Source: Fimbriimonadaceae bacterium
Lineage (GTDB): Bacteria; Armatimonadota; Fimbriimonadia; Fimbriimonadales; Fimbriimonadaceae
NCBI GenBank assembly: GCA_026129685.1
Contig: JAHCHO010000004.1
Span: 310,001-374,000, forward strand
Length of the DNA: 64,000 nucleotides
Direction of reading: 5' to 3'
Both the position numbers and the translations under genes were made by a program. Shown here in pieces: positions 1 through 64,000 of the stretch; positions within the stretch are counted from its first letter, which is position 1, and each line of letters opens with the position of its first letter. Below the pieces are notes generated by a model that was not told where the DNA came from, did not search any database, and saw only the letters and a list, made by a program, of their open reading frames with translations.

Positions 1-703
1 GCTCCCACGAATCGAAGGCGACGACGGCGCGCAGGGTGCCGGTCGTGCGAGAGGGCAAAAAGGCCGCCAGGTCTTCGGCGAGGAAACGGCCCAACTCGGC
101 CGGGATCGCGTCGGCGCGCGTGGCCATCAGGCCCTCGGCGAAGGCCCGCCCCTCCGCACTCCGGTAGAAGGCCGTCAGAGGCTCGGCGTTCACCCGTTCC
201 GCGACAAACCGCCAACCCGCCTTCGCCGCCGCCGTCATCAGGCCACCCGGGCCAACCGACGACGTCAGGATGAACTCCACCAACGCCCCGATGCCGGTGT
301 CCACCACCGCCCCCATTTGCGGCGCGCCACCGGTCGAGCCGGGGCCGCGCAGCTCTTTCGAGAGGCTCCATGCGAGGTAGGCGGTCGCGAACCGTGGCGT
401 CGGCACGCCAAGCCTCGCCGCGATGTGCCGCAGGATCTCGTGGTGCTGACCCAGGACGACGCTCTCTTCCCGGTCCTTCCCGTCGAACTGCACCTTGACC
501 GTCTTCAGGCCCGCCGTCTGGGCCAGGTTCAGGAAGCGATGGAGGAGAAACGACTTGCCGGTTCCCGTCACCCCGTGGACGTTCCAGGCGGCGTACGGCC
601 CCTGCTTGGTTTGCAGGAGCGCCCGAAAGTCGCCGAGGATGCCCTCCCGTCCATGGAAGTGTGTCTGGACCCTTGCGTCGAAGTCCTGGCTCGCGGAGAG
701 CAT
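1..703 (-). CDS. P-loop NTPase, 5' part only (runs off left edge)
   Basis: The frame is open from an ATG at 703 to the window edge, giving 234 residues of a longer protein. A Walker A motif, GVTGTGKS, lies at residues 44-51. Before it is a short stretch with FHGRE, which resembles the lead-in of STAND/NACHT-like ATPases that begin with a recognition segment and then the nucleotide-binding loop. The C-terminal part, including Walker B and any sensor or repeat domain, is outside the window. The gene is divergent from the lipoprotein gene at 796 with 92 bp between them. The P-loop assignment is firm. Whether this is a signalling STAND ATPase or another AAA-type protein cannot be decided from this piece. 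Confidence 0.75.
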   Translation of the reverse strand, partial: MLSASQDFDARVQTHFHGREGILGDFRALLQTKQGPYAAWNVHGVTGTGKSFLLHRFLNLAQTAGLKTVKVQFDGKDREESVVLGQHHEILRHIAARLGVPTPRFATAYLAWSLSKELRGPGSTGGAPQMGAVVDTGIGALVEFILTSSVGPGGLMTAAAKAGWRFVAERVNAEPLTAFYRSAEGRAFAEGLMATRADAIPAELGRFLAEDLAAFLPSRTTGTLRAVVAFDSWE

Positions 704-795
704 CGCCCATTGTGCCCAACTTCGGTGCGCTTCAGACTCGCGGCGAACGAGGAACGATGCGCCCCGAACGACCGCCCGTCCACAATGAAGCCCGT

Positions 796-1722
796 ATGAC
801 ACGCGCGTCGAACGCAATTGGGGCGACCATCCTGTTCGCGATCCTCGTGCTTTCCGGTTGCGGCGCGAACACGGGGCGCGGACGCTGGTCCGGAGAGTAT
901 CCGATCGAGATCGCCGCCACGACGGGCATCGTCGGCGAGCTGGTGAAGGCGGTCGGCCGCGACAAAGTGCTGATCAAGCCGCTGATCGGGCCCGGCGCCG
1001 ACCCGCACGCGTTCGTTCCGGGGCCGGACGACGAACGGCTCCTTGAGTCGGTCCACGGAGTGGTCGCCAACGGCCTCGGCCTCGAGGCGAAGATGGGAGG
1101 CGTCCTTGCGCGCGTTGGCAAGACCAAGCCGATCTTGGCGGTCGGGGAGCGTCTCCCCCAGAGCCGCCTCATCGAGGTGGGGCAGGCGGGCGGTAACCCG
1201 ACCTACGATCCCCACGTATGGTTCGACGTCGCGCTGTTCGCCGACGCCCTCGATGCCGTCGCCGCGTGGCTCGGCGAGATCGACCCCGCCGCCGCGAAGA
1301 GCTACCAGATGAACGCCGGGGAGTACAAAGCGCAACTCAAGCAACTGCACGAGGTGGTCCGCAACCGTCTCGCGACGATTCCAAAGGAGAGGCGCGTGGT
1401 CATCGCCACCCACGATGCGTTCGCCTACCTTGGACGGGCGTTCGGTTTGGACGCGCCGAAGAACGACGGTTCGGTCCAGGCGCTGGCGGACCTTCTTGTC
1501 CTGTACAAGGCCCCCGTCCTCTTCTCGCCCGAACCCGCCACCGACGCGCGAGCCGAACAGGCGGTCCGTCTGGCGAAGCAACGCGGAATTCAGGTTCGCG
1601 TGGTCGGACCCCTCCTCACCGATTCGCTTGGGCCGATCCGAAGCACCACCGGCTCGTATTCGGGGATGATCGAGCACAACGCGGGTCAAATCGCCGACGC
1701 CTTGGCGGGTCGGACGGACTGA
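796..1722 (+). CDS. Metal ABC transporter substrate-binding lipoprotein (ZnuA/MntC type)
   Basis: The product is 308 residues long. The ATG at 796 is preferred because it gives a lipoprotein signal with lipobox LSGC (Cys22) after a hydrophobic stretch; an upstream in-frame ATG at 757 would add a polar extension. The cluster 9 zinc/manganese-binding family uses three His and one acidic residue. Here H71 (in ADPHAF), H140 (in YDPHVW), H206 (in THDAF) and E246 or D250 fit that pattern. The usual long His-rich loop of ZnuA is absent. It should sit on the periplasmic side and pass Zn or Mn to a permease. No permease or ATPase gene lies beside it, so it is an orphan binding protein here. Family confidence is high; the metal is not determined. 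Confidence 0.88.
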   Translation: MTRASNAIGATILFAILVLSGCGANTGRGRWSGEYPIEIAATTGIVGELVKAVGRDKVLIKPLIGPGADPHAFVPGPDDERLLESVHGVVANGLGLEAKMGGVLARVGKTKPILAVGERLPQSRLIEVGQAGGNPTYDPHVWFDVALFADALDAVAAWLGEIDPAAAKSYQMNAGEYKAQLKQLHEVVRNRLATIPKERRVVIATHDAFAYLGRAFGLDAPKNDGSVQALADLLVLYKAPVLFSPEPATDARAEQAVRLAKQRGIQVRVVGPLLTDSLGPIRSTTGSYSGMIEHNAGQIADALAGRTD

Positions 1723-1803
1723 CTCCCCCGCCATTCTTGCCGTTGCGCTCAAGATTGCGACGGATCGGTCCGGGCGCAGGTTCGCCAAGGTAACGTAACC
1801 CCC

Positions 1804-2517
1804 ATGTCCCGCGCGGAGCGGACCGCCTCGCCCCTCGTCAAGCTCTTGGTGATCGCCCACGTGTTCGCGATCACGGTGTACGCGTTGCCGAAGCCCCCGC
1901 AGGCCATGATCAACGGAATCGTCACTTGGCGCTGGCCCGCCTCCGCCGAGGAGGTTCCCGCCTTCGCCTCCGAGTTGCCGGACTGGCTCCTCTACGCGAT
2001 CTTCACCAACTGGCGCGCCCCCGGGCTGAACGCCCGTCCACCGTTCAAGGACACGCCCTTCGAGGGAGTTCCCATCGTAATCGAGGGACCGATCCAATAC
2101 CTTTGCCTTCGGTTGGGAACCTGGCAGAGTTGGGACATGTTCGCCCCGAACCCCTCGGACACCGACCTCTGGGGCGACGCGGTCATCGTGTACCGAAACG
2201 GCGACCGCATCACCGGCGGCTATCCTCGGATGAAGGACCTGCCCATCCCGATCAAGTACCAGAAGGAGCGGTTCCGCAAATTCTACGAACGGGCGCATCT
2301 CGAGGAGAACGCCTTTCTCTGGCCGGTGTTCGCACAGCGCATCGCCCTCGAACAAGCGCGGGACCCGGCCAACCCGCCCCAAGAGGTGCGCCTTCGGCGT
2401 CACTTCCAGAAGTTCTACGGTCCGGACCGACCGATGCCCAAGGGCTACCAGACCGTCGAGTACTACGTCCACAAGGTGGACCAGGGCGCGTTGCGTCGCG
2501 ACAAGGGGTGGCGATGA
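1804..2517 (+). CDS. Hypothetical protein encoded next to an HTTM protein
   Basis: The product is 237 residues with one N-terminal membrane segment (about residues 10-28) and a soluble remainder. The motif WQSWDMFAPNPSD, followed by a short beta-like stretch and a basic C-terminal half, is typical of a small family found encoded beside HTTM-domain genes. This is recalled association rather than a named domain. Its TGA overlaps the ATG of the next gene (ATGA at 2514-2517), so the two are translationally coupled. It is probably a partner of the downstream HTTM membrane protein. No catalytic motif was recognised. Confidence 0.7.
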   Translation: MSRAERTASPLVKLLVIAHVFAITVYALPKPPQAMINGIVTWRWPASAEEVPAFASELPDWLLYAIFTNWRAPGLNARPPFKDTPFEGVPIVIEGPIQYLCLRLGTWQSWDMFAPNPSDTDLWGDAVIVYRNGDRITGGYPRMKDLPIPIKYQKERFRKFYERAHLEENAFLWPVFAQRIALEQARDPANPPQEVRLRRHFQKFYGPDRPMPKGYQTVEYYVHKVDQGALRRDKGWR

Positions 2518-3677
2518 GCTTCCTTCGGCGGTGCGACCGCTATTGGTTCGGCCAGGCCTCGCCGACCACCTTTGGCCTGTTTCGCATTCTGATCGGCTCG
2601 ATCGCCCTGCTGAACCTTCTGGTGCTCTACCCGGACTTCGAGGCTTGGTTCACCGAGAAGGGGTTCGTTCCCTGGTGGGTCGCCGACCGCTGGCTGGGGC
2701 CAGACTGGCGCGTCAACGTGTTCCAGGGCGTCGTGGACGAGAACGTCACGCGCGCGATCTATCTCGCGATCACCGTCGCCGCCTTCCTCACGGTGATCGG
2801 GCTATGGTCTCGCCTGGCGACGGCCGTTCTCGCCGTCGGGTACGTGAGCCTCCACCATCGGAACCCGATCCTGTTGCACAGCGGCGACACGCTGCTCCGC
2901 CTCTTCCTCATCTACCTGGCACTAGGACCGTCCGGCGCGGCCTGTTCGATGGACCGATTCATCGGCCTTTGGAAGGGCCGTCTCGACGGCGAACCTCGGC
3001 CGATGTCCATGTGGCCGCAACGCCTGATCACCTTTCAGTTGGCGCTGATGTACTTCACCACGGTGTGGCACAAAGCCCACGGGACCCGTTGGCGCGAGTT
3101 CAACGCCACCTGGTTCCCCGACCAACTCCACGAGTTCGACCGTTTCTGGGTCCCGGAGTTCCTCTCCCAACAGCCCATCGTGGGGTTCACCACGGTCATG
3201 ACGCTGCTCGTCGAACTGGCCCTGGCGACGCTGGTCTTCGCGCCGCCGCTCCGCAAGTGGGTGCTGATCCTCGGCCTGGGCCTTCACGGCTACATCGATT
3301 ACCGCTACAACATCCCCTACTTCGGGTGGATCGTCGCGTGCGGGTACCTCTGCTTCTACGATGGGATCGAGACCGAGGACTGGGCTCGCCGACTCGGCGA
3401 GCGGTTGCGGCGGTTCCGCGTCGTGGTCGCCACGCCCGCGAGGCGGGAGTTCGTTGAAGCTCGGTGGCGCGCGCTGAAATCGCTCGATCCCTTGAATCTC
3501 GTCGAGTACGAAATCGGGGAGGAACCCTCCTGGACCGCCCGCACCGCAAACGGCAAGCGCGGCTCCCCCGTCTGGCTCTCTTGGTCGCGCTCGGCCGGCG
3601 CGTTGCCGATCGGGTGGGTACCCGGGCTCTGGGCGCGCCTCCTGGCTAAATCGCTCCAACGCGAGGGTCGATCGTGA
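2514..3677 (+). CDS. HTTM domain protein (vitamin K-dependent gamma-carboxylase-like)
   Basis: The product is 387 residues. The start at 2514 overlaps the previous stop by 4 bases; longer readings in this frame run into the preceding gene. Multiple hydrophobic helices extend to about residue 285, followed by a polar tail. Features of the HTTM (horizontally transferred transmembrane) family are the N-terminal LFRILIGS segment, the HHRNPILLHSGDTLLR segment and the WHKAHGTRWREFNATWF segment, where family members carry a conserved Lys and Trp. The family includes vitamin K epoxidase/gamma-glutamyl carboxylase; most bacterial members have no known substrate. It is the middle gene of a coupled trio, which suggests the neighbours act with it at the membrane. 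Confidence 0.82.
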   Translation: MSFLRRCDRYWFGQASPTTFGLFRILIGSIALLNLLVLYPDFEAWFTEKGFVPWWVADRWLGPDWRVNVFQGVVDENVTRAIYLAITVAAFLTVIGLWSRLATAVLAVGYVSLHHRNPILLHSGDTLLRLFLIYLALGPSGAACSMDRFIGLWKGRLDGEPRPMSMWPQRLITFQLALMYFTTVWHKAHGTRWREFNATWFPDQLHEFDRFWVPEFLSQQPIVGFTTVMTLLVELALATLVFAPPLRKWVLILGLGLHGYIDYRYNIPYFGWIVACGYLCFYDGIETEDWARRLGERLRRFRVVVATPARREFVEARWRALKSLDPLNLVEYEIGEEPSWTARTANGKRGSPVWLSWSRSAGALPIGWVPGLWARLLAKSLQREGRS

Positions 3678-4555
3678 AGCTCTGGAACCCCAAACCCAAG
3701 ACGCCCGGTTTCGGATTGGCGGGCGATTTCTACCTCTCGGTCCTTGCCGCCACCGCTCGACTTCCCGCGATCGTCGAGGCGCTCAACCCAGACGGAGCCG
3801 ACGGCGCGGTCGTCGGTTTCGGCGTTCCGCTCGGGTCGGGCCAAGGGAAGGAGGTTCTGGCGCAGCCGCTTATGCGGGGCGGCTACGCCCTTGCCACGAA
3901 AGACCGCAAGACCGTGCTGAAACTGCTGGTGCTGAGCAAGGAGGAAGCGGGTTACGATCCGGCACCGGTCGTGGACAGCCCGCTGGCGGCAACGCTGGAC
4001 CCGGAGATCGTCGCGCGCCTCCGGGCAACGTGGACGTTGCTCCAGTTCACCTTCGGAAGCCACGACCCCGCCGTCTACCCCTCGCTCGACTTCCTGCTGG
4101 ACGTCGCGGGGCGGTTGGGGACGCTCGTGGAGGGCGTCGTCGCCGATCCGATCGCCGAAACGTACCGTTTGCCGGGCGAGTTGCGCTGGCGCCCGCGCCT
4201 TGACCCACGGGTCGACGCGCGCGAGCACGTGGTGGTCCGCGTCGTCCCGCAACGGATGGGCTTCTGGGCGCACACCCTTGGACTCCGAAAGTTCACCATT
4301 CCGGAGATCGAGGTCTATGGCGTGCCGCCGGATCTCGAGGGCCAGGTGGCGGCGGTGCTGATGGCGATCGCCCAGGGGTCGCTTCTCGGCGAGGTCCCGC
4401 GTCCGGGTCTCGGCTTCGGATCGGCGAAGAACCCGCTCGTCGCCCACTTGGGCGGGCACGACAAGGGCCGGTGGGAAGGGATTCCGGTTCTGGAGCTGCT
4501 GCCGGAACGCGGTTCGGTCGGCGACGCCGTCCGAACCGCGTTCGACGCGAGCTAG
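3674..4555 (+). CDS. Hypothetical cytoplasmic protein, third gene of the HTTM trio
   Basis: The product is 293 residues from a GTG that overlaps the preceding TGA (GTGA at 3674-3677). It has no signal peptide or membrane segment. Stretches such as AHTLGLRKFTIPEIEVYG, and an aromatic-rich middle, faintly recall DUF4261-type proteins, but the match is from memory and weak. Coupling to the HTTM gene is the best clue to its role. Its stop lies in CTAG (4552-4555), which is also the stop, read on the other strand, of the convergent esterase gene. Confidence 0.65.
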   Translation: MKLWNPKPKTPGFGLAGDFYLSVLAATARLPAIVEALNPDGADGAVVGFGVPLGSGQGKEVLAQPLMRGGYALATKDRKTVLKLLVLSKEEAGYDPAPVVDSPLAATLDPEIVARLRATWTLLQFTFGSHDPAVYPSLDFLLDVAGRLGTLVEGVVADPIAETYRLPGELRWRPRLDPRVDAREHVVVRVVPQRMGFWAHTLGLRKFTIPEIEVYGVPPDLEGQVAAVLMAIAQGSLLGEVPRPGLGFGSAKNPLVAHLGGHDKGRWEGIPVLELLPERGSVGDAVRTAFDAS

Positions 4556-6525
4556 CGGTTGTTCACCGTCAATCCGGGCCAGTCATCGGTTCGGAACGGC
4601 GAGGCGGGCAGTTCGGCGCCGTTCACGAGGTTCGACACGGGATTGTTCTGCCAGCCGTAGCGCACGGCCACCGGTTTGGGCACGGCGTCGCTCCAAACGA
4701 CCACTTCGCGGCCCCGGATCTCGGCTTTGGCCCAGACCCACTTCTTGTCCTCGCCGGCGATCTGAAAGGCGTTCGAGACGCCGCCGTCGGTCCACTTCAG
4801 CCCGTCGGCGTAGTCAAAGGCGATGCGCACGCGCCCGCCCTCGACCGTCGCCTTTTTGTACAGCGGACCGCTCGCCACGACGGGCCGCTTGTACGTTTTC
4901 GCGAGCGCCCACTGCCCCAGCCGATAGCCGACGTCTCGCTTGTTGCGGGGGTGGATGTCCGCCGCCTCGCCGATGTCCACCGTCACCGCCATCCCGGTGT
5001 TCTTCAGCTTCAGCGTCATGGTCTGGGCTTCGCGAAGCTCGGCCCAGTCGCTCTCGACGGGCGTGGCAAAGCGATCGGTGAAGTTCGCCAACTGGACGAA
5101 CAGGAAAGGAAAGTCGCCCTGCTTCCAGGCCTTGCGCCAGTCCTGGATCATCAGGGGAAACAGCGTTCGGTACTGGTAGGCGCGACCGGCGTTGCTCTCG
5201 CCCTGGTACCAGATGGCGCCGCGAATGCCGTACGGCACCATCGGGGCGATCATCGCGTTCCATAGACCGCCGGGCACCCAGGCCTCGCCGGGACCGAACG
5301 GGCGTTCCGGCTGTTTCTGCATCAGTTCGGGAGTTGGCGGCACCATCTCCGCCTCGATCTTGAACCGCCAATCCCCGGCGAGAGGGATCGTCCGCTCGCC
5401 CTGCTGGAGTCGGATTTGCTCCGGTTGGCCGTAAATGCCGCCCGCACCGCCGCTGTCGAACACGCGCACCGCGATCACGTTGCGGCCTGGCTTGAGCCAT
5501 CGTCCGGGAATGGGGTAGGCACGGTGCGTCGCCCACCAATTGGGGGTCGTGAACCCGACCGCGCCCAGGCTTTCGCCGTTGAAGTAGGTGTGGTCCGTGT
5601 CGTCCACCGGACCAAGGTGGAGCACGGCGTCCTTGCCCGCCCAGTCGGCGGGAAGATCGATCGTCTTCCGGAACCAGACGGCCCCATCGAAGGGCTTGTT
5701 CCAGACCGTCTCCCACTGCTCGGGCACCGGGAACGAACCCCAATCTTCGTCCCGGAAGGTTGCCCGGTGGTAGCCGAGGGCCAGATTCTCCGCCGCCAAG
5801 GGGTAAGCCTGGGGCACCCAGGCGAGGAAGTCGCGCTCGTACTTGGCGAGCGCCGCCGGGTAGTCCTTGAGTCCCTCGAGGTACCTCGTGACGAGGTGCC
5901 TGGTCGTTTCGTTCGCGAGCATGCCCTCGCGGGTCGCCCAGGACTCGGCGGGGGTGCCGCCCCAGCTGGTGTGGACGATGCCCACCGTCACCCCGAGCGC
6001 CTTCTGCAGGGTGTCCGCGAAGCCATAGCCGACGCCGGAGAACGCGCCGAGGGTGGTCGGTGAGGCGATCTGCCACCCCGAGGTGGCGAAGTCGTCGCGC
6101 GGCGCTTCCGCGCTGACCTTCTCGACGGTGATCATCCGTACGGCCGTGTTCGGGTTGGCGACGTCCTTGTCGAAGGTGGTCGTGAGCTGGGCTGGCCACT
6201 CCATGTTCGATTGGCCGGAAGCGACCCAGACCTCGCCGACCATGACGTTCTGAAAGAGCTTGGTCGCCCCTCCCGCGCGAACCTGGAGGCGATGCGGTCC
6301 CGAGGCCGGCAGAGCCTTCAGCTTGACGAGCCAGTTCCCTTCCGGGCCGGCCTTGACACGAGCGACGCGATCCGCGAGTTCGACGACCACCTCGCTCCCG
6401 GGCGAGGCCTTGCCGAACACGGGGATCGGCGCGTCGCGCTGGAGCACCATTCGGTCGGCGAAGATCGAGGGAAGCGAGAGGACTTGGGTGGTCTGCATGG
6501 CAAGGGCGACCAACGGGGTCAGCAT
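4552..6525 (-). CDS. Sialate O-acetylesterase family protein (SGNH hydrolase)
   Basis: The product is 657 residues with a short hydrophobic N-terminus that should direct export. GQSNM at residues 104-108 carries the nucleophile Ser106. DIHPRNK (Asp523, His525) supplies the other members of the catalytic triad. The segment between about residues 265 and 370 resembles the jelly-roll insert (WFRKTIDLP, NGESLG, GRNVIAVRV) common to this family. Such enzymes remove O-acetyl groups from sialic acids, or more broadly from acetylated sugars of polysaccharides; the exact substrate is inferred only. It fits a polysaccharide-degrading lifestyle with the other glycosidase genes in the window. Confidence 0.93.
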   Translation of the reverse strand: MLTPLVALAMQTTQVLSLPSIFADRMVLQRDAPIPVFGKASPGSEVVVELADRVARVKAGPEGNWLVKLKALPASGPHRLQVRAGGATKLFQNVMVGEVWVASGQSNMEWPAQLTTTFDKDVANPNTAVRMITVEKVSAEAPRDDFATSGWQIASPTTLGAFSGVGYGFADTLQKALGVTVGIVHTSWGGTPAESWATREGMLANETTRHLVTRYLEGLKDYPAALAKYERDFLAWVPQAYPLAAENLALGYHRATFRDEDWGSFPVPEQWETVWNKPFDGAVWFRKTIDLPADWAGKDAVLHLGPVDDTDHTYFNGESLGAVGFTTPNWWATHRAYPIPGRWLKPGRNVIAVRVFDSGGAGGIYGQPEQIRLQQGERTIPLAGDWRFKIEAEMVPPTPELMQKQPERPFGPGEAWVPGGLWNAMIAPMVPYGIRGAIWYQGESNAGRAYQYRTLFPLMIQDWRKAWKQGDFPFLFVQLANFTDRFATPVESDWAELREAQTMTLKLKNTGMAVTVDIGEAADIHPRNKRDVGYRLGQWALAKTYKRPVVASGPLYKKATVEGGRVRIAFDYADGLKWTDGGVSNAFQIAGEDKKWVWAKAEIRGREVVVWSDAVPKPVAVRYGWQNNPVSNLVNGAELPASPFRTDDWPGLTVNNR

Positions 6526-6640
6526 TCTCCAATCCTACTGCCCCCGCCGGGCATCGTGCCAGGCCCAGCCGGCCATGGTGCAACCAGGGGCCACGACAAG
6601 CTTCCGGCACTTCGGGGGCGGTATCGTTGAGAATGACGCG

Positions 6641-7135
6641 ATGGCCGAAGAACCCGAAGGTCCCGAGAACCTGGACGAACCCCCTCCCTTCTTTCCGAAG
6701 GAACTGGCCGGCGAGGCCGCCGAGTCGGCCTCCGAACTGATTCGGTGTCGGATCGAGGGCGTGTTCGCAGCCGAGAACGACGCGAACATCACCCGGTTCG
6801 TCGTGCTCTCCGACGGCGCGCGGCGTCTGCCCATCCTTATCGGCCCCTACGAGGCGACCGCGATCAGCCTGCCTCTTTCCGGTGAGCGACCGGACCGCCC
6901 GATGACCCACGACCTCCTGAAGACGATCATCGATCGGTTGGGGTACGAGTTCGATCGGGTGGTGATCGACGACCTGTGGAACGGCATCTTCTACGCCAAG
7001 ATTCACCTGAAGAAGGGGGATGAGGACTTGGAGATCGACGCCCGCCCGTCCGACGCGGTCGCGATGGCCATTCGCTTCGACGCCCCCATTTTCGTCTCCG
7101 ACGAGATTCTGGCGACCGGGGCCGAGGTGGAGTAG
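6641..7135 (+). CDS. Bifunctional nuclease (BFN, DUF151) family protein
   Basis: The product is 164 residues starting at ATG 6641, after an acidic, Pro-rich N-terminus. The core contains LPILIGPYEATAI, the RPMTHDLL segment and IDARPSDAVAMAIR, all hallmarks of the BFN/DUF151 fold. Plant BFN members have RNase and DNase activity; bacterial members are mostly uncharacterised. It is divergent from the esterase (115 bp between) and converges on the six-hairpin protein with a 10-bp gap. No operon partner. Family assignment is firm; activity is inferred. Confidence 0.88.
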   Translation: MAEEPEGPENLDEPPPFFPKELAGEAAESASELIRCRIEGVFAAENDANITRFVVLSDGARRLPILIGPYEATAISLPLSGERPDRPMTHDLLKTIIDRLGYEFDRVVIDDLWNGIFYAKIHLKKGDEDLEIDARPSDAVAMAIRFDAPIFVSDEILATGAEVE

Positions 7136-7145
7136 AGGTCGTCCG

Positions 7146-9140
7146 CTACAGGACGACCCGGTGCGTCTTTCCTTCGGGCTTGGTCCCGCGATATCGAACC
7201 TGGCCGTCGCTCGTCTTGACCACTACCTCGATGCCGGGGGCGCGCCGCGTCACCGTGATGTCCCAGGCTTGTCCGAAGGCGCGAACCCGCGTGAGCGAGG
7301 CGGAAGGCCACGCTTTCGGAAGATGCGGGGCGGCCTCGAAGGCGCGGAACCCTACGGGCCGAATCCCGAACACACCTTCGGTGACGATCCGGCAGTACAA
7401 CGCCGACTCCGCCGACAGGTGGCTTTGGTCGCTCTCCGGGAACGCCTCCTGGCAGTACGGGACGTGGTCCCCCAGCAGCCGCCGCTGGGCGTACCGGCCC
7501 AGGTGCTCGGCGGCACGATCGGCCTGGCCCGCGCGAAACACCCCCCGGAGGGCGTAGAGGGTCGAACGGTCCCAGTAGGTGGCGGTGCCGGCCTCGGTGA
7601 GCAGACCATCCTTGGTCCACAGTTCGGGCGAGAACAGCGCGTCCACGGTTCCGGCCGCGCGGTCGAGGATGTCCATCGCGAGCGGGAGACATATCCAGGC
7701 GCGGAGCCGATCGAGGCCCTCGTGGTACCGATAGGTCTCGAACCCGGCCACGCGAGCGCCGAAGACCCTCTCGATCGCCGCCCGCAGGTCGGTCGCCCGC
7801 CGACGGTAAGCCGCGGCCAAAACGGCGGGTTCGCCAAGGGCTTCGGCGAGGTACGCGGCCGACACGAGGGCGTCGTAGGCGAGGCACGAGGTGGCGAGAT
7901 TGGTCTTGCCCGCCGAGAAACGGTTCTCGAGTTCGTCGCTATCCGAGGCGATGACGCCGTCGGCGGTCCGGTGCCGTTCGCAATACTCCAGGCACCAGGA
8001 TACGAGCGGCCAGACCTCGCGCGCCGCTTGCGGATCGCCGTTCGCGAGGGCCCAGCGAGCCGCGCCGTAGGCGGTCATCGCGGCGTCGCCGCGATCGCCG
8101 GCCCCTTCCCAGGTTCCGCGTCCTTCCGCGACGATCGAACTGGGCAGAGGTCGGTACTCCGGATTCGCGTACCGGGCGTACCACGCGTAGGCGTTGCGGG
8201 CCGACTCGTTTCCCGCCGGGTCGCCCAGGAACGGGAAGAAGGGGCTCGCGTACTCGTTCTGGTCGTTGCACCATAGGGCGGCCAAGTACCGGTTGAACCC
8301 GCCCGGGGCGTGCATCAGCCCGCCGCGCGTCGCCAGTACGTTCTCCGCCGCCCGCAGTTTGGAGAAGGCGAACAATCGGTCCACGACCGGATCTCCGGTG
8401 CGCAGCCGAAGCGACGCCTCGAGTCCGTCCCGGTACGCCTTCCGCGCGGCCCACTCGGATTCGATGTCCGGGTACGGCGCGGGCTGGCCCTCCTCCCTCG
8501 CCGAGAATGCCAGTCCGACGACGATCCGTTCGCCGGGCGCGAGTCGGTGAAGACCGCTCCCGATCCACTCGGTCCGCACTCGGTGCGCGGCCCAGGCGAA
8601 GCGCTCCCGGGGCAACGGTTCCTCCCTCGCCCCCCGAGGGATCGCCACCTCGATCGCCCGCTTGGCGGCGTTTTGGATTTCCCATCGCTCGAGAAGGCAC
8701 GGCAGGCTTGTCGCCGGGAAGATCGTTCGCTCGACCGTCAGGCCACCGGTCGATTCCGTCCACGTCAGCGCGCCGTGGATCGCAAGGGTCGAGACCGTTC
8801 CCGGAACGTAGGGTCGGCCGTCCACCGTCGGCAACGGATCGCCGGTCGAGGCGAATTCGACGGAGAGGGCGGCGTGGGTGTCGTCCTTCTTTTCGCGCAG
8901 CGTCGGCCAGCGGCAGAGGCGTCCAAGCGCGATGCGTCCTTCGGCATCAACCGACCACTTGATGATCGCGTTGACCGACCGTCCCCCCATCTCGAGGTGG
9001 TCACGGTGCGCCCGACCCCGGGTCAGTTTTGCCAGGGTCGTTCGGATGCCGCCATCCGGGGCGAGCTCCCAGCGATCGGGCTCTTGACCGACGACCTGGG
9101 CGGCGACGAGGAGCAGAACGAAAAGCAGAGGCTCGACCAT
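7146..9140 (-). CDS. Secreted six-hairpin glycosidase-like protein
   Basis: The product is 664 residues with a signal peptide (residues 1-18, ending around VVGQ). The N-terminal half looks like a beta-sandwich (up to about residue 245). The C-terminal half has repeated amphipathic helices and acidic motifs such as APGGFNRYLAALWCNDQNEY and YWDRSTLY that resemble the (alpha/alpha)6 barrel of six-hairpin glycosidases (GH63, GH78, GH94-like clans). The exact GH family cannot be named. It would act in the periplasm or outside the cell on plant or microbial glycans. It is followed, 16 bp away on the same strand, by the gene order PfkB then this gene, so sugar release and phosphorylation may be co-expressed. 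Confidence 0.75.
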   Translation of the reverse strand: MVEPLLFVLLLVAAQVVGQEPDRWELAPDGGIRTTLAKLTRGRAHRDHLEMGGRSVNAIIKWSVDAEGRIALGRLCRWPTLREKKDDTHAALSVEFASTGDPLPTVDGRPYVPGTVSTLAIHGALTWTESTGGLTVERTIFPATSLPCLLERWEIQNAAKRAIEVAIPRGAREEPLPRERFAWAAHRVRTEWIGSGLHRLAPGERIVVGLAFSAREEGQPAPYPDIESEWAARKAYRDGLEASLRLRTGDPVVDRLFAFSKLRAAENVLATRGGLMHAPGGFNRYLAALWCNDQNEYASPFFPFLGDPAGNESARNAYAWYARYANPEYRPLPSSIVAEGRGTWEGAGDRGDAAMTAYGAARWALANGDPQAAREVWPLVSWCLEYCERHRTADGVIASDSDELENRFSAGKTNLATSCLAYDALVSAAYLAEALGEPAVLAAAYRRRATDLRAAIERVFGARVAGFETYRYHEGLDRLRAWICLPLAMDILDRAAGTVDALFSPELWTKDGLLTEAGTATYWDRSTLYALRGVFRAGQADRAAEHLGRYAQRRLLGDHVPYCQEAFPESDQSHLSAESALYCRIVTEGVFGIRPVGFRAFEAAPHLPKAWPSASLTRVRAFGQAWDITVTRRAPGIEVVVKTSDGQVRYRGTKPEGKTHRVVL

Positions 9141-9156
9141 GGGTCTTGGGTCCAGG

Positions 9157-10239
9157 TTATCCCGTCCGGTCGTCGTCCCGCTCCGCCCAACCTGCCGCCA
9201 GCCGGGCGGCGACGTCGCGCCACGGGCGGATCCCGCTCACCGAGTCCGGCGCCTCGCAACAGCACGCGCCGACCGCGCACGCGGCCCGAAGCGACTCCTC
9301 GAAACCCATCGCGCGCACAAGCCCGAACAGCAAGCCCGCGATGGTGGCGTCACCGGAGCCCGTCGTGCCCCGGACGTCCACGACGAAGCACCGTTGCCAA
9401 GCTTCCCGACCCACCCAGCCGGCGTCCCCGCCGCCCGCTCCGACGTCGGACCATCGAGCTCCCGTTGGGGCGGTGGCGGCGTAGGTTCCCGCCGAACCGA
9501 CCTTCACTCCGGCGACAAGCGGCCCGAGGTCGAGGAGTTCCGCCACCAACTCACGAATCGCCGCCCGATCGCGACGAGTCGGCAAGGGGCGTCGAAGCAT
9601 GAAGGCGACCTCCTCGAGGCTGGGTACGAACACGTCGACGAACGGGAGGGTGCGCTCCAAAAACGCGCGCCAGTCGGCGCGTCCCGCCTCGCCGTTCGGA
9701 TCCACGTAGCACATGTCGAGGGAGGTCGTCAGCCCGAGGGCCTTGGCCCGCCGGAAAAGGGACGCGCACTCGGCCCCTTCCTGCTCCCACATCGCCCGCA
9801 TGACGGGCGGGTAACCGAAGTGGAGAACGCGCGCGTCCGACAAGGCGTCGTCGCTCACATCGGCGCTTCGAAAGGTCGCGTTCGCCCCCGGTGCGTGCAA
9901 GAAAGTGCGGTCGACGCCGGGCGGACTCATCACGATGCTGTACGAGGTCGTCTCTCCGCGCGCCTCGACCAGCCCTTGTGCCAGCCCCGGACCCTCCCGT
10001 TCGAACAGGTCGCGCAACAGCCCCCCGAAGTGATCGTCGCCAACCTTGCCGATCAGGCGGACGGACGCGCCCAGGCGATGCAGGGAGAGGCCCGTGTTGG
10101 AGACCGGACCGCCCGTCGCGAACCGGGCGGGACCAATCTCGACGAGCGTTCCCGGCGCGAAAGGGTCGGACCGTGGGAGCAAGGGGATCATGTCCAGGCA
10201 GACGTGCCCCGCCACCACCACTTCGATAGCGCGTTCCAT
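9157..10239 (-). CDS. PfkB-family carbohydrate kinase
   Basis: The product is 360 residues starting at ATG 10239 (MERAIEVVVAG), the natural start of the first beta-strand; an earlier in-frame start would add 13 unrelated residues. GGPVSNTGLSLHRLG near residue 55 is PfkB signature 1. GTTGSGDATIAG carries the catalytic base Asp297 and the anion hole; the usual GAGD is GSGD here. Likely a cytoplasmic sugar or nucleoside kinase; the substrate is unknown. It lies just upstream, in transcription direction, of the six-hairpin glycosidase gene (16-bp gap), which suggests a joint role in sugar use. Confidence 0.88.
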   Translation of the reverse strand: MERAIEVVVAGHVCLDMIPLLPRSDPFAPGTLVEIGPARFATGGPVSNTGLSLHRLGASVRLIGKVGDDHFGGLLRDLFEREGPGLAQGLVEARGETTSYSIVMSPPGVDRTFLHAPGANATFRSADVSDDALSDARVLHFGYPPVMRAMWEQEGAECASLFRRAKALGLTTSLDMCYVDPNGEAGRADWRAFLERTLPFVDVFVPSLEEVAFMLRRPLPTRRDRAAIRELVAELLDLGPLVAGVKVGSAGTYAATAPTGARWSDVGAGGGDAGWVGREAWQRCFVVDVRGTTGSGDATIAGLLFGLVRAMGFEESLRAACAVGACCCEAPDSVSGIRPWRDVAARLAAGWAERDDDRTG

Positions 10240-10292
10240 TGGCGGGACGAGTCTATCCAACCGTCGCGCTCCCTGCATAATCGGACCGGTCC

Positions 10293-11075
10293 ATGTTCTT
10301 CAGCGGAAGGTCCAAGCGCCTGCCTTACCTGAGCGAATACCTGCGTTCGCGAGGGGCGCGTCTGGACACGTTCGGGCCTCGCGGACGTCTGGCCCGGTCG
10401 GGTCTCGTCTGGCTCCTTCCGGCGATGGGCGTCTTGGCGGTCGTGTCGTTCGTGTTCCCGCTCGAGGGCGTGTTGCTCGCCGCCGCGTCGCTCGTGGCCG
10501 GCTTTTCCTTGGGACGTGGGGCGGGCGCGCATCAGGAACCATGGCCGCTGACCGCCAGCCAAGCCGTCCGGACGATGCTGAAGCTGCTCGAGGACCGCAA
10601 GCTCGAGCGGGCGCTGGACCCCGAAACCGCCGCCCTCGCCGAGCGAGGCGCCGAGCACTGGTACCGGGCACGGGCCGCGCTCGCGAGGCCAACCTGGCAG
10701 GACGGGGGCCTCTCCGCGAACCGCCGAGTTCTCCGCGCCCAACTCAAGCGCGCGGTCGAACGCGCGATGGACGAGCTGGCGATGGCGATCGCCGCCCGCG
10801 TCCAACCCGTCGCGAACGCGTCCGGCTTCACCACCGACGACCCCGAGCCCTTGCCCGCCCCGCTCGTCGCCCAACCGGACGCGGACGCGCGACGCCTGGT
10901 CGACGGCCTGGAGCGGGTTGCCGCCGAGATCGAGGCGTTCTCGGAGGAGACGCCCGGCGAGGTCGGATCGACGGTACGGGAGACGGGCCTCGCGCTTGAG
11001 CTCTGCCTGGGGGAAATGCGCTCGATCCGCGAAGCGGAGCGCGAACTCGACGACCGCGCCGACCAGACGATTTGA
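10293..11075 (+). CDS. Hypothetical membrane protein
   Basis: The product is 260 residues from ATG 10293. Two adjacent hydrophobic helices (about residues 35-80) are followed by a long charged, helix-rich, Ala-rich cytoplasmic or periplasmic domain likely to form coiled coil. No family was recognised. It is divergent from the PfkB gene with a 53-bp gap and has no evident operon partner. Confidence 0.7.
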   Translation: MFFSGRSKRLPYLSEYLRSRGARLDTFGPRGRLARSGLVWLLPAMGVLAVVSFVFPLEGVLLAAASLVAGFSLGRGAGAHQEPWPLTASQAVRTMLKLLEDRKLERALDPETAALAERGAEHWYRARAALARPTWQDGGLSANRRVLRAQLKRAVERAMDELAMAIAARVQPVANASGFTTDDPEPLPAPLVAQPDADARRLVDGLERVAAEIEAFSEETPGEVGSTVRETGLALELCLGEMRSIREAERELDDRADQTI

Positions 11076-11190
11076 GGCAGATTCGCGAAAACCTGGGCCT
11101 AAGGTTCGTGCCGGCCCCGATCCCTTAGTAGAATGAACCGCATTCGCCGACGTTGGGTTCGGCGCGTTGGGTCGTTGCGAGGTCTCGCCC

Positions 11191-11781
11191 GTGGCAGAGT
11201 GGTATTACATCGGTCACTACGGTCAACTGGGCCCGCTCACGCTCGAGCAGATGGAAGAGCTGATCGAGGCGGGGGTGGTCCAAGGCGATACCTACGTCTG
11301 GCGGACCGGCATGTCTCAATGGCAGTTCGGTAAGTCGGTCCCGGAAATCGCCTCGATCATGGCGCGCCACCAAGTGGGCCGCCCGCCCGAGCCGCCCCCA
11401 TCGCCGAGCCCCCTGTCCACACCGTCGGCGCCGCCTCGCCCGTACGAGATTCCGTCCATCCCTGCCCCCTATTCGGCGCCTTCCGCCCCCATCGCTCCGA
11501 GCTTCCCTTCCTACCCGTCGGTGCCGGGGTACTACGAGCCCGCGATTTCGCCCTACGGCGAGGTCATGAGCGACCGAAGCCGCCTCGCCGCCGGAATCCT
11601 GCAACTGGTTTTGCCCGGGGTGGGACGCATGTACCTGGGCTATGCGGCCCAAGGCGTCCTACAGCTGATTCTCTGCTTCTGCTCCGGTGGCCTCCTCTGG
11701 ATCTGGTCGCTGATCGACGGCATCCTCATCCTGACCGGCAGCGTCAAGCTCGACGGGTACGGTCGTCGCCTTCGCGACTAG
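11191..11781 (+). CDS. GYF_2 domain and TM2 domain membrane protein
   Basis: The product is 196 residues. GTG 11191 is chosen because the GYF_2 domain normally begins within the first residues (AEWYYIGHYGQLGPLTLEQM); a TTG at 11167 would add eight residues. After the GYF_2 domain (about 1-55) comes a Pro- and Ser-rich linker (about 65-125), then a TM2 domain of two helices with the typical loop (LPGVGRMYLGYAAQGVLQL, LWIWSLIDGI). GYF_2 domains are thought to bind proline-rich peptides; this protein carries its own proline-rich linker. It probably acts at the inner membrane. Its stop shares CTAG (11778-11781) with the stop of the convergent recombinase gene. Confidence 0.87.
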   Translation: MAEWYYIGHYGQLGPLTLEQMEELIEAGVVQGDTYVWRTGMSQWQFGKSVPEIASIMARHQVGRPPEPPPSPSPLSTPSAPPRPYEIPSIPAPYSAPSAPIAPSFPSYPSVPGYYEPAISPYGEVMSDRSRLAAGILQLVLPGVGRMYLGYAAQGVLQLILCFCSGGLLWIWSLIDGILILTGSVKLDGYGRRLRD

Positions 11782-12635
11782 CGCTTCGACCGCGGATGGC
11801 TTTTCGCCACCGTCTGGTGCAACCTCTCGATGCTCACATGGGTGTAGATCTGGGTGGTGGCAAGGTTTTCGTGCCCGAGGAGTTGTTGCACCGATTTGAG
11901 GTCGGCTCCCCCGTCCAACAGGTGGGTGGCGAAGCTGTGGCGCAAGGTATGGGGCGATACGTCGGGCGGCAAGCCCGCTTCCCTTGCCCAACGCTTCACC
12001 ACGTTCTGAACGGTGCGGGTCGTCAGGCGTCCTCCCCAGCGGTTTGTGAACAAGGGTTGCCCGCTCGTCGGCGCGACCCGCTCTTCGGCGATGTAGCGGG
12101 CGAGCGCCGTGGCGCACGCGCCGCCGAACAGCGCCGCGCGCTCCTTGTTCCCTTTGCCGCGCACGGTGACCACGCGTTGGGCGAGGTCGATCGTCGTGGC
12201 GTCCACCCCGACGACCTCCGCCGCCCGCAGTCCGGCGGCGTACATCAGTTCCAGGAGGGCACGATCGCGCAAGGGGGTCTTTCCCAGGTCCGCTTGGTCG
12301 AGCAGGCTCGCCGCCTGATCGGCAGTCACCGCCTTGGGGAGTCGTCTCCGCCGAACCGGGGCGTCAAGGGCTTCCGTCGGATCGGTGGCCAGACGTCCGG
12401 TGCATTTCAGGAAGCGCACGAACGACCGGAGGCAGGACAACTTGCGCGCGCGCGTCACCGGGCTCGAACCGTACTTCCGTAGGTAGCCGTGGAGTCGCGA
12501 CGGAGCGAGGTCGAACGCGCCGCCGAGATGCGTCGCCAACTGCGCCAGGTCGGTTCCGTACGCGCGGACGGTGTGGGAGGACCGGCGCGCCGCCAGGTTG
12601 TCCAGGAACTCCTGGATGAGGGCGTCGAGATTCAT
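11778..12635 (-). CDS. Xer-type tyrosine recombinase
   Basis: The product is 285 residues from ATG 12635 (MNLDALIQEF), matching XerC/XerD in length. The N-terminal SAM-like domain (about 1-90) is followed by the catalytic domain with Arg137 (AAGLRAAE), Lys161, His229 and Arg232 (HTLRHSFATH), His255 (LGHENL) and nucleophile Tyr264 (IYTHV). All catalytic residues are present. Xer proteins resolve chromosome dimers at dif. There are no integrase-specific extra domains and no attachment sites nearby, so a housekeeping role is more likely than phage integration. XerC versus XerD cannot be told apart here. Confidence 0.92.
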   Translation of the reverse strand: MNLDALIQEFLDNLAARRSSHTVRAYGTDLAQLATHLGGAFDLAPSRLHGYLRKYGSSPVTRARKLSCLRSFVRFLKCTGRLATDPTEALDAPVRRRRLPKAVTADQAASLLDQADLGKTPLRDRALLELMYAAGLRAAEVVGVDATTIDLAQRVVTVRGKGNKERAALFGGACATALARYIAEERVAPTSGQPLFTNRWGGRLTTRTVQNVVKRWAREAGLPPDVSPHTLRHSFATHLLDGGADLKSVQQLLGHENLATTQIYTHVSIERLHQTVAKSHPRSKR

Positions 12636-12642
12636 GTCGCCG

Positions 12643-13578
12643 TTAGTCAGGGACGTTCGAGCCCCGGCCGTCGTACCGCCCAAACTCCTGCCGCAGTTCG
12701 AGGATGTAGAGATAGCGCTCCAGGGGAAGCCCTTTGAAGGCGACGTTGCTGGTGCAATAGATGAACCCGCCACCCGGCATTCCGCTCCGGAGGGCGTAGA
12801 GGGCGCTCGCACGAATCTCGTCAAACGTGCCCGTCTGCATCAGGGCGCAGTTCACGTTCCCACAGAGGCAGAGGCGGTCGCCGTAGCGGCGCTTGATCTC
12901 GGCGATGTCCACCCCGCCCTGCGGGTCGAGGGAGTGGAGTCCGTCCGGCTCGCAGGCGACGATCTGGTCGAGGATCGGCATGAGGTCGCCGTCGGTGTGC
13001 TTGATCACGTACGCCCCGTTCCGACGGTGCGCCTCGATCGTCCGGTGCAGGTACGGCGTCACGAACTCGGCGAACTGCGAGGGGGAGAGGAACGGACCTT
13101 GGTTGAAGCAGTAGTCCGCGCACATTGTCAGCAACTCGGCCCCCGCCTCGATCTGCCTCGCGCCGCTGTCCACGGCATCGTCGGTCTGCTTCGCCAAGCG
13201 AACGTGCAGGTCGTCGGGCCGTTCGTAGATCTCCTCGACGAGGTCGCTCATCGTGTCCCCGTCGGGGATCGCCATCGTCCCGTCCGCCTCCCCGCAGAGC
13301 AAGAAGCGCTCGCCCGCTCCGATCTCGACAAGGCGACGAAGGGTGGGGGTGTGGCTCGTGCGGATAATCGAGTGATCGAGACGTTCCGCGATCTCGACGT
13401 GCAGGTCTGCGTTGTAGGCGACGTTCTTGTCCACTTCGTCGGGGGCGACCCCCCAAACCGGCCGGAAGTCCCGGCCGAGAAGCTCCTGCGCGAGTTGGAA
13501 CTCGAGTTCGAAGGTCGGGACGATGTCGTCGGGAGCGGTGTGCCTCAAGGCGGCGAGGGCGCGTTGTTTCGGGGTCAC
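12643..13578 (-). CDS. URO-D/MtaA-fold family protein
   Basis: The product is 311 residues from GTG 13578. It has the overall pattern of uroporphyrinogen decarboxylase-like TIM barrels used in corrinoid methyl transfer (MtaA, CmuA) and heme synthesis. Where MtaA-type enzymes have the zinc motif HxCG, this protein has HTDGD at 194-198. The later LCLCGNVNC segment and GGGFIYCTSNV near the C-terminus follow the family layout. It lacks the N-terminal Arg-rich substrate motif of true HemE, so a heme role is unlikely. It is encoded just upstream of the recombinase (7-bp gap), far from the methyltransferase locus at 34.7-42.6 kb. Function is unknown; methyl transfer is one possibility. Confidence 0.82.
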   Translation of the reverse strand: MTPKQRALAALRHTAPDDIVPTFELEFQLAQELLGRDFRPVWGVAPDEVDKNVAYNADLHVEIAERLDHSIIRTSHTPTLRRLVEIGAGERFLLCGEADGTMAIPDGDTMSDLVEEIYERPDDLHVRLAKQTDDAVDSGARQIEAGAELLTMCADYCFNQGPFLSPSQFAEFVTPYLHRTIEAHRRNGAYVIKHTDGDLMPILDQIVACEPDGLHSLDPQGGVDIAEIKRRYGDRLCLCGNVNCALMQTGTFDEIRASALYALRSGMPGGGFIYCTSNVAFKGLPLERYLYILELRQEFGRYDGRGSNVPD

Positions 13579-13674
13579 GGCGTTGGGTCCTCGACCTTAG
13601 GTTCCCACAACTCGCTTCCGGGCGTTGGGTCTCGCGATACGGAGGCGTCGCCGGGAGGTCGGTCGGGACCTTTG

Positions 13675-13690
13675 CCCCCCCCCACCCCCC
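13675..13690. repeat. Poly-C tract
   Basis: Nine C, one A and six C lie in the 203-bp divergent spacer between the URO-D gene and the secreted-protein gene at 13782. On the minus strand this is a long G run that could form a quadruplex with neighbouring G runs. It could also be length-variable. No other feature was seen in this spacer apart from the ribosome-binding site GGGAGG near 13770. Confidence 0.6.
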
Positions 13691-13781
13691 GCGATGTTGC
13701 CGCCTCCCCGGGCTAACATCCTTTCGTTCGTGGGGTCCGTCGAGATCGGGAGCCCCCGCGAGGCAACGGGAGGTTGTCGCT

Positions 13782-14375
13782 TTGAAACCGAGCATCAAGG
13801 TCGTGGGAGCGATCGCCATGGCGGCTTGTTCGCCCCTCGTCGTTCCCGTCTCGGTGCGGGTGGTCGAGACGTGCGCCGACCCGATCGAGCGCACGAACCA
13901 CCACACGCTGCGACTGCACGCCGAACGCGAAATCGTCTCCTTGGAAGACCCCATTATCCAGTACGAGAGTTGGCGGAGGGTCTCGCCGATCGTGTACGGG
14001 CCAGCCCAGTTAGGCCTCAATCACGGGACCAGCGTGACCGATTCGTACACGTTTGCGCAATCGTTCACCACGACGACAACCCTTGGCCTCATGGACATGT
14101 TGTCGCTAGCGGTTTCCTACCTCACGGGCGTCCAGTACGGGAAATCCGTAACGATCTCCAAAGGCTTCTCCACGAGCTACGACATACCTGCAGATAGCCT
14201 AGGCTGGATCGTTCAGAGACCGTTTGCCGCAGTTCGGCTGGTCAAGCTGAGCAAGTGGGGTGACACCGGCTACGATGGGTTCGAGTACGCCGGTGAGTAT
14301 TACGCTCTGAGTGGTCCCGAACTTGCGCCGTATCTCGACTTTGAGGAAGGTCTGCACTGCGAGCCGTTGCCGTGA
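13782..14375 (+). CDS. Hypothetical exported protein
   Basis: The product is 197 residues starting at TTG 13782. The start is supported by a GGGAGG ribosome-binding site eight bases upstream and by a good signal peptide (KPSIKVVGAIAMAACSPLV). The mature part is Thr/Ser- and Tyr-rich with no recognised domain. GC content is visibly lower than in the flanking genes. Its stop overlaps the GTG of the next gene (GTGA at 14372-14375), so the two are one transcription-translation unit and probably work together outside the cytoplasm. Confidence 0.68.
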   Translation: MKPSIKVVGAIAMAACSPLVVPVSVRVVETCADPIERTNHHTLRLHAEREIVSLEDPIIQYESWRRVSPIVYGPAQLGLNHGTSVTDSYTFAQSFTTTTTLGLMDMLSLAVSYLTGVQYGKSVTISKGFSTSYDIPADSLGWIVQRPFAAVRLVKLSKWGDTGYDGFEYAGEYYALSGPELAPYLDFEEGLHCEPLP

Positions 14376-15256
14376 GCGTAGCTCTCTGCCTCCACCTGGC
14401 CGTGTGCGCATTCGCCACGGCCGATGTGCCTCGAATCCTGGGAGTGCGCGCCGAGGACTTACCGCTTGGGCCGATTGGATGCGCAACCTGGACTAGGTTG
14501 GATCAAGGCGACGCCTCGGGTGCCCTCGACGCGCTTGCGCCTGTACTCGACTTGCCCGGCCGCGAAGCGGCCCGCCTCCTGGCGATCGAGGTCGTTTCCG
14601 AACTCTCTCCAAACCGTCAGCGTGCCCTTCTTCAGCGTTGGAGAAAGGCATCGGGTTGGACCGTAAAGAACGGTGACGCCACATGGAAGCGCGACGACTT
14701 GGCACTGGCCCACTTCCTTCTTGCCGAACGGACTGCTCGTGCCGGGTCCGACCGAGCGTCAGACCCGGAGTCGCAGTACGGCACGGGGGTGGGCTTCTTG
14801 CACGTGGCGTCGGTGCGAGCGAAGCTTGTTGAGGGCAACGATGGGGCTACGCTCTGGCGCTCCCTGGCGACCGTTGCCTTCATGGCGGTGTTCGGCGATT
14901 CGCCGGTTGCTTCGGCGCGCGCCCAGGTGGAAAGGGTCATTCGAGGATACTCGACCGACCCTTATCCATACCTAGTCGGCGCCTATCTGTACCGGTCAAG
15001 GTTCGTGAGCGCCAGGGCGGGCAAGTCCTCGCCGCCCGATACGGCAAAGGCCGAAGGCTACGCGACGAGGGCCATGGCGCTTGGGCCCGACCTCGCGACG
15101 CCACCCTATGTCCTGGGACAGATGTGGCTCGTCAAGGACCCGAAGAAGGCGGAGGAACACTTCCGAAAGTTCGTCGCCATCCAGAAGAAGGCGGGACGGT
15201 CGGTCGAGCGGGAACGGGCCGCGCTGGCCAGGCGGGGTTTCCGGCTACCGGAGTAG
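14372..15256 (+). CDS. Hypothetical exported protein with TPR-like C-terminus
   Basis: The product is 294 residues from a GTG overlapping the previous stop. A hydrophobic N-terminus (residues 1-18) suggests export. The body is helix-rich. Near the C-terminus, TPPYVLGQMWLVKDPKKAEEHFRKF resembles the end of a tetratricopeptide array, though only about two repeats can be suspected. No enzyme motif. It is coupled to the secreted-protein gene at 13782 and shares its slightly lower GC. Confidence 0.68.
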   Translation: MSVALCLHLAVCAFATADVPRILGVRAEDLPLGPIGCATWTRLDQGDASGALDALAPVLDLPGREAARLLAIEVVSELSPNRQRALLQRWRKASGWTVKNGDATWKRDDLALAHFLLAERTARAGSDRASDPESQYGTGVGFLHVASVRAKLVEGNDGATLWRSLATVAFMAVFGDSPVASARAQVERVIRGYSTDPYPYLVGAYLYRSRFVSARAGKSSPPDTAKAEGYATRAMALGPDLATPPYVLGQMWLVKDPKKAEEHFRKFVAIQKKAGRSVERERAALARRGFRLPE

Positions 15257-15318
15257 GGCAAGCAGGGCAGGACGTCCTGAAATCGGGGCGCCCTCCCTTT
15301 TGCCCATCCCATAATGGG

Positions 15319-16389
15319 ATGATGCTCGGCTTCACGACCCTCAGCGACCTCGCCCGTCTGCGCGACTTCCGCTCCCGCCGCGCGTCCAGCTACGACCAGG
15401 CGGGAAACAACTCGGATTGGTGGATGTTCGAGCCGGGCGAAACGCGGACGCTGCTCGAGAGCGACCGCCCGGGGTGCGTCAAACACATCTGGATGACCGT
15501 CGGCAACGACGACGCCTACCCCCGCAAGGCCGTCCTGCGCATGTTCTGGGACGGGCAGGAGCATCCCAGCGTCGAGGTCCCCTTGGGCGACTTCTTCGGC
15601 ATGGGCCACGGGATGTTCAGGGAGTTCGTGTCCCTCCCCCTCCAGATGAGCCCTCAAGACGGGCGGGGCATGAACTGCTGGTGGGCGATGCCCTTCGACG
15701 CGGCGCGGATCGAGATCGAAAACCAGGGCGATCGACCGATCAACGTGTACTTCTACGTGGACTACGAGGAATACCCGACGATCCTCGGCCCGGAGGTCGC
15801 ACGCTTCCACGCCGTCTGGCGGCGCGAGAACCCTACCGAGGGCTGGCTCACCGAAAGGCTCAACAACGACAACCTTTGGGACGTCTGGAGTCGCCGCCCG
15901 AACGTGACGGGTGAGGACAACTATGTCCTGCTGGAGGCGGAGGGCGACGGCGTGTACGTCGGATGCCACCTCGATATCGACTGCTTCCAGCGTCAGGCGA
16001 ACGACTGGTACGGCGAGGGCGACGACATGATCTTCGTGGACGGGGAGCCGTGGCCGCCTTCCCTGCACGGCACGGGCACGGAGGACTACTTCAACATGGC
16101 CTTCTGCCCGCGCACCGAGTACTCCGCGCCCTACCATGGCTTGATCCTCTACTCTGGCAACTCCGAGTGGCCCTGGAAGGGAAAGAACTCGATGTACCGG
16201 TACCACATCGAGGACCCGGTTCGGTTCCGGAAGAGCATTCGGGTCACGATCGAGCACGGCCACGCGAACAAGCTGTGGAACGACTACTCGTCCACCGCCT
16301 ACTGGTACCAGCGCCTGCCGAGCCGCCCTCTTCCCTCCCTGTTGACCGTCGAAGCGAGGATGCCGCGCCCGAACGAACCGGTCTTCTAG
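15319..16389 (+). CDS. GH172 family glycoside hydrolase (DUF2961)
   Basis: The product is 356 residues starting at ATG 15319 (an ATG pair; the second is at 15322). The N-terminal run RRASSYDQAGNNSDWWMFEP, PGCVKHIWMT and VEVPLGDFFGMGHG are the classic opening of DUF2961, now GH172. Later FHGTGTEDYFN-like and STAYWYQ segments complete the jelly-roll domain (LHGTGTEDYFNMAF near residues 250-263). Characterised members are alpha-D-arabinofuranosidases or fructofuranosidases/difructose dianhydride synthases. No signal peptide is visible, so it is probably cytoplasmic. It stands alone, converging on the HepT gene with 28 bp between. Confidence 0.9.
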   Translation: MMLGFTTLSDLARLRDFRSRRASSYDQAGNNSDWWMFEPGETRTLLESDRPGCVKHIWMTVGNDDAYPRKAVLRMFWDGQEHPSVEVPLGDFFGMGHGMFREFVSLPLQMSPQDGRGMNCWWAMPFDAARIEIENQGDRPINVYFYVDYEEYPTILGPEVARFHAVWRRENPTEGWLTERLNNDNLWDVWSRRPNVTGEDNYVLLEAEGDGVYVGCHLDIDCFQRQANDWYGEGDDMIFVDGEPWPPSLHGTGTEDYFNMAFCPRTEYSAPYHGLILYSGNSEWPWKGKNSMYRYHIEDPVRFRKSIRVTIEHGHANKLWNDYSSTAYWYQRLPSRPLPSLLTVEARMPRPNEPVF

Positions 16390-16417
16390 ACGATTCCACG
16401 CCAAACGCGCCGGGGTG

Positions 16418-16756
16418 TCAGGCGAGCCCGTCGTTTCCGACGAGCGATTCCAAGTCCGCGACAAGCAACGGGAGGCTCTCCTCGACCGCCGCGGCAATGC
16501 GCACCGGATCCAGATCGTCATAACCGTGAGCCAGTACGTTTCTCAGGCCAATATCCTTGTGGGCGTCCGCGATGGCGTTCAGTACGCCAGGTTCGGCGGC
16601 CCGCACTCGCGCGAACGCTTCGCCCACGATCATCAACAGACGTTCAACGGCAAGCGCCGTCTTGCGGTCCTCCTGCCACGAGCCAACCGCGAGACCCAGA
16701 ATCTCGCCGGCCGCGACCCTGGCGTCGGCAAGGTTCTGACGCGTCTCAAGACGCAT
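16418..16756 (-). CDS. hepT: HEPN-domain RNase toxin, HepT family
   Basis: The product is 112 residues. ATG 16756 has GAAGG six bases upstream and is preferred over the ATG at 16762, which sits directly on that site. RNVLAHGY fits the HepT active-site motif R-X4-H-X-Y of HEPN ribonucleases. The gene overlaps the end of the upstream nucleotidyltransferase gene by 11 bases. In known MntA-HepT pairs the HEPN protein is the RNase toxin and the MNT protein AMPylates its tyrosine to silence it. The visible Tyr in the motif fits that mechanism. Confidence 0.87.
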   Translation of the reverse strand: MRLETRQNLADARVAAGEILGLAVGSWQEDRKTALAVERLLMIVGEAFARVRAAEPGVLNAIADAHKDIGLRNVLAHGYDDLDPVRIAAAVEESLPLLVADLESLVGNDGLA

Positions 16757-17072
16757 ACACATCCTTCGTAAGGCTCTCGGCCATTTGGCGGAAAAGCGGC
16801 TTCTTGGCGGCATCCCAATCCACGACGTCCACCGACCTTCCAAGCAGCTTCTCAAGATCCACCTGCAGACCGAACTGCTGATCGAACGGGTTGATTCCAG
16901 GCGGCGGGGGCCCGAACTCCGCGAGGAAGTCGAAGTCGCTCGAGGCTGAACGCCAGTCGGGTCGCAGAGCGCTGCCGAACAGACGCAGACGCTTCACGCC
17001 GTACTTTCGGCAGAGGGTCCCGATCTGGGATCGCCGTGCCTCGACCAACTCAAGACCGTCCATTTCCGTCAT
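16746..17072 (-). CDS. mntA: MNT nucleotidyltransferase antitoxin, MntA family
   Basis: The product is 108 residues from ATG 17072, with GGGGAAG a few bases upstream. The minimal nucleotidyltransferase signature GSALR then SDFDFLAEF gives the GS motif at residues 33-34 and the metal-binding Asp pair at residues 46 and 48. Members of this family transfer AMP to a Tyr of the HEPN toxin. It precedes and overlaps the HepT gene, the usual order for a type VII toxin-antitoxin operon. The 137 bases upstream (17073-17209) hold no gene. Confidence 0.87.
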   Translation of the reverse strand: MTEMDGLELVEARRSQIGTLCRKYGVKRLRLFGSALRPDWRSASSDFDFLAEFGPPPPGINPFDQQFGLQVDLEKLLGRSVDVVDWDAAKKPLFRQMAESLTKDVYAS

Positions 17073-17209
17073 TATGTCTTCCCCAGAGGCGGTTGACCAG
17101 TAAGGCAATAGACTCGCCGTTGCACCGGATCGACCGCCACGTATCCCGGCTCGAGGCGCAACCGATGAAGGACAACACCTTCTGGAACGGAACCGGAAGG
17201 CCCTGACGA

Positions 17210-18118
17210 TCAGCGGGCGAACACGCGGATGCCGCCGTCCCTTCCTCCCACCAGGATGCGTTCTCCCGAGGGATCGTACTCGAGGGCGGTCACCCGAACG
17301 CCCGGCGTGGGCGCCGCCGCGACAAGCTCTCCGGAGAGGGACCGAACGCTCACCCCGCTCACGCTCGCGGTCGCGACCTCGTCTCGAACCGGGTCGAGGG
17401 CGACCAGGGGGAGGCCGGTTCCGACCGGAAAGACGGAAACCCGCTCGAATCGATCCAGGTCGTAGACCTCGACGGTCTCCAGCGTTCGCACCGCCGCGCG
17501 CGGCATCGTTGTCGAGACGGCGGAGCCCAGGGTATGGCCGTCCGGCCGCGCGTTCCACCGTTTGCGCGTCCCTTGGTCGGTCCAGACGGTGAGCGTGAAG
17601 GGGTCGCATCCGACGAGCGTTTGCCGGTCTGACAAGAAGTCCATTCGTGCGGGCGCGTCGTTGTCCTTGCGCTTACGAATCTTTCGGCCCGATGGCAGGA
17701 AGGCTTCCATGAGGCCGTCTTCGAACGACGCGATCAGGGACCCGTCCTGGGCGACGGCCACGGTGCTGGGGGGATTGATGAGAAAGGTCAGGAAGTTCGG
17801 TCCCTGGTAGCGCCATTCGACGTCCCCGGTCGACGCGTCGAGCGCCCAGAGGTATCGGCTCGCGGCGGCGTAGAGGCGGGTTCCGTCGAGAGAGAACGCG
17901 ACGTCGCGCATCCGGTCGGTGGCGGTCCCGCGCGAATGACGTCCGTGAAGATCGAAAGACCGCAGGACGCGCCCGCTTTCCGAGAGGGTGAGCCGCATGT
18001 CGCCGTCACCGGTTGCGAGAACCTTACGATCGGGAGAGAACTCGATGAGGCGGACCGGCCCGGTGTGCCACTCGTGGGTTTCGATCAGGGCAAGGGGTTG
18101 AACGGCTTGAGCGACCAT
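17210..18118 (-). CDS. WD40-repeat protein
   Basis: The product is 302 residues without a clear signal peptide. Repeated beta-strand units with endings such as VLATGDGDMRL, VAFSLDGTRLYAAAS, DPVRDEVATASVSGV and YDPSGERILVGGRDGG indicate a seven-bladed WD40-type propeller, with some blades degenerate. Such proteins are scaffolds. It is preceded on the same strand by the pyruvate dehydrogenase genes but separated from them by a hairpin at 18179-18208, so it is probably a separate transcript. The partner is unknown. Confidence 0.82.
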   Translation of the reverse strand: MVAQAVQPLALIETHEWHTGPVRLIEFSPDRKVLATGDGDMRLTLSESGRVLRSFDLHGRHSRGTATDRMRDVAFSLDGTRLYAAASRYLWALDASTGDVEWRYQGPNFLTFLINPPSTVAVAQDGSLIASFEDGLMEAFLPSGRKIRKRKDNDAPARMDFLSDRQTLVGCDPFTLTVWTDQGTRKRWNARPDGHTLGSAVSTTMPRAAVRTLETVEVYDLDRFERVSVFPVGTGLPLVALDPVRDEVATASVSGVSVRSLSGELVAAAPTPGVRVTALEYDPSGERILVGGRDGGIRVFAR

Positions 18119-18178
18119 GGACGAAAACCTCCGGCTAAGTCCTAATTCGTCGGAAAGGGCTCTTCCAGTTCCCCGCGA

Positions 18179-18208
18179 ACGGGGAAACCTCCTGCGAGGT
18201 TTCCCCGT
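18179..18208 (-). terminator. Hairpin terminator downstream of pdhB
   Basis: A perfect 13-bp stem (arms 18179-18191 and 18196-18208) with a CTGC loop lies 25 bases after the pdhB stop. No T run follows on the minus strand, so it would be a strong but atypical terminator or an RNA-stabilising hairpin. A second, mutually exclusive 6-bp stem pairs 18169-18174 with 18181-18186. Confidence 0.6.
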
Positions 18209-18232
18209 ACCGTTGCCGAACCGCGCGACCCG

Positions 18233-19255
18233 CTAGACCAGCCGGTCTACGGCGGCCAGCACGTCGTCGTCGCTCGGGATGCACTGGAGTTCGAGAACCC
18301 GGGAGTACGGCATCGGCACGTTCAGCCCGCCGACGCGCCCGACGGGCGAGTCGAGCGAGTCGAAGCAGTCTTCGGCGATGCGCGCGGCGATCTCGGCCCC
18401 GTACCCACCGTTCTTCCAGTCCTCGTACACCACGACCGCCCGATGGGTCTTCTCCACCGAGGCGTAGATCGTCGAGGTATCGAGCGGGAGTAGGGAGCGA
18501 ACGTCCACGACCTCCGCGCTGACGCCCTTTGCGGCGAGTTTCTCCGCCACCGAAAGGCACACGTGGACCATTCGGCTGTAGGCGACGAGGGTCAGGTCGT
18601 GGCCCTCGCGCGCCACCTTGGCCTTGCCGAACGGTACGATGAACTCGGGGTCCTCCGGCACGTCGCCCTTGATCCCGTACAGGCCGGGGCTCTCCGTGAA
18701 GATGACCGGGTTGTCGTCGCGGATCGCCGCCCGGAGCATGCCCTTCGCGTCGGCGGGCGTCGACGGGGCGACGACCTTCAGGCCGGGCACGTGCGCGAAC
18801 CAGCCCTCGAGGGAGTGGCTGTGTTGTGCGCTCAACTGGTTCGCCGCTCCGCCGGGGCCGCGGATAACGAGCGGAACCTTCGCCTGGCCGTTCGTCATGT
18901 AATGGACCTTGGCGGCGTGGTTGATGATCTGGTCGAGGGCGAGGATCGAGAACGACATCGTCATCATCTCGACGATCGGCCGGAGGCCGGCCATCGCCGC
19001 CCCGACCGCCATCCCGACGATTCCGGGCTCGACGATCGGCGTGTCCATCACCCGGCGGGCAATCCCGGGCACGATGAAGTCGTCCCTTTCGGAGCCGAAT
19101 CGGTCGTAGAGCCCCTCCGTAACCCGGAAGGTGCCCTTGTAGCGCCCGATGTCCTCCCCCATGATGAACACGTTGGGGTCGCGCTCCATCTCCTCGATGA
19201 TGCAGTGTCGCACCGCTTCGCGGTACGTGATTTCGACGCGGGTGGAGGTGGGCAT
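18233..19255 (-). CDS. pdhB: Pyruvate dehydrogenase E1 component, beta subunit
   Basis: The product is 340 residues, the usual length. Thiamine-enzyme beta-subunit features include EEMERDPNVFIMGEDIG, FRVTEGL, the PIVEPGIVGMAVGAAMAGLRPIVE stretch, and PGGAANQLSAQHSHSLE. The ATG at 19253-19255 overlaps the TGA of the alpha gene by one base, so the two subunits are made together. E1 decarboxylates pyruvate with TPP and transfers acetyl to E2. The E2 and E3 genes are not in the window. Confidence 0.94.
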   Translation of the reverse strand: MPTSTRVEITYREAVRHCIIEEMERDPNVFIMGEDIGRYKGTFRVTEGLYDRFGSERDDFIVPGIARRVMDTPIVEPGIVGMAVGAAMAGLRPIVEMMTMSFSILALDQIINHAAKVHYMTNGQAKVPLVIRGPGGAANQLSAQHSHSLEGWFAHVPGLKVVAPSTPADAKGMLRAAIRDDNPVIFTESPGLYGIKGDVPEDPEFIVPFGKAKVAREGHDLTLVAYSRMVHVCLSVAEKLAAKGVSAEVVDVRSLLPLDTSTIYASVEKTHRAVVVYEDWKNGGYGAEIAARIAEDCFDSLDSPVGRVGGLNVPMPYSRVLELQCIPSDDDVLAAVDRLV

Positions 19256-20271
19256 CAGTGACCCGCCTCCGGCGACATGTCGGTGTACACGTGGTCGTAG
19301 ACCTCGGTGGGGTCGGGGTGGGGCGAGTCGTCGGCCGCCTCGAAGACCCTGGCCGCCGCCTCTTCCGTCTCCTGCTCGATCGCCTCCATCTTCTCGTCGG
19401 TCATCACGTTGTGCTCGCGCAGGTACTTTTCCAGGAGGTGGATCGGGTCGCGGTTCTTCGCTTCTTCGATCTCCTCCTTCGAGCGGTAGAGCCCTTGGTC
19501 GTTGTCCGCCGCGCCGTGCCCGGAGAAGCGGTAGGACATGACTTCGACGAGGTAGGGCTTCTGGTTTTCGCGGACCCAGTCCACGATGCGCTTCGCGTCC
19601 TGACGAACCTGCAAGAGGTCCATCCCGTCGACCCGCTCGTGCTTCATGCCGAACGGGAAGCCGCGCTTGTGGAGTTCGGTGTCGGCGGCGTGGTACTCAA
19701 GGCGGGTTCCCATCGCGAACTCGTTGTTCTCGATGATGAAGATGCAGGGCAGTTCGTACAAGGCGGCCATGTTGAGGGCCTCGAAGAACACTCCCGCGTT
19801 CGAAGCGCCGTCTCCCAGGAAGTTCAGCACGACCCGCTTTTCCTTGCGGTACTTCGCCGCCAGCGCGAGGCCGGCGCCGAGCGGGGTGTGCCCGCCGACG
19901 ATGCCCCAACCGCCGTAGAACCCGCGTGGAATGTCGTACAGGTGCATCGAGCCGCCCTTACCCCGGCTCAGCCCGCCCTGACGCCCCATGATCTCCGCCA
20001 TGCACGCCACCGGGTCGCTTCCCAAGAGCAGCGCGTGCGCGTGGTCGCGGTAGGCGGTGATGACGTAGTCGTACCCGACCTTGATCCGCGTCATCCATCC
20101 GACCGCGAGCGCCTCCATACCGATGTAGACGTGGAGATAGCCGCCCGCCTTTCCCTGTCGGTACGCGCGTTCGCAGTACCGCTCGAAATGGCGGATGAAG
20201 TGCATGTCGCGGTAGAACTTCTCAAGGTCGGCCGGAGATTCTAGAAGGTTGCTCGTCGCTTGTTTGGCCAC
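19255..20271 (-). CDS. pdhA: Pyruvate dehydrogenase E1 component, alpha subunit
   Basis: The product is 338 residues from GTG 20271, the first plausible start; upstream in-frame sequence is Pro/Arg-rich and does not resemble the family. The thiamine pyrophosphate motif GDGASNAGVFFEALNMAAL begins the binding loop and ENNEFAMGT ends it. GRQGGLSRGKGGSMH and the SYRFSGHGAADN phosphorylation-loop region are also present. It pairs with pdhB to form the heterotetrameric E1 of the complex. A branched-chain 2-oxoacid specificity cannot be excluded from sequence alone. Confidence 0.92.
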   Translation of the reverse strand: MAKQATSNLLESPADLEKFYRDMHFIRHFERYCERAYRQGKAGGYLHVYIGMEALAVGWMTRIKVGYDYVITAYRDHAHALLLGSDPVACMAEIMGRQGGLSRGKGGSMHLYDIPRGFYGGWGIVGGHTPLGAGLALAAKYRKEKRVVLNFLGDGASNAGVFFEALNMAALYELPCIFIIENNEFAMGTRLEYHAADTELHKRGFPFGMKHERVDGMDLLQVRQDAKRIVDWVRENQKPYLVEVMSYRFSGHGAADNDQGLYRSKEEIEEAKNRDPIHLLEKYLREHNVMTDEKMEAIEQETEEAAARVFEAADDSPHPDPTEVYDHVYTDMSPEAGH

Positions 20272-20479
20272 AATCCTTACCTGGGTGCCCCGTTTGGGGG
20301 CAAGGCGAAGCGCGCCGCGCCGTTGAGGACCGACTCCGCGAGGGCCAAGTGTACCCCCCTCCCAAAACCCGCTTTCGCGCCGGCCCTGTGGCCGGGTCGC
20401 CGACGCCCGGGACCTTTGGACGGACTTCCCGGAGACCTGCGTTACAGTGGTCGGCACTTCCGTCCCAGGTACGACGACC

Positions 20480-21139
20480 ATGCTGATCCCTTACGCCGCG
20501 CTCTTTCTCGCTCTGAACGCCTCGCCGACCGACCTCACCCGCGTCTGCAAGGCCGCCACGTCCGTTTCTTACGACTTCACCTTCAAGGGAGCGGGCGACG
20601 ACGGCAGCAAGGTCCGCGCCGAATCCCAGTTTTCGATCCACGTCAAGGCCGTCGAGAAGGACGGCCGCGCCAAGGCCGACTTTGCGGCCAAGACCTTCAG
20701 CCTCAAGATGGAGGACACCGAGATGGGTGCCTCCGGAACCCTGCCCTCGGCCTCCGTCCTGCTGGACGCCTGCGGGATGCCGGAGGAACTCTACGTGGAT
20801 GAGAACGCCTGGGTCTTCATGCTGTTCGAGTGTGCGGGGAGCCTTCCGGGCAAACCGCTCGAGACCGGCGAAACCTTCAAGGTCGCACGCACAAAGGGTG
20901 GCGAGGCGACCGGCACGATCAAGTTCCTGGGCCTCGTCGAGGTCGAGGGCAAGACGTTCCTCAAGCTCGAAACCAGGTTGGAGATCAAACCCGACTCCGA
21001 CCCGAACCCCGGCACGTTGGACGTCGTCGCGCTCCTCGATCCGGTCGATCGGTGGCCGGTCTCCATCAAGGGCACGCTGGGCATCCACGGCCAGGCGAGC
21101 GGCGCCATCGAATTTAGGCGACGAACCGTCTCGCCATAA
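20480..21139 (+). CDS. Hypothetical exported beta-rich protein
   Basis: The product is 219 residues from ATG 20480; the short hydrophobic N-terminus (MLIPYAALFLALNA) looks like a signal peptide. The rest is predicted mostly beta with alternating charged residues and a lipid-binding or sandwich-like feel. No domain was recognised. It is divergent from pdhA and 6 bp upstream of the flavin reductase-like gene, so co-transcription with that gene is likely. Confidence 0.68.
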   Translation: MLIPYAALFLALNASPTDLTRVCKAATSVSYDFTFKGAGDDGSKVRAESQFSIHVKAVEKDGRAKADFAAKTFSLKMEDTEMGASGTLPSASVLLDACGMPEELYVDENAWVFMLFECAGSLPGKPLETGETFKVARTKGGEATGTIKFLGLVEVEGKTFLKLETRLEIKPDSDPNPGTLDVVALLDPVDRWPVSIKGTLGIHGQASGAIEFRRRTVSP

Positions 21140-21145
21140 TCGGCC

Positions 21146-21772
21146 GTGATCCGTTACCGCACGATCGTCCCCGGCCACGCCGACTCGGGCAACCTCTATC
21201 GCACGCTCGCCTCCCTCGTGGTGCCGCGACCGATCGCGTTGGTCGGGTCCGTATCGGGTGACCGCGCCCCGAACCTTGCGCCCTTCAGCTTTTTCATGCT
21301 GGGGGGCGCGGATCCCCCCAGTCTTGCCGTCTCGCCCGTCGGCAGGTCGGACGGACGCCCCAAGGACACCCTGCGCAACATCGAGGAGACCGGCGAGTTC
21401 GTGGTGAACCTGGTGGACCGCGCACTTGCGGAGGCCATGAACTCGGCGAGCGCCGAGGTCGGGCCGGACGTGGACGAGTGGCGCCTTGCCGGCTTGACGC
21501 CCCTGCCCAGTGAGGACGTGGGTCCGCCGCGCGTCGCGGAGAGTCCGGTGCAGTTCGAGTGCCGCCTGTTCGAGATCGTGCGCCACGGCGGTCGACCGCG
21601 ATCCGCCAACTACGTGATCGGGGAGATCGTTCGGCTGCACGTCGCGGAGTCCCTTTGGCGCGAGGACCGCGTCGACCCAAACGCCTGGCGGCCCATCGCC
21701 CGCCTGGGCGGCTCGGACTACCTGGATACGGATATAATGGAGCGCTTTTCGCTCGTCCGTCCCAAGGCGTGA
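21146..21772 (+). CDS. Flavin reductase-like domain protein (DIM6/NTAB family)
   Basis: The product is 208 residues from GTG 21146. The FMN-binding split-barrel pattern is clear: LVVPRPIALVGSVSGD, NLAPFSFFMLGGADPPSLAVS, KDTLRNIEETGEFVVNLV. Proteins of this family bind FMN and act as flavin reductases or styrene-monooxygenase-type partners; many have unknown substrate. It is followed by smc after 21 bases, on the same strand. Confidence 0.87.
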   Translation: MIRYRTIVPGHADSGNLYRTLASLVVPRPIALVGSVSGDRAPNLAPFSFFMLGGADPPSLAVSPVGRSDGRPKDTLRNIEETGEFVVNLVDRALAEAMNSASAEVGPDVDEWRLAGLTPLPSEDVGPPRVAESPVQFECRLFEIVRHGGRPRSANYVIGEIVRLHVAESLWREDRVDPNAWRPIARLGGSDYLDTDIMERFSLVRPKA

Positions 21773-21793
21773 CGGCCCCCAACCAGATCGGGC

Positions 21794-24700
21794 ATGCGGC
21801 TCAAACGCGTCAGCATTTACGGCTTCAAGACCTTCGCCGACAAGACCGAGATCGACCTCCGCGGCGACCTCATCGCGGTCGTCGGACCGAACGGGTGCGG
21901 AAAGTCGAACATCGTGGACGCGATCCTCTGGGGGCTGGGCGAACCCAACGCTCGCCAACTGCGCGCCCAAACCGGCACCGACGTGATCTTCGCCGGAAGC
22001 TCGCGCCGGCGAGCCCTCGGATTCGCGGAAGTCTCGTTGTACTTCGACAACGAGGACGGTTCGCTTCCCGTCTCGACCCGCGAGGTCGTCGTCACGCGGA
22101 AGCTCGCCCGGTCCGGAGACGCCGCCTACTCGATCAACCGGGCGCCCTGCCGCCTGCGCGACCTCTACGATCTCCTTGCGGATTCCGGTCTCGGCAAATC
22201 CGGGTACGCGATCGTCGGACAGAAGGAGATCGACCAGGCGCTGGCCGCCTCCCCGGAAGAGCGCCGGGCCTGGGTGGATGAGGCGGCGGGCGTCCAACGG
22301 TACCGCCAACGCAAGCAGGAGAGCTTCCGACGGCTCTCCTCGGCCGACGAGCATCTCGCTCGCGTGCGCGACATCCTGCGCGAGGTCGAGGCCCAGCGCG
22401 AACCCTTGCGCGAGGATGCCGAGGTCGCGCGACGCTACCGTGGTGTCCTCGAGAGCCTGCGCCGCATCGAGGTCGGGCTCCTTGCCCGCCAAGTGGTGGA
22501 GCTTCGCGCCGAGATCGACGAACTGGAAAACCGGATTCGTGCGACCCAGACGGCGGGAGAACGCGAGAGCGCCCTCGCCGAAGCCGAAGATCGACGGGCC
22601 GAGAAGGCCCAACAGGATCTGCGTCGGATCGAGGACGCCCTGACCGCCGCGCGCGCCGAGCAACACCGACTCGCGACCGAGATCGAGCGTCACGAGGCCG
22701 AAATCCGCCTCAACGAACAGCGCGAACGGGGCCTCGACGAGCTTGAATCGCAACTCCGAGAGGACGCCGCCCACGCCGAATCGCGACTTTCGGAAGCGGA
22801 GGCCGAGTCGGCCCAGCGGAAGGAGGAGTCGGCGGAGGCCACCGACCGTCTCGAACGCCTCCGCGAGGAGACGGCGGGGGCCGGAGACGAAGCCAAGGCC
22901 ATCCGTGCCGAACTCAAGGCCCTCGACGACGAACTGGAGCAAGCCCGTCGGGCCCACGCCGACTGGCTGAAGCGGAACGCCGAAGAGGCCCACCGCGAAG
23001 AGCGGGTCCGCGAGATCGCCCGGGAGGTCGAGGGGATCGACGCATCCCTGCCCGAACTCGTGGCCGGGGTCGAGGAAGCCGAAGGGACCGTCGTGGCGGT
23101 GGACGCCGAGATTGCGGCGATCGAGGCGCGCGTCGCCAAGCTTCAGAAGGAACTTGCCGACCGACGCAAGGAGGACGCCCGTGCCGCCGAAGAGGACCGA
23201 GGCCTTCTGGGGCGCATCGCCTCGCTCGAGGGACGGCACCGCGCGATCGAGTACACGCTCGAATCCCACGAGGGCCTCAACCAAGGCGCCCGCGCCGTCC
23301 TCGACGCCGTCCAAAAGGGCCTTCTGAAAGGCGAGTACGTGCCGGTGGGCCAAGCCGTGGACACCGAGCGCAAGTACGCCGTCGCCGTCGAAACGGCCCT
23401 CGGGGCGGCCGCGAACGACCTGATCACCCCGGACGAACCCTCCGCGAAGCGGGCCATCGAGTACCTCAAGGCGGATCGGCTGGGGCGAGCGACGTTTCAA
23501 CCGCTCACGCTCGTTCACCCGCATCCCCCCTCGCGCGACCTGGAGGCGCTCCTCCGCCGGCCGGGCGTGCAGGGTCGGGCAAGCGACCTGGTTAAGACTA
23601 AGGCCCGCTTCCAGTCCGTGATCGAGAGTCTCCTCGGACGAATCCTCGTCGTGGACGATCTCGACGTCGCCTTCTCCCTCGCCAAGACCCCCGGTTGGAG
23701 CCGCGTCGTCACCCTCGAGGGCGAGGTGCTTCATTCCGGGGGGGCGGTCACGGGCGGCGCCACCGTCAAGCAGAGCTTCGGCATGGTCCAACGGCGCGCC
23801 GAGCTCGTCGAACTCGAGAAGCAGATCGCGACCCTCCAGAAGGCGCGCAAGGCTTCGGAGAAGGCAGGCGCCGAACGCGCCAAACGCGAGGCCGACGGCC
23901 TTTCGGCGATCGACGCCGCCAACCGCGAACTCGCCGCCGTCCGCCCGCGCCACCGAGAGGCGTCCCGTTGGGCTTCCGAGGTCCGCGACGAACTCGAATC
24001 GACGCGCAAGTCCCGGGAGCGCCTGGTCCACGAGGCCGAACGTCTGGGGAGCCGGGCCGCTCCCGCCGACCGGCCCCCCGACCTCGCGGGCATCGAGACC
24101 CGACGCGAGGACACCCTCCAACGCTTGGCCGCCCGATCGGCGGACGCCGAACAATCCGCCGCCCGCCTTCGCGAGTCGGAGGAGCGCGCCTCCCAAGCCG
24201 AACTGCTGGCCGAGCAGGCCGCGCGGCGTCTCCAGGCCCTTCGCGATGGCGAGGCCGCCCGTTCCCGGCGTCTCGCCTCGATGGCGCCCGAGCGGACGCG
24301 ACTGGCCGAGGATCGAACGCGGCTCGCGGCCGAAATCGAGCGACTCCGATTCGCCCGCAAGGAAGAGGACGCCCGCTTCTCGGAGACCGTTGAGCGCCGC
24401 AAAGAGGCGGAAGCCGCCGCCGAAGACGCCCGCGCCAAGGCGCGCGCCGCCCGATCGGCCGCTCTCGCCGCCTCCGAAGCCGTCCACCAAGCCGAACTCG
24501 CTCGGGCAAGGTCCGACGCGCGCCGCGCCGCCGCCGCCCAGCGCCTCGTCGAGGAGTACTCGCTCGACGAGTCCGCCGCCCAAGGGGTGCTCGACGATCT
24601 CGCGCCGGACGAAATCCCCGCCGACGCCGAGCGGCTCGTGGCCAAACTGCGCCGTGAACTGCGCGACATGGGGGACGTCAACCTGGGCGCCATCGAGGCC

Positions 24701-25297
24701 TACGAGCGCCTCACCGAAAGGGCCGACGAACTCGCCGCCCAAGTGGACGACGTGACGCGAGGCATCGAGGAGATTCGCAAGGGTATCGGTGAACTCGACC
24801 GCCTTACGCGCGATCGTTTCGTGGACACCTTCGCCAAGGTCCAAGCGGCCTTCGAAGAGACGTTCCTGCGCATGTTCGAAGGGGGTTCCGGCCAACTCGG
24901 CCTCTCGCGCGCCGACAACATTCTCGAAAGCGGGATCGAGATCGACGTCCAGCTACCCGGCAAGAAGAAACAGAAACTCGAGTTGCTTAGCGGCGGCGAA
25001 AGGTCCTTGTGCGCCACGGCGTTTCTGTTCGCCCTTCTGCGCGTCAAACCAAGTCCGCTCGTGGTGTTGGACGAGGTGGACGCGCCGCTCGACGGGCGCA
25101 ACGTCGAGCGCTTCATCGACATGCTGAAGTCGTTTGCGGCGACGACGCAGTTCATCGTCATCACCCACAACCCCACCACGATCGAAGCCTCTTCCGTTTG
25201 GCTTGGCGTCACGATGCAGGAACCCGGGGTGACGACGGTGATTCCCTGCTCCGTCCCCGTCGAGGCGTCCGGCCAACGGATGCTACCGATGGGCTGA
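21794..25297 (+). CDS. smc: Chromosome segregation ATPase SMC
   Basis: The product is 1167 residues, typical for bacterial SMC. Walker A GPNGCGKS is at 31-38. Long charged coiled coils flank a hinge (about 490-650, with GEYVPVGQAV and the GGAVTGGA end). The C-terminal head has signature LSGGE at 1065-1069 and Walker B LVVLDEVDAPLD near 1090-1101, then an H-loop ITHN. SMC dimers with ScpA and ScpB extrude DNA loops. The scpAB genes are not near. The coiled-coil composition leaves a very long open frame on the opposite strand that is not a gene. Confidence 0.97.
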   Translation: MRLKRVSIYGFKTFADKTEIDLRGDLIAVVGPNGCGKSNIVDAILWGLGEPNARQLRAQTGTDVIFAGSSRRRALGFAEVSLYFDNEDGSLPVSTREVVVTRKLARSGDAAYSINRAPCRLRDLYDLLADSGLGKSGYAIVGQKEIDQALAASPEERRAWVDEAAGVQRYRQRKQESFRRLSSADEHLARVRDILREVEAQREPLREDAEVARRYRGVLESLRRIEVGLLARQVVELRAEIDELENRIRATQTAGERESALAEAEDRRAEKAQQDLRRIEDALTAARAEQHRLATEIERHEAEIRLNEQRERGLDELESQLREDAAHAESRLSEAEAESAQRKEESAEATDRLERLREETAGAGDEAKAIRAELKALDDELEQARRAHADWLKRNAEEAHREERVREIAREVEGIDASLPELVAGVEEAEGTVVAVDAEIAAIEARVAKLQKELADRRKEDARAAEEDRGLLGRIASLEGRHRAIEYTLESHEGLNQGARAVLDAVQKGLLKGEYVPVGQAVDTERKYAVAVETALGAAANDLITPDEPSAKRAIEYLKADRLGRATFQPLTLVHPHPPSRDLEALLRRPGVQGRASDLVKTKARFQSVIESLLGRILVVDDLDVAFSLAKTPGWSRVVTLEGEVLHSGGAVTGGATVKQSFGMVQRRAELVELEKQIATLQKARKASEKAGAERAKREADGLSAIDAANRELAAVRPRHREASRWASEVRDELESTRKSRERLVHEAERLGSRAAPADRPPDLAGIETRREDTLQRLAARSADAEQSAARLRESEERASQAELLAEQAARRLQALRDGEAARSRRLASMAPERTRLAEDRTRLAAEIERLRFARKEEDARFSETVERRKEAEAAAEDARAKARAARSAALAASEAVHQAELARARSDARRAAAAQRLVEEYSLDESAAQGVLDDLAPDEIPADAERLVAKLRRELRDMGDVNLGAIEAYERLTERADELAAQVDDVTRGIEEIRKGIGELDRLTRDRFVDTFAKVQAAFEETFLRMFEGGSGQLGLSRADNILESGIEIDVQLPGKKKQKLELLSGGERSLCATAFLFALLRVKPSPLVVLDEVDAPLDGRNVERFIDMLKSFAATTQFIVITHNPTTIEASSVWLGVTMQEPGVTTVIPCSVPVEASGQRMLPMG

Positions 25298-25499
25298 ATC
25301 CCGTCGGGAACCTGGCCGCAATCTCCGAACCGGATCGTCTCGCGCGATTCTGAACGGAATATAAAAACTGGTGGCTTGCGCGAACCTGGCCGGGGCGCAC
25401 CGACGAAAGAAACCTCTTGACGGATTACGAGGGCCGCATTATGATACGAACACGACCCAACGAGGTCGCAAAACCGGTCCATTGAGAAGGAGGACCCAC

Positions 25500-26312
25500 A
25501 TGAAGAACAAAGCGTTTCGGACGTGCTTGGTTGGCGCGTCTACCATCTTCGTCGTTTCGGCGCAAGCCGGCATCCTAGGCGTTACCGATTCCCGCGTTCA
25601 GGGGTTCTTTAGCACCCAGAACGGTGGCTTCTTCCTGAGCGACCCCCTTGGCCAGGCGTTCGTCGCACCGCCGGCCGGCATGGCGGCGATCGCAGGCGCG
25701 AACGGAGTGGACTGGGTTCCGTTCACCTTCCCGAATCCGCGTGTCTACAACGGGATCGACAACGCGCCGGCGGGCCAGCGCACCGCCACGTTCACCGCGA
25801 TCGTCGGCGGGTTCGTGACCGCGAACTCGGCCAACATCAACAGCACCTTCATCCTGACGCCGCAGACCTCGTTCCTTCGCCAAGAGGCAGGCGCGGTCGG
25901 GGTTGCGTTCACCCAGCTGAACTTCAGCATCGACTATGCGGTCAACGCGGCCGGCGTCGCGGGCGGCAACCAGCAGGCTCGATTCCGCGCTTTTGGCAAC
26001 GTCCTCGCGGGGGGCTATGCCCGGTACCAGTCCCACTTCAACTACTGGGACGTGGCGACGGGCAACCTGCTGGGGAGTCTCAACCTTGATACCGGCGTGA
26101 TCAATGCGGCCGGCGCGTTCAACGTCCCCCTGGCGGACAACCAGTTCGTCAACGGGATCGCGGGGGCGGGCACCGTCCGCATCAACGGCTGGGCCAAGTG
26201 GGAAGGCGATCCGATGGAGATCAATGTCGAGTCGGTGCCGGAGCCGGCGTCGTTCCTCGTCCTGCTGAGCGGCCTGCCGCTGTTCCTCCGTCGCCGGAAG
26301 CGAACGGCCTAG
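25500..26312 (+). CDS. PEP-CTERM sorting domain protein
   Basis: The product is 270 residues from ATG 25500, with a textbook AAGGAGG site six bases upstream, much stronger than most in the window. The N-terminus (about 1-23) is a signal peptide. The C-terminus has VPEPASF, a hydrophobic helix and the basic tail LRRRKR, the tripartite PEP-CTERM signal cleaved by exosortase. The mature part is Gly/Ala/Asn-rich beta sequence with no recognised domain. It is therefore a surface or extracellular-matrix protein. Exosortase and related genes are not in the window. Confidence 0.9.
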   Translation: MKNKAFRTCLVGASTIFVVSAQAGILGVTDSRVQGFFSTQNGGFFLSDPLGQAFVAPPAGMAAIAGANGVDWVPFTFPNPRVYNGIDNAPAGQRTATFTAIVGGFVTANSANINSTFILTPQTSFLRQEAGAVGVAFTQLNFSIDYAVNAAGVAGGNQQARFRAFGNVLAGGYARYQSHFNYWDVATGNLLGSLNLDTGVINAAGAFNVPLADNQFVNGIAGAGTVRINGWAKWEGDPMEINVESVPEPASFLVLLSGLPLFLRRRKRTA

Positions 26313-26319
26313 GCGTCGG

Positions 26320-26353
26320 GGTCCCCGCCCGTTCCCGTCTTCGGGTGGGGACC
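26320..26353. terminator. Bidirectional hairpin terminator
   Basis: The arms 26320-26331 and 26342-26353 form a 12-bp stem with one G-U pair and a 10-base loop, in the 48-bp gap between the convergent PEP-CTERM and amidase genes. No long T tract, so this is a GC-type terminator that could act both ways. Confidence 0.65.
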
Positions 26354-26360
26354 TCCCCCG

Positions 26361-26954
26361 CTAGGAGCGCCGGTTCGCGACCGCTCGTCGCAGTCGAGGG
26401 AGTTCCTCCATTGCCTTCGATCCGGGGCAGTCGGTCTCGGCATAGTCCTGGTGGCCTTTGATGCGGCGAGGCGGGACCTCGTACCGCGCGGCGAGGAACA
26501 GGACCAGCTCGTACAGCGACTTCTTTTGGGCTTCGAAGAACGGCTCGGTATCGAGCATGCCCTCGATCACGATCAGGGCATGGCCCGTGGGGTCGTACTC
26601 GGTGTTGGTGTCGCCCGCCCATTCAAGGGGGCGTCCCACGCCGATGCGGCCGTCGGTCGAGATGTAGAAGTGATACGGCACGTCGCCCCAGGCGGGTTTG
26701 GTCTTGCCGCTCGCGAGTTTGTCCTCGCGCTGCGAGAAGAGTTGCAGGTTCGCGAGTTTGCGCTCGAGCAGCATCAGCGGCTTCTGGGGCGTGCCGGTGT
26801 GATGGATCGTGATGAACCGGATGCGGTGGCGATGCATCAAAGCGACGTTGGGCGCCTTCGCCCCCCACGCGACCCGAGACAGCACGGTCGGCATCGGGGG
26901 CAACGCCGGCAGAACCGGATAGCCGTAGAGGGACGGGTCGTCGCAGAACAGCAT
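26361..26954 (-). CDS. N-acetylmuramoyl-L-alanine amidase (Amidase_2/PGRP fold)
   Basis: The product is 197 residues. The amidase fold is shown by FITIHHTGTP (first zinc His), YHFYISTDGRIGVGRPLEW, and GHQDYAETDCPG, which supplies the second His region and the zinc Cys. A signal peptide is not obvious; export could use another route, or the protein may be intracellular. It cuts the amide between muramic acid and the stem peptide of peptidoglycan. It lies 2 bp after the VOC protein gene on the same strand. Confidence 0.9.
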   Translation of the reverse strand: MLFCDDPSLYGYPVLPALPPMPTVLSRVAWGAKAPNVALMHRHRIRFITIHHTGTPQKPLMLLERKLANLQLFSQREDKLASGKTKPAWGDVPYHFYISTDGRIGVGRPLEWAGDTNTEYDPTGHALIVIEGMLDTEPFFEAQKKSLYELVLFLAARYEVPPRRIKGHQDYAETDCPGSKAMEELPRLRRAVANRRS

Positions 26955-26956
26955 CG

Positions 26957-27334
26957 CTACTCCTGGAAGTCGGCGCGGCGAGACCCGCGCTGGATGGCCT
27001 GGATCGGGTTCCCGTCCGGATCGGCAAAGGTGAGCACCACCCCGCTCGGGGTTTCATGGTAGTCGTCGAGGATCGTGGCGCCGGCCGCCTCGAGTTTGCG
27101 GCGCAAGGCGCGAAGGTCGTCCGTCGCGAGCCCGAGCCGCCAGCCGCCCATCGGTCCGGTCGGGCGCGAGAGGTCGTGGGCGGGGTGAAGACCGATCCGA
27201 TGGTCGCCCAGTTGGAAGTCGCTCCAGAAAGGGGACTGCACGGCTGGCGTCAACCCGAGAACGTCGCGGTAAAACGCGACCGCCCGATCCATCTCGGTCA
27301 CCGGACACCAAGTCGTATCCCAAGCTGTAATCAT
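26957..27334 (-). CDS. VOC (glyoxalase/bleomycin resistance) family protein
   Basis: The product is 125 residues from ATG 27334 (MITAWDTTWCPVTEMDRAVA); longer readings run upstream into a region without family similarity. The paired beta-alpha-beta-beta-beta modules are visible: DRAVAFYRDVLGLTP and then GVVLTFADPDGNPIQAIQ, with the terminal DPDGN motif. VOC proteins bind a metal and act as glyoxalases, dioxygenases or resistance proteins; which applies is unknown. It is coupled tightly to the amidase gene behind it. Confidence 0.88.
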   Translation of the reverse strand: MITAWDTTWCPVTEMDRAVAFYRDVLGLTPAVQSPFWSDFQLGDHRIGLHPAHDLSRPTGPMGGWRLGLATDDLRALRRKLEAAGATILDDYHETPSGVVLTFADPDGNPIQAIQRGSRRADFQE

Positions 27335-27382
27335 CGCGAGAACTCCGTATCCGGGCGGGCCGTCGTATACTGCGAACACTCG

Positions 27383-29587
27383 ATGAAGCCCGCCATCCGA
27401 CTCCTCACGCTTACCTTCGTCCTCGGGGCGGCGGCTTCCTTCGCCATCGCGCAAGAAGCGGCGACGGTCACCTTTTCGAGCCGGGCCGTCCCCGTCACGC
27501 GGCTTTTGGTCGACTATGCCGCCGCCACGGGCAAGAAGGTGCGCGCCGCCCCCGTCATGGAGAAGGAGATCGCGGTGGTTCGGCTCGCGGGGGCCGACCA
27601 TGCCGACTTCACGAGGCGCCTCGCCGCCGCCGTGGCCGGCCGGTGGACGACGGAAGGCGACGAGCAAGTCTTGGTGCCCGACGAGGCGGCCCGAGCCGCC
27701 GAAGCGCGAAAGGAACTTGCGGATCGAGCGGCCGAAATCAGGAAGGCCGTTCAGCAACGCGTCGACGCCCGGCAAGGGGCGGGAGGCGGCGGTATCCCGT
27801 CCGCCCAGATGGCGGCCGATGTACCCTTCGGCGCGGGCGAGGATCTGATCACCGCGTTCCTACAGGCCGCCGACCCGGTCTTCCTCGCCAAGATCAAGCG
27901 CGGCGAGCGACTCGTCTTCTCGAGCGCTCCCAACGCGATGCAACGGCCGTTGCCGACGGTGGTCTGGCCCCACGTGGCGAAGGTCGTGGCCGAGAACAAC
28001 CGTTCGGCGGAGGCCCAGAAGGAGGTCGACGAACAGGGCGAGGCCAAGACCGACGCCGAGGTCAAGATGGAGGCCTACCTGCGGAAGTTGGGAATCGATC
28101 CCGACGGACGGCGACCGCGAAAGATCACCGAGGCTCCCTCCAAGGTCATCGTGGCCGTCCAGCGCCAACCGATGATGGGCGGCGGGCTGAGCGTCGCGGC
28201 GACTCTGTACGACGCGAGCGGCCGAGTTCTCACCCAGGTCTCCGATATGTTCGCCTTCGAATCCGGTCCCGGCGTCCCCGAAGTCGAGATCGACCCGGAA
28301 ACGGGCGAAGCGAAAGCGCCGCCTCCTGACGTCAAGGTCGATCCCAGCGACCCGGTCGTCGTGCTGTCCGAAGAAAGCCGAGCGGTTCGCGATCTTGGAC
28401 GAGGCTGGTCGGACGACGAGGAGGACGCGAAGGAGCCTGCTCCCGAGGTTCTCGCCAAGCTGAGGCGACCCGATCTCTACGACCCGCTTTCCTTCGGCGA
28501 TTCAGAGGCCTTGTTGTTCGTCGCCGAGAAAAGGAAGAAGAATCTGATCGCCGCCCTTCCTGATCGGCACCTCTACGTGGCCGACAAGGGGACGATCGGC
28601 ACGTTTCTTGCCGGTCTTGGTCCGGCGAACGGCTTCGAACTCGCCGATGCCGACGGTTGGATGGTGCTCAAGTCCACCACCCCCGGCGACGATCGGCAAC
28701 AGCGCGCCCCTCGCGGTGCCCTCGCCCGGCTCATCGGCGCGCACGAATCCAAGGGGTACGCGAGCCTCGACGACCTGGCCGCGTTCGCGCTCGCCAGTCC
28801 CGGGGACGGCACCGACGAGATCACCATGCAGGCGCTCGAGCGGTTCGTGTCGGCCGCGACCTCTTCGGGCTTCGAGGGTCCCCAGAACTACGATGAGTTG
28901 CGCCTCTTCGGCTCCCTCTCCGCGACGCAACGGATGGCGTTGCGGGACGGGGGCCAAGTTCCCTTCTCGGCGCTCGCGGGGAAGGCGCGGGAATCTCTGA
29001 TCGCCCTGCTCTTCGGGGCGCGTCTCTCCCTCGGGGCGCCCCAGGCAGTGCCGGAAAGCGAGGACCCCTTGGCGGAGATGCTCGTTGGACTTCGGATGGC
29101 GTTCTCGAACGAAGGGGGGATCGACTACCGTTCCGAGCCGACCGAAGCGATGCCGCGCGGGCTTCCGGCCGACGGGTTCTTGGCCGCCGACGTGCGGGTC
29201 GAACCGGTCGGCATGCTTGGGAAGGACGCCGGCAAGTTCGGCTTGCCCGTCGCCGGAGGGAGCGAACTCGGGATGTTCCTGTACATTCGGTCGGACCCCA
29301 AATATCAGGCGATCATCGGTGACATGCCGGACCCGGGCCCGATGACCCTCGGGGAGCGGACGCGCTGGCATCTGCGCCTGGTGGTTTCGCCCGGGATCGA
29401 GGCGGTCTGCCGGTTTTCGGACAGCCGGCCCGTGCCCGGCGCCGCGAAGTTCACGCTTCAGGCGTTGCCCGCCAATCTCAAGGCGATCACCGACCGAACC
29501 GTCGCGTTCATGAAGGCCAACCCGCTCCCGTTCTTCGATCCCGAGATGTTCGGATCGGGGCGGGGGGTTCCGCCCCCTCGGCCTTAG
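27383..29587 (+). CDS. Exported protein with N-terminal STN-like domain
   Basis: The product is 734 residues from ATG 27383. A signal peptide (about 1-23, ending AIAQ) is followed by a segment like the secretin/TonB short N-terminal (STN) domain: VTFSSRAVPVTRLLVDYAAATG and VRLAGADHADFTRRLAAAV. A charged helical linker (about 90-260) and an acidic Pro-rich stretch (about 290-340) follow; the rest is not recognised. STN domains occur in secretins and TonB receptors, but no secretin barrel or TonB barrel is visible. Its TAG shares TTAG (29584-29587) with the stop of the convergent pab gene. Confidence 0.7.
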   Translation: MKPAIRLLTLTFVLGAAASFAIAQEAATVTFSSRAVPVTRLLVDYAAATGKKVRAAPVMEKEIAVVRLAGADHADFTRRLAAAVAGRWTTEGDEQVLVPDEAARAAEARKELADRAAEIRKAVQQRVDARQGAGGGGIPSAQMAADVPFGAGEDLITAFLQAADPVFLAKIKRGERLVFSSAPNAMQRPLPTVVWPHVAKVVAENNRSAEAQKEVDEQGEAKTDAEVKMEAYLRKLGIDPDGRRPRKITEAPSKVIVAVQRQPMMGGGLSVAATLYDASGRVLTQVSDMFAFESGPGVPEVEIDPETGEAKAPPPDVKVDPSDPVVVLSEESRAVRDLGRGWSDDEEDAKEPAPEVLAKLRRPDLYDPLSFGDSEALLFVAEKRKKNLIAALPDRHLYVADKGTIGTFLAGLGPANGFELADADGWMVLKSTTPGDDRQQRAPRGALARLIGAHESKGYASLDDLAAFALASPGDGTDEITMQALERFVSAATSSGFEGPQNYDELRLFGSLSATQRMALRDGGQVPFSALAGKARESLIALLFGARLSLGAPQAVPESEDPLAEMLVGLRMAFSNEGGIDYRSEPTEAMPRGLPADGFLAADVRVEPVGMLGKDAGKFGLPVAGGSELGMFLYIRSDPKYQAIIGDMPDPGPMTLGERTRWHLRLVVSPGIEAVCRFSDSRPVPGAAKFTLQALPANLKAITDRTVAFMKANPLPFFDPEMFGSGRGVPPPRP

Positions 29588-31350
29588 CGGACGAGGCGGA
29601 CCCGGATCTCGCCGACCACCGAATTCGCGAACCAAATTCGGTCGGATGCCTCGACGTCGGCGCACGGAAGCGGGCGGGCCGCCAGTTCGCCCTTCTCCAG
29701 CAGGTCCGCGACATGGGTCCCCGCCAAACAGCCCGCCTCGACGGGTGGGGTGATCCGCTGACCGCCGATCTCGACGATCAGGTTGCCGTTGGCGAATTCC
29801 GTCGCCTCGCCGCGCTCGTTCCAGAGGAGGACCTCGTCGGTGACGACCTCCGCCAGCCGCCGGGAGTACGCCGCCCGGTAGGTCGTTTTGTGCCCCAGCG
29901 CGCGGTCGGTGGACCTGACCGGCGTCGCCGCCCAACTCGCCGTCAGTTCGTGGCGAGGCACGCGGGGAGGAAGGACGTCCAGCGACAAACCTCCGTCTCG
30001 ACCCAGGCGAAGGCGCAGGCGGCGGACGTCCGTCAGGGGCGAGGTTCGCGCGTTCAGCCACGCTCGGGTTCCTTGTTCCGAGAAGGCGATGCCGAACTCC
30101 GACGCGGAACGCGCCATCCTCGCGAGGTGCCTCCCGAGCAACGCGATACCGTCCTCGGGATCGAAGCGCATGGTCTCGAGCAACTCCCACGGCACCGCCG
30201 CCCGTTCGAGGACCGAGCGTTTGATCGCGCACTCCTCCCACTCCGCCGCGCACGCTGAGTCCCAGACGACGCCCGATCCCACCCCGTATTCGGCGGTCCG
30301 CCCGTCCGCGAAGAAGGTCGCCGTGCGGATGGCGACCGCAAACCGGGCGTCGCCCCCCGGGGCGACGAAGCCGACCGCCCCCGTGTAGACGCCCCGGGGG
30401 GAGGATTCGAGTTCGGCGATCAGCCTCGTGGTGGCCACCTTCGGCGCGCCGACGATCGAGGCGCAGGGAAAGAGCGCCTCGAAGACCCCAACGAGGTCGG
30501 CCTCGCTCTCGGCGCGGATCGTCGAGGTCATCTGCAAGAGGTCCCCGTGCCGCTCGACGGTGAACAGTGCGGGTACCGAGACGGTCCCGGTCCGGGCGAT
30601 CCGGCCGAGGTCGTTGCGGATCATGTCCACGACCATCAGGTTCTCCGCGCGCTCTTTAGCGGACTCCGGGAGCGACCCTCGGGCCGTGTCGGACCGAGCG
30701 GTCCCTTTCATCGGTCGCCCGATCAACTCGTGACCGCGCCGCTCGAAGAACAACTCGGGCGACAAGCACGCGATCGATACGTTGGGTCCCCCGAGCAGCA
30801 TGGCGTAGGGCGGCGGGTCGTCGGCAACCCAGCGGGCGAACAGGCCGACCGAATCGGTGGCGCATCCGCGCAACCGAAAGGTCAAGTTCGTCTGATAGGT
30901 TTCGCCCGCGGCCAGCGCGGACCGGACCGCCTCGAACGCCTTCGCGTAGGTCGGCTCGTCCCACTCCGGCTCCCAGGTCGGAGCATCCGGGTGGCGTGCG
31001 AACGCGAGTTCGTTCCAGAAGGTGGGTGGTTCCTGGTACCGGCGGAAGGCGGCCAACGGCAGGTTCGCGCGCGCGGGACGCGCCCCAAGGGCGGCGTCGA
31101 AGGCGCGGCCGGCTTCGTACGTCACGAAACCGACGCTCCAGCGACCCTGCGACGCGGCACGGTCGGCCCATGCGATCACATCGCGCACCGCCTCCGGTGC
31201 GCTCGCGTCCCGTTCGTCGTACGGTCCGTGAAACCAAAGCCAGCCGTCGCCGTGGGCGGCCCCGTCGGCCCGCACGATCGCGTCACCGGGGCGAAACCGA
31301 TCGATCGGCAGGAAGTACCCGCCGTACGGAATGCTACGCCCGACGAACAA
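29584..31350 (-). CDS. pabB: Aminodeoxychorismate synthase I / aminodeoxychorismate lyase fusion (PabB-PabC)
   Basis: The product is 588 residues from TTG 31350, with GGAGG five bases upstream supporting the start. Residues 1 to about 385 are the chorismate-binding PabB domain: GETYQTNLTFRL, the GRPMKGTARS catalytic-Lys loop, RNDLGRIARTG and IVGAPKVATTRLI. From about 386 comes a class IV aminotransferase-fold PabC domain: LGHKTTYR with the PLP Lys, and DEVLLWNERGEATEFANGNL. Together they turn chorismate plus ammonia into p-aminobenzoate for folate. The glutaminase PabA is not in the window. Such fusions are known. Confidence 0.93.
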   Translation of the reverse strand: MFVGRSIPYGGYFLPIDRFRPGDAIVRADGAAHGDGWLWFHGPYDERDASAPEAVRDVIAWADRAASQGRWSVGFVTYEAGRAFDAALGARPARANLPLAAFRRYQEPPTFWNELAFARHPDAPTWEPEWDEPTYAKAFEAVRSALAAGETYQTNLTFRLRGCATDSVGLFARWVADDPPPYAMLLGGPNVSIACLSPELFFERRGHELIGRPMKGTARSDTARGSLPESAKERAENLMVVDMIRNDLGRIARTGTVSVPALFTVERHGDLLQMTSTIRAESEADLVGVFEALFPCASIVGAPKVATTRLIAELESSPRGVYTGAVGFVAPGGDARFAVAIRTATFFADGRTAEYGVGSGVVWDSACAAEWEECAIKRSVLERAAVPWELLETMRFDPEDGIALLGRHLARMARSASEFGIAFSEQGTRAWLNARTSPLTDVRRLRLRLGRDGGLSLDVLPPRVPRHELTASWAATPVRSTDRALGHKTTYRAAYSRRLAEVVTDEVLLWNERGEATEFANGNLIVEIGGQRITPPVEAGCLAGTHVADLLEKGELAARPLPCADVEASDRIWFANSVVGEIRVRLVR

Positions 31351-31488
31351 TGGGGCCTCCGAGGGTCTGGTGCGGCAAGGCGATCGTCATGGATGGGGGC
31401 GCGGACCGTACGGTCCCGCCCATTCTATCCTTCCCCGCCGGCCCCGGAGACCGGACGGCGAAACGTGCCCGCGCATCGTCCATTGCAT

Positions 31489-32796
31489 ATGCTGGAACGG
31501 ATGTTCGGCGTCGCGCGGGCCGGGTCCACCCCCGGGCGCGAGGTCGTCGCGGGAGTCACCACCTTCCTGACGATGGCGTACATCGTCGCCGTCAACCCGG
31601 CGATCCTCGAAAACGCCGGCATCCCCATCGGCCCCTCGTTCACCGCCACCGCTCTCGTCGCGATCATCGGCACGACCCTGATGGCCCTGATCGCCAACCG
31701 GCCCTTCGCGATCGCCCCCTACATGGGGGAGAACGCCTTCATCGCCTTCACCGTCGTCAAGGGGATGGGCTTCCCTTGGGCGACCGCCCTGGCCGCCACC
31801 TTTGTCGCCGGGTTGCTGTTCGTGGTGCTCACCCTCACCCACGTGCGGGCGGCGCTCGCCAACTCGATTCCGACCAGCCTGAAGTCGGCGTTCGCGGTCG
31901 GCATCGGATTGTTCCTGAGTCTTCTGGGGTTCGCCCAGATGGGGATCGTCCAGCCCGGCGCGGGCGGCGCCCTGCTGAGGCTCGGCGACCTGACCCAGCC
32001 GCCCGCCGTCGTCGGCCTCCTGACGTTCTTGGTCATGATCGTGCTCAGTCTCCGGAAGGCGACGGGAGCGATCCTGATCGCGATCCTCGTCGGCACGTGC
32101 GCCGCGTTCGCCTTCGGGGTGGCGAAGACGCCGACCTCGCTGGTCTCGGCTCCCCCCTCGCTGGCCCCGGTTTTCATGAAGCTCGACTTCACCGGCGTCT
32201 CAACGGTCGCGTTCCTGCAGGTCACGCTGGTGGTGTTCGTTATGGCGTTCCTCGACACCATGGGCACCCTCCTCGGGTTGGCGCACCGGGCGAATATGCT
32301 CGACGCGGACGGCAACCTTCCCGACATCGAGCGCCCACTCTTGGCGGACGCCGTCTCGACCACCGTCGCCCCATTGCTCGGAACGACGGTGAGCGGGGCC
32401 TACATCGAAAGCGCGGCCGGGATCGAAGCGGGAGGGCGGACGGGGCTCACGGCGCTCGTGGTCGCGGGCTTGTTCGGACTCACCTTGTTCCTCTCCCCGG
32501 TCTTCACCGCGATCCCGGGCTGCGCCTACGGCCCCGCCCTTGTGCTCGTCGGAGTGCTGATGCTGGGGGCGGCGAAGAACCTCGCCTTCGATCGGCCGGA
32601 GGAACTGATCCCGGCGTTCGCGGTGGTGTCGCTGATTGCCTTCACCTTCAACATTGGGATCGGGATGGCGGCGGGGTTCCTGCTCTATCCGGTCACGATG
32701 GCGGCGGCCGGCCGGGCGCGCGCGATCACGGGCGGCGCCTGGGCCATGTTCGCCCTGTCGGCGGTGTTCTTCGCCTTCTCGCTCCGGGGGCACTAG
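31489..32796 (+). CDS. NCS2 family purine permease (AzgA type)
   Basis: The product is 435 residues from ATG 31489. It has 12 or more hydrophobic helices. Hallmarks of the adenine/guanine/hypoxanthine permease group are EVVAGVTTFLTMAYIVAVNP, APYMGENAFIAFTV, AFLDTMGTLLG, and GTTVSGAYIESAAGIEAGGR near the substrate site. It should import purine bases with protons across the inner membrane. It stands alone; its TAG shares CTAG (32793-32796) with the stop of the convergent gene. Confidence 0.93.
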   Translation: MLERMFGVARAGSTPGREVVAGVTTFLTMAYIVAVNPAILENAGIPIGPSFTATALVAIIGTTLMALIANRPFAIAPYMGENAFIAFTVVKGMGFPWATALAATFVAGLLFVVLTLTHVRAALANSIPTSLKSAFAVGIGLFLSLLGFAQMGIVQPGAGGALLRLGDLTQPPAVVGLLTFLVMIVLSLRKATGAILIAILVGTCAAFAFGVAKTPTSLVSAPPSLAPVFMKLDFTGVSTVAFLQVTLVVFVMAFLDTMGTLLGLAHRANMLDADGNLPDIERPLLADAVSTTVAPLLGTTVSGAYIESAAGIEAGGRTGLTALVVAGLFGLTLFLSPVFTAIPGCAYGPALVLVGVLMLGAAKNLAFDRPEELIPAFAVVSLIAFTFNIGIGMAAGFLLYPVTMAAAGRARAITGGAWAMFALSAVFFAFSLRGH

Positions 32797-33566
32797 GACC
32801 TTCGGTAACCGTTGGGATAGAACGTGAACCAGAGGGTTCCGACGTTCCCGTAGCGGTTCTCGAACTTCACGAAAGCTCCCTTGTCGCCGATCTTCCAGCC
32901 GCTTTGCGGTTCGGTCGAATGGACGGCGAACACCGACGAGGCCTCGTACTTCTCGCCCGTGTCCGCCGAGCTGGCAAAGAACGTCTCGCGCAGGAACTGA
33001 ACGGAGTAGTTGAGCCTTTCGCAGGGCCCCTGCCACTTGTCCAGCCCACCCGTACCGTACCCGAGCGTGCGCAGGGCGCCATCCGGCCCCGCTTTGCCGA
33101 GCTTCTGCCGGTACGAGGTGACCAGGGAGTGCGTGGAGTTGGGCTCGAAGGTCACCGTCGCGCTGACCGCCGTGTCGAAGTCATAGGGCTCGCCCGAGGA
33201 TCGGCGCGACGATTCGGCCATGTCGAGGGCGGGTCGCGCGAACGTGATCGGTTTGCGGTCCCATCGCGCGAGGACCGGGTTCGAGAGGGCATCGCGATGG
33301 TCCAGCACCCCGCGAGCGGCGAACGGGATCGTCAACGTTGCCCGGATGGGCTTGTCGGAGTGATTCTTGAAGACGCTGATCGTCTCGTAGCTCAGGGCCT
33401 GGGTCCCGAGCTTGATGGTGACGCTGTGCGACTTGAGTTGCACGGGGAGGAGCGTGTCGGTCCCGGTCGAAACCGCGTACGGAACGCCCGGGTACGTCAC
33501 CGAGGCCGCCGCCGGCATGGCGCGCCCGGTGCCAACGAGAAGTAGGGGGAGAGCGCAGGTCAACAT
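32793..33566 (-). CDS. Hypothetical exported protein
   Basis: The product is 257 residues with a signal peptide (about 1-21, ending AAAS). The mature part is beta-rich and aromatic, with VSVFKNHSDKPIRATLTIP-like sequence suggesting an immunoglobulin-type or envelope beta-sandwich and a repeated FENRYGNVGTLWFTFYPNG end. No known domain was identified. It follows the GDPD lipoprotein gene on the same strand with a 50-bp gap. Confidence 0.72.
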   Translation of the reverse strand: MLTCALPLLLVGTGRAMPAAASVTYPGVPYAVSTGTDTLLPVQLKSHSVTIKLGTQALSYETISVFKNHSDKPIRATLTIPFAARGVLDHRDALSNPVLARWDRKPITFARPALDMAESSRRSSGEPYDFDTAVSATVTFEPNSTHSLVTSYRQKLGKAGPDGALRTLGYGTGGLDKWQGPCERLNYSVQFLRETFFASSADTGEKYEASSVFAVHSTEPQSGWKIGDKGAFVKFENRYGNVGTLWFTFYPNGYRRS

Positions 33567-33616
33567 GTTTTCTTGGACCCAACCTACCCGGCGAACGGTT
33601 CCCCGGGCAGGTCCGC

Positions 33617-34555
33617 TTACCTGCCGACCGCCGTCCTCGTTGCTTGGAACGCGGCCTGCGGATTGTCGGTCGCGAGCATGCCGACCCCGGCGGCGACCAC
33701 TTCGTCGTAGGCGCGTCCGCCCTCTTCCGCCGCGCGCTCGTCGATCGGCCCGAAGGTGCCCAAGATCGCGCGGACCCCGAGTCGCCTCAGTTCCGCGATC
33801 ATCGCTGGGTCCGGTTTGCCGACCCCGGTGAACATCGTCAGCCGATCCAGCGGGGTCCCGGACGCCACCAAGCGCCGCACGTCGTCCAGGTTCCGGACGG
33901 AGCCCGCGATGTTGAGGGTCCGGTCCAGCCTACGGTAGGCGAGCAGATCGGCCAAGTTGTAGACGATCACGGTGACGCGGTTCTCCGCCCTGGCGCGCCG
34001 GATCGCGTCCACGATCGTCTCCGGTGGCAGCCCTCGTTTGATGTCGAGGGTGAGGATCGCGCGCCCTTCGGCCCAGGCGAGGGCTTCCATGAGGGTCGGT
34101 ACGCGGTACGGGGTGCGGTTGCCTTCGTTGTCGCGCAGCCGCAAGGTTCTCACGACGCGGAACCACTCCTGGTCGAGCGGCCCTCGTCCGGTGGTCGTGC
34201 GGTCCAGGTCGTCGTCGTGCAACAGCATCGGCACCCCGTCGCGGGTCAGACGGACGTCGCACTCCAAAATGGCCGGACCGTACTTCAGAGTGTTCTCGAA
34301 GGTCTCGAGGGCGTTTTCCGGAAAGCTGGGCTCCGGACCTCCCCGGTGCGCGCTCACGAGCAACCCTGCCTTCGACCCGGGCCGCAGGTGGTCGGCCAGC
34401 GCGGCGGCGCTTTCGAAGGAGACGTAGCTCTTCGAGCTCTCGACCGATTGGGTCGTGGTCGCTGCGGTGGTTTGACCGAGGATCGCCCCGCAGGCGCTCA
34501 GGAGTCCCAGCGTGGACACCAAGGCGACGGAGCGGAGGGCGCGGGTGTTCAGCAT
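33617..34555 (-). CDS. Glycerophosphodiester phosphodiesterase lipoprotein
   Basis: The product is 312 residues with lipobox LSAC (Cys22). The GDPD TIM barrel is shown by AHRGGPEPSFPENALETF, the ECDVRLTRDG and LLHDDDLDRTTTGRG metal and catalytic segments, and the barrel end LATDNPQAAF. It should split glycerophosphodiesters into glycerol-3-phosphate and an alcohol on the cell surface or in the periplasm. Segments EAL...LDIKRG and IVYNLADLLAY continue the barrel. Good family confidence; the substrate is inferred. Confidence 0.92.
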   Translation of the reverse strand: MLNTRALRSVALVSTLGLLSACGAILGQTTAATTTQSVESSKSYVSFESAAALADHLRPGSKAGLLVSAHRGGPEPSFPENALETFENTLKYGPAILECDVRLTRDGVPMLLHDDDLDRTTTGRGPLDQEWFRVVRTLRLRDNEGNRTPYRVPTLMEALAWAEGRAILTLDIKRGLPPETIVDAIRRARAENRVTVIVYNLADLLAYRRLDRTLNIAGSVRNLDDVRRLVASGTPLDRLTMFTGVGKPDPAMIAELRRLGVRAILGTFGPIDERAAEEGGRAYDEVVAAGVGMLATDNPQAAFQATRTAVGR

Positions 34556-34633
34556 CGGTCCAAATGGTACCCGGATGGTCCGGGAACCGGGAATTGGGAA
34601 TCGGTGTGCCGGACTCGGTTTGCGCGCTTCCCT

Positions 34634-34706
34634 GACATTCGGAGCGAAGCGAAGAATCCCGAAAGACGGGCCCCCGGCCGGGATCCCTCACTGCGCTCCG
34701 GATAAC
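34634..34706. repeat. Dispersed hairpin repeat, solo copy
   Basis: About 73 bases begin with a degenerate GACATTCGGAGCGAAGCG and end with a degenerate complementary arm ending GGATAAC, with the core GAATCCCGAAAG and CGGGATCC. It matches the repeat units at 47126-47200 and 35876-35953. It sits in the 160-bp spacer between the GDPD gene and the URO-D gene; nothing else was seen there. Confidence 0.75.
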
Positions 34707-34715
34707 ACTCTCGCG

Positions 34716-35858
34716 TCAAAGCCGGTAAGCCTTGCACGCCGCGTACATCGCCGCGATGTTTTCCGCCGGAGTACCCGGCGCGAGGTTGTTGCCGTCCTGG
34801 AGGATGAAGCGACCCCCTTCCGTCACGCCGCTTTCGAGAATCCGCCGCGTTTCCGCGCACACCTCGTCGGGCGTCCCTTTGAGCAACAGAGGGACCGCCG
34901 GACCGCCGACGATCTCGACGTCGGGACCCAGCGAGCGCCGCAGCGCCCCGTGGTCCACCGGAAAGCCCGTGTCGAACGACCGGATGCCCAGTTCGTCCAC
35001 GAGGGTCTTGAAGAGGTGGGTCGCGTTGCCGCAGAGGTGGATGCCGGAGGGCGAACCGTCGGTGAACGCCTCGATCAGCCGCCGATGATGGGGCATCACG
35101 CGCTCGCGGTACATCGCGTCCGAAAGGAGGGCGCAGGAGTCGTCGGCGAAGCCGAAGTGGCCTCGCAAGGGGATGCCGAGTCGCTCGCGAACGTACCGAA
35201 GCCGAACGATGGTGGCTTCCGTCACGAACGCCAACATCTCGTCGGCGTAAGCCGGGTCGTCAAGGAGGTCGAGGCAGAACTCGGTCGCGCCGCGCAGGTT
35301 ACAGCACACCGTCATCGGTCCGTCCGTGCCCCCGAAGCAGTTCCAGCCGACCTCGATCGGCCGCCCCTCGTACTCGTAACCGTCGCGCGCCGTCTCACGG
35401 AAGAACTCGAAGTACTCCCACGATCGGGCGATCCAGGGCTGGGTCTCGGGGGATGGGATGCCGGCGTCGAGGGCGGCGGTCTTGCGATCGTCGGAGAGGT
35501 TCGGCTTGGTGTCGGGGACCTGGGTTCCGACGTACTCGACCTCGCACCCGAACCACATCGCCTCGTAGCAGTTCTGGAAGTCCACGTAGACGGGCCAGAC
35601 GTCGGGCAGGCCCATCTCGACGTCGCGCGGGAGGTGGGTGCGGACCCAGTGCTCGTGGCGCAACTGGCGGACGAGCATGGCGCGCGGGTCCTTGAAGTAC
35701 TGCTCGAAGAAGATGCCTTCCGGGTTGGCTTCCGGCATCCCCATCGTGAACTTGCTGCTGATCGAGAGGCGCATCGGCACCCGGACGGGTTTGCGGGCGA
35801 AGTAGGCGTCCCACACCCGGCGGACCTCTTCGTTGTGGGCGGCGAAGTCGTCGGTCAC
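34716..35858 (-). CDS. URO-D/MtaA-fold methyltransferase-like protein (HxCG-containing)
   Basis: The product is 380 residues from GTG 35858, which overlaps the upstream gene's stop (GTGA). It is the last gene of the mtaB operon. It alone among the four URO-D paralogs keeps the zinc motif H-x-C-G: HLCGNAT, with His274 and Cys276. MtaA and CmuA use a third ligand, a Cys in a GC segment near the C-terminus; here the matching GNN has Asn357. It is the best candidate in the window for moving methyl from the corrinoid protein to an acceptor such as a thiol or folate. This is inference from family and neighbours. Confidence 0.85.
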   Translation of the reverse strand: MTDDFAAHNEEVRRVWDAYFARKPVRVPMRLSISSKFTMGMPEANPEGIFFEQYFKDPRAMLVRQLRHEHWVRTHLPRDVEMGLPDVWPVYVDFQNCYEAMWFGCEVEYVGTQVPDTKPNLSDDRKTAALDAGIPSPETQPWIARSWEYFEFFRETARDGYEYEGRPIEVGWNCFGGTDGPMTVCCNLRGATEFCLDLLDDPAYADEMLAFVTEATIVRLRYVRERLGIPLRGHFGFADDSCALLSDAMYRERVMPHHRRLIEAFTDGSPSGIHLCGNATHLFKTLVDELGIRSFDTGFPVDHGALRRSLGPDVEIVGGPAVPLLLKGTPDEVCAETRRILESGVTEGGRFILQDGNNLAPGTPAENIAAMYAACKAYRL

Positions 35859-37102
35859 GGTCGCGCCCCCTCCTTGTCATCCTCCTGAGCTTCCGAAGGA
35901 TCCCGAGGCTCGTCGGTGGCCGAATCGGGATTCCTCGCTTCGCCCGGAATGACAGAGTCTTTCCCTTCCTCCGCCTCTGCGGGCAACCTCCGGAACGGCT
36001 TCAGATCGAGGTTCTTGCCCCATCGTTCGCGCGCGCGGACGAGATAGTGCTCGTAGTTCGCCAGCGGGACGTCGGGCGGGACGCGGTGGTCGCAGAACGG
36101 GATGAACCCGCCTTCCTCCACCAACGGGGTCAGGCGTTCTATCTCCGCGTCGATCTCGGCCGGGGACGTCGCCAAGATGTGTTTGTCGAACCCGCCCATA
36201 AGCCGAAGCTGGCGTCCGTACTCGCGACGAAACGCGATCGGGTCGGACTTCCAGGTACCGACCTCGATCGGGAACAAGGTGTTGATGCCGGCGTCGAGCC
36301 AGCAGGGCACGAGTTGGTCGACGCAACCGTCGCAGTCCACCCAAACGATCTCGGTGCCGTGGCGTTTGAGGAGGTCGGTGATGCGCCGATACTGGGGCAC
36401 GCACACGCGACGGTACACCGAGGGGCTGAGGAGGGGGCCGCCGGAGTAGCACATGTCCTCCCACATCCCGCAATTGTCGAACCGCACCCCGGCGTCGAGG
36501 CACTTCTGGAGGAGGCTGAGGATGAGGTCGGCGATCGTCTCGACCATTTCCTCGAACCAGGCGGGGTCGTCGTAGACCACCATCGAAAGCGCCTCGACCC
36601 CCATCCAGTTGCGAATCCACCCGTAGAGGCTGCCGCCGTCGAAGGTGAGGGGGACGGTGCGATTCGGGTTCCTGAACTCCGCTACCTTGGCGTCCCAGTC
36701 GGCGGGAAAACGGTCGGGATGGTCCGGATCGAGCTTCGGCTTGAACTCCTTGCGCCAGCTTTCACGGTCCACGAGGGTGTGGCCAAGGAACATCGGAATC
36801 GAGCCGAGGAACTTCTTGCGGCGCGAGATCACTCCCTCGTGGTCCTGGACGACCTCGAAATCGCCCTCGTCCTGCAGGACTCGGTACTCGAACGAGGGGC
36901 ACAGGCCGGTTCGCACCCAACACCAACTCGCGTACTCGTCCATCCCAAAGTAGGCGGTCGCGTTGCCGTTCGTCACCTCTTTCGGGAGACCCTGCTCGTG
37001 CCACAGGGGGATCGTCTCGTCCCAGAAGCCGAAGTCGCAGATCGGTGCCCGGTCCACCGGGCGGTACTGCATGCAGGCGTGGAAGCGCTCGCGCTCGGTC
37101 AT
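35855..37102 (-). CDS. URO-D-fold protein with repeat-derived C-terminal tail
   Basis: The product is 415 residues from ATG 37102, which overlaps the upstream stop by four bases (ATGA). The URO-D core runs to about residue 370. The metal-site position reads VDCDGC (255-260, Cys257 and Cys260) instead of HxCG, and the C-terminal core has GGFIPFCDHRVPPDV. Residues 384-409 (within DSVIPGEARNPDSA and what follows) are encoded by a dispersed hairpin repeat that has entered the gene end, so the tail is unlikely to be part of the fold. Part of the methyl-transfer operon; exact role unknown. Confidence 0.85.
   Translation of the reverse strand: MTERERFHACMQYRPVDRAPICDFGFWDETIPLWHEQGLPKEVTNGNATAYFGMDEYASWCWVRTGLCPSFEYRVLQDEGDFEVVQDHEGVISRRKKFLGSIPMFLGHTLVDRESWRKEFKPKLDPDHPDRFPADWDAKVAEFRNPNRTVPLTFDGGSLYGWIRNWMGVEALSMVVYDDPAWFEEMVETIADLILSLLQKCLDAGVRFDNCGMWEDMCYSGGPLLSPSVYRRVCVPQYRRITDLLKRHGTEIVWVDCDGCVDQLVPCWLDAGINTLFPIEVGTWKSDPIAFRREYGRQLRLMGGFDKHILATSPAEIDAEIERLTPLVEEGGFIPFCDHRVPPDVPLANYEHYLVRARERWGKNLDLKPFRRLPAEAEEGKDSVIPGEARNPDSATDEPRDPSEAQEDDKEGARP
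35876..35953. repeat. Dispersed hairpin repeat inside a coding region
   Basis: A 78-base copy of the GTCAT...CCCGA / TCGGGATT...ATGAC hairpin repeat lies within the last 100 bases of the URO-D-fold gene at 35855-37102 and is read through as protein. The near-complementary arms at both ends match the copies at 34634-34706 and in the 46979-47440 block. Confidence 0.85.
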
Positions 37103-38181
37103 GACTCGTAGTTTCCGTGGGCGTCCACCAAGTCCACGATGAACTTGTAGGTTTCCCAGGACACGGACGGGGGAACGGAGTGGTCGGAGTGGTAGGCGTA
37201 ACCGTGGGTGGCCATCCCCGCCTGGAGCTTGGTGACGACCTCCTCCTCGATCCGTTCGCGGTCGTTGGTCGCCATGACCATCACGTCGATGTTGCCGAAC
37301 AGACTGAGGCGGTCGCCGTACTTCGGGGCGAGTTGGCGCACGTCCATGAACGCCTTCGCTTCGAGCGGCTGGACGGCGTCGAACCCGGCCTCGACGTAGA
37401 GGTCCATCACCGAGTTCACGTCGCCGTCGGTGTGGTAGATGAAGGGGACCCCGCGCGAGTGGGCCCAGTCGGCCAGGCGTTTGTGCTGGGGCCAGACGAG
37501 TTCGCGGTACTTGGCGGGGGAGCACATCGGGCCGCCCCGGTAGGCCATGTCGCCGTAGATCCAGACGCCGTCGAACTCGAGTCCGGACGCTTCGAGCAGC
37601 TCGAAGTCGCGAAGGGTCAGGTCGGTGAAAGTCCGGGCCACGTCGTCCACCCACTCCGGTTCTTCCATCATCGCCATCAGGGTGACCTCGTCCCCCATCT
37701 GGCGTCGGGTGGACTCGAAGGGCTCGAGTCCGGTGAGGTGCGCCCACCGGCCGTTGCGTCGTGCCTGCGCGAGGTCGAGTTTCGAGGCGTCTGGGTTGAC
37801 GAACGGGCCCGCCGCGAGGAGGCGCGGCTTGTGATCGGCGTGCCAGTCCTCGGGGGTTTGGCACGAAAACGCGACGTGCTCCGGCGTGCCGGAGCGGTGC
37901 TTCCAGTAGCGGACGGTGTTGTTCCACTCGTCGCGGTAGGTCCGAGTCTTGTCGTCTTCCGCGACGAGGAGGAACTGCCCGGGGTGGCTCCGGGGGTCGC
38001 ACCAGCAGAGGCCGTGAAAGTCCTGCCCGAGGTACTGGGCGAGGTCCCCGCCGAACCCCTCGTTCTTCCACCGCTCGATCGTCTCGGCCCAGGCGCTTTC
38101 GGCCCGGGGGATCGAGTCGTGGGGTTGGCGACGAAGAAACCGGTTCACGCGTTCGCGCCCGGTCAGCCGGTTCGTTCTCAT
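37099..38181 (-). CDS. URO-D-fold protein, HTDGD type
   Basis: The product is 360 residues. It carries HTDGD at 250-254 at the position of the MtaA zinc motif, then a GNIDV strand and HSDHSVPPSVSWE near the C-terminus. The N-terminal half has a FESTRRQMGDE segment and a conserved WIYGDMAYRGGPM. It lies 18 bp downstream of the corrinoid-protein gene and its stop overlaps the next URO-D gene. HTDGD-type members have no proven activity known to me; a metal-binding or decarboxylase-like role is possible. Confidence 0.86.
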   Translation of the reverse strand: MRTNRLTGRERVNRFLRRQPHDSIPRAESAWAETIERWKNEGFGGDLAQYLGQDFHGLCWCDPRSHPGQFLLVAEDDKTRTYRDEWNNTVRYWKHRSGTPEHVAFSCQTPEDWHADHKPRLLAAGPFVNPDASKLDLAQARRNGRWAHLTGLEPFESTRRQMGDEVTLMAMMEEPEWVDDVARTFTDLTLRDFELLEASGLEFDGVWIYGDMAYRGGPMCSPAKYRELVWPQHKRLADWAHSRGVPFIYHTDGDVNSVMDLYVEAGFDAVQPLEAKAFMDVRQLAPKYGDRLSLFGNIDVMVMATNDRERIEEEVVTKLQAGMATHGYAYHSDHSVPPSVSWETYKFIVDLVDAHGNYES

Positions 38182-38199
38182 GGGCGCCTGCGGCCGTCC

Positions 38200-38832
38200 T
38201 TAGGCCTTGCCGACCAGTTCCCGAACGAGGCCGACCGCCGAGGCGGCGTCCGGGGCAAACCCGTCGGCGCCGATCTCGCGCGCGAACTCCATCGTGATGG
38301 GCGCACCGCCGATCACGACCTTCGTGTTCGGCAGGTTGGCCTCGCGGAACTTCTCGATGGTCGCCTTCATGGCGGGCATCGTGGTGGTGAGAAGGGCGGA
38401 GAGTCCCACGACGTCGGCGTTGTGCTCGCGGGCGGCTTCGACGAACTTGTCGCTCGGGACGTTGGTCCCGAGGTCGATCACGTGGAAGTTCGCTCCGCGC
38501 CACATCATCGCCACAAGGTTCTTCCCGATGTCGTGCAGGTCGCCTTCGACGGTGCCGACGACGGCGGTGAACTCCGGCTTGATCCCGGCGGCCACGAGGA
38601 GCGGCTCCAGCAAAGCGAGGCTCTGGCTCATGGCGCGAGACGCGATGAGCATCTCCGGCACCCAGGCCTCCTGACGCTGGAACTTGTCGCCGACGATGTC
38701 CATGCCCTTTACCAGGGCGGCGAGGATGTTCTTCGGTTCGTCGCCGGCGTCGATTCGCTCTTGGGTCAAGCGAACGGCTTCCTTGCGGTCCCCGCGAACG
38801 ATGGCTTCGGTTAGGTTGTCGAGTTCGGTCAT
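38200..38832 (-). CDS. mtaC: Corrinoid-binding methyl carrier protein (MtaC type)
   Basis: The product is 210 residues. The N-terminal helical cap (about 1-85) precedes a B12-binding Rossmann domain. The cobalt-ligand motif DxHxxG is DLHDIG, with His100 as lower ligand. GLSALLTTT and VIGGAPIT complete the B12 site. It would carry methyl-Co(III) between MtaB and an acceptor methyltransferase. It is encoded 16 bp after mtaB and 18 bp before a URO-D-fold gene. The name mtaC reflects this context; the same fold serves mono-, di- and trimethylamine systems. Confidence 0.92.
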   Translation of the reverse strand: MTELDNLTEAIVRGDRKEAVRLTQERIDAGDEPKNILAALVKGMDIVGDKFQRQEAWVPEMLIASRAMSQSLALLEPLLVAAGIKPEFTAVVGTVEGDLHDIGKNLVAMMWRGANFHVIDLGTNVPSDKFVEAAREHNADVVGLSALLTTTMPAMKATIEKFREANLPNTKVVIGGAPITMEFAREIGADGFAPDAASAVGLVRELVGKA

Positions 38833-38848
38833 CCGCCTAGTGTCCTTG

Positions 38849-40246
38849 TCACGCGTTGGCCCTTTCGGCCAAGAGGTAGTCCTCGGCGACGAAGGTGCTT
38901 CGATCCACCTGCGCCATGGTGCGCTCGATGAAGGCGTCTTCGTCGGAGGGGAGGTCGTCGAGGGTGTCGGTCATGCGGTCGAACCACACGGCCTCGCGGT
39001 CGGAAATCTTGCACGCCCCTTGGGCGGCCGCGTCGGAGAGAATGGCGATCGCCTCGCGGGCGGCGGCGATGCCGGCGCGATAGGGGTTCGGAGCGACCAC
39101 GATCGCTCGGGCGACCCGCACCGCGCTCGCCGGGGTGAGGATGAGGGCTTGGGGATCGAACCGCGCGTCGGAACGCACCATCCAGTCGCGCAACGTTCGC
39201 GCGGCCTCGGGTCCGTCGGCGATCGCCTCGTTCATTAGTCGGCAGTCGTAGATCAGCGTCTCGAGCGAACAGATCGGCGCCATCCCACCGAGCAGTTTCA
39301 CGTTCTGGACGGACTCGTTGCTCCAGGTGTCGGCCATCGCGGCGGACACGTTCCCCACCGGGCTGAGGTGGGCGCAACTCGCGGTCTTCCCTTCCATCGC
39401 CATCGGGCAACCGGTGATCGCCTTCAGGAACACGTTCTCGTAGCCGCAGTCCTTACCCGGACCGACCGCGCCGCACTCGTAGGCGACGAGCGACCTCACC
39501 GCCGAGACCGCCCGGATCACGGCGGCGAACACCCGGGGAATGAGGCGCTGCTCGGCCATGACCATCGCGGTGTTCGCAAATCCGCAAGCGGTGTCGCCCG
39601 CCGGATGGACGCCGTGGCGGCGGGCGATCCCCGTGATCTCGGTCCAGAGGAACCGCATGTCCCGCACGCCCATCACGCACAGACCGAAGATCGCCAGTTC
39701 GAGGTCTCCGGAAACGAGCGCCTCGTCGTGGACCTCCTTGCCCCCGACCGACTCGATGCTGAGGAGGTCGGCGCCGGCGGCGGCGGAGCGCTCGAACAGG
39801 GCGAGCATATTCTCGTAGAGCGCACCGCTTCGCATCCGAGGGGGTCGGATCATCTCGCGCGTGTCGTTCGGGGTGACCCGAAGGGCGGCCTTCAGCCCGT
39901 ACTTCGATTCCCCCTTCTCGATGCCGTCGAGGAGCACGTGAACCACGTCCATGCCCCAGTCCGGGTTCTCCGTCATCGGGGGCAGGGCTTCGAACTCGAG
40001 CAGAAGCCCGGGGGCCTCGAGTTCGGCGGCGCGGCGCGTCGCCTCCGTTACGATCTCGGTGTAGTGACGCAGCACTTCCGGCATTGTCTGCTCGGTGACG
40101 AGCATCGTCGGAAGGGTGAAGTTGAGCTCGGGGTAGACGAGGCCCCCGCCGATCCGCATGCCGCTGCGGGTCGTGACCGGTCGCGGCGAGACTCCGAAGA
40201 GAAGCTGCGTGGGATTCTCGATCGCGAGGGTGCGGAAGCTCGTCAT
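38849..40246 (-). CDS. mtaB: Methanol:corrinoid methyltransferase (MtaB family)
   Basis: The product is 465 residues from ATG 40246; in-frame ATG 40261 and GTG 40276 would give short extensions and cannot be excluded. The N-terminus GGGLVYPELNFTLP is the MtaB signature. The Methanosarcina enzyme binds zinc by Glu164, Cys220 and Cys269; here Glu165 (LLSIESVGGKE), Cys221 (DTACGFANTA) and Cys267 (GPGKDCGYEN) line up. It would demethylate methanol, or a related methyl donor, onto the corrinoid protein. It heads the leftward arm, divergent from the DUF1638 gene by 130 bases. Confidence 0.92.
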   Translation of the reverse strand: MTSFRTLAIENPTQLLFGVSPRPVTTRSGMRIGGGLVYPELNFTLPTMLVTEQTMPEVLRHYTEIVTEATRRAAELEAPGLLLEFEALPPMTENPDWGMDVVHVLLDGIEKGESKYGLKAALRVTPNDTREMIRPPRMRSGALYENMLALFERSAAAGADLLSIESVGGKEVHDEALVSGDLELAIFGLCVMGVRDMRFLWTEITGIARRHGVHPAGDTACGFANTAMVMAEQRLIPRVFAAVIRAVSAVRSLVAYECGAVGPGKDCGYENVFLKAITGCPMAMEGKTASCAHLSPVGNVSAAMADTWSNESVQNVKLLGGMAPICSLETLIYDCRLMNEAIADGPEAARTLRDWMVRSDARFDPQALILTPASAVRVARAIVVAPNPYRAGIAAAREAIAILSDAAAQGACKISDREAVWFDRMTDTLDDLPSDEDAFIERTMAQVDRSTFVAEDYLLAERANA

Positions 40247-40376
40247 CGAACTAGGAACCATGTTGCCGCTTGCCACGGGCTCGCCCTAGGTACCAGGCCC
40301 TAACAACACCGAAAGGTACACACAATGCCCCGGCCGGGACCGCCGAACCGCCCGCCGGGGGCTAAACTCCAAGCCT

Positions 40377-41096
40377 GTGGAACCTCGCGTGGTCGTGATC
40401 GCGTGCGCCGTGCTCGAGCTGGAAATCGAGGCGTTCGCGGTCGGCCTGCCGCACATTGTCGCGATCGTCAAGCTCGAACAGGGCCTTCACAACGAACCCG
40501 ACCGCTTGCGTCGGGAGTTGCAGGCGGAGGTGGACCGCGTCGAGGCAGCTTACGGGCCGGACGTCATCGTGCTGGGCTACGGCCTTTGTTCGCGTGGCGT
40601 CGAAGGGGTGCAGGCCCGCAAGGCCAAGATCGTGCTCACCCGTGCGCACGATTGCATCACGCTCCTGTTGGGCGACCGTCGTCGCTACGCCGAGTACGCG
40701 CGCCTCCACCCTGGCACCTACTGGTACAGCCCCGGATGGAACAAGCACCACGTCCCGCCCGGCGAAGAACGGCACCGGCTCCTGCGCGACCGGTACGTTC
40801 GGGAGTACGGCGAGGACAACGCCGAGTTCCTCATGGAACAAGAGCAAAACTGGTTCCAGACGTACGACCGGGCAACTTTCGTGGACCTTGGGGTGAGCGA
40901 GACTGAGGACGACGAGGCCTACACCAAGCGGTGCGCGGCGTGGCTCGGGTGGGGCTACGACCGTCAGCGCGGCGACCCGGGACTCCTGCGCGACCTGCTC
41001 ACCGGCCCCTGGGACGACGAACGGTTCTTGGTCCTGGAACCGGGCGAGTCGGCGCGGATGACGGCGGACGAGCGGGTGGTCGAGGCAACCTCGTGA
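40377..41096 (+). CDS. DUF1638 domain protein
   Basis: The product is 239 residues from GTG 40377. DUF1638 features are VIACAVLELEIEAF at the start, DVIVLGYGLCSRGVEG, and RAHDCITLLLGDR with paired Cys residues that suggest metal or cofactor contact. The function is unknown. From general knowledge, members are often encoded beside corrinoid methyltransferases, which fits the divergent mtaB operon and the overlapping RACo-type gene (GTGA at 41093-41096). Confidence 0.85.
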   Translation: MEPRVVVIACAVLELEIEAFAVGLPHIVAIVKLEQGLHNEPDRLRRELQAEVDRVEAAYGPDVIVLGYGLCSRGVEGVQARKAKIVLTRAHDCITLLLGDRRRYAEYARLHPGTYWYSPGWNKHHVPPGEERHRLLRDRYVREYGEDNAEFLMEQEQNWFQTYDRATFVDLGVSETEDDEAYTKRCAAWLGWGYDRQRGDPGLLRDLLTGPWDDERFLVLEPGESARMTADERVVEATS

Positions 41097-42649
41097 GGAT
41101 CGTCGTCGAGTTGCCCAACGACGAGGTCACGATCCTGCCGGACCGTGCCCTCGCGCACCGGCCGCTGAGCGAGATCCTGCGGCGCAAATCGGTCGCCCTG
41201 AACACGCGCTGCGGACAGAAGGGCCAATGCAACGGTTGTAAGGTCGAACTGCTCGAGGGCCAAGTCGAGCCGATGCCGGAATCTGGAACGACCTTCGCCG
41301 CTTGCCAGTGTCGGGCGCTGGGCGACGTCCGGATTCGGGTTCCCCACCGGTCGCTCGTGGACTACGAGCCACAAGTTCTGGGCGACTACCGTATCGGGGT
41401 CGGTCTGGCGGACGAACCCCTCTACCCGGGATTGGCGGCGGCGGTGGACGTCGGGACGACGACGATCGTCGTGCAACTGGTGGAGAACGGCGAGACCGTC
41501 GCGGAGGCGTCCGCCTTCAACGCCCAGATGCGCCTGGGGGACGACGTCCTCACTCGCATCAACCTGTGCTCGACGGACGGGTCGATGCTGGGCGAACTGC
41601 AAGACGCGGTCGCCGGCACGATCCGGTCCCTGGTGCAGGAGTGTCTCGCCGAGTTGGCCCGTCCAACCGCCGACCTCCTTGGTTACGCCATCGCGGGCAA
41701 CACGACGATGCTCCACCTCCTGGCGGGCGTGAACCCCCGCTCGCTCGGTGTCGCGCCGTTCACCCCCGAGTTTCTTGAAACCCGCACCCTGGCGGCCTCC
41801 GAGGTGGGATTGGAGCCGTCCAACGCCGACGTCACGCTTCTGCCCGGCGCCGCCGCCTATGTCGGCGCGGACCTGACGGCGGGGGTTTTCGCGTCGGGCC
41901 TGCTTTACGACGACGGTCCGTCCCTGCTGGTGGACATCGGCACCAACGGCGAGATCATCCTGAAGGAAGGCGACGACTTGTTCGGGTGCGCGACGGCGGC
42001 GGGACCGGCCTTCGAGGGATCGGGGCTGTCTTGCGGGATGCGCGCGGGGCGTGGGGCGGTCGCCCACCTCGCCTTCCCTGCCGACGGTTCGCCCGCGATC
42101 GAGGTGATCGGGGGTGGGGACCCGGAGGGGCTTTGCGGTTCGGCGTACGTGGATCTGCTCGCCGAAGGGCGTCGGGTGGGTTTGCTCGGCCCGGTCGGGC
42201 GCATCGGCCCTTCGGCGGAAAAGGTCGAAGTCCACGCGGGAGTCCGCGCCATCCGGATCGGGACCGGGCGGGGCCAATCCCCGATCGTCGTCACCGAGTT
42301 CGACGTGGCGGCGCTCCTCCAGGCGAAGGCGGCGATCGCGGCGGGTATCGAAACGTTGCTGTCCAAGGCGGGGATCCGGGCGAGCGACCTTCGCAACGTC
42401 TACGTGGCGGGCGGATTCGGAATGCACCTGAACCTGGACCACGCGATCGCGTGCGGCCTGCTTCCCGGGCTCGCGCGCGAAAAGTTGATCCTCGTCGGCA
42501 ACACGTCGTTGGGGGGCGCGTTCGCGACCCTGGTGGATCAGACTTGCCTATCGGAGATCGCGCGGGTGGGGCGCGACATGACGATCGTCGAACTCAATCG
42601 AGAGCCCGGGTTCGAGGACGCGTTCATCGACCACCTGTCGTTGCCGTGA
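41093..42649 (+). CDS. Corrinoid protein reductive activator (RACo/RamA-like, ferredoxin-ASKHA)
   Basis: The product is 518 residues from GTG 41093, overlapping the DUF1638 stop. An N-terminal plant-type [2Fe-2S] ferredoxin domain has Cys40, Cys46, Cys49 (RCGQKGQCNGC) and Cys71 or Cys73. Then an ASKHA ATPase domain follows: AAVDVGTTTIVVQL, IAGNTTMLHLL, LLVDIGTNGEI, GPAFEGSGLSCGM and a NVYVAGGFG end. In acetogens and methylotrophs such proteins use ATP and an electron donor to re-reduce inactive Co(II) corrinoid to Co(I). The obvious partner is the corrinoid protein of the divergent mtaB operon. Confidence 0.93.
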   Translation: MRIVVELPNDEVTILPDRALAHRPLSEILRRKSVALNTRCGQKGQCNGCKVELLEGQVEPMPESGTTFAACQCRALGDVRIRVPHRSLVDYEPQVLGDYRIGVGLADEPLYPGLAAAVDVGTTTIVVQLVENGETVAEASAFNAQMRLGDDVLTRINLCSTDGSMLGELQDAVAGTIRSLVQECLAELARPTADLLGYAIAGNTTMLHLLAGVNPRSLGVAPFTPEFLETRTLAASEVGLEPSNADVTLLPGAAAYVGADLTAGVFASGLLYDDGPSLLVDIGTNGEIILKEGDDLFGCATAAGPAFEGSGLSCGMRAGRGAVAHLAFPADGSPAIEVIGGGDPEGLCGSAYVDLLAEGRRVGLLGPVGRIGPSAEKVEVHAGVRAIRIGTGRGQSPIVVTEFDVAALLQAKAAIAAGIETLLSKAGIRASDLRNVYVAGGFGMHLNLDHAIACGLLPGLAREKLILVGNTSLGGAFATLVDQTCLSEIARVGRDMTIVELNREPGFEDAFIDHLSLP

Positions 42650-42652
42650 TGG

Positions 42653-43360
42653 TCACGACTTGCGGGTGATCGTCGCCCGTGCCGCCGCCCCGGTGGCCTC
42701 GCCGAACCGCCGATGAGCAAGGGCCTCGGCCCGAATTCGTAGCCGGAAGAGCGGGACCGAGAGCATCAGCAACCCGAAGAAGTTCGCCAGCAACACCGTC
42801 CAGTAGTTCCGGTCGAACTGCCCCTGCTGGATCGTCTGCGTCGGGTGGAACGAAACGTTCGCGATCTGCGGAAGGCGCGGGAACACGAAAATGAGGAACA
42901 CGGCGGGTAGCACGAGGGCGACCGCATAGGCCGAGGCCACCACTTCGCGCCGATCCGGGTCGCCGTGCGCCGACCGGAGGGCGAAGTACGCCGAGTACAG
43001 CAACAGGAGCATCAGGAACGAGGTCTGACGCGGGTCCCACTGCCACCACGTTCCCCACTGGACGTAGGAAAAGAGGATTCCGGTGACCATCGTCAGGACG
43101 GCGAAGAGGTATCCCAGCTCGTTCGCGGCGACCGACTTACGCGCCGACTCCGTTTCGTCGCGCTCGGCCGACCTTCCCTTCAGAAACTTCACCGCATAGA
43201 ACGACCCCGCGAACAGATAGCCGGTGGCGAGGAAGGCGCAAGGCAGGTGGAAGAAGACGATCCGCGCCAACGCGGGGGACTGGAAGCCTTTCGCGTCCGG
43301 CGCGAGAAAAGCCGCCGCCATCGCGACGAGGACCCATACGGCGACCAAGATTCGAATCAT
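42653..43360 (-). CDS. ccmC: Cytochrome c biogenesis protein CcmC (heme handling)
   Basis: The product is 235 residues from ATG 43360, with six or so membrane helices. The tryptophan-rich heme-binding motif appears as GTWWQWDPRQTS. It is a member of the CcmC/CcsA heme-handling family, third of the ccmABC genes, 2 bp after ccmB. It would present heme on the periplasmic face for attachment to CcmE and cytochrome c. Neither ccmE nor ccmF is in the window. Confidence 0.92.
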   Translation of the reverse strand: MIRILVAVWVLVAMAAAFLAPDAKGFQSPALARIVFFHLPCAFLATGYLFAGSFYAVKFLKGRSAERDETESARKSVAANELGYLFAVLTMVTGILFSYVQWGTWWQWDPRQTSFLMLLLLYSAYFALRSAHGDPDRREVVASAYAVALVLPAVFLIFVFPRLPQIANVSFHPTQTIQQGQFDRNYWTVLLANFFGLLMLSVPLFRLRIRAEALAHRRFGEATGAAARATITRKS

Positions 43361-43362
43361 GG

Positions 43363-44046
43363 TTACGACTTCCAAACGGCGGCGAACAGATACGGCCCGC
43401 TGGCGAACGTGAGGGTGGCATAGCCCACCAGTCCGACCGCCGCCTGCCAGCCGGCCTCGGGGAACCCGTTTCCGAGCGCCACCCTGAGACTCGACACGCC
43501 GAGCGCCGCCAAAGGCAACAACATCGGCAGCGCGATCGCTCCCACCAACGCGCCGCGAAAGGCCGCTTGCGCCACCAAGACGCTGCAGAACGTGACGGTA
43601 CCCGTTAGGGCCGCCAAGCCACCCAGGACCGAAATCAGGAACAGCGCCGGGTCGCGCATCTCCGCCCCGACCAGACCGATGTACGCCACCGCGATCAGCA
43701 GCCCGATCGCCGACATCTGGACCAGGTTGAAGAGCGCTTTGCCCCAGTACACCGAGTGCGCTCGCGCGCTCAGCCGGAGCAGGTTCGCCGTCCCCAGTTC
43801 CTCTTCCGCCACGAACGCGCGCGGTAGGGCCACCGTCGCCGCGAAGAGCCAGACCACCCACAGGAGGCCCGCCGAAAGGGATCCCGTCAACTTGATGCCG
43901 AACCCCGCCAGCGCCACCGCGACGACGGCGACGAAACCGAAGAGCCCGGCGGTGATCCAGCCGGTTCTCGCCCGCCGTTCGACGAGCCACTCCTTTTCGA
44001 AGACCGCCCCGACCTCAGCCCGCCAGTTCGAGTTCGAGATCGCCAA
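43363..44046 (-). CDS. ccmB: Heme exporter protein CcmB
   Basis: The product is 227 residues from a TTG at 44046, which lies 32 bases inside the end of ccmA; no ATG or GTG fits the frame nearby. EKEWLVERRART at the N-terminus and about six membrane helices match CcmB. It is the permease that works with the CcmA ATPase in releasing holo-CcmE. The overlap indicates coupled translation. Confidence 0.88.
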   Translation of the reverse strand: MAISNSNWRAEVGAVFEKEWLVERRARTGWITAGLFGFVAVVAVALAGFGIKLTGSLSAGLLWVVWLFAATVALPRAFVAEEELGTANLLRLSARAHSVYWGKALFNLVQMSAIGLLIAVAYIGLVGAEMRDPALFLISVLGGLAALTGTVTFCSVLVAQAAFRGALVGAIALPMLLPLAALGVSSLRVALGNGFPEAGWQAAVGLVGYATLTFASGPYLFAAVWKS

Positions 44047-44596
44047 ACCTCCTTTCCAGCGGATCGTTGGTGGCCACGACGAGGACCCCGCGCGCCCGTT
44101 GCTCCTCGCAAACCTTCTGAACGACGTCGCGGCCGGCTTCGTCGAGGCCCGCGCCCGGTTCGTCGAGGACCAGGAGCGACGGTTCGGGTTGGACCGCGAG
44201 CGCGATGCGCAGACGCCCTTTCATACCGGTCGAGAACTCGCCTACGAAACGGTCCAGCGCCTCGCGCAGGCCGACCTTGTCCGCCAGTTCGTCGTCGCGG
44301 GCGGGGCAACCCCGCATCCGGGCAAAAAGGCCCAGGTGCTCCCGCGCGGTTAGGTGACCATAGAGACTCTGCTCGACGCTCGCATAGCCAATGGCGGATC
44401 GCGCGTCTTCCCCCGGGAAGGTCACCCGACCCTCCGATGGGCTCATCAACCCCACGAGGCACTTCAGCAGCGTCGATTTGCCGACGCCGTTGTGCCCCAC
44501 GACGACCAGCGCTTCGCCGCGCCCCGCCTCGAACGATACGTTTCGGAAGATCCACCTCTTGCCAAAACGTTTGCCGAGATTGGCCGCAAAAAGCAC
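44015..44596 (-). CDS. ccmA: Heme exporter ATPase CcmA
   Basis: The product is 193 residues from GTG 44596. Walker A reads GHNGVGKS, the signature region FSTGMKGRLRIALA is typical of CcmA (STGMKQR-like rather than LSGGQ), and Walker B is LLVLDEPGAGLD. The end NDPLERRFGD contains a weak switch segment. It drives the CcmAB transporter of cytochrome c maturation system I. It starts 142 bp from the divergent ABC exporter. An earlier start is possible. Confidence 0.88.
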   Translation of the reverse strand: MLFAANLGKRFGKRWIFRNVSFEAGRGEALVVVGHNGVGKSTLLKCLVGLMSPSEGRVTFPGEDARSAIGYASVEQSLYGHLTAREHLGLFARMRGCPARDDELADKVGLREALDRFVGEFSTGMKGRLRIALAVQPEPSLLVLDEPGAGLDEAGRDVVQKVCEEQRARGVLVVATNDPLERRFGDLELELAG

Positions 44597-44738
44597 GTCT
44601 GAAAGTATGGCAGTTTCGTCTACATAGCAGTAGAATGCGCCCCGTTGGGGCCGACGGGCAGCGTCGCCACGCCGGAACAAGGGCGAAGGATCGCGACAAC
44701 TGGACTCAAACGCAACTCGAATCGGCAAGGAGGATCCC

Positions 44739-46940
44739 ATGCCGGCAACCATGCCCGAGAACGTGGTGCTTCCCGATGCGGAAGCGCCGCTCTTCGTCAC
44801 GGAGGCGGACCTCACGAGCATCGGCCATATGGGCCGATCGTGGCTCGTCGTCTCGGATACCACCGCGTACCGCTATGAAAAGACGCCGTTGGGCGAACAG
44901 CTGGTCGGAAGCTGGCCGCTCGCCGAGCTCAAGAATCCCCAGGTCGAGGACCTGGTCGACGCTTGTGGCCTGATCGCCCAACACGAGGGCATCGGGGTCG
45001 AGCTCCTTCGCGCCACCGCCTCCCGTAACCTCCAGATTTCGGGCGCCCAGAAGCGCCTCGAGGCCGTCCTCAAGAACGAGCCCGTCCCCGAGATCAAGGA
45101 CGAACTGCGGGTCTGCCCGAAGTGTCAACGGCCCCTGCCCGAAAACACCGAGATCTGCGAGAACTGCGTCAGCCGTGGCAAGACGTTGAGGCGCCTGTTC
45201 GGCTTCGCGCGGCCCTATCGGCTCCGCATCTTCTGGGGCACTTTCCTCATCCTGGCCGGCACCCTTCTCGAACTGGTCCCGCCGTACCTGTCGAAGCTGC
45301 TGGTGGACGACGTCCTGCAGAAGCGGCACCTCGCCATGTTCGGGTGGCTGATCGCGGGGCTGATCGTCTCCCGCGCGGGGCTCTCGCTCATCCAGATGGC
45401 GCGCGGGCGCAACGTCGCCTTCCTCGGGCGCAACATCGCGATCGACATTCGCAGCGCGCTGTTCCAGAAACTCCAGCAGTTGTCCCTCGGCTTCTACGAC
45501 AAACGTTCGGTCGGCTCGATCATGTCGCGCATGACGAACGACACCGGCGCCCTGTACGACGTGCTGATCGACGGCGTGCCGATCACGGTGAACCAGGGCG
45601 CGATGCTCGTGGGCATCCCCATCATGATGCTCATCATCGACTGGCAGGTGGCGATCTGGGTGCTCGCCCCGATCCCGCTGATCCTCGTCGCGGTGTACGT
45701 CTTCCGCAAGCGGATGGAACGGGTCTGGAGCCGCTTCTGGCACAACTGGTCGCGCATGAGCAGCGCCCTCAACGGCGTCCTCTCGGGGATGCGGGTCGTG
45801 AAGGCGTTCCACGGCGAGGACCGGGAGATCGGCCGATTCGGCAAGCGCATCACCGACGTGGCGCACACGGGCTACGTGGCCGAGGTCAGTTGGTCCACCC
45901 TCTTCCCCGTCGTGATGTTCACGATGGGCCTCAGCACCGTCATGATCTGGTGGGTCGGCGGACAAGCCGTGCTGGCCGGGCGGACGACGATCGGCGACCT
46001 GACCGCCTTCGTCGGCTACGCCCTCATGCTCAACCATCCCCTGATGATGCTCCAACGCATCATCGACTGGACGAGCCGCTCCCTCACCGCCGGTGAACGG
46101 GTGTTCGAGATTCTCGATACCCCCGTCGAGATTCGGGACAGCAGCCGTTGCGTTTCGATCCCGGAGATGAAGGGCTCGGTCGTGTTCGAGGACGTACGGT
46201 TCGGATACGAAAAGTCGCGCGAGGTGCTCAAGGGGATTTCCCTCGAGATCTACGCGGGCGAGATGATCGGCTTGGTCGGGCACAGCGGCGCCGGCAAATC
46301 CACCCTCATCAACCTGCTGATGCGGTTCTACGACCCGACGTACGGCCGCATCCTGATCGACGGGGTCGACCTGAAAGACATCAAGATGGAGGACTATCGG
46401 CGCCAGGTCGGCGTCGTCATGCAAGAGTCCTATCTCTTCCCGGGAACCATCGCCCAGAACATTGCCTACGGACGCCCGGGCGCGGGCCTGCAGGACATCA
46501 TCGAAGCCTCCAAGGCGGCGAACGCCCACGACTTCATCGCGAACTTCCCCGATGGGTACGACGCCTACGTCGGCGAGCGGGGACAACGGCTCTCCGGCGG
46601 CGAGCGTCAGCGCATCGCGATCGCCCGCGCCATCCTCCACAACCCCCGCGTTCTCATCCTCGACGAGGCGACGGCGAGCGTGGACACCGAGACCGAGCGC
46701 CTCATCCAAGAGGCGCTGGAGCGCCTCGTCGAAGGGCGAACGGTGTTCGCGATCGCCCACCGACTCAGCACCCTTCGCAGCGCGGACCGTCTCGTGGTGT
46801 TCGATCAAGGCAAGGTCGCCGAGATCGGGACTCACGACGAGTTGCTCGCCAAGGACAACGGCATCTTCGCCAAACTCGTGACGATGCAGACCGAGATCAA
46901 CAAGGTTCGCGAGAACTACATCGTCGAGAACGGCTCTTAG
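44739..46940 (+). CDS. ABC exporter with N-terminal zinc-ribbon extension
   Basis: The product is 733 residues from ATG 44739, with AAGGAGG five bases upstream. Residues 1-120 form a soluble extension; Cys126, Cys129, Cys140 and Cys143 (CPKC...CENC) form a zinc ribbon just before the membrane. Six transmembrane helices follow (about 155-460), then an ATPase domain with GHSGAGKS at 514-521, LSGGE at 618-622 and Walker B LILDEATASVD. It is a homodimeric exporter of the lipid/peptide/drug type. The soluble extension and ribbon are unusual and may regulate it or bind substrate. Confidence 0.92.
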   Translation: MPATMPENVVLPDAEAPLFVTEADLTSIGHMGRSWLVVSDTTAYRYEKTPLGEQLVGSWPLAELKNPQVEDLVDACGLIAQHEGIGVELLRATASRNLQISGAQKRLEAVLKNEPVPEIKDELRVCPKCQRPLPENTEICENCVSRGKTLRRLFGFARPYRLRIFWGTFLILAGTLLELVPPYLSKLLVDDVLQKRHLAMFGWLIAGLIVSRAGLSLIQMARGRNVAFLGRNIAIDIRSALFQKLQQLSLGFYDKRSVGSIMSRMTNDTGALYDVLIDGVPITVNQGAMLVGIPIMMLIIDWQVAIWVLAPIPLILVAVYVFRKRMERVWSRFWHNWSRMSSALNGVLSGMRVVKAFHGEDREIGRFGKRITDVAHTGYVAEVSWSTLFPVVMFTMGLSTVMIWWVGGQAVLAGRTTIGDLTAFVGYALMLNHPLMMLQRIIDWTSRSLTAGERVFEILDTPVEIRDSSRCVSIPEMKGSVVFEDVRFGYEKSREVLKGISLEIYAGEMIGLVGHSGAGKSTLINLLMRFYDPTYGRILIDGVDLKDIKMEDYRRQVGVVMQESYLFPGTIAQNIAYGRPGAGLQDIIEASKAANAHDFIANFPDGYDAYVGERGQRLSGGERQRIAIARAILHNPRVLILDEATASVDTETERLIQEALERLVEGRTVFAIAHRLSTLRSADRLVVFDQGKVAEIGTHDELLAKDNGIFAKLVTMQTEINKVRENYIVENGS

Positions 46941-46978
46941 CGACGCTCTCGGTAGTTGCCGTCATTCTTGAGCGACTC

Positions 46979-47440
46979 TGTCACTCTGAGCGAAGCGAAG
47001 AACCTCGAACGAGAGCCGTGCGGGAGGTTCGGGGCTTTGTCATTCTGAGCGAGGCGAAGAATCCCGAAGCGAAGGCCGCGCGGACCGGGATTCTTCGTTC
47101 CTCAGCTGGCAGGTTCATAGGCATTGTCATTCTGAGCGCAGCGAGGAATCCCGAAAGGTCGGGTGCCGTTGACCGGGATCCTTCGCAGGCTCAGGATGAC
47201 AGGCTCGGGGCTTTGTCATTCTGAGCGAGGCGAAGAAACCCGAACGAAGACCGCGCGGACCGGGATTCTTCGTTCCTCAGCTGGCAGGTTCATAGGCATT
47301 GTCATTCTGAGCGCAGCGAGGAATCCCGAAAGGTCGGCTGCCGTTGACCGGGATCCTTCGCAGGCTCAGGATGACAGGCTCGGGGCTTTGTCATTCTGAG
47401 CGCAGCGAAGAACCCCGAACGAAGGCCGCGCGGACCGCAA
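46979..47440. repeat. Tandem block of hairpin repeat units
   Basis: The block between the ABC exporter and the HAD gene (532 bases without a gene, 46941-47472) contains recurring GTCATTCTGAGCGnAGCGA elements. A unit of 176 bases (from 47039) is followed by a near-identical one of 175 (from 47215) and a partial third from 47390; a diverged copy begins at 46979. Each unit contains an inverted pair, for example 47126-47200 with complementary ends. Open frames through it are repeat translation, not genes. Confidence 0.9.
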
Positions 47441-47472
47441 GCTCAGGATGGAAGACAGAGAACGGGTCCGCC

Positions 47473-48126
47473 CTACCGGAACAGGCCGTCCAGACCCCCC
47501 ACGATCCAGTCGGCGATCTGGTACTTGGGCGAGTGGTTCGGGTAGTCCGCCGGCAACGCGACGCACATCATCCGCGCCGCCTTCGCCGCCACGCACCCCG
47601 AAACCGCGTCCTCGATCACCAGGCACCTTCCGGCCGGAACCCCAAGCCGCGACGCGACGGTGAGGAAGATACCGGGGTGGGGTTTGCCCAGCGGCTCCTC
47701 GGTGCCCGAGTAGACCAAATCGAAGGCGTCGCGCAGGTTCAGACGGTCGAGGGTCGCGTCCACCAGCCGGTAGGGCGAACTCGTGGCCAAGGCCGTGCGC
47801 TTCCCCATCGCCCGCACCCGGCGCACCAGGTCGCACGCGCCGGGAACCTCCCGTCCGTGGTCGCGGATGGTGGGCTCCATCTTCTCCGAGATCGCCTCGA
47901 CCACCTCGTCCACGCTCGGCCCCTCCCACCCGTACCGGTCGTACCACTTCTGGACGGCGACCTTCGCGGTCAGCCCGAGGGTGGTGCGTGAGAGTTCGGG
48001 GGTCATCGGCACTCCCAGCGAGCGGTACGTTTCCACCTCGACCGCTTCCCATAGGGGTTCCGAGTCGATCACCACGCCGTCCATGTCGAACAAGACGGCG
48101 TCGAAATCGTTGGGATCGGGGATCAC
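47473..48126 (-). CDS. HAD-superfamily sugar phosphatase (HxpB/YniC-like)
   Basis: The product is 217 residues from GTG 48126. The HAD motifs are FDMDGVVIDSEPLW (nucleophile and acid Asp), ATSSPYR (motif II), GKPHPGIFL (motif III Lys) and VIEDAVSGCVAAKAA (motif IV). A helical cap with WYDRYGWEG follows the first motif. Close in pattern to 2-deoxyglucose-6-phosphate phosphatases and beta-phosphoglucomutases of the same group; it should be a phosphatase or mutase of small sugar phosphates. Confidence 0.9.
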   Translation of the reverse strand: MIPDPNDFDAVLFDMDGVVIDSEPLWEAVEVETYRSLGVPMTPELSRTTLGLTAKVAVQKWYDRYGWEGPSVDEVVEAISEKMEPTIRDHGREVPGACDLVRRVRAMGKRTALATSSPYRLVDATLDRLNLRDAFDLVYSGTEEPLGKPHPGIFLTVASRLGVPAGRCLVIEDAVSGCVAAKAARMMCVALPADYPNHSPKYQIADWIVGGLDGLFR

Positions 48127-48180
48127 GACGTGAGAGGATACCGAGTACCCGTACCCCCCTTCTTGGGCAGACCGGCCAAG

Positions 48181-48627
48181 CTAGGGCGACGTGGCGGGTC
48201 GGCGACCCATGGAACAGACGACGGCGACCAAAGAGGCGTAGAGCGCGAAGAGCCATCCCGACTCGATGCTCCCTCGACCCAGGATCGTCGCCACCGGCGC
48301 GGTGACCCAAACGAGGGCAACCACAGCGACCGTCCGTTGCACCCTAACCGAAGCCGCGAACGCGGGCGCCAGGGCGAGCCACTGCAGACCGATCGCGAAG
48401 ACCCCGACGAAAGCGAGGAACCAGAGGGGCGTCTGGACGAAGAGCCGCACCGACCCGTTGAGGCCGGTCACCGTCCAGCCTTCCGAAGCGAAGAAGGACA
48501 AGAACTGGTCCAAGGGCCCTCGGGGGTGCGTAACCGTGTAGGTCTCGATCCACCACGGCAAGGGGATCGACACCAACCCCGCCACGACCCCGGTTGCCCG
48601 CAAAGTGTTCCGTGTTCGCCCATCCAC
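48181..48627 (-). CDS. Hypothetical membrane protein
   Basis: The product is 148 residues from GTG 48627, supported by GGAGGAG about nine bases upstream. Four hydrophobic helices with short loops are visible. No family was recognised. It lies 54 bp upstream of the HAD gene on the same strand and is divergent from the RCC1 gene, with a 144-bp spacer. Confidence 0.62.
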   Translation of the reverse strand: MDGRTRNTLRATGVVAGLVSIPLPWWIETYTVTHPRGPLDQFLSFFASEGWTVTGLNGSVRLFVQTPLWFLAFVGVFAIGLQWLALAPAFAASVRVQRTVAVVALVWVTAPVATILGRGSIESGWLFALYASLVAVVCSMGRRPATSP

Positions 48628-48734
48628 GACGCGACTCCTCCGGCCGGCGCATTCCCCGACCCCAGTGCAGTATGGTGCCCGCAACCGGCATCTCGCGGGC
48701 CATTGGGACAAGGACCTTCACAGGCTCGGCAATC

Positions 48735-48763
48735 TTGACAAAGACGGAGGTTTTGTGTATCGT
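48735..48763 (+). promoter_or_regulatory. Sigma70-like promoter for the RCC1-dockerin gene
   Basis: TTGACA (48735-48740), a 17-base spacer and TATCGT (48758-48763) stand immediately before the ATG at 48772. The expected transcription start is about 48770, so the message would have almost no leader. The GGAGG at 48746-48750 is in the spacer and too far from the ATG to act as a normal ribosome-binding site. Confidence 0.6.
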
Positions 48764-48771
48764 TTTCCACC

Positions 48772-51405
48772 ATGACGCACGAACCCGTCTCGAGAGCCCG
48801 GATCGGGCGCGGCCTTGCCGCGCTTGTCCTCCTCCTTTTCGGAGCCCCCTGCTCCATGGCTCAGGTTTGGTCATGGGGCGAAAGCGACCGTGGACAGGTC
48901 GGCGACGGTTCGGCCGACACTCGGCTGACGCCCACTCTTGTTCGCGAGCCCTCGCGTGCGGTCGCGGCAACCGGGGGCCGCCTGCACAGCGTTGTCTTGA
49001 GAAGCGACGGAAGCGTCTGGGCCTGGGGATGGAACGCCCACGGCCAAAGTGGCAACGGAACCAATGTGGAGTCGTACGTGCCCGGCCGTGTCCCAACCTT
49101 GTCGAACATCGTTGCCATCGCCTCCGGCTACGATCACTGCCTCGCGCTTCGGAGTGACGGCACCGTATGGGCTTGGGGCAAAGGGGACTACGGAATGCTC
49201 GGAGACGGCACCGCCACTGATCGCTGGACGCCCGTGCAGATACCCTCCCTCTACAACGTCGTGTCGATCGCTTGCGGCTTCGATCACAGCTTTGCCGTCA
49301 AAGCCGATGGCACCCTTTGGGCTTGGGGACGCAACGACGTCAGCCAACTTGGGGACGGCACCACGCAGCACCGGGTCGCTCCCGTGCAGGTCCCGGGCGT
49401 CTCCAATGTCGTGGCCGTCGCGGGCCACGTCCGCCATAGCCTCGCCCTCACGAGCGATGGCAACGTATGGGCTTGGGGCTGGAACGATTACGGGCAACTT
49501 GGCGACGGGACCATCGAAAACCGTCCTCTTCCCGTCCGGACGCTGCTAACCGGCCGGGCGGTCGCGATCTCCGCCGGCGAATACCATAGTCTAGCCCTCC
49601 TGAGAGACGGCACCTTGTGGGGTTGGGGAAATGGGAATGCAGGAGCGCTCGGTGAGCACATGGTCGTTTCCACAAACCCCAATCCCACCAGGATTCAAGG
49701 CGTCGAAAACGTCGTGGCCGTCTGGGCTTGTCGCACTAGTTCCTTCGCCGTCCGAAAAGACGGATCGACCTGGGCGTGGGGCGACAACCGATGGGGACGA
49801 CTCGGAATCGGTAGTTTTGAGTGGTACATCTACGTTCCTACCCAAATTCCAGGGTTGGTCAACGTTGAGCGAAACGTTGGCGGGATGGGAGAGCATACGC
49901 TCGCTATCCACCAAGACGGCTCGGTGTGGGCTTGGGGCGACAACTGGCTGGGACAGCTTGGCAACGGCCGGAGCTACTATCAGAGCGGGGAGTATCTTCC
50001 TGTACAGGCGCTGGGCTTCGGCAACCTCTTCACGGCCGTCGCCGCTGGCCTACGGCACAGCATCGCCTTGCGTGCCGACGGGTCGGTCTGGGCATGGGGT
50101 GCCAATGAGTCTGGGCAGCTGGGAGACGGGACGACGGAAGACCGGTTCGTGCCGGTACAATCGTCGCAGTTGCACGACATCGTGTCGATCAGTACTAATA
50201 CGCTGCACTCTCTGGCTATAGATCGAGACGGACGCGTATGGGCATGGGGCAAGAACGATTCCGGCCAGCTGGGAGACGGCACGAACGTGAATCGCACCGC
50301 GCCTGTCCAGATATCCGGCCCAACCAACATAACCGCTGTCGCCACCGGAGGGGCCCATAGTCTTTTCGTGCGGGGCGATGGCACCGTTTGGGCTTCCGGA
50401 GACAACTCGTACCGGCAACTTGGCGACGGCACAAGTGAGCAACGATGGACTCCTGTTCAGATTCAAGGATTGGCCGACGTGACGTCCGTCGCGGCAAACG
50501 CCACCCAAAGTCTCGCTCTGCGCAGCGACGGTACGGTATGGGCTTGGGGCAACTTGTATGGCTTTGGGTTCCAACCTCCCGTTCAGGTCCAAGGATTAAC
50601 CAACATCATCGCTATCGCGTCCCACAACGAGTCGAACCTTGCGTTGCGGAGCGACGGGACGGTATGGGGTTGGGGACGAAACAGCAATGGGCAACTCGGC
50701 GACGGGACCGAAGTGAGCCATTCCACGCCCGTTCAGTCCCCGTTCCTCTCCGACGTCGTCGCGATCGGCCTCGGCGTCGGTCACGGGCTCGCCGCGCGCA
50801 GCGACGGCTCGGCTTGGGCATGGGGGTCGAACGCTTCTGGCGCCCTGGGAGACGGGACCACCGTGGACCGGCTGACCCCCGTGCAAATCCAGAACTTGCC
50901 TGCCGGAGCGTCGATGGTCTCGGGCGGCTGGTATCACTCTCTCGCCTTGGAACGGGGCCGTAAGGTGGACGGAAAGGTGGTCCTGCAAGGAATCACATCC
51001 TATCAAGGCATCATCGTCACCGTCGATCTGAAGCCCGTCGGAGCCGTCGCTCCGATCGTCCGACGCCAGGTCGTTCTGGGCCCGGACGGGGAGTTCTCTT
51101 TTGATGTCGTCGTGACCGGAGACTTCGACGTGGCCGTTCAGGGCACCAATTGGCTCAGAAAAGTCACCGGTGCGATCCACATTGGGACCGTCGGGGTTTC
51201 TTTGTTACCCATCACCCTGGTTAATGGCGACGTCAACGGAGACAACGCCGTCAACATCGCCGACTTCATCCGCCTCCGAGCCGCCTTCGGCTCCAATCCC
51301 GCCTCGCCCAACTGGAATCCCTTCGCCGACCTCAACAAGGACGGGTCGGTCGGCATCGCCGACTTCCTGATCTTACGCGGGTCCTTCGGAAGAAGCGGCG
51401 ACTAG
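48772..51405 (+). CDS. Secreted RCC1-repeat protein with dockerin-like C-terminus
   Basis: The product is 877 residues with a signal peptide (about 1-30, ending SMAQ). Fourteen RCC1-type units carry the repeated VWAWGxNxxGQLGDGT pattern, roughly 50 residues apart, enough for two seven-bladed propellers. After them a beta domain (about 730-805) leads to an EF-hand pair: [13 protein letters not shown] and [13 protein letters not shown], a type I dockerin-like module. In related genomes this ending follows the same beta domain. Likely an adhesion or extracellular-scaffold protein; the partner cohesin is not in the window. GC is slightly lower than its neighbours. Confidence 0.93.
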
Positions 51406-51452
51406 GCGTCCCAAGGATCGAGCGTTCGAGGAAGACGGAACCGAACAGCCGC

Positions 51453-51480
51453 GTCCCCGCCCGGCATGCCGGGCGGGGAC
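51453..51480. terminator. Palindromic bidirectional terminator
   Basis: A perfect 28-base palindrome (arms 51453-51466 and 51467-51480) sits in the 96-bp gap between the convergent RCC1 and pseudopilin genes. It can form a GC-rich hairpin in either transcript. Confidence 0.68.
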
Positions 51481-51501
51481 GATCTCAGCGAAGAGACGAG
51501 C

Positions 51502-52401
51502 CTAGTGAATGCAAGGGAAGCCCCATCCGGAGCCCTTGCAGTAGTCGTAGTACCACTGGAACGAGTTGCCCATTGCGCGGCGATCGAACCAGACGTTCTT
51601 GAACCACTTGATCGCGCCGCGCTTCATCGAACTCGCGTGGCCGTCCGCATACGCCATCGGCGACACGCCGTTGTAGCGGTACCGCGGGTGCGCGGCGCAT
51701 TCCCAGGCGCCCGAGGTCGTCGCGGTGCAGTCGCTGTCGAACACCGGGCTGTAGACGGCGGTGCCGGGGGTGTAGACCTCGACGCCATCCCGGTTCACGG
51801 TGCTCGCGTCACCGGGGGTCGTGGCGATCGAGCCGACCCACATCTGCTGCCAGTCGTGGAACCAGGGGTAGCTCCAATCGGCGGAGTTCGCGCCCTTCTC
51901 CATGATCATCACCTTGTCGGCGGGGGCGTCGAGGTTCGACTGGCCGACCGCCGCGTTCGGCGCGCCGTCCACCGGGCCGGCATGGCCGTAGTTGTTGACG
52001 AAGATCGAGAAGTGGGCGCCGTAGCTGTGGCCGCCGTCCTGGCCGGCCCCGATCGCGCGCGGATAGCCCGGGGCGCGGAAGATCCCGTCCTTGCCCCAAC
52101 TCTGGTCGCCGTTAACCGTCGACACGCGGTCGCCGCTCTTGACGTAGGGGTAGATCATCCCGTACCACTGGATGTGCGGGGTGCTCCATCCGCCGGTCTC
52201 GGACTGGGGATAGGTGTCGTCGTAGTCTCCCATGTACATCATCACCCCGAGGGCGATCTGTTTGACGTTGGAGATCGAGACGGTCTTCTTCGCGGCGGTC
52301 TTGGCCTGGGCGAAAACGGGGAAAAGGATCGCCGCCAGGATGGCGATGATCGCGATGACGACGAGTAGCTCGATGAGCGTGAACGCCTTGCGTTTGATCA
52401 T
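51502..52401 (-). CDS. Type IV pseudopilin-like protein, cassette A
   Basis: The product is 299 residues from ATG 52401. The prepilin signal is short: [19 protein letters not shown], cleaved before Phe and with Glu5. The mature head has [21 protein letters not shown], a FHDWQQMW stretch, [19 protein letters not shown] and C-terminus SGWGFPCIH. The usual H-X9-DG signature is present with Tyr in place of His (RYNGVSPMAYADG). It is the last gene of the lipoprotein-LacI-pseudopilin cassette, 11 bases after the LacI gene. A surface fibre or a secretion-type pseudopilus is likely; exact role unknown. Confidence 0.9.
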   Translation of the reverse strand: MIKRKAFTLIELLVVIAIIAILAAILFPVFAQAKTAAKKTVSISNVKQIALGVMMYMGDYDDTYPQSETGGWSTPHIQWYGMIYPYVKSGDRVSTVNGDQSWGKDGIFRAPGYPRAIGAGQDGGHSYGAHFSIFVNNYGHAGPVDGAPNAAVGQSNLDAPADKVMIMEKGANSADWSYPWFHDWQQMWVGSIATTPGDASTVNRDGVEVYTPGTAVYSPVFDSDCTATTSGAWECAAHPRYRYNGVSPMAYADGHASSMKRGAIKWFKNVWFDRRAMGNSFQWYYDYCKGSGWGFPCIH

Positions 52402-52408
52402 GGATTGC

Positions 52409-52433
52409 CTCTCTACTTCGAGAACACGGGACG
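52409..52433. repeat. Short repeat shared with 58003-58027
   Basis: A 25-base word (CTCTCTACT, three variable bases, AGAACACGGG then ACG) recurs at 58003-58027 with 21 of 25 identities, in the same orientation. Here it overlaps the last codons of the LacI gene, just upstream of the cassette A pseudopilin; the other copy follows the cassette B pseudopilin. Confidence 0.55.
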
Positions 52434-53459
52434 CGGGACGCGCTCGGCGGACCGCGGCGACGAAGTCGAATCGCGGACGTCGAGCGAACAGGGAAAGACG
52501 ACGAGACGGGGATCGGGGGTCGTGCCCTCGATCATGTCGAGCAAAACGCGGGTGGCCTGGCCGGCCATCTCGAGGATGGGCTGCTTCACGGCGGTCAGGC
52601 GGGGCGAGGTGGTGTCGCAATAGGGCGTTGAGTCGAAGCCGACGACGCTGACGTCGCCCGGGACGCTGACGCCCGTCTCCCGGCATCGCTTCAGGATCTC
52701 GCTGGCCACCCGTTCGTTCCAAGCGAAGAGCGCGGTGTGGGTCGGGCCGGCGCGCCACCAGTCGGCGAACTCCCACGCCTCTCGGCTCCAGGTCGCCACC
52801 TCGAAGCCAAGCCCTCGTTCGGCGCACGCCCGTTTCGCTCCGGAGAGTCGAGCGGTGGCGTCGGGCGTCTCCTCCTCGCCGCGCTCCATCACGAACAGCA
52901 CCTGCGCGTGCCCAAGCTCGGCCAAATGCTCCACCACGAGTCGCGCGCCGCCGTCGTTGTCGCAGAAGACGTACACCAAGTCGTCGGGGTGGTTCTCGGG
53001 AGCGGGCGCGTTGAGGGCGACCACCGGCACCCGGGTGCGGCGAATCTGCGGGTAGAGGTCGGTCTCGGCGGGGAGCTTGCACCAGATGACGCCGTCCATC
53101 CGACCGTCCGACAACGCCGGCGCGACGTCCGAGTGCTCGATCTCGGGAAGGATCGTCAACCGGTAGTGGTTGCGGAACAACTCGCGCGCCACCCCGTCCA
53201 GCATCAGAACGTAGTACATCGGCCCGGCGGACAGCTCGCCGAAGTTTTCAAAGACGAGGCCGACGGTGCGCGTGGTGCCGGTTCGTAGCGACCGGGCGAC
53301 CGCGCTCGGATAGTACTGAAGACGCTCCGCCGTCTCGCGGATCACCTTCTGCGTCTCGAGACCGATGCGCACGCTCTTGCCCGAGCCGTGCAACACCTTC
53401 GAGACGGCGGTGATGCTGACTCCGGCGGCCTCGGCGACATCCTTGAGCGTGACGGCCAT
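52413..53459 (-). CDS. LacI-family transcriptional regulator, cassette A
   Basis: The product is 348 residues. The N-terminal helix-turn-helix TLKDVAEAAGVSITAVSKVL and the hinge-helix YPSAVARSLRTG are followed by the periplasmic-binding-like ligand domain (about 60-330), including VVGFDSTPYC. It should bind a sugar-type effector and a palindromic operator. It sits between the small lipoprotein and pseudopilin genes, so it may control its own operon. TTCGCGAA (53811-53818), 17 bases upstream of the promoter, is a candidate operator. Its C-terminus (PRPVFSK) lies in a short repeat. Confidence 0.92.
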   Translation of the reverse strand: MAVTLKDVAEAAGVSITAVSKVLHGSGKSVRIGLETQKVIRETAERLQYYPSAVARSLRTGTTRTVGLVFENFGELSAGPMYYVLMLDGVARELFRNHYRLTILPEIEHSDVAPALSDGRMDGVIWCKLPAETDLYPQIRRTRVPVVALNAPAPENHPDDLVYVFCDNDGGARLVVEHLAELGHAQVLFVMERGEEETPDATARLSGAKRACAERGLGFEVATWSREAWEFADWWRAGPTHTALFAWNERVASEILKRCRETGVSVPGDVSVVGFDSTPYCDTTSPRLTAVKQPILEMAGQATRVLLDMIEGTTPDPRLVVFPCSLDVRDSTSSPRSAERVPRPVFSK

Positions 53460-53468
53460 GGTTCGCGC

Positions 53469-53708
53469 CTACTTCTTCTCGCCGCGCTGCCCGGCCGAGA
53501 CGTCCCGGCCTCGGAAGAGCATCTCCTTCATCTTCGCCTTGTCCTCCGGGGTCATGTTCGGGTCGTCGTCGATCGCCTTGGCGCGCGCCTCGTCCGCCTT
53601 CCGCACCTCTTCGTCCGAGACGTACTTGCCGCCGTCTCCGCACCCGATCAACGCTCCGCCAAACGCCAGAGCCGCCACCAAACCGATCGCAAAGGTCTTC
53701 ATCGACAT
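53469..53708 (-). CDS. Small lipoprotein with DPNMTPEDK motif, cassette A
   Basis: The product is 79 residues from ATG 53708 (a second in-frame ATG is at 53702). The signal peptide ends in lipobox LIGC. The mature part is a charged helix with IDDDPNMTPEDKAKMKEML, shared with the cassette B lipoprotein (IDNDPNMTPEDKEKMK). No known domain. First gene of the cassette A operon, with a good promoter at 53765-53794. The function is unknown; its constant pairing with a pseudopilin suggests a role in pilus assembly or anchoring. Confidence 0.85.
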   Translation of the reverse strand: MSMKTFAIGLVAALAFGGALIGCGDGGKYVSDEEVRKADEARAKAIDDDPNMTPEDKAKMKEMLFRGRDVSAGQRGEKK

Positions 53709-53764
53709 CCGAAACTCCCGTTCGACTCAGACGGTTCAGTCCGATGATCGAACGATTTATCAAC

Positions 53765-53794
53765 ACTATACGCCGTGATTTATCCTTTTATCAA
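53765..53794 (-). promoter_or_regulatory. Sigma70-like promoter of cassette A
   Basis: Reading the minus strand, TTGATA (53794-53789), an 18-base spacer and TATAGT (53770-53765) lie about 55 bases before the lipoprotein ATG. The region is notably AT-rich for this genome. The direct repeats GATTTATC (53754-53761 and 53777-53784) and the palindrome TTCGCGAA (53811-53818) may be regulator sites. Confidence 0.65.
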
Positions 53795-53877
53795 GAAACG
53801 CGAAAGAAAATTCGCGAAATCGCGGCGGCCGGTTCGCGATCGCGGATCCGACTTGAACCGAGGGCAGGGCCGGCGAG

Positions 53878-55485
53878 TCAGGAACGCGCGCCGACCGACG
53901 CGCGGTCGCTGGCAGTCTGCACGGGATCGACCGGATGACGCGCGATCCGCATCGCGTCCAACCGTGCCACATGGGCCACCATTCGGGGCCTCTCCCTTTC
54001 GTAGAGGCGGCTCCTACGGGGGGACCAGACCACCTCCGCGAACGCGCATAGGCGCGGGAACAACTGCTTCTCGGCGGTGGCGGGATCGGGGATGACCTCC
54101 GTCCAAAGTGCGGTCTGCGCCCCCAACACCCGCTTCGTCTCCTCCGGCGTCAGACCCGCCGGCATCGGCTCGTAGGACCAGATGCGGGCCAGCGACAAGT
54201 GCCCCCAACCCCGGGGCAGTTCCAGTGCCGGATCGTTCGTCTGTCGCTGGTCCAGATAGGTCCACTCGTACGGGGACATGATCGCGTCGTGTCCCGCGCG
54301 CACCGCCGCGAGTCCGCCTTCCTCGCCGCGCCAACTCATCACGGTGGCTTCTTCCGCCAAGCCGCCCTCCAGGATTTCGTCCCAGCCGATCAGCCGCTTT
54401 CCCCGCCTTCGAAGGTGGGCCCCGATCTGCCGCACGAACCAGCTTTGCAGCTCGTCCTCGTCCTTCAGTCCAAGCGCGCGCATCTTGGCTTGGGCGGCGG
54501 CACTCTCGCGCCACTGCTTCTTCGGCGCCTCGTCGCCCCCGATGTGAACGTACTTGGACGGGAAGATCGCGATCACCTCGTCCAGCACGTTTTCGTAGAA
54601 GCGGATCGTGCCGTCCTCGACGTTCAGCACGTCCTCGTGGACGCCCCATCCCGTCGCCACCTCGAGGGGTCGGCCCGTGTTGCCGAGTTCAGGGTAGGCG
54701 GCGATGGCGGCCTGCGAGTGACCGGGCATCTCGATCTCCGGCAACACCGTCACGAAGCGCGCGCGGGCATAGGCGACGATCTCCCGGAGTTCGGCCTGGG
54801 TGTAATGGCCGGAATGCGGCTTGCCGGAGTATTCGTCCGGCCGGTCGTTCGTCTGGGTGTCCTTGCGGTGCGAACCGACCGAAACGAGCTTCGGGTACCG
54901 CTCGATCTGGATGCGCCAACCTTGGTCGTCCGTGAGGTGCAGATGCAGCACGTTCATCTTGTGCATCGCCAGCGCGTCCACGAACCGGAGCAGGAACCAC
55001 TTGGGCATGAAGTGGCGCGCCACGTCGAGATGCGCACCCCGCCACGCGAACCGAGGCCGGTCTTCAATCGCGACGCACGGCAGTTTCCATCCGCCGCGCG
55101 GGGCGCCCTTCCCGCCGAACGCCTCGGGCGGCAGCAGTTGGCGCAGCGTCTGGACGCCGTAGAACAGACCCTCGAGTCCGGCGGACCGGACGACGACCCC
55201 GGACCGATCGACCCTCAACCGGTAGCCTTCTTGGCCCAACGAGGCGAGCCGAGGATCGAGCCGAAGGGAGACTCCCGGCGCCGTCCCGGAGCGCGGCGCC
55301 GCACCCGTCAAGCCGAGTTGGGCGCGGGCGAGCCGGGCCACCCCCGCCGCCGCCCCCGTGGCGGCCAACGGGGCGCCCGGCAAGAGCGCAAAGTGACCGG
55401 TCTGCCAGCGGACCGAAACGGGCTCGGGCAAAAGCGCGGGCCGGATGAGGGGAGACGTGATCACCAGCATCGCGATCCAGACCAT
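53878..55485 (-). CDS. GH20 beta-N-acetylhexosaminidase
   Basis: The product is 535 residues from ATG 55485 (a GTG at 55524 would add 13 residues). A signal-like N-terminus (MVWIAMLVITSPLI) suggests export. The N-terminal GH20b domain leads to a TIM barrel with DVARHFMPKWFLLRFVDALA, HLHLTDDQGWR, and the catalytic pair Asp318-Glu319 in HIGGDEAPKKQW; a WSYEPMPAG segment and the tryptophan-rich end complete it. It removes terminal beta-linked GlcNAc or GalNAc from chitin or glycans. It lies between the two pseudopilin cassettes and is divergent from the GntR-type regulator. Confidence 0.95.
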   Translation of the reverse strand: MVWIAMLVITSPLIRPALLPEPVSVRWQTGHFALLPGAPLAATGAAAGVARLARAQLGLTGAAPRSGTAPGVSLRLDPRLASLGQEGYRLRVDRSGVVVRSAGLEGLFYGVQTLRQLLPPEAFGGKGAPRGGWKLPCVAIEDRPRFAWRGAHLDVARHFMPKWFLLRFVDALAMHKMNVLHLHLTDDQGWRIQIERYPKLVSVGSHRKDTQTNDRPDEYSGKPHSGHYTQAELREIVAYARARFVTVLPEIEMPGHSQAAIAAYPELGNTGRPLEVATGWGVHEDVLNVEDGTIRFYENVLDEVIAIFPSKYVHIGGDEAPKKQWRESAAAQAKMRALGLKDEDELQSWFVRQIGAHLRRRGKRLIGWDEILEGGLAEEATVMSWRGEEGGLAAVRAGHDAIMSPYEWTYLDQRQTNDPALELPRGWGHLSLARIWSYEPMPAGLTPEETKRVLGAQTALWTEVIPDPATAEKQLFPRLCAFAEVVWSPRRSRLYERERPRMVAHVARLDAMRIARHPVDPVQTASDRASVGARS

Positions 55486-55565
55486 GTGAACTTGCTCGCT
55501 ACCAAGCACTTCTCTATAGCGCACGTTTAGTATACTGGGCCGCGCACGAGGTTTCGAGCACCGCC

Positions 55566-56630
55566 ATGGGCCGAACGCAACCGAAGTACCAGCGTTTGAA
55601 CGAGCTTCTGCTCGACCGGATCGCCCAAAGCGAGTGGCGGCCCGGCGATCGCCTTCCGAGCGAACGGCAGATCGCCGAGGAGTACGGGGTCGCGTACATG
55701 ACCGTTCGCAACGCGGTGAGCCGACTCGTCCAAACCGGACAGCTTCGACGAATCCGTGGGCGCGGCACGTTCGTCGTGGAACCCGACGAACCGGATCGTC
55801 GGCCGTCGTTGGGGTTGCTGCTCACCCCGAACTGGCACAGCCTCGACCCCTTCTACTTCCCTCCCATCGTCACCGGCTTCGTCGAGAAGGCCAACGAGTT
55901 GGGCTACCAGGCGCACTTGGCCGACCGGACCGAACCGCTCCTGGAGTTCCTCCGCTTCCGCGAGTTGCACGTGAGCGCCGTCGCCTGCGTGCTCCTCGGG
56001 CGGGAGGACCTGGTGGACGCGGACGCGCTCCTGGATCGGGGCGTCCTCGTCGTCGCCATCAACCACTATGGCGGCGCTCGCCGCATCCCCGCCGTGAGCC
56101 CGGACAATCGTGGCGGAGCCTACCAGGCGGCGCGTCACCTCGTCGCCTTGGGGCACCGGCGCTTCGCGTTCTTGGAGGGGCCGGAAGGAAACCTGGACGC
56201 CCACGAGCGGCTGCGCGGCGTCCAGATCGCCCTCAGGGAAGCCCAGATTCCCCTCAGCGCCCTGACCCTGTGGCCCGGGGGATTCCTCGAGGACTCGGGC
56301 TATGAGCGCGGCCTCGCGATGCTCGCCCGGGGCAGCCTCCCCTCCGCCGTGATCTCCGTCAGCGACCTCGCGGCGATCGGTCTGCTCAAGGCGTTCGCCG
56401 AGAACGGAATCCGGTGCCCGGACGACGTGAGCGTCTTCGGTTTCGGCGACTTTCGGTTGTCCGCCTACCTCACGCCCGCCCTCACCACCGTGCGCCTACC
56501 CCTGCGCGACCTTGGGGTGCGCGCCGCCGAGGCCCTCGTCGCGCAGTGCCACGGGGTCCGCCTCGACCCCGTCCGCCTGGACTGCCCCCTGGTGTTCCGC
56601 GACTCGGTGGCCGCACCGTCGGTCGGCTGA
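55566..56630 (+). CDS. GntR-LacI chimeric transcriptional regulator, cassette B
   Basis: The product is 354 residues from ATG 55566. Residues 1-75 are a GntR winged helix (PGDRLPSERQIAEEYGV, TVRNAVSRLVQTG). Residues from about 80 are a LacI-type periplasmic-binding domain, as in AraR. The ligand domain has GHRRFAFLEGPEGN and the VFGFGDFRLS region. It should sense a sugar and repress or activate nearby genes. It lies divergent from the GH20 gene (80 bp) and 82 bp before the cassette B lipoprotein, a reason to suspect that it controls both. Confidence 0.92.
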   Translation: MGRTQPKYQRLNELLLDRIAQSEWRPGDRLPSERQIAEEYGVAYMTVRNAVSRLVQTGQLRRIRGRGTFVVEPDEPDRRPSLGLLLTPNWHSLDPFYFPPIVTGFVEKANELGYQAHLADRTEPLLEFLRFRELHVSAVACVLLGREDLVDADALLDRGVLVVAINHYGGARRIPAVSPDNRGGAYQAARHLVALGHRRFAFLEGPEGNLDAHERLRGVQIALREAQIPLSALTLWPGGFLEDSGYERGLAMLARGSLPSAVISVSDLAAIGLLKAFAENGIRCPDDVSVFGFGDFRLSAYLTPALTTVRLPLRDLGVRAAEALVAQCHGVRLDPVRLDCPLVFRDSVAAPSVG

Positions 56631-56647
56631 ACTTTCCGTGCAGACCC

Positions 56648-56676
56648 TTGGCAAACGCCGCGTCGTGTGCTATATT
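56648..56676 (+). promoter_or_regulatory. Sigma70-like promoter of the cassette B lipoprotein
   Basis: TTGGCA (56648-56653), a 17-base spacer and TATATT (56671-56676) precede the lipoprotein ATG by about 36 bases. CTATAGAGAG (56689-56698), just downstream, resembles CTATAGAGAA on the minus strand at 55510-55519 in the regulator/GH20 divergent region, and may be an operator. Confidence 0.68.
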
Positions 56677-56712
56677 CTGATCGTACTTCTATAGAGAGGT
56701 TGTCAGTTTCCG

Positions 56713-56958
56713 ATGAAGTTGCTGCCCGTCCTTGCCCTCCCGCTCCTGCTGTCTCTCGGCGGTTGCGGGTGCGAACGCGACACGAACGTCATCACGCCGG
56801 AGACGGTCGAGGCCGCGAACAAGCACCGGATCGAAGCGATCGACAACGATCCGAACATGACCCCGGAGGACAAGGAAAAGATGAAGCGCGGGCTCCGGCT
56901 CATTCCGGGGGGTCCCCCGGGTTCGGAAGGCCGAGCCGGCCCTCCGACCAAGCGATGA
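56713..56958 (+). CDS. Small lipoprotein with DPNMTPEDK motif, cassette B
   Basis: The product is 81 residues with lipobox LGGC. The mature part has EAIDNDPNMTPEDKEKMK, paralogous to the cassette A lipoprotein, then a Gly/Pro tail. No known domain. It is followed by the cassette B pseudopilin after 66 bases and is read from the promoter at 56648. Being outside the cytoplasm, it could anchor or cap the pseudopilin structure; this is inference. Confidence 0.85.
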   Translation: MKLLPVLALPLLLSLGGCGCERDTNVITPETVEAANKHRIEAIDNDPNMTPEDKEKMKRGLRLIPGGPPGSEGRAGPPTKR

Positions 56959-57024
56959 CGCCCCTCCCGACCCAGTTTCCGTCCCGCCGTCCGCCCACGC
57001 GGACTCCGTGCGAAGGTGCAAATC

Positions 57025-57963
57025 ATGACTCATACCGTTCCCGAAGCCAGCCGACGCCGAGCGTTCACTCTCATCGAGCTCTTGGTGGTCATCGCCATTA
57101 TCGCGATTCTTGCCGCGATCCTTTTCCCCGTCTTCGCGTCCGCCAAGACCGCCGCCAAGAAGACGTCGTCGCTCTCGAACATCAAGCAGCTTGCGCTTGG
57201 CTCGATCATGTACATGGGCGACTACGACGACACGTTCGCCATGTCGGAGTACGACAGCGGGGACAACTACATGAACTGGGCCACCCTGGTGCACCCGTAT
57301 ATCAAGAACGGCACGATGGTGACCACGATAACCGGAATCAACCGGACGAACGCCGCGAGCGGCATCTTCCGCAGTCCCGGCAGTCCGTTCCCTGAGTCCG
57401 CCGGCCGCAGCCCGGGCGAGTTCACCTACGGCGTCCACTTCTCCCTCTTCGTCACGAACTACTACGAGGCTGGGGCCGGTTACCCGGGCGTGGACACGCC
57501 CGCGAACCCCGGCGTTCCCGCCTCGGTGGTCGACGCCCCCGCCGACAAGATCATCATGATGGAGAAGGGCGCGAACGATCCCGGCAGCAACTGGAACTAC
57601 CCCTGGTTCCACGACTGGCAGGCGCAGTGGATCGGCGCCATCTGCACGACTCCGGGCGACGCCTCGACCGTCTACCGCGATGGCGTCGAGGTCTACACCC
57701 CCGGAACCGACGTGTACTCGCCCTACTACGACAACGACTGTCCGACGAGTTGGTCCGGCGGCTGGGAGTGCGCGGCCCACGCGCGCTATCGGTTCAACCG
57801 CGGCGCCCCGATGGCCTATGTGGACGGGCACGCCGCCGTCATGCAGAAGGGCCACATCAAGTGGTTCAAGAACATCTGGATCGACCGCCGGAACATCAAC
57901 CACTACAGCTGGTACTACGACTACCAGAACGGTAGCGGCTGGGGTTTTCCGGGTATCCACTAG
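57025..57963 (+). CDS. Type IV pseudopilin-like protein, cassette B
   Basis: The product is 312 residues from ATG 57025, with GAAGG eight bases upstream; an in-frame GTG at 57016 is less likely. It has the prepilin signal [19 protein letters not shown] and body motifs nearly identical in order to cassette [47 protein letters not shown], and C-terminus SGWGFPGIH. The H-X9-DG signature has Phe in place of His ([13 protein letters not shown]). Third gene of cassette B, with a terminator-like hairpin behind it. Its partner assembly proteins are not in the window. Confidence 0.9.
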
Positions 57964-58002
57964 CCTCTGAGCCGAGCGGACGGGGGCGGGGTTTGGCCGT
58001 CC

Positions 58003-58027
58003 CTCTCTACTCAAAGAACACGGGGCG
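58003..58027. repeat. Short repeat shared with 52409-52433
   Basis: The second copy of the 25-base word (21 of 25 identical) lies between the cassette B pseudopilin and the porin gene. Copies share orientation relative to the window but sit upstream of one pseudopilin and downstream of the other. Confidence 0.5.
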
Positions 58028-58042
58028 GGCGTCGGCCCGCCC
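58023..58042 (+). terminator. Hairpin terminator downstream of pseudopilin B
   Basis: An 8-bp all-GC stem (58023-58030 with 58035-58042) with a GTCG loop is followed by TTCTCCTTT. It ends the cassette B transcript and may also act against the convergent porin. Confidence 0.68.
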
Positions 58043-58063
58043 TTCTCCTTTGCGAACCGTGGG

Positions 58064-59380
58064 TCAGAAACGAACCTGCGTGCGCACCGTGATCACCCGG
58101 TACGATCCCCCCCGGGCCGGGTCGCGGAACCGCTCCCAAGCCAGCGTGAGCTTCGTGCGCTCGCCGATCCGGTAGGCATACGCCAACCCCAGACCCTCGA
58201 TCGCGTCGCCGGGTTGCCCCGTGTCCGGATCGAAGCCCTCGGCGCGCGCGCTGACCTGGTGGGTCGCCGACAGGTCGTAGGACGCTTGGAGTTGCCAACC
58301 GTTGAGGTTCTTCCCCTTTGCGGTCGGGTCGGCGACGGTGTTCGGGACGCGATCGGCGCCGAACATCGCTTCGGCGCGCACGCCGAATTTGCCCTGCAAG
58401 AGGGCGCCGTCGAGGTACAGGAAGCGTCGCGGCGTCTCCGGCGAGGTTTGCCCCGAGGCGGTGTAGCGAGGGCGGGTACCGAGAAGACCGCTCACGCCGA
58501 ACTCGCCGTTGGGCCCCGCATGGCGAAGTCCCACCGTATGGGCGAGGCGACCCCTCGGGCCGGGCGCGAGGTTCGCCTGCTCGGGGTCGGTGGCCGTAAG
58601 GGCGTCCCAAAGACCGTACTGAGCCGTCCAGCCCGCGCCGAGGCCGACCTTGGCGTACACTCCGCGCCCCCGCTCGCCGTTGAAGAGCGTCCCGTTGTAG
58701 CGCGACCGCTCCGGAAACTCGCGCTGGCTGGACGAGCGCTCCAGGTCGTAGCCCAGGGGGAACGGGGACTGACCGACGATCGCCTGCAGGTTGGGGGCGA
58801 CGCGGTAGTTCAGAAACCCGTCGCGCAGTTGGGCGGCGGTCGACGTCCCGCCCGCCGCGAAGTCAAAGCTGACCTTGAACGAAGCCCGCTCGTCGAGGGT
58901 CACCAAGGTGCCGACCCGCGCCCGCCGAAAGGCGAACGCGGCGGTCTCGCGGCCGGGTTCGTCCGAGTCCCGATACTGAAACTGGAAGTAACTGGTGTTC
59001 CTGAACCGGCGCAGGTCGGCGAGGTCCTTCCCCTCTTTGGCCGCTCGCTTCTCGCGCTCACCCACCTGGTTCCGCAGGTCGACGATCTCCGCCTCGACCC
59101 TCTTGAGTCGCTCGTTCACCTCCGCCAAGGTTTGGACGAGTTCCTTCATCAGGGCGACCGTGTCGTCGTTGAGCGCGACCTTTCCGGACGACGCCAACGC
59201 CCCCAACTTCGCGGTGGTCGCCTCCGCCCGCTTCCGAAGGACTTCCACCTCGGCGGTCCGGCGGTCCAGTTCCATCCGCGTCGGGGGACTCTGTCCGGGA
59301 GCCGCCTGACGGTGAACGGCCCCAAACGCGCAGGAAGCCCCAAAGAGCGAGAGGACAAGGGCAACCGGCCGGACCGTCAC
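58064..59380 (-). CDS. Outer-membrane porin (OprO/OprP phosphate-selective type)
   Basis: The product is 438 residues from GTG 59380, with a signal peptide (about 1-21). After a coiled coil with heptad-like Glu/Leu pattern (about 35-120, LMKELVQTLAEVNERLKRVE), alternating beta strands lead to a barrel with a terminal Phe (TVRTQVRF). The FRRARVGT start of the barrel is typical of the phosphate-selective porin O/P family. It shows that the cell has an outer membrane. An 11-base spaced direct repeat (59386-59404) stands just before the start and could be a Pho-type site. The anion specificity is inferred. Confidence 0.87.
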   Translation of the reverse strand: MTVRPVALVLSLFGASCAFGAVHRQAAPGQSPPTRMELDRRTAEVEVLRKRAEATTAKLGALASSGKVALNDDTVALMKELVQTLAEVNERLKRVEAEIVDLRNQVGEREKRAAKEGKDLADLRRFRNTSYFQFQYRDSDEPGRETAAFAFRRARVGTLVTLDERASFKVSFDFAAGGTSTAAQLRDGFLNYRVAPNLQAIVGQSPFPLGYDLERSSSQREFPERSRYNGTLFNGERGRGVYAKVGLGAGWTAQYGLWDALTATDPEQANLAPGPRGRLAHTVGLRHAGPNGEFGVSGLLGTRPRYTASGQTSPETPRRFLYLDGALLQGKFGVRAEAMFGADRVPNTVADPTAKGKNLNGWQLQASYDLSATHQVSARAEGFDPDTGQPGDAIEGLGLAYAYRIGERTKLTLAWERFRDPARGGSYRVITVRTQVRF

Positions 59381-59385
59381 AAGCA

Positions 59386-59404
59386 GAATGTTACCGGAAT
59401 GTTA
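59386..59404 (-). promoter_or_regulatory. Direct repeat upstream of the porin
   Basis: GAATGTTA occurs at 59386-59393 and 59397-59404, an 11-base period. On the minus strand it reads TTAACA-N5-GTAACA-like, similar to the spacing of Pho boxes. It lies only a few bases before the start codon, in the 33-bp gap after the lyase gene. Confidence 0.4.
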
Positions 59405-59413
59405 AGGAGCCGT

Positions 59414-60784
59414 TCACAAAGGCTCGAACTCGGCGGTGAAATGGCGCAGGTAAGGCGATTGGCGGACGATGCGCAGCCCGCGCACCCCGGCCCGCTCGGC
59501 GTACATTTCGCCCAGAGTTTCGGCCACGTACAGGATGTGCGCTTGGGTGTAGACCCGCCTGGGCAAGGCCAGCCGGACCAACTCCTGGCGGGCGGGCGAT
59601 TCGGTGCCGTCCGGGTGAAGGCCGAACATGACGGAACCGATCTCGACCCCGCGCACCCCGCCCTTCCGGTACAGCTCGCACACGAGCGCCTGCGCCGGGT
59701 ACTCGAGCGGAGGGATCTGCGGGTAGAAACGGCGCGCGTCCAGGTAGACCGCGTGCCCGCCGGGAGGTCGGACGACCGCGATGCCCTGTTCCGTCAAGTG
59801 TTCGGCCAGGAACCGCACCGTCGCCACCCGGTACTCCAAATACCGCTCGTCGAGGGCCTCCCGCATCCCGACGGCGAGCGCCTCCATGTCTCGTCCTGCC
59901 ATCCCACCATAGGTGGGAAACCCCTCCGTGAGGATCAACACGTTGCGCGCGCGCTCGGCGAGGGCGCCGTCGTTGAGGGCCAAGAAACCGCCGATGTTGC
60001 CGAACCCGTCCTTCTTAAGCGACATCGTCGCCCCGTCGGCGAGCGAAAACATCTCGCGCGCGATCTCCAGCGGCGTGCGGTCCGCGTAGCCCGGTTCGCG
60101 CGTCTTGATGAACCACGCGTTCTCCGCAAAGCGGCAAGCGTCGATCAGGAACGGGACCCCGTGTTCGCGCAGGAGCCGCGATACCCCCCGGAGGTTTTTC
60201 ATCGAAACCGGCTGTCCACCGCCCGCGTTGTTCGTGATGGTCACCATGCCGAAAGGCACGCGATCCCGCCCCCGTTCCTTCAGAAAGGCCGCCAATCGGT
60301 CCAGGTCCACGTCTCCCTTGAACGGGTGCTCGTCGTCCGGGTCGCGGGCGCGATCGTGGACCAAATCGACCGCCTCCGCGCCCTTGTACTCGATGTTCGC
60401 GCGGGTGGTGTCGAAGTGGCAGTTGTTGGGGATCGCCTTCCCCGGACCGCAGAGAAGGGTGCACACGATCTTCTCCGCCGCCCTTCCCTGGTGCGTGGGA
60501 ATCACGTGCCGGAATCCGAAGATGTCATGGACGACCGCTTCGAACCGGCGAAAGCTTCGCGACCCTGCGTAGCTTTCGTCGCCCGTCATGATCGCGCCCC
60601 ACTGGTTGGCGCTCATGGCGCTCGTGCCGCTGTCGGTGAGGAGGTCGATCAGAACATCGTCCGCGTCGATGAGGAACGGATTGTGGCGCGCGCGCCGCAG
60701 AATCTCGCCGCGCTCCTCCTCGGTCGTGAACCGAAGCGCCTCGACCGACTTGATGCGGAACGGTTCGATAATCTCGCGGTGCAT
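59414..60784 (-). CDS. Tryptophanase/tyrosine phenol-lyase family beta-eliminating lyase
   Basis: The product is 456 residues from ATG 60784 (MHREIIEPFRIKSVE), which matches the family's N-terminus; an upstream GTG at 60826 would add unrelated residues. PTHQGRAAEKI, PNNCHFDTTRANIE, DACRFAENAWF and the PLP-Lys region MSLKKDGFGNIGG (Lys258) are typical. The enzyme splits tryptophan to indole, pyruvate and ammonia, or tyrosine to phenol. RIKSVE leans towards tyrosine phenol-lyase, but specificity is unresolved. It lies 38 bases after the uracil-DNA glycosylase gene on the same strand. Confidence 0.9.
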   Translation of the reverse strand: MHREIIEPFRIKSVEALRFTTEEERGEILRRARHNPFLIDADDVLIDLLTDSGTSAMSANQWGAIMTGDESYAGSRSFRRFEAVVHDIFGFRHVIPTHQGRAAEKIVCTLLCGPGKAIPNNCHFDTTRANIEYKGAEAVDLVHDRARDPDDEHPFKGDVDLDRLAAFLKERGRDRVPFGMVTITNNAGGGQPVSMKNLRGVSRLLREHGVPFLIDACRFAENAWFIKTREPGYADRTPLEIAREMFSLADGATMSLKKDGFGNIGGFLALNDGALAERARNVLILTEGFPTYGGMAGRDMEALAVGMREALDERYLEYRVATVRFLAEHLTEQGIAVVRPPGGHAVYLDARRFYPQIPPLEYPAQALVCELYRKGGVRGVEIGSVMFGLHPDGTESPARQELVRLALPRRVYTQAHILYVAETLGEMYAERAGVRGLRIVRQSPYLRHFTAEFEPL

Positions 60785-60822
60785 GGGATCCGATTCGACG
60801 TCGGCGCGCCAGGACCTTCGCG

Positions 60823-61512
60823 TCACGCCTCCGCGAATCGTGCGACGACCTCATCCAGCATGGCTTCGGTGAGCCTTCCGGTGAAGGTGTTCTGCTGGCT
60901 CGGGTGGTAGGAGGCCAACACCAACGCCTCGCCGACGGCCGTTTCGGCTCCGTGGCCGAACTTGGGCGGACGATGCCCGAGGAGGCGAAACGTCTGGTCC
61001 CAAGCGAGCGACCCCAGGCATAGGATCGCCCGCCAGTTCCGCGCCCGGATGGTTCGCTCCAGAAAGGGACGACAAGCGGCGATCTCGTCCGAGTTCGGTT
61101 TGTTCCCGGGCGGCGCACATCGGCAGACCGCCGCGATCATCGTCCTACTCAGTTCCAAGCCGTCGTCCCGCGACACCGACGTGGGCCGATTCGCCAAGTC
61201 CGCCCGGTGCAACGCGCGGTACAGCCAATCGCCGCTTCGGTCCCCGGTGAACATGCGTCCGGTCCGGTTGGCCCCGTGCGCGGCCGGGGCGAGACCGACG
61301 ATCAGGCGGTTGGCGAGGGGGTCGCCGAAGTTTGGAACGGGCAACCCCCAGTAGGTTTCGGTCGCGTACGCACGCCGCTTCTCCTGCGCCACCTGGAGGC
61401 ACCAGGAACGCAATCGGGGGCACCGTCGGCAAGCCAGCACGTCCCGCTCGAGCGCGGCCCAATCCCCGGAGTCGGGAGATGTTGCGGGGCTTCCCGTCGA
61501 ATCGATAGACAT
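60823..61512 (-). CDS. Family 5 uracil-DNA glycosylase (UdgB type)
   Basis: The product is 229 residues. The first motif [19 protein letters not shown] is that of UDGb, with Ala where other families have an acidic residue. Cys residues in [11 protein letters not shown] and AAVCRCAPP are placed to bind a [4Fe-4S] cluster. The last motif [15 protein letters not shown] supplies the DNA-binding loop. It excises uracil and deaminated bases from DNA. Its start codon lies inside the glnA promoter on the opposite strand. Confidence 0.92.
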
Positions 61513-61534
61513 TCGTTTTTCAACCGGCTATAAT
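61506..61534 (+). promoter_or_regulatory. glnA promoter
   Basis: TAGACA (61506-61511), a 17-base spacer and a perfect TATAAT (61529-61534) precede glnA. The predicted start near 61541 gives a leader of about 124 bases. The promoter overlaps the first bases of the divergent glycosylase gene. Confidence 0.78.
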
Positions 61535-61565
61535 GGTGCATCGTTCGGCGAAGAGGCCAAACTAC

Positions 61566-61616
61566 AAACGCAAAGACGCTGTCGGGCATGATTGTCCGCG
61601 GCGTTTTTCTCTTTTT
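61566..61616 (+). promoter_or_regulatory. Putative attenuator hairpin in the glnA leader
   Basis: AAACGC (61566-61571) pairs with GCGTTT (61601-61606), with a further CGG/CCG pair inside (61583-61585 with 61596-61598), followed by TTTTT, CTC and TTTTT (61604-61616). This looks like an intrinsic terminator within the leader before the ribosome-binding site at 61653-61658. Confidence 0.5.
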
Positions 61617-61664
61617 GAACCCTGGACGGCGCCACCGGCGCGAACACTTGGCAAGGAGACCGAT

Positions 61665-63074
61665 ATGACACCGAAGGACGCACTCTCGTTCATCGCGGAA
61701 AACGAAGCTCAGTTCGTTGATATCCGCTTCACCGACCTTATGGGAACCTGGCAGCACTTCAGTATGCCCGCCGGCCAGGTCACCGAGGACACGTTCAGCG
61801 ACGGACTTGGTTTCGACGGATCGTCGATCCGTGGGTTCAAGGCGATCAACGAGTCCGACATGCTGCTCGTCCCGGACGCGTCCACGGTGTTCATGGACCC
61901 GTTCACCAGCCACGCGACGGCGGTGATCCTCTGCGACATCGAGGACCCGCTCACCCGCGAGCGGTACGACCGCGATCCCCGCTTCGTGGCCGAGAAGGCC
62001 GAGCAGTACCTGAAGTCCACCGGCATCGCCGACAAGGCGTACTTCGGCCCGGAGGCCGAGTTCTTCGTGTTCGACTCCTTGCACTTCGACGTGCAACCCC
62101 AGAGCATGGGCTTCAAGATCGACGCCGTCTCCGCCCCCTGGAACAGCGCGAAGGAAGACAACCCCGGCTACACGATGAAGTTCAAGGGCGGTTACTTCCC
62201 TTGCCCGCCCGCCGACAAACTCCAGGACCTTCGCAGCCAGATGGTCAGCCACATGATCGACTGCGGCATCGAGGTCGAGGTGCATCACCACGAGGTGGCC
62301 GCCGCCGGACAGTGCGAGATCGACATGAAGTTCGACACCCTTAAGGTGATGGCCGACAAGTTGATGAAGTACAAGTTCTGCGTCAAGAACACGGCCTACG
62401 AGAACGGGTACGTCGCCACCTTCATGCCCAAGCCGATCTTCGGCGACAACGGCAGCGGCATGCACATCCACATGTCGCTCTGGAAGGACGGCAACACCTG
62501 CATGTACGATGAAGCGGGCTATGCGGGGCTGTCCGACGCCGCTCGCTGGTACATCGGCGGCCTCCTGAAGCACGCGCCGTCGCTGCTCGCGTTCACGAAC
62601 CCGACGACCAACTCGTTCCGTCGGCTGGTGCCTGGCTACGAAGCGCCGATCAACCTGATCTACTCCCAGCGCAATCGCTCGGCCTGCATCCGCGTGCCGA
62701 TGTACAGCAAGTCGCCCAAGGCCAAGCGCATCGAACTGCGCGTGCCGGACCCGATGGCGAACCCCTACCTCGCCTTCTCCGCCGCCCTGATGGCCGGCCT
62801 CGACGGCATTCAGAACCGCATCGAGCCGCCGAAGCCGATGGACAAGGACCTGTACGAACTGCCGCCCCTCGAGAAGGCGCAGATTCCGCAAACGCCCGGC
62901 TCCCTCCGCACGGTTCTCACCAACCTGGCGAACGATCACGACTACCTGCTCAAGGGCGACGTGTTCACCAAGGGTCTCATCGAGGCCTACATCGAGTACA
63001 AGCTGTTGAACGAGTGCGACGCGGTCGACCTGCGCCCGCATCCGTACGAGTTCTATCTCTACGCCGACGCGTAA
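61665..63074 (+). CDS. glnA: Glutamine synthetase, type I
   Basis: The product is 469 residues from ATG 61665, with AAGGAG seven bases upstream. GSI markers include GFDGSSIRGF, FGPEAEFFVFDS, GSGMHIHMSLW, and NRSACIRVP; Tyr397 lies in DLYELPP at the place used for adenylylation in GS type I-beta. It makes glutamine from glutamate, ammonia and ATP, a central nitrogen-assimilation step in the cytoplasm. A strong promoter and a terminator-like leader point to regulation of transcript elongation. Confidence 0.97.
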   Translation: MTPKDALSFIAENEAQFVDIRFTDLMGTWQHFSMPAGQVTEDTFSDGLGFDGSSIRGFKAINESDMLLVPDASTVFMDPFTSHATAVILCDIEDPLTRERYDRDPRFVAEKAEQYLKSTGIADKAYFGPEAEFFVFDSLHFDVQPQSMGFKIDAVSAPWNSAKEDNPGYTMKFKGGYFPCPPADKLQDLRSQMVSHMIDCGIEVEVHHHEVAAAGQCEIDMKFDTLKVMADKLMKYKFCVKNTAYENGYVATFMPKPIFGDNGSGMHIHMSLWKDGNTCMYDEAGYAGLSDAARWYIGGLLKHAPSLLAFTNPTTNSFRRLVPGYEAPINLIYSQRNRSACIRVPMYSKSPKAKRIELRVPDPMANPYLAFSAALMAGLDGIQNRIEPPKPMDKDLYELPPLEKAQIPQTPGSLRTVLTNLANDHDYLLKGDVFTKGLIEAYIEYKLLNECDAVDLRPHPYEFYLYADA

Positions 63075-63096
63075 GCTTCGGTCCCACCCCCTTGCC

Positions 63097-63130
63097 CGTC
63101 CCTCCCTCGCCGCTCGGCGCGGGAGGGACG
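63097..63130. terminator. Terminator between glnA and mobA
   Basis: A 10-bp stem (63097-63106 with 63121-63130) with a GC-rich 14-base loop lies in the 67-bp gap between the convergent glnA and mobA genes, so it may serve both. Confidence 0.65.
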
Positions 63131-63141
63131 CTTCCTTTGGC

Positions 63142-63744
63142 TCACGCCGTTTCGTCCGCCAAGGCGAGGGCGGCAAGGCGAACCCACTCTTCCCGCGTGT
63201 TCGCGCCGACGACCCGGTGAGGAGCGATCCCATGGGCGACGAGGGCGTCCTCGTCGAGAATCCTCGCCTCCAACGTGTCGAACCAGCGCATCACCCGGCG
63301 CTCGCCCGCCTCGAGCAGTGGAACGATCTTGGCCAGGGCGTCGGCGCGGTAGAGCGCGCAGAGGGGTTGGGCGCGCCCTTCGATGCGCGGGACGGCCGCC
63401 TCCTTCTCCCCGATCGCCGATCGCAGTCCCTTCGGAACGCACGGATGAAGCGCCGGGATATCGCAGGACACCACCAGAACGAACGGGCGGCAAGGAACCA
63501 GCCCGGCCAACGCGGCCAAAGGACCGGCCTGGACCTCGGCGTCCGCGACGTAGTCCGCGCCCTCGGCCTCCTGACCGCCGAGCAACACCACGGGCATGCC
63601 CGCGCGCCCAAACATCCCGACCCAGCGCTGGACGATCGGGACGCCGTCCAAGGGCAACCTCGCCTTGTCCGACCCCATGCGACGACTCGCCCCGCCCGCT
63701 AGGATCGCCACCTCGATGTCGACGAAGTCCATCGTCCCGATCAT
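63142..63744 (-). CDS. mobA: Molybdenum cofactor guanylyltransferase
   Basis: The product is 200 residues from ATG 63744 (a second ATG is at 63732). The nucleotide-binding signature AILAGGASRRMGSDKA near residues 13-28 and VVSCDIPALH (metal Asp) are typical of MobA. It would attach GMP to Mo-molybdopterin for molybdoenzymes of the DMSO-reductase type. No other molybdenum genes are in the window. Confidence 0.92.
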   Translation of the reverse strand: MIGTMDFVDIEVAILAGGASRRMGSDKARLPLDGVPIVQRWVGMFGRAGMPVVLLGGQEAEGADYVADAEVQAGPLAALAGLVPCRPFVLVVSCDIPALHPCVPKGLRSAIGEKEAAVPRIEGRAQPLCALYRADALAKIVPLLEAGERRVMRWFDTLEARILDEDALVAHGIAPHRVVGANTREEWVRLAALALADETA

Positions 63745-63775
63745 ATCGGAAGCCGTTCTAACCGTGCGAGGACCG

Positions 63776-64000
63776 CTAGCCCATCTTGGCGCCGCAGTTC
63801 GGACAGAAGGACGCCCCTTCCCGTAGGGCGGCCCCGCACTCCCGGCAGAACCGCGGGCGGGCGACCGGCGGGGCGGCCGGAGGCGGCGCGTCGGCGATCG
63901 GAGGCGGGACGGAGGGTTCGCCCCAAGGTTCCGCCTTACGAAGAACCTCCTTCGCCCTCGCGAGCAGTCGGTCCGGCCCGACCGGCCCGATGGTCCACCG
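63776..64000 (-). CDS. Zinc-ribbon protein, C-terminal part (runs off right edge)
   Basis: The frame enters from the right edge and ends at 63776, giving 74 residues. A Pro/Ala linker leads to a C-terminal zinc ribbon with two Cys pairs (CREC and CPNC, the latter in SFCPNCGAKMG). The start and the main domain lie outside the window. Such C-terminal ribbons often occur on membrane or regulatory proteins; nothing more can be said. Confidence 0.8.
   Translation of the reverse strand, partial: RWTIGPVGPDRLLARAKEVLRKAEPWGEPSVPPPIADAPPPAAPPVARPRFCRECGAALREGASFCPNCGAKMG

Follow-up and report, generated by a model that had tools for sequence, protein, structure and literature searches.

The locus studied here raises a double question: from which compounds does its corrinoid carrier receive methyl groups, and to which acceptor are they passed on? 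The locus lies in a window of 64,000 nucleotides (the whole stretch of DNA analysed, G000:C13:310001-374000) from a 3.94 Mb genome, 99% complete, of the Fimbriimonadaceae, Armatimonadota (family f1). The initial annotation had described a corrinoid methyl-transfer locus in which an MtaB with three zinc ligands and a carrier were followed by an arm of three URO-D proteins. We recovered all these components by Pfam (Table 1); the multi-URO-D arm is real and conserved, and no acceptor enzyme is in place. The gene coordinates also gave the same gaps as annotated, 16, 18, -4 and -4 bases in the leftward order MtaB, carrier, URO1, URO2, URO3, the two negative values corresponding to overlaps of URO2 with URO1 and of URO3 with URO2. 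DUF1638 and the RACo-type activator were likewise found on a divergent arm. The middle and C-terminal domains of RACo were matched by Pfam models, and its start is most likely at 41093, 4 bases within DUF1638; we preferred this position, inside the end of DUF1638, to the first GTG of the long frame. The same gene set was found again in other families and phyla, far beyond chance. The host genome encodes 12 URO-D genes in total, one of which (12643-13578 of the window) adjoins a phage-type integrase gene on the same strand, the pair spanning 11778-13578.

Table 1. Genes of the corrinoid methyltransferase locus (window coordinates)
Feature	Coordinates	Strand	Evidence
MtaB-type methyl-donor:corrinoid methyltransferase	38849..40246	-	PF12176 545.6 bits; zinc ligands; single genome copy
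Corrinoid carrier (MtxC, name used here)	38200..38832	-	PF02607 (B12-binding_2) + PF02310 (B12-binding)
URO1, URO-D-fold methyltransferase	37099..38181	-	PF01208 63.0 bits; ligand columns H-D-H
URO2, URO-D-fold methyltransferase	35855..37102	-	PF01208 52.9 bits; ligand columns D-D-H
URO3, URO-D-fold methyltransferase	34716..35858	-	PF01208 90.8 bits; ligand columns H-C-N
DUF1638 protein	40377..41096	+	PF07796 133.9 bits
RACo/RamA-type ATP-dependent corrinoid reductive activator, N-terminal [2Fe-2S] domain	41093..42649	+	PF14574, PF17651, PF00111

The presence of MtaB would suggest methanol as the donor. The protein matched the Methanosarcina MtaB (2i2x) with 316 bits across ~440 residues, and the zinc ligands Glu, Cys and Cys, at what we take to be their positions in 2i2x, are kept as E165, C221 and C267, which were invariant among 17 aligned relatives. 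Its score against the methanol equivalog of NCBIfam was 425 bits, for a cut-off of 720 bits. We placed it in a tree of 111 MtaB sequences, obtained with a quick method, in which the M. barkeri branch was long and the acetogen MtaB were not among the sequences. The focal protein fell in a group of 106 rows from Armatimonadota, Verrucomicrobiota, Planctomycetota, Hydrogenedentota, and Chloroflexota, separated with an SH-aLRT support of 100 from the M. barkeri MtaB (2i2x) and four Armatimonadota enzymes of families f14 and f25. On this topology the focal MtaB is outside the canonical methanol clade, and its substrate therefore cannot be read from homology. The intact zinc ligands were rejected as proof of methanol use, being common to the separate clade. 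Among the marks of a methanol system, we thus found the zinc ligands, and neither an equivalog-level score, nor a grouping with characterised MtaB, nor an H-C-C MtaA in the operon. A branching of MtaB with non-methanol enzymes, which would have spoken against the initial reading, was borne out in part: the protein stands apart from the methanogen-type MtaB, but no group member with a known non-methanol substrate was found. Two other associations of MtaB were observed. In family f25 of Armatimonadota (L066, L067, L068; e.g., L068:10738-12486), a canonical-type MtaB is paired with a CmuA-like protein in which an H-C-C URO-D domain is fused to a B12 carrier domain, and in many Verrucomicrobiota (L140:11401-11988 and about nine similar loci) a small protein, DUF6580, comes directly after MtaB.

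More was learned from the loci that lack this gene. In 11 Armatimonadota genomes without MtaB, the carrier occurs together with URO-D genes and a standalone homocysteine S-methyltransferase (HMT; PF02574, ~290 aa), the minimum being carrier-URO2-HMT, the only genes of the locus in G083. Three genomes of the focal family (G108, G129, and G137; 96-97% complete, no PF12176 match) exhibit DUF1638/RACo divergent from carrier-URO1-URO2-(URO3)-URO4-HMT. In G108, the genes from URO1 through the fourth URO-D overlap by 4 bases, with HMT 4 bases further. Other variants without MtaB were found in G123, G128, G148, G028, G055, G060, and G214. Judged by gene content, these carrier-HMT loci have no candidate methyl-collecting enzymes other than the URO-Ds; where a locus comprises only the carrier, URO-Ds and HMT, a URO-D must be the donor enzyme, unless the latter is encoded elsewhere in the genome. 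The focal carrier, URO1-3, DUF1638, and RACo are about as close, or closer, to their counterparts in operons without MtaB as to those of the MtaB-bearing G091 and G093. A relative of the fourth URO-D is present in the focal genome at C4 (47% identity), and HMT is also located elsewhere, so that the focal operon resembles that of the family, with MtaB added at its front and two genes relocated. Our key result is that MtaB, as far as gene content tells, is an optional extra methyl input.

This result bears directly on the view held at the outset, in which MtaB, acting on methanol, is the sole donor enzyme, and each URO-D would serve, like MtaA with CoM, as one of several alternative enzymes for the terminal transfer to small acceptors. 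The URO-D fold of MtaA and the preserved zinc site of MtaB speak for it. However, the same URO-Ds stand beside the carrier in genomes that lack MtaB; there they are the sole candidate donor enzymes, and HMT already supplies a terminal enzyme. Moreover, URO1-3 do not possess the H-C-C triad. The branched or modified final transfer proposed for the URO-Ds in the initial annotation was thus not retained, and we consider this view improbable.

The URO-Ds are a regular component of the MtaB loci as well, with 140 proteins in 64 of the 114 non-duplicate loci and up to ten per locus. Their absence from other copies of the locus, which would have spoken against a role in corrinoid transfer, was not what we found: orthologs in other loci were 54-69% identical for URO1, 45-63% for URO2, and 46-53% for URO3. 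All three scored far below the cut-offs of the MtaA and CmuA models of NCBIfam. The AlphaFold model of URO2 (pLDDT 89) has the URO-D fold, with MtaA as top Foldseek match and VIA-align Z scores of 22-23 for UroD and 20-21 for MtaA. The best match of URO3 among solved structures was MtaA (4ay7, E 9e-9), and no solved structure matched URO1 by sequence. The ligand columns, which were read from a distant alignment, depart from the His-Cys-Cys of MtaA in each of the three proteins (Table 1). Close orthologs of URO1-3 retain their respective letters across phyla, and other URO-Ds in sister-taxon loci retain H-C-C. In this superfamily, O-methyltransferases replace one or both zinc Cys (PMC10418091). 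The distance of the alignment calls for caution here, as does the URO-D demethylase CdmB, which is active without zinc (PMC13222342). One or both Cys are replaced in URO1-3, as in OdmB, VdmB, and MtvB, a likeness based on ligand columns. The lack of H-C-C in URO1-3 thus favours oxygen donors by the published rule (PMC10418091). URO1-3 resemble the O-demethylase side of the superfamily and would take methyl groups from oxygen-bound donors, and they are unlikely, from these columns, to be thiol METHYLTRANSFERASES. The H-C-C URO-Ds in sister-taxon loci count against this reading of the donor side. Beside the URO-Ds proper, a family of ~355 aa with an HLDG motif adjoins MtaB in several loci (L052:8305-9381, L092:14676-15731, and relatives); it has no Pfam match and was picked up by a URO-D profile. 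We read it as a divergent offshoot of the URO-Ds; the focal genome has a copy at C12. A lone URO-D gene of the focal genome, with an HSCG motif, is immediately preceded by an arsenite-methyltransferase-like gene, from our reading of the sequence (L086:12.7-14.9 kb, C17).

The acceptor side was approached through HMT. Of the 114 non-duplicate MtaB loci, 22 encode this enzyme; they belong to Armatimonadota, Verrucomicrobiota, and Planctomycetota, and every HMT copy at them has the GGCC zinc motif. By our own estimate, the chance that one of the 1-2 such genes of a 4 Mb genome falls within a 20 kb stretch is ~1%. The 92 other MtaB loci had no HMT in the sequence examined, which counts against this acceptor, although many of their contigs are short. 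Among 85 genomes of the family, the carrier was present in 12, HMT in 12, and both in 11 (p = 7e-12, a value which overstates independence since these genomes are related); carrier and MtaB occurred together in five. Carrier and HMT were less than 6 kb apart in 10 of the 11 genomes with both. The exception is the focal genome, whose HMT gene forms a row with cysK and cysE on contig C17 (about 17.7-18.7 kb), and this distance from the locus counts against homocysteine as the acceptor. In a careful tree, the focal HMT was nested with those encoded in the operons of G108, G129, and G137 (support 100/98). From this linkage, the methyl acceptor is probably homocysteine.

The main competitor for this role would be folate. 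The same donor enzymes would then charge the carrier, but a split MetH, through the pterin domain of its B12-less N-terminal half, would pass the methyl group to H4folate, to be oxidised for energy or used in biosynthesis. MetH is indeed split in the focal family: a frame of 650-730 aa with HMT and pterin domains and no B12 domain was found in G000, G091, G093, G094, and G149, and such a half could interact with a carrier other than its own, in the way suggested for MtgD (PMC12478193). In the focal genome, the HMT+pterin half is at C11:88-90 kb (L080:223-2304) and the B12+activation half at C1:147-149 kb (L083). We thus rejected the idea that the carrier replaces a missing B12 module of MetH, and the possession by MetH of its own B12 half also argues against the folate route. 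No pterin-binding protein was detected at 121 loci with phmmer searches using FolP and MetH pterin domains, nor among the commonest neighbour families, whereas HMT does occur at loci. No standalone folate methyltransferase was found in the focal genome, whose own Pterin_bind matches were FolP and the split MetH. In 19 MtaB genomes, the Pterin_bind matches were FolP and frames of MetH size, apart from one additional weak match in G044. Outside the focal family, most MtaB genomes have a full-length MetH, and G061, with MtaB, carrier and HMT, has no detected MetH. We consequently regard transfer to folate as rather unlikely. The two halves of MetH in the focal genome also imply that a carrier-HMT route is not needed for methionine, which counts against homocysteine as the acceptor.

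The carrier and its putative activation proteins invite comparison with a known system of another kind. The carrier is 65-71% identical to those of family relatives, and its closest NCBIfam models were MtgC and MtbC, all below their cut-offs (best MtgC_2, 180.6 of 370 bits). A third B12-binding gene of the genome (C8) was rejected as a second free carrier, its product being fused, from our reading of the sequence, to a DNA-binding-like N-terminus. Carrier-like genes with an in-frame stop were observed in G253, G254, G255, G257, and G289 (TAG) and in G284 (TGA), which could be due to recoding, truncation or assembly error. In DUF1638, residues H38, C71, H91, D92, and C93 were invariant in 28 relatives, which suggests a metal or cofactor site. 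Its AlphaFold model is confident (pLDDT 95.3); Foldseek gave no match at E 0.001 or better and a second structural comparison only Z scores below 8, so that no function was drawn from the model. Phaeobacter cannot make methionine by its B12-dependent route without DUF1638 and RamA-like proteins (PMC5764234), and in Ruegeria the abundance of these proteins is higher while betaine is being demethylated (PMC12478193). By analogy with Phaeobacter, DUF1638 probably helps corrinoid reactivation. In Verrucomicrobiota (L121:5013-7493, L122, L140, L146, L155), a protein that joins fatty-acid-desaturase-like, Rieske and FAD/NAD reductase domains is encoded next to DUF1638 and RACo; it is possibly an electron donor of the activator, or an oxygenase.

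The closest likeness is with MtgBCDE, the glycine-betaine demethylation and split methionine synthase system of Ruegeria pomeroyi and Phaeobacter inhibens (PMC12478193, PMC5764234). Both have a RamA-like activator and DUF1638, in the setting of a putative aerobic-type heterotroph. In MtgBCDE, one MtgC carrier serves donor enzymes and a standalone HMT (MtgE there); the carrier and HMT described here would be their putative counterparts. In contrast to MtgBCDE, the donors here would be MtaB and URO-Ds instead of the MttB-family MtgB (no PF06253 match among the operon proteins), there is no separate pterin protein MtgD, and relatives have their HMT gene in linkage with that of the carrier, whereas mtgE is usually unlinked. 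By this analogy, we propose an MtgBCDE-like system working with other donor enzymes. The locus shares with MtaABC the MtaB fold and its three zinc ligands, but the MtaB clade is separate, the carrier is nearer to the MtgC/MtbC models than to MtaC, and the operon has no H-C-C MtaA. The O-demethylase and chloromethane systems of acetogens and Methermicoccus (OdmB, VdmB, MtvB, MtoB, CdmB; PMC13222342, PMC8630106) likewise have a URO-D-fold donor enzyme, a carrier and an ATP-dependent activator; there, however, a linked pterin enzyme transfers the methyl group to H4folate or H4MPT, and none is linked here. In a literature search mostly restricted to open-licence papers, we found no paper on the combination of HMT, corrinoid carrier and URO-D, or on methoxyl use in Verrucomicrobiota.

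Type 1 mlp clusters, for which a thiol acceptor has been proposed (PMC10418091), exhibit a similar broad layout: a single carrier and a single activator accompany several distinct URO-D paralogs, and a folate methyltransferase is absent. The locus could thus be a relative of these clusters, demethylating methyl-sulfur or methyl-selenium compounds for salvage, and the H-C-C URO-Ds of some sister loci would agree with this. However, mlp clusters are marked by at least two H-C-C Mlps, near MtaA, and URO1-3 lack H-C-C and score far below the MtaA and CmuA cut-offs. In mlp clusters, carrier and activator both run in the direction of the mlp genes, whereas here the carrier is co-directional with the URO-Ds and RACo is divergent. 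MtaB and DUF1638, which have not been described in mlp clusters, are additional here, as is HMT. The absence of an H4folate methyltransferase within 20 kb is shared, the Pterin_bind genes of the genome being on other contigs. Such a relationship seems to us a poor explanation of the locus.

We thus favour, with a probability of about 0.6, a multi-donor corrinoid methyltransferase system most likely feeding homocysteine. The Co(I) carrier would be methylated by any of several substrate-specific enzymes, MtaB, URO1, URO2 or URO3; the methyl-Co(III) carrier would dock directly on HMT and give its methyl group to homocysteine, forming methionine; and RACo, with DUF1638 as helper, would reduce carrier that has slipped to Co(II). 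The neighbours of the loci, among 102 flanking proteins, included 22 AraC regulators, 10 DUF6580, and 8 CobW GTPases, as would suit a system that is induced on demand and needs a supply of cofactor or metal. One locus is flanked by glycoside hydrolases. As a guess, the donors could be methoxyl groups from plant matter.

More tentatively, at somewhat less than even odds, we suggest that a folate-free methionine route of this type is widespread among Armatimonadota and PVC bacteria. Its URO-D demethylases, of which a locus can have as many as ten, would be interchangeable, each acting on a different environmental methoxyl compound, and would charge one carrier donating directly to homocysteine, with MtaB as a plug-in input. 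Besides MetH, corrinoid methyltransferases are known mostly from anaerobes that pass the methyl group to folate or coenzyme M. The acceptor question is accessible in vitro with the minimal carrier-URO2-HMT unit of G083. If the proposal is true, the demethylation of outside compounds would be coupled straight to methionine in poorly cultured phyla, many "uroporphyrinogen decarboxylase-like" genes of Armatimonadota, Verrucomicrobiota, and Planctomycetota would gain a function, and caution would be required when inferring methanol use from mtaB alone.
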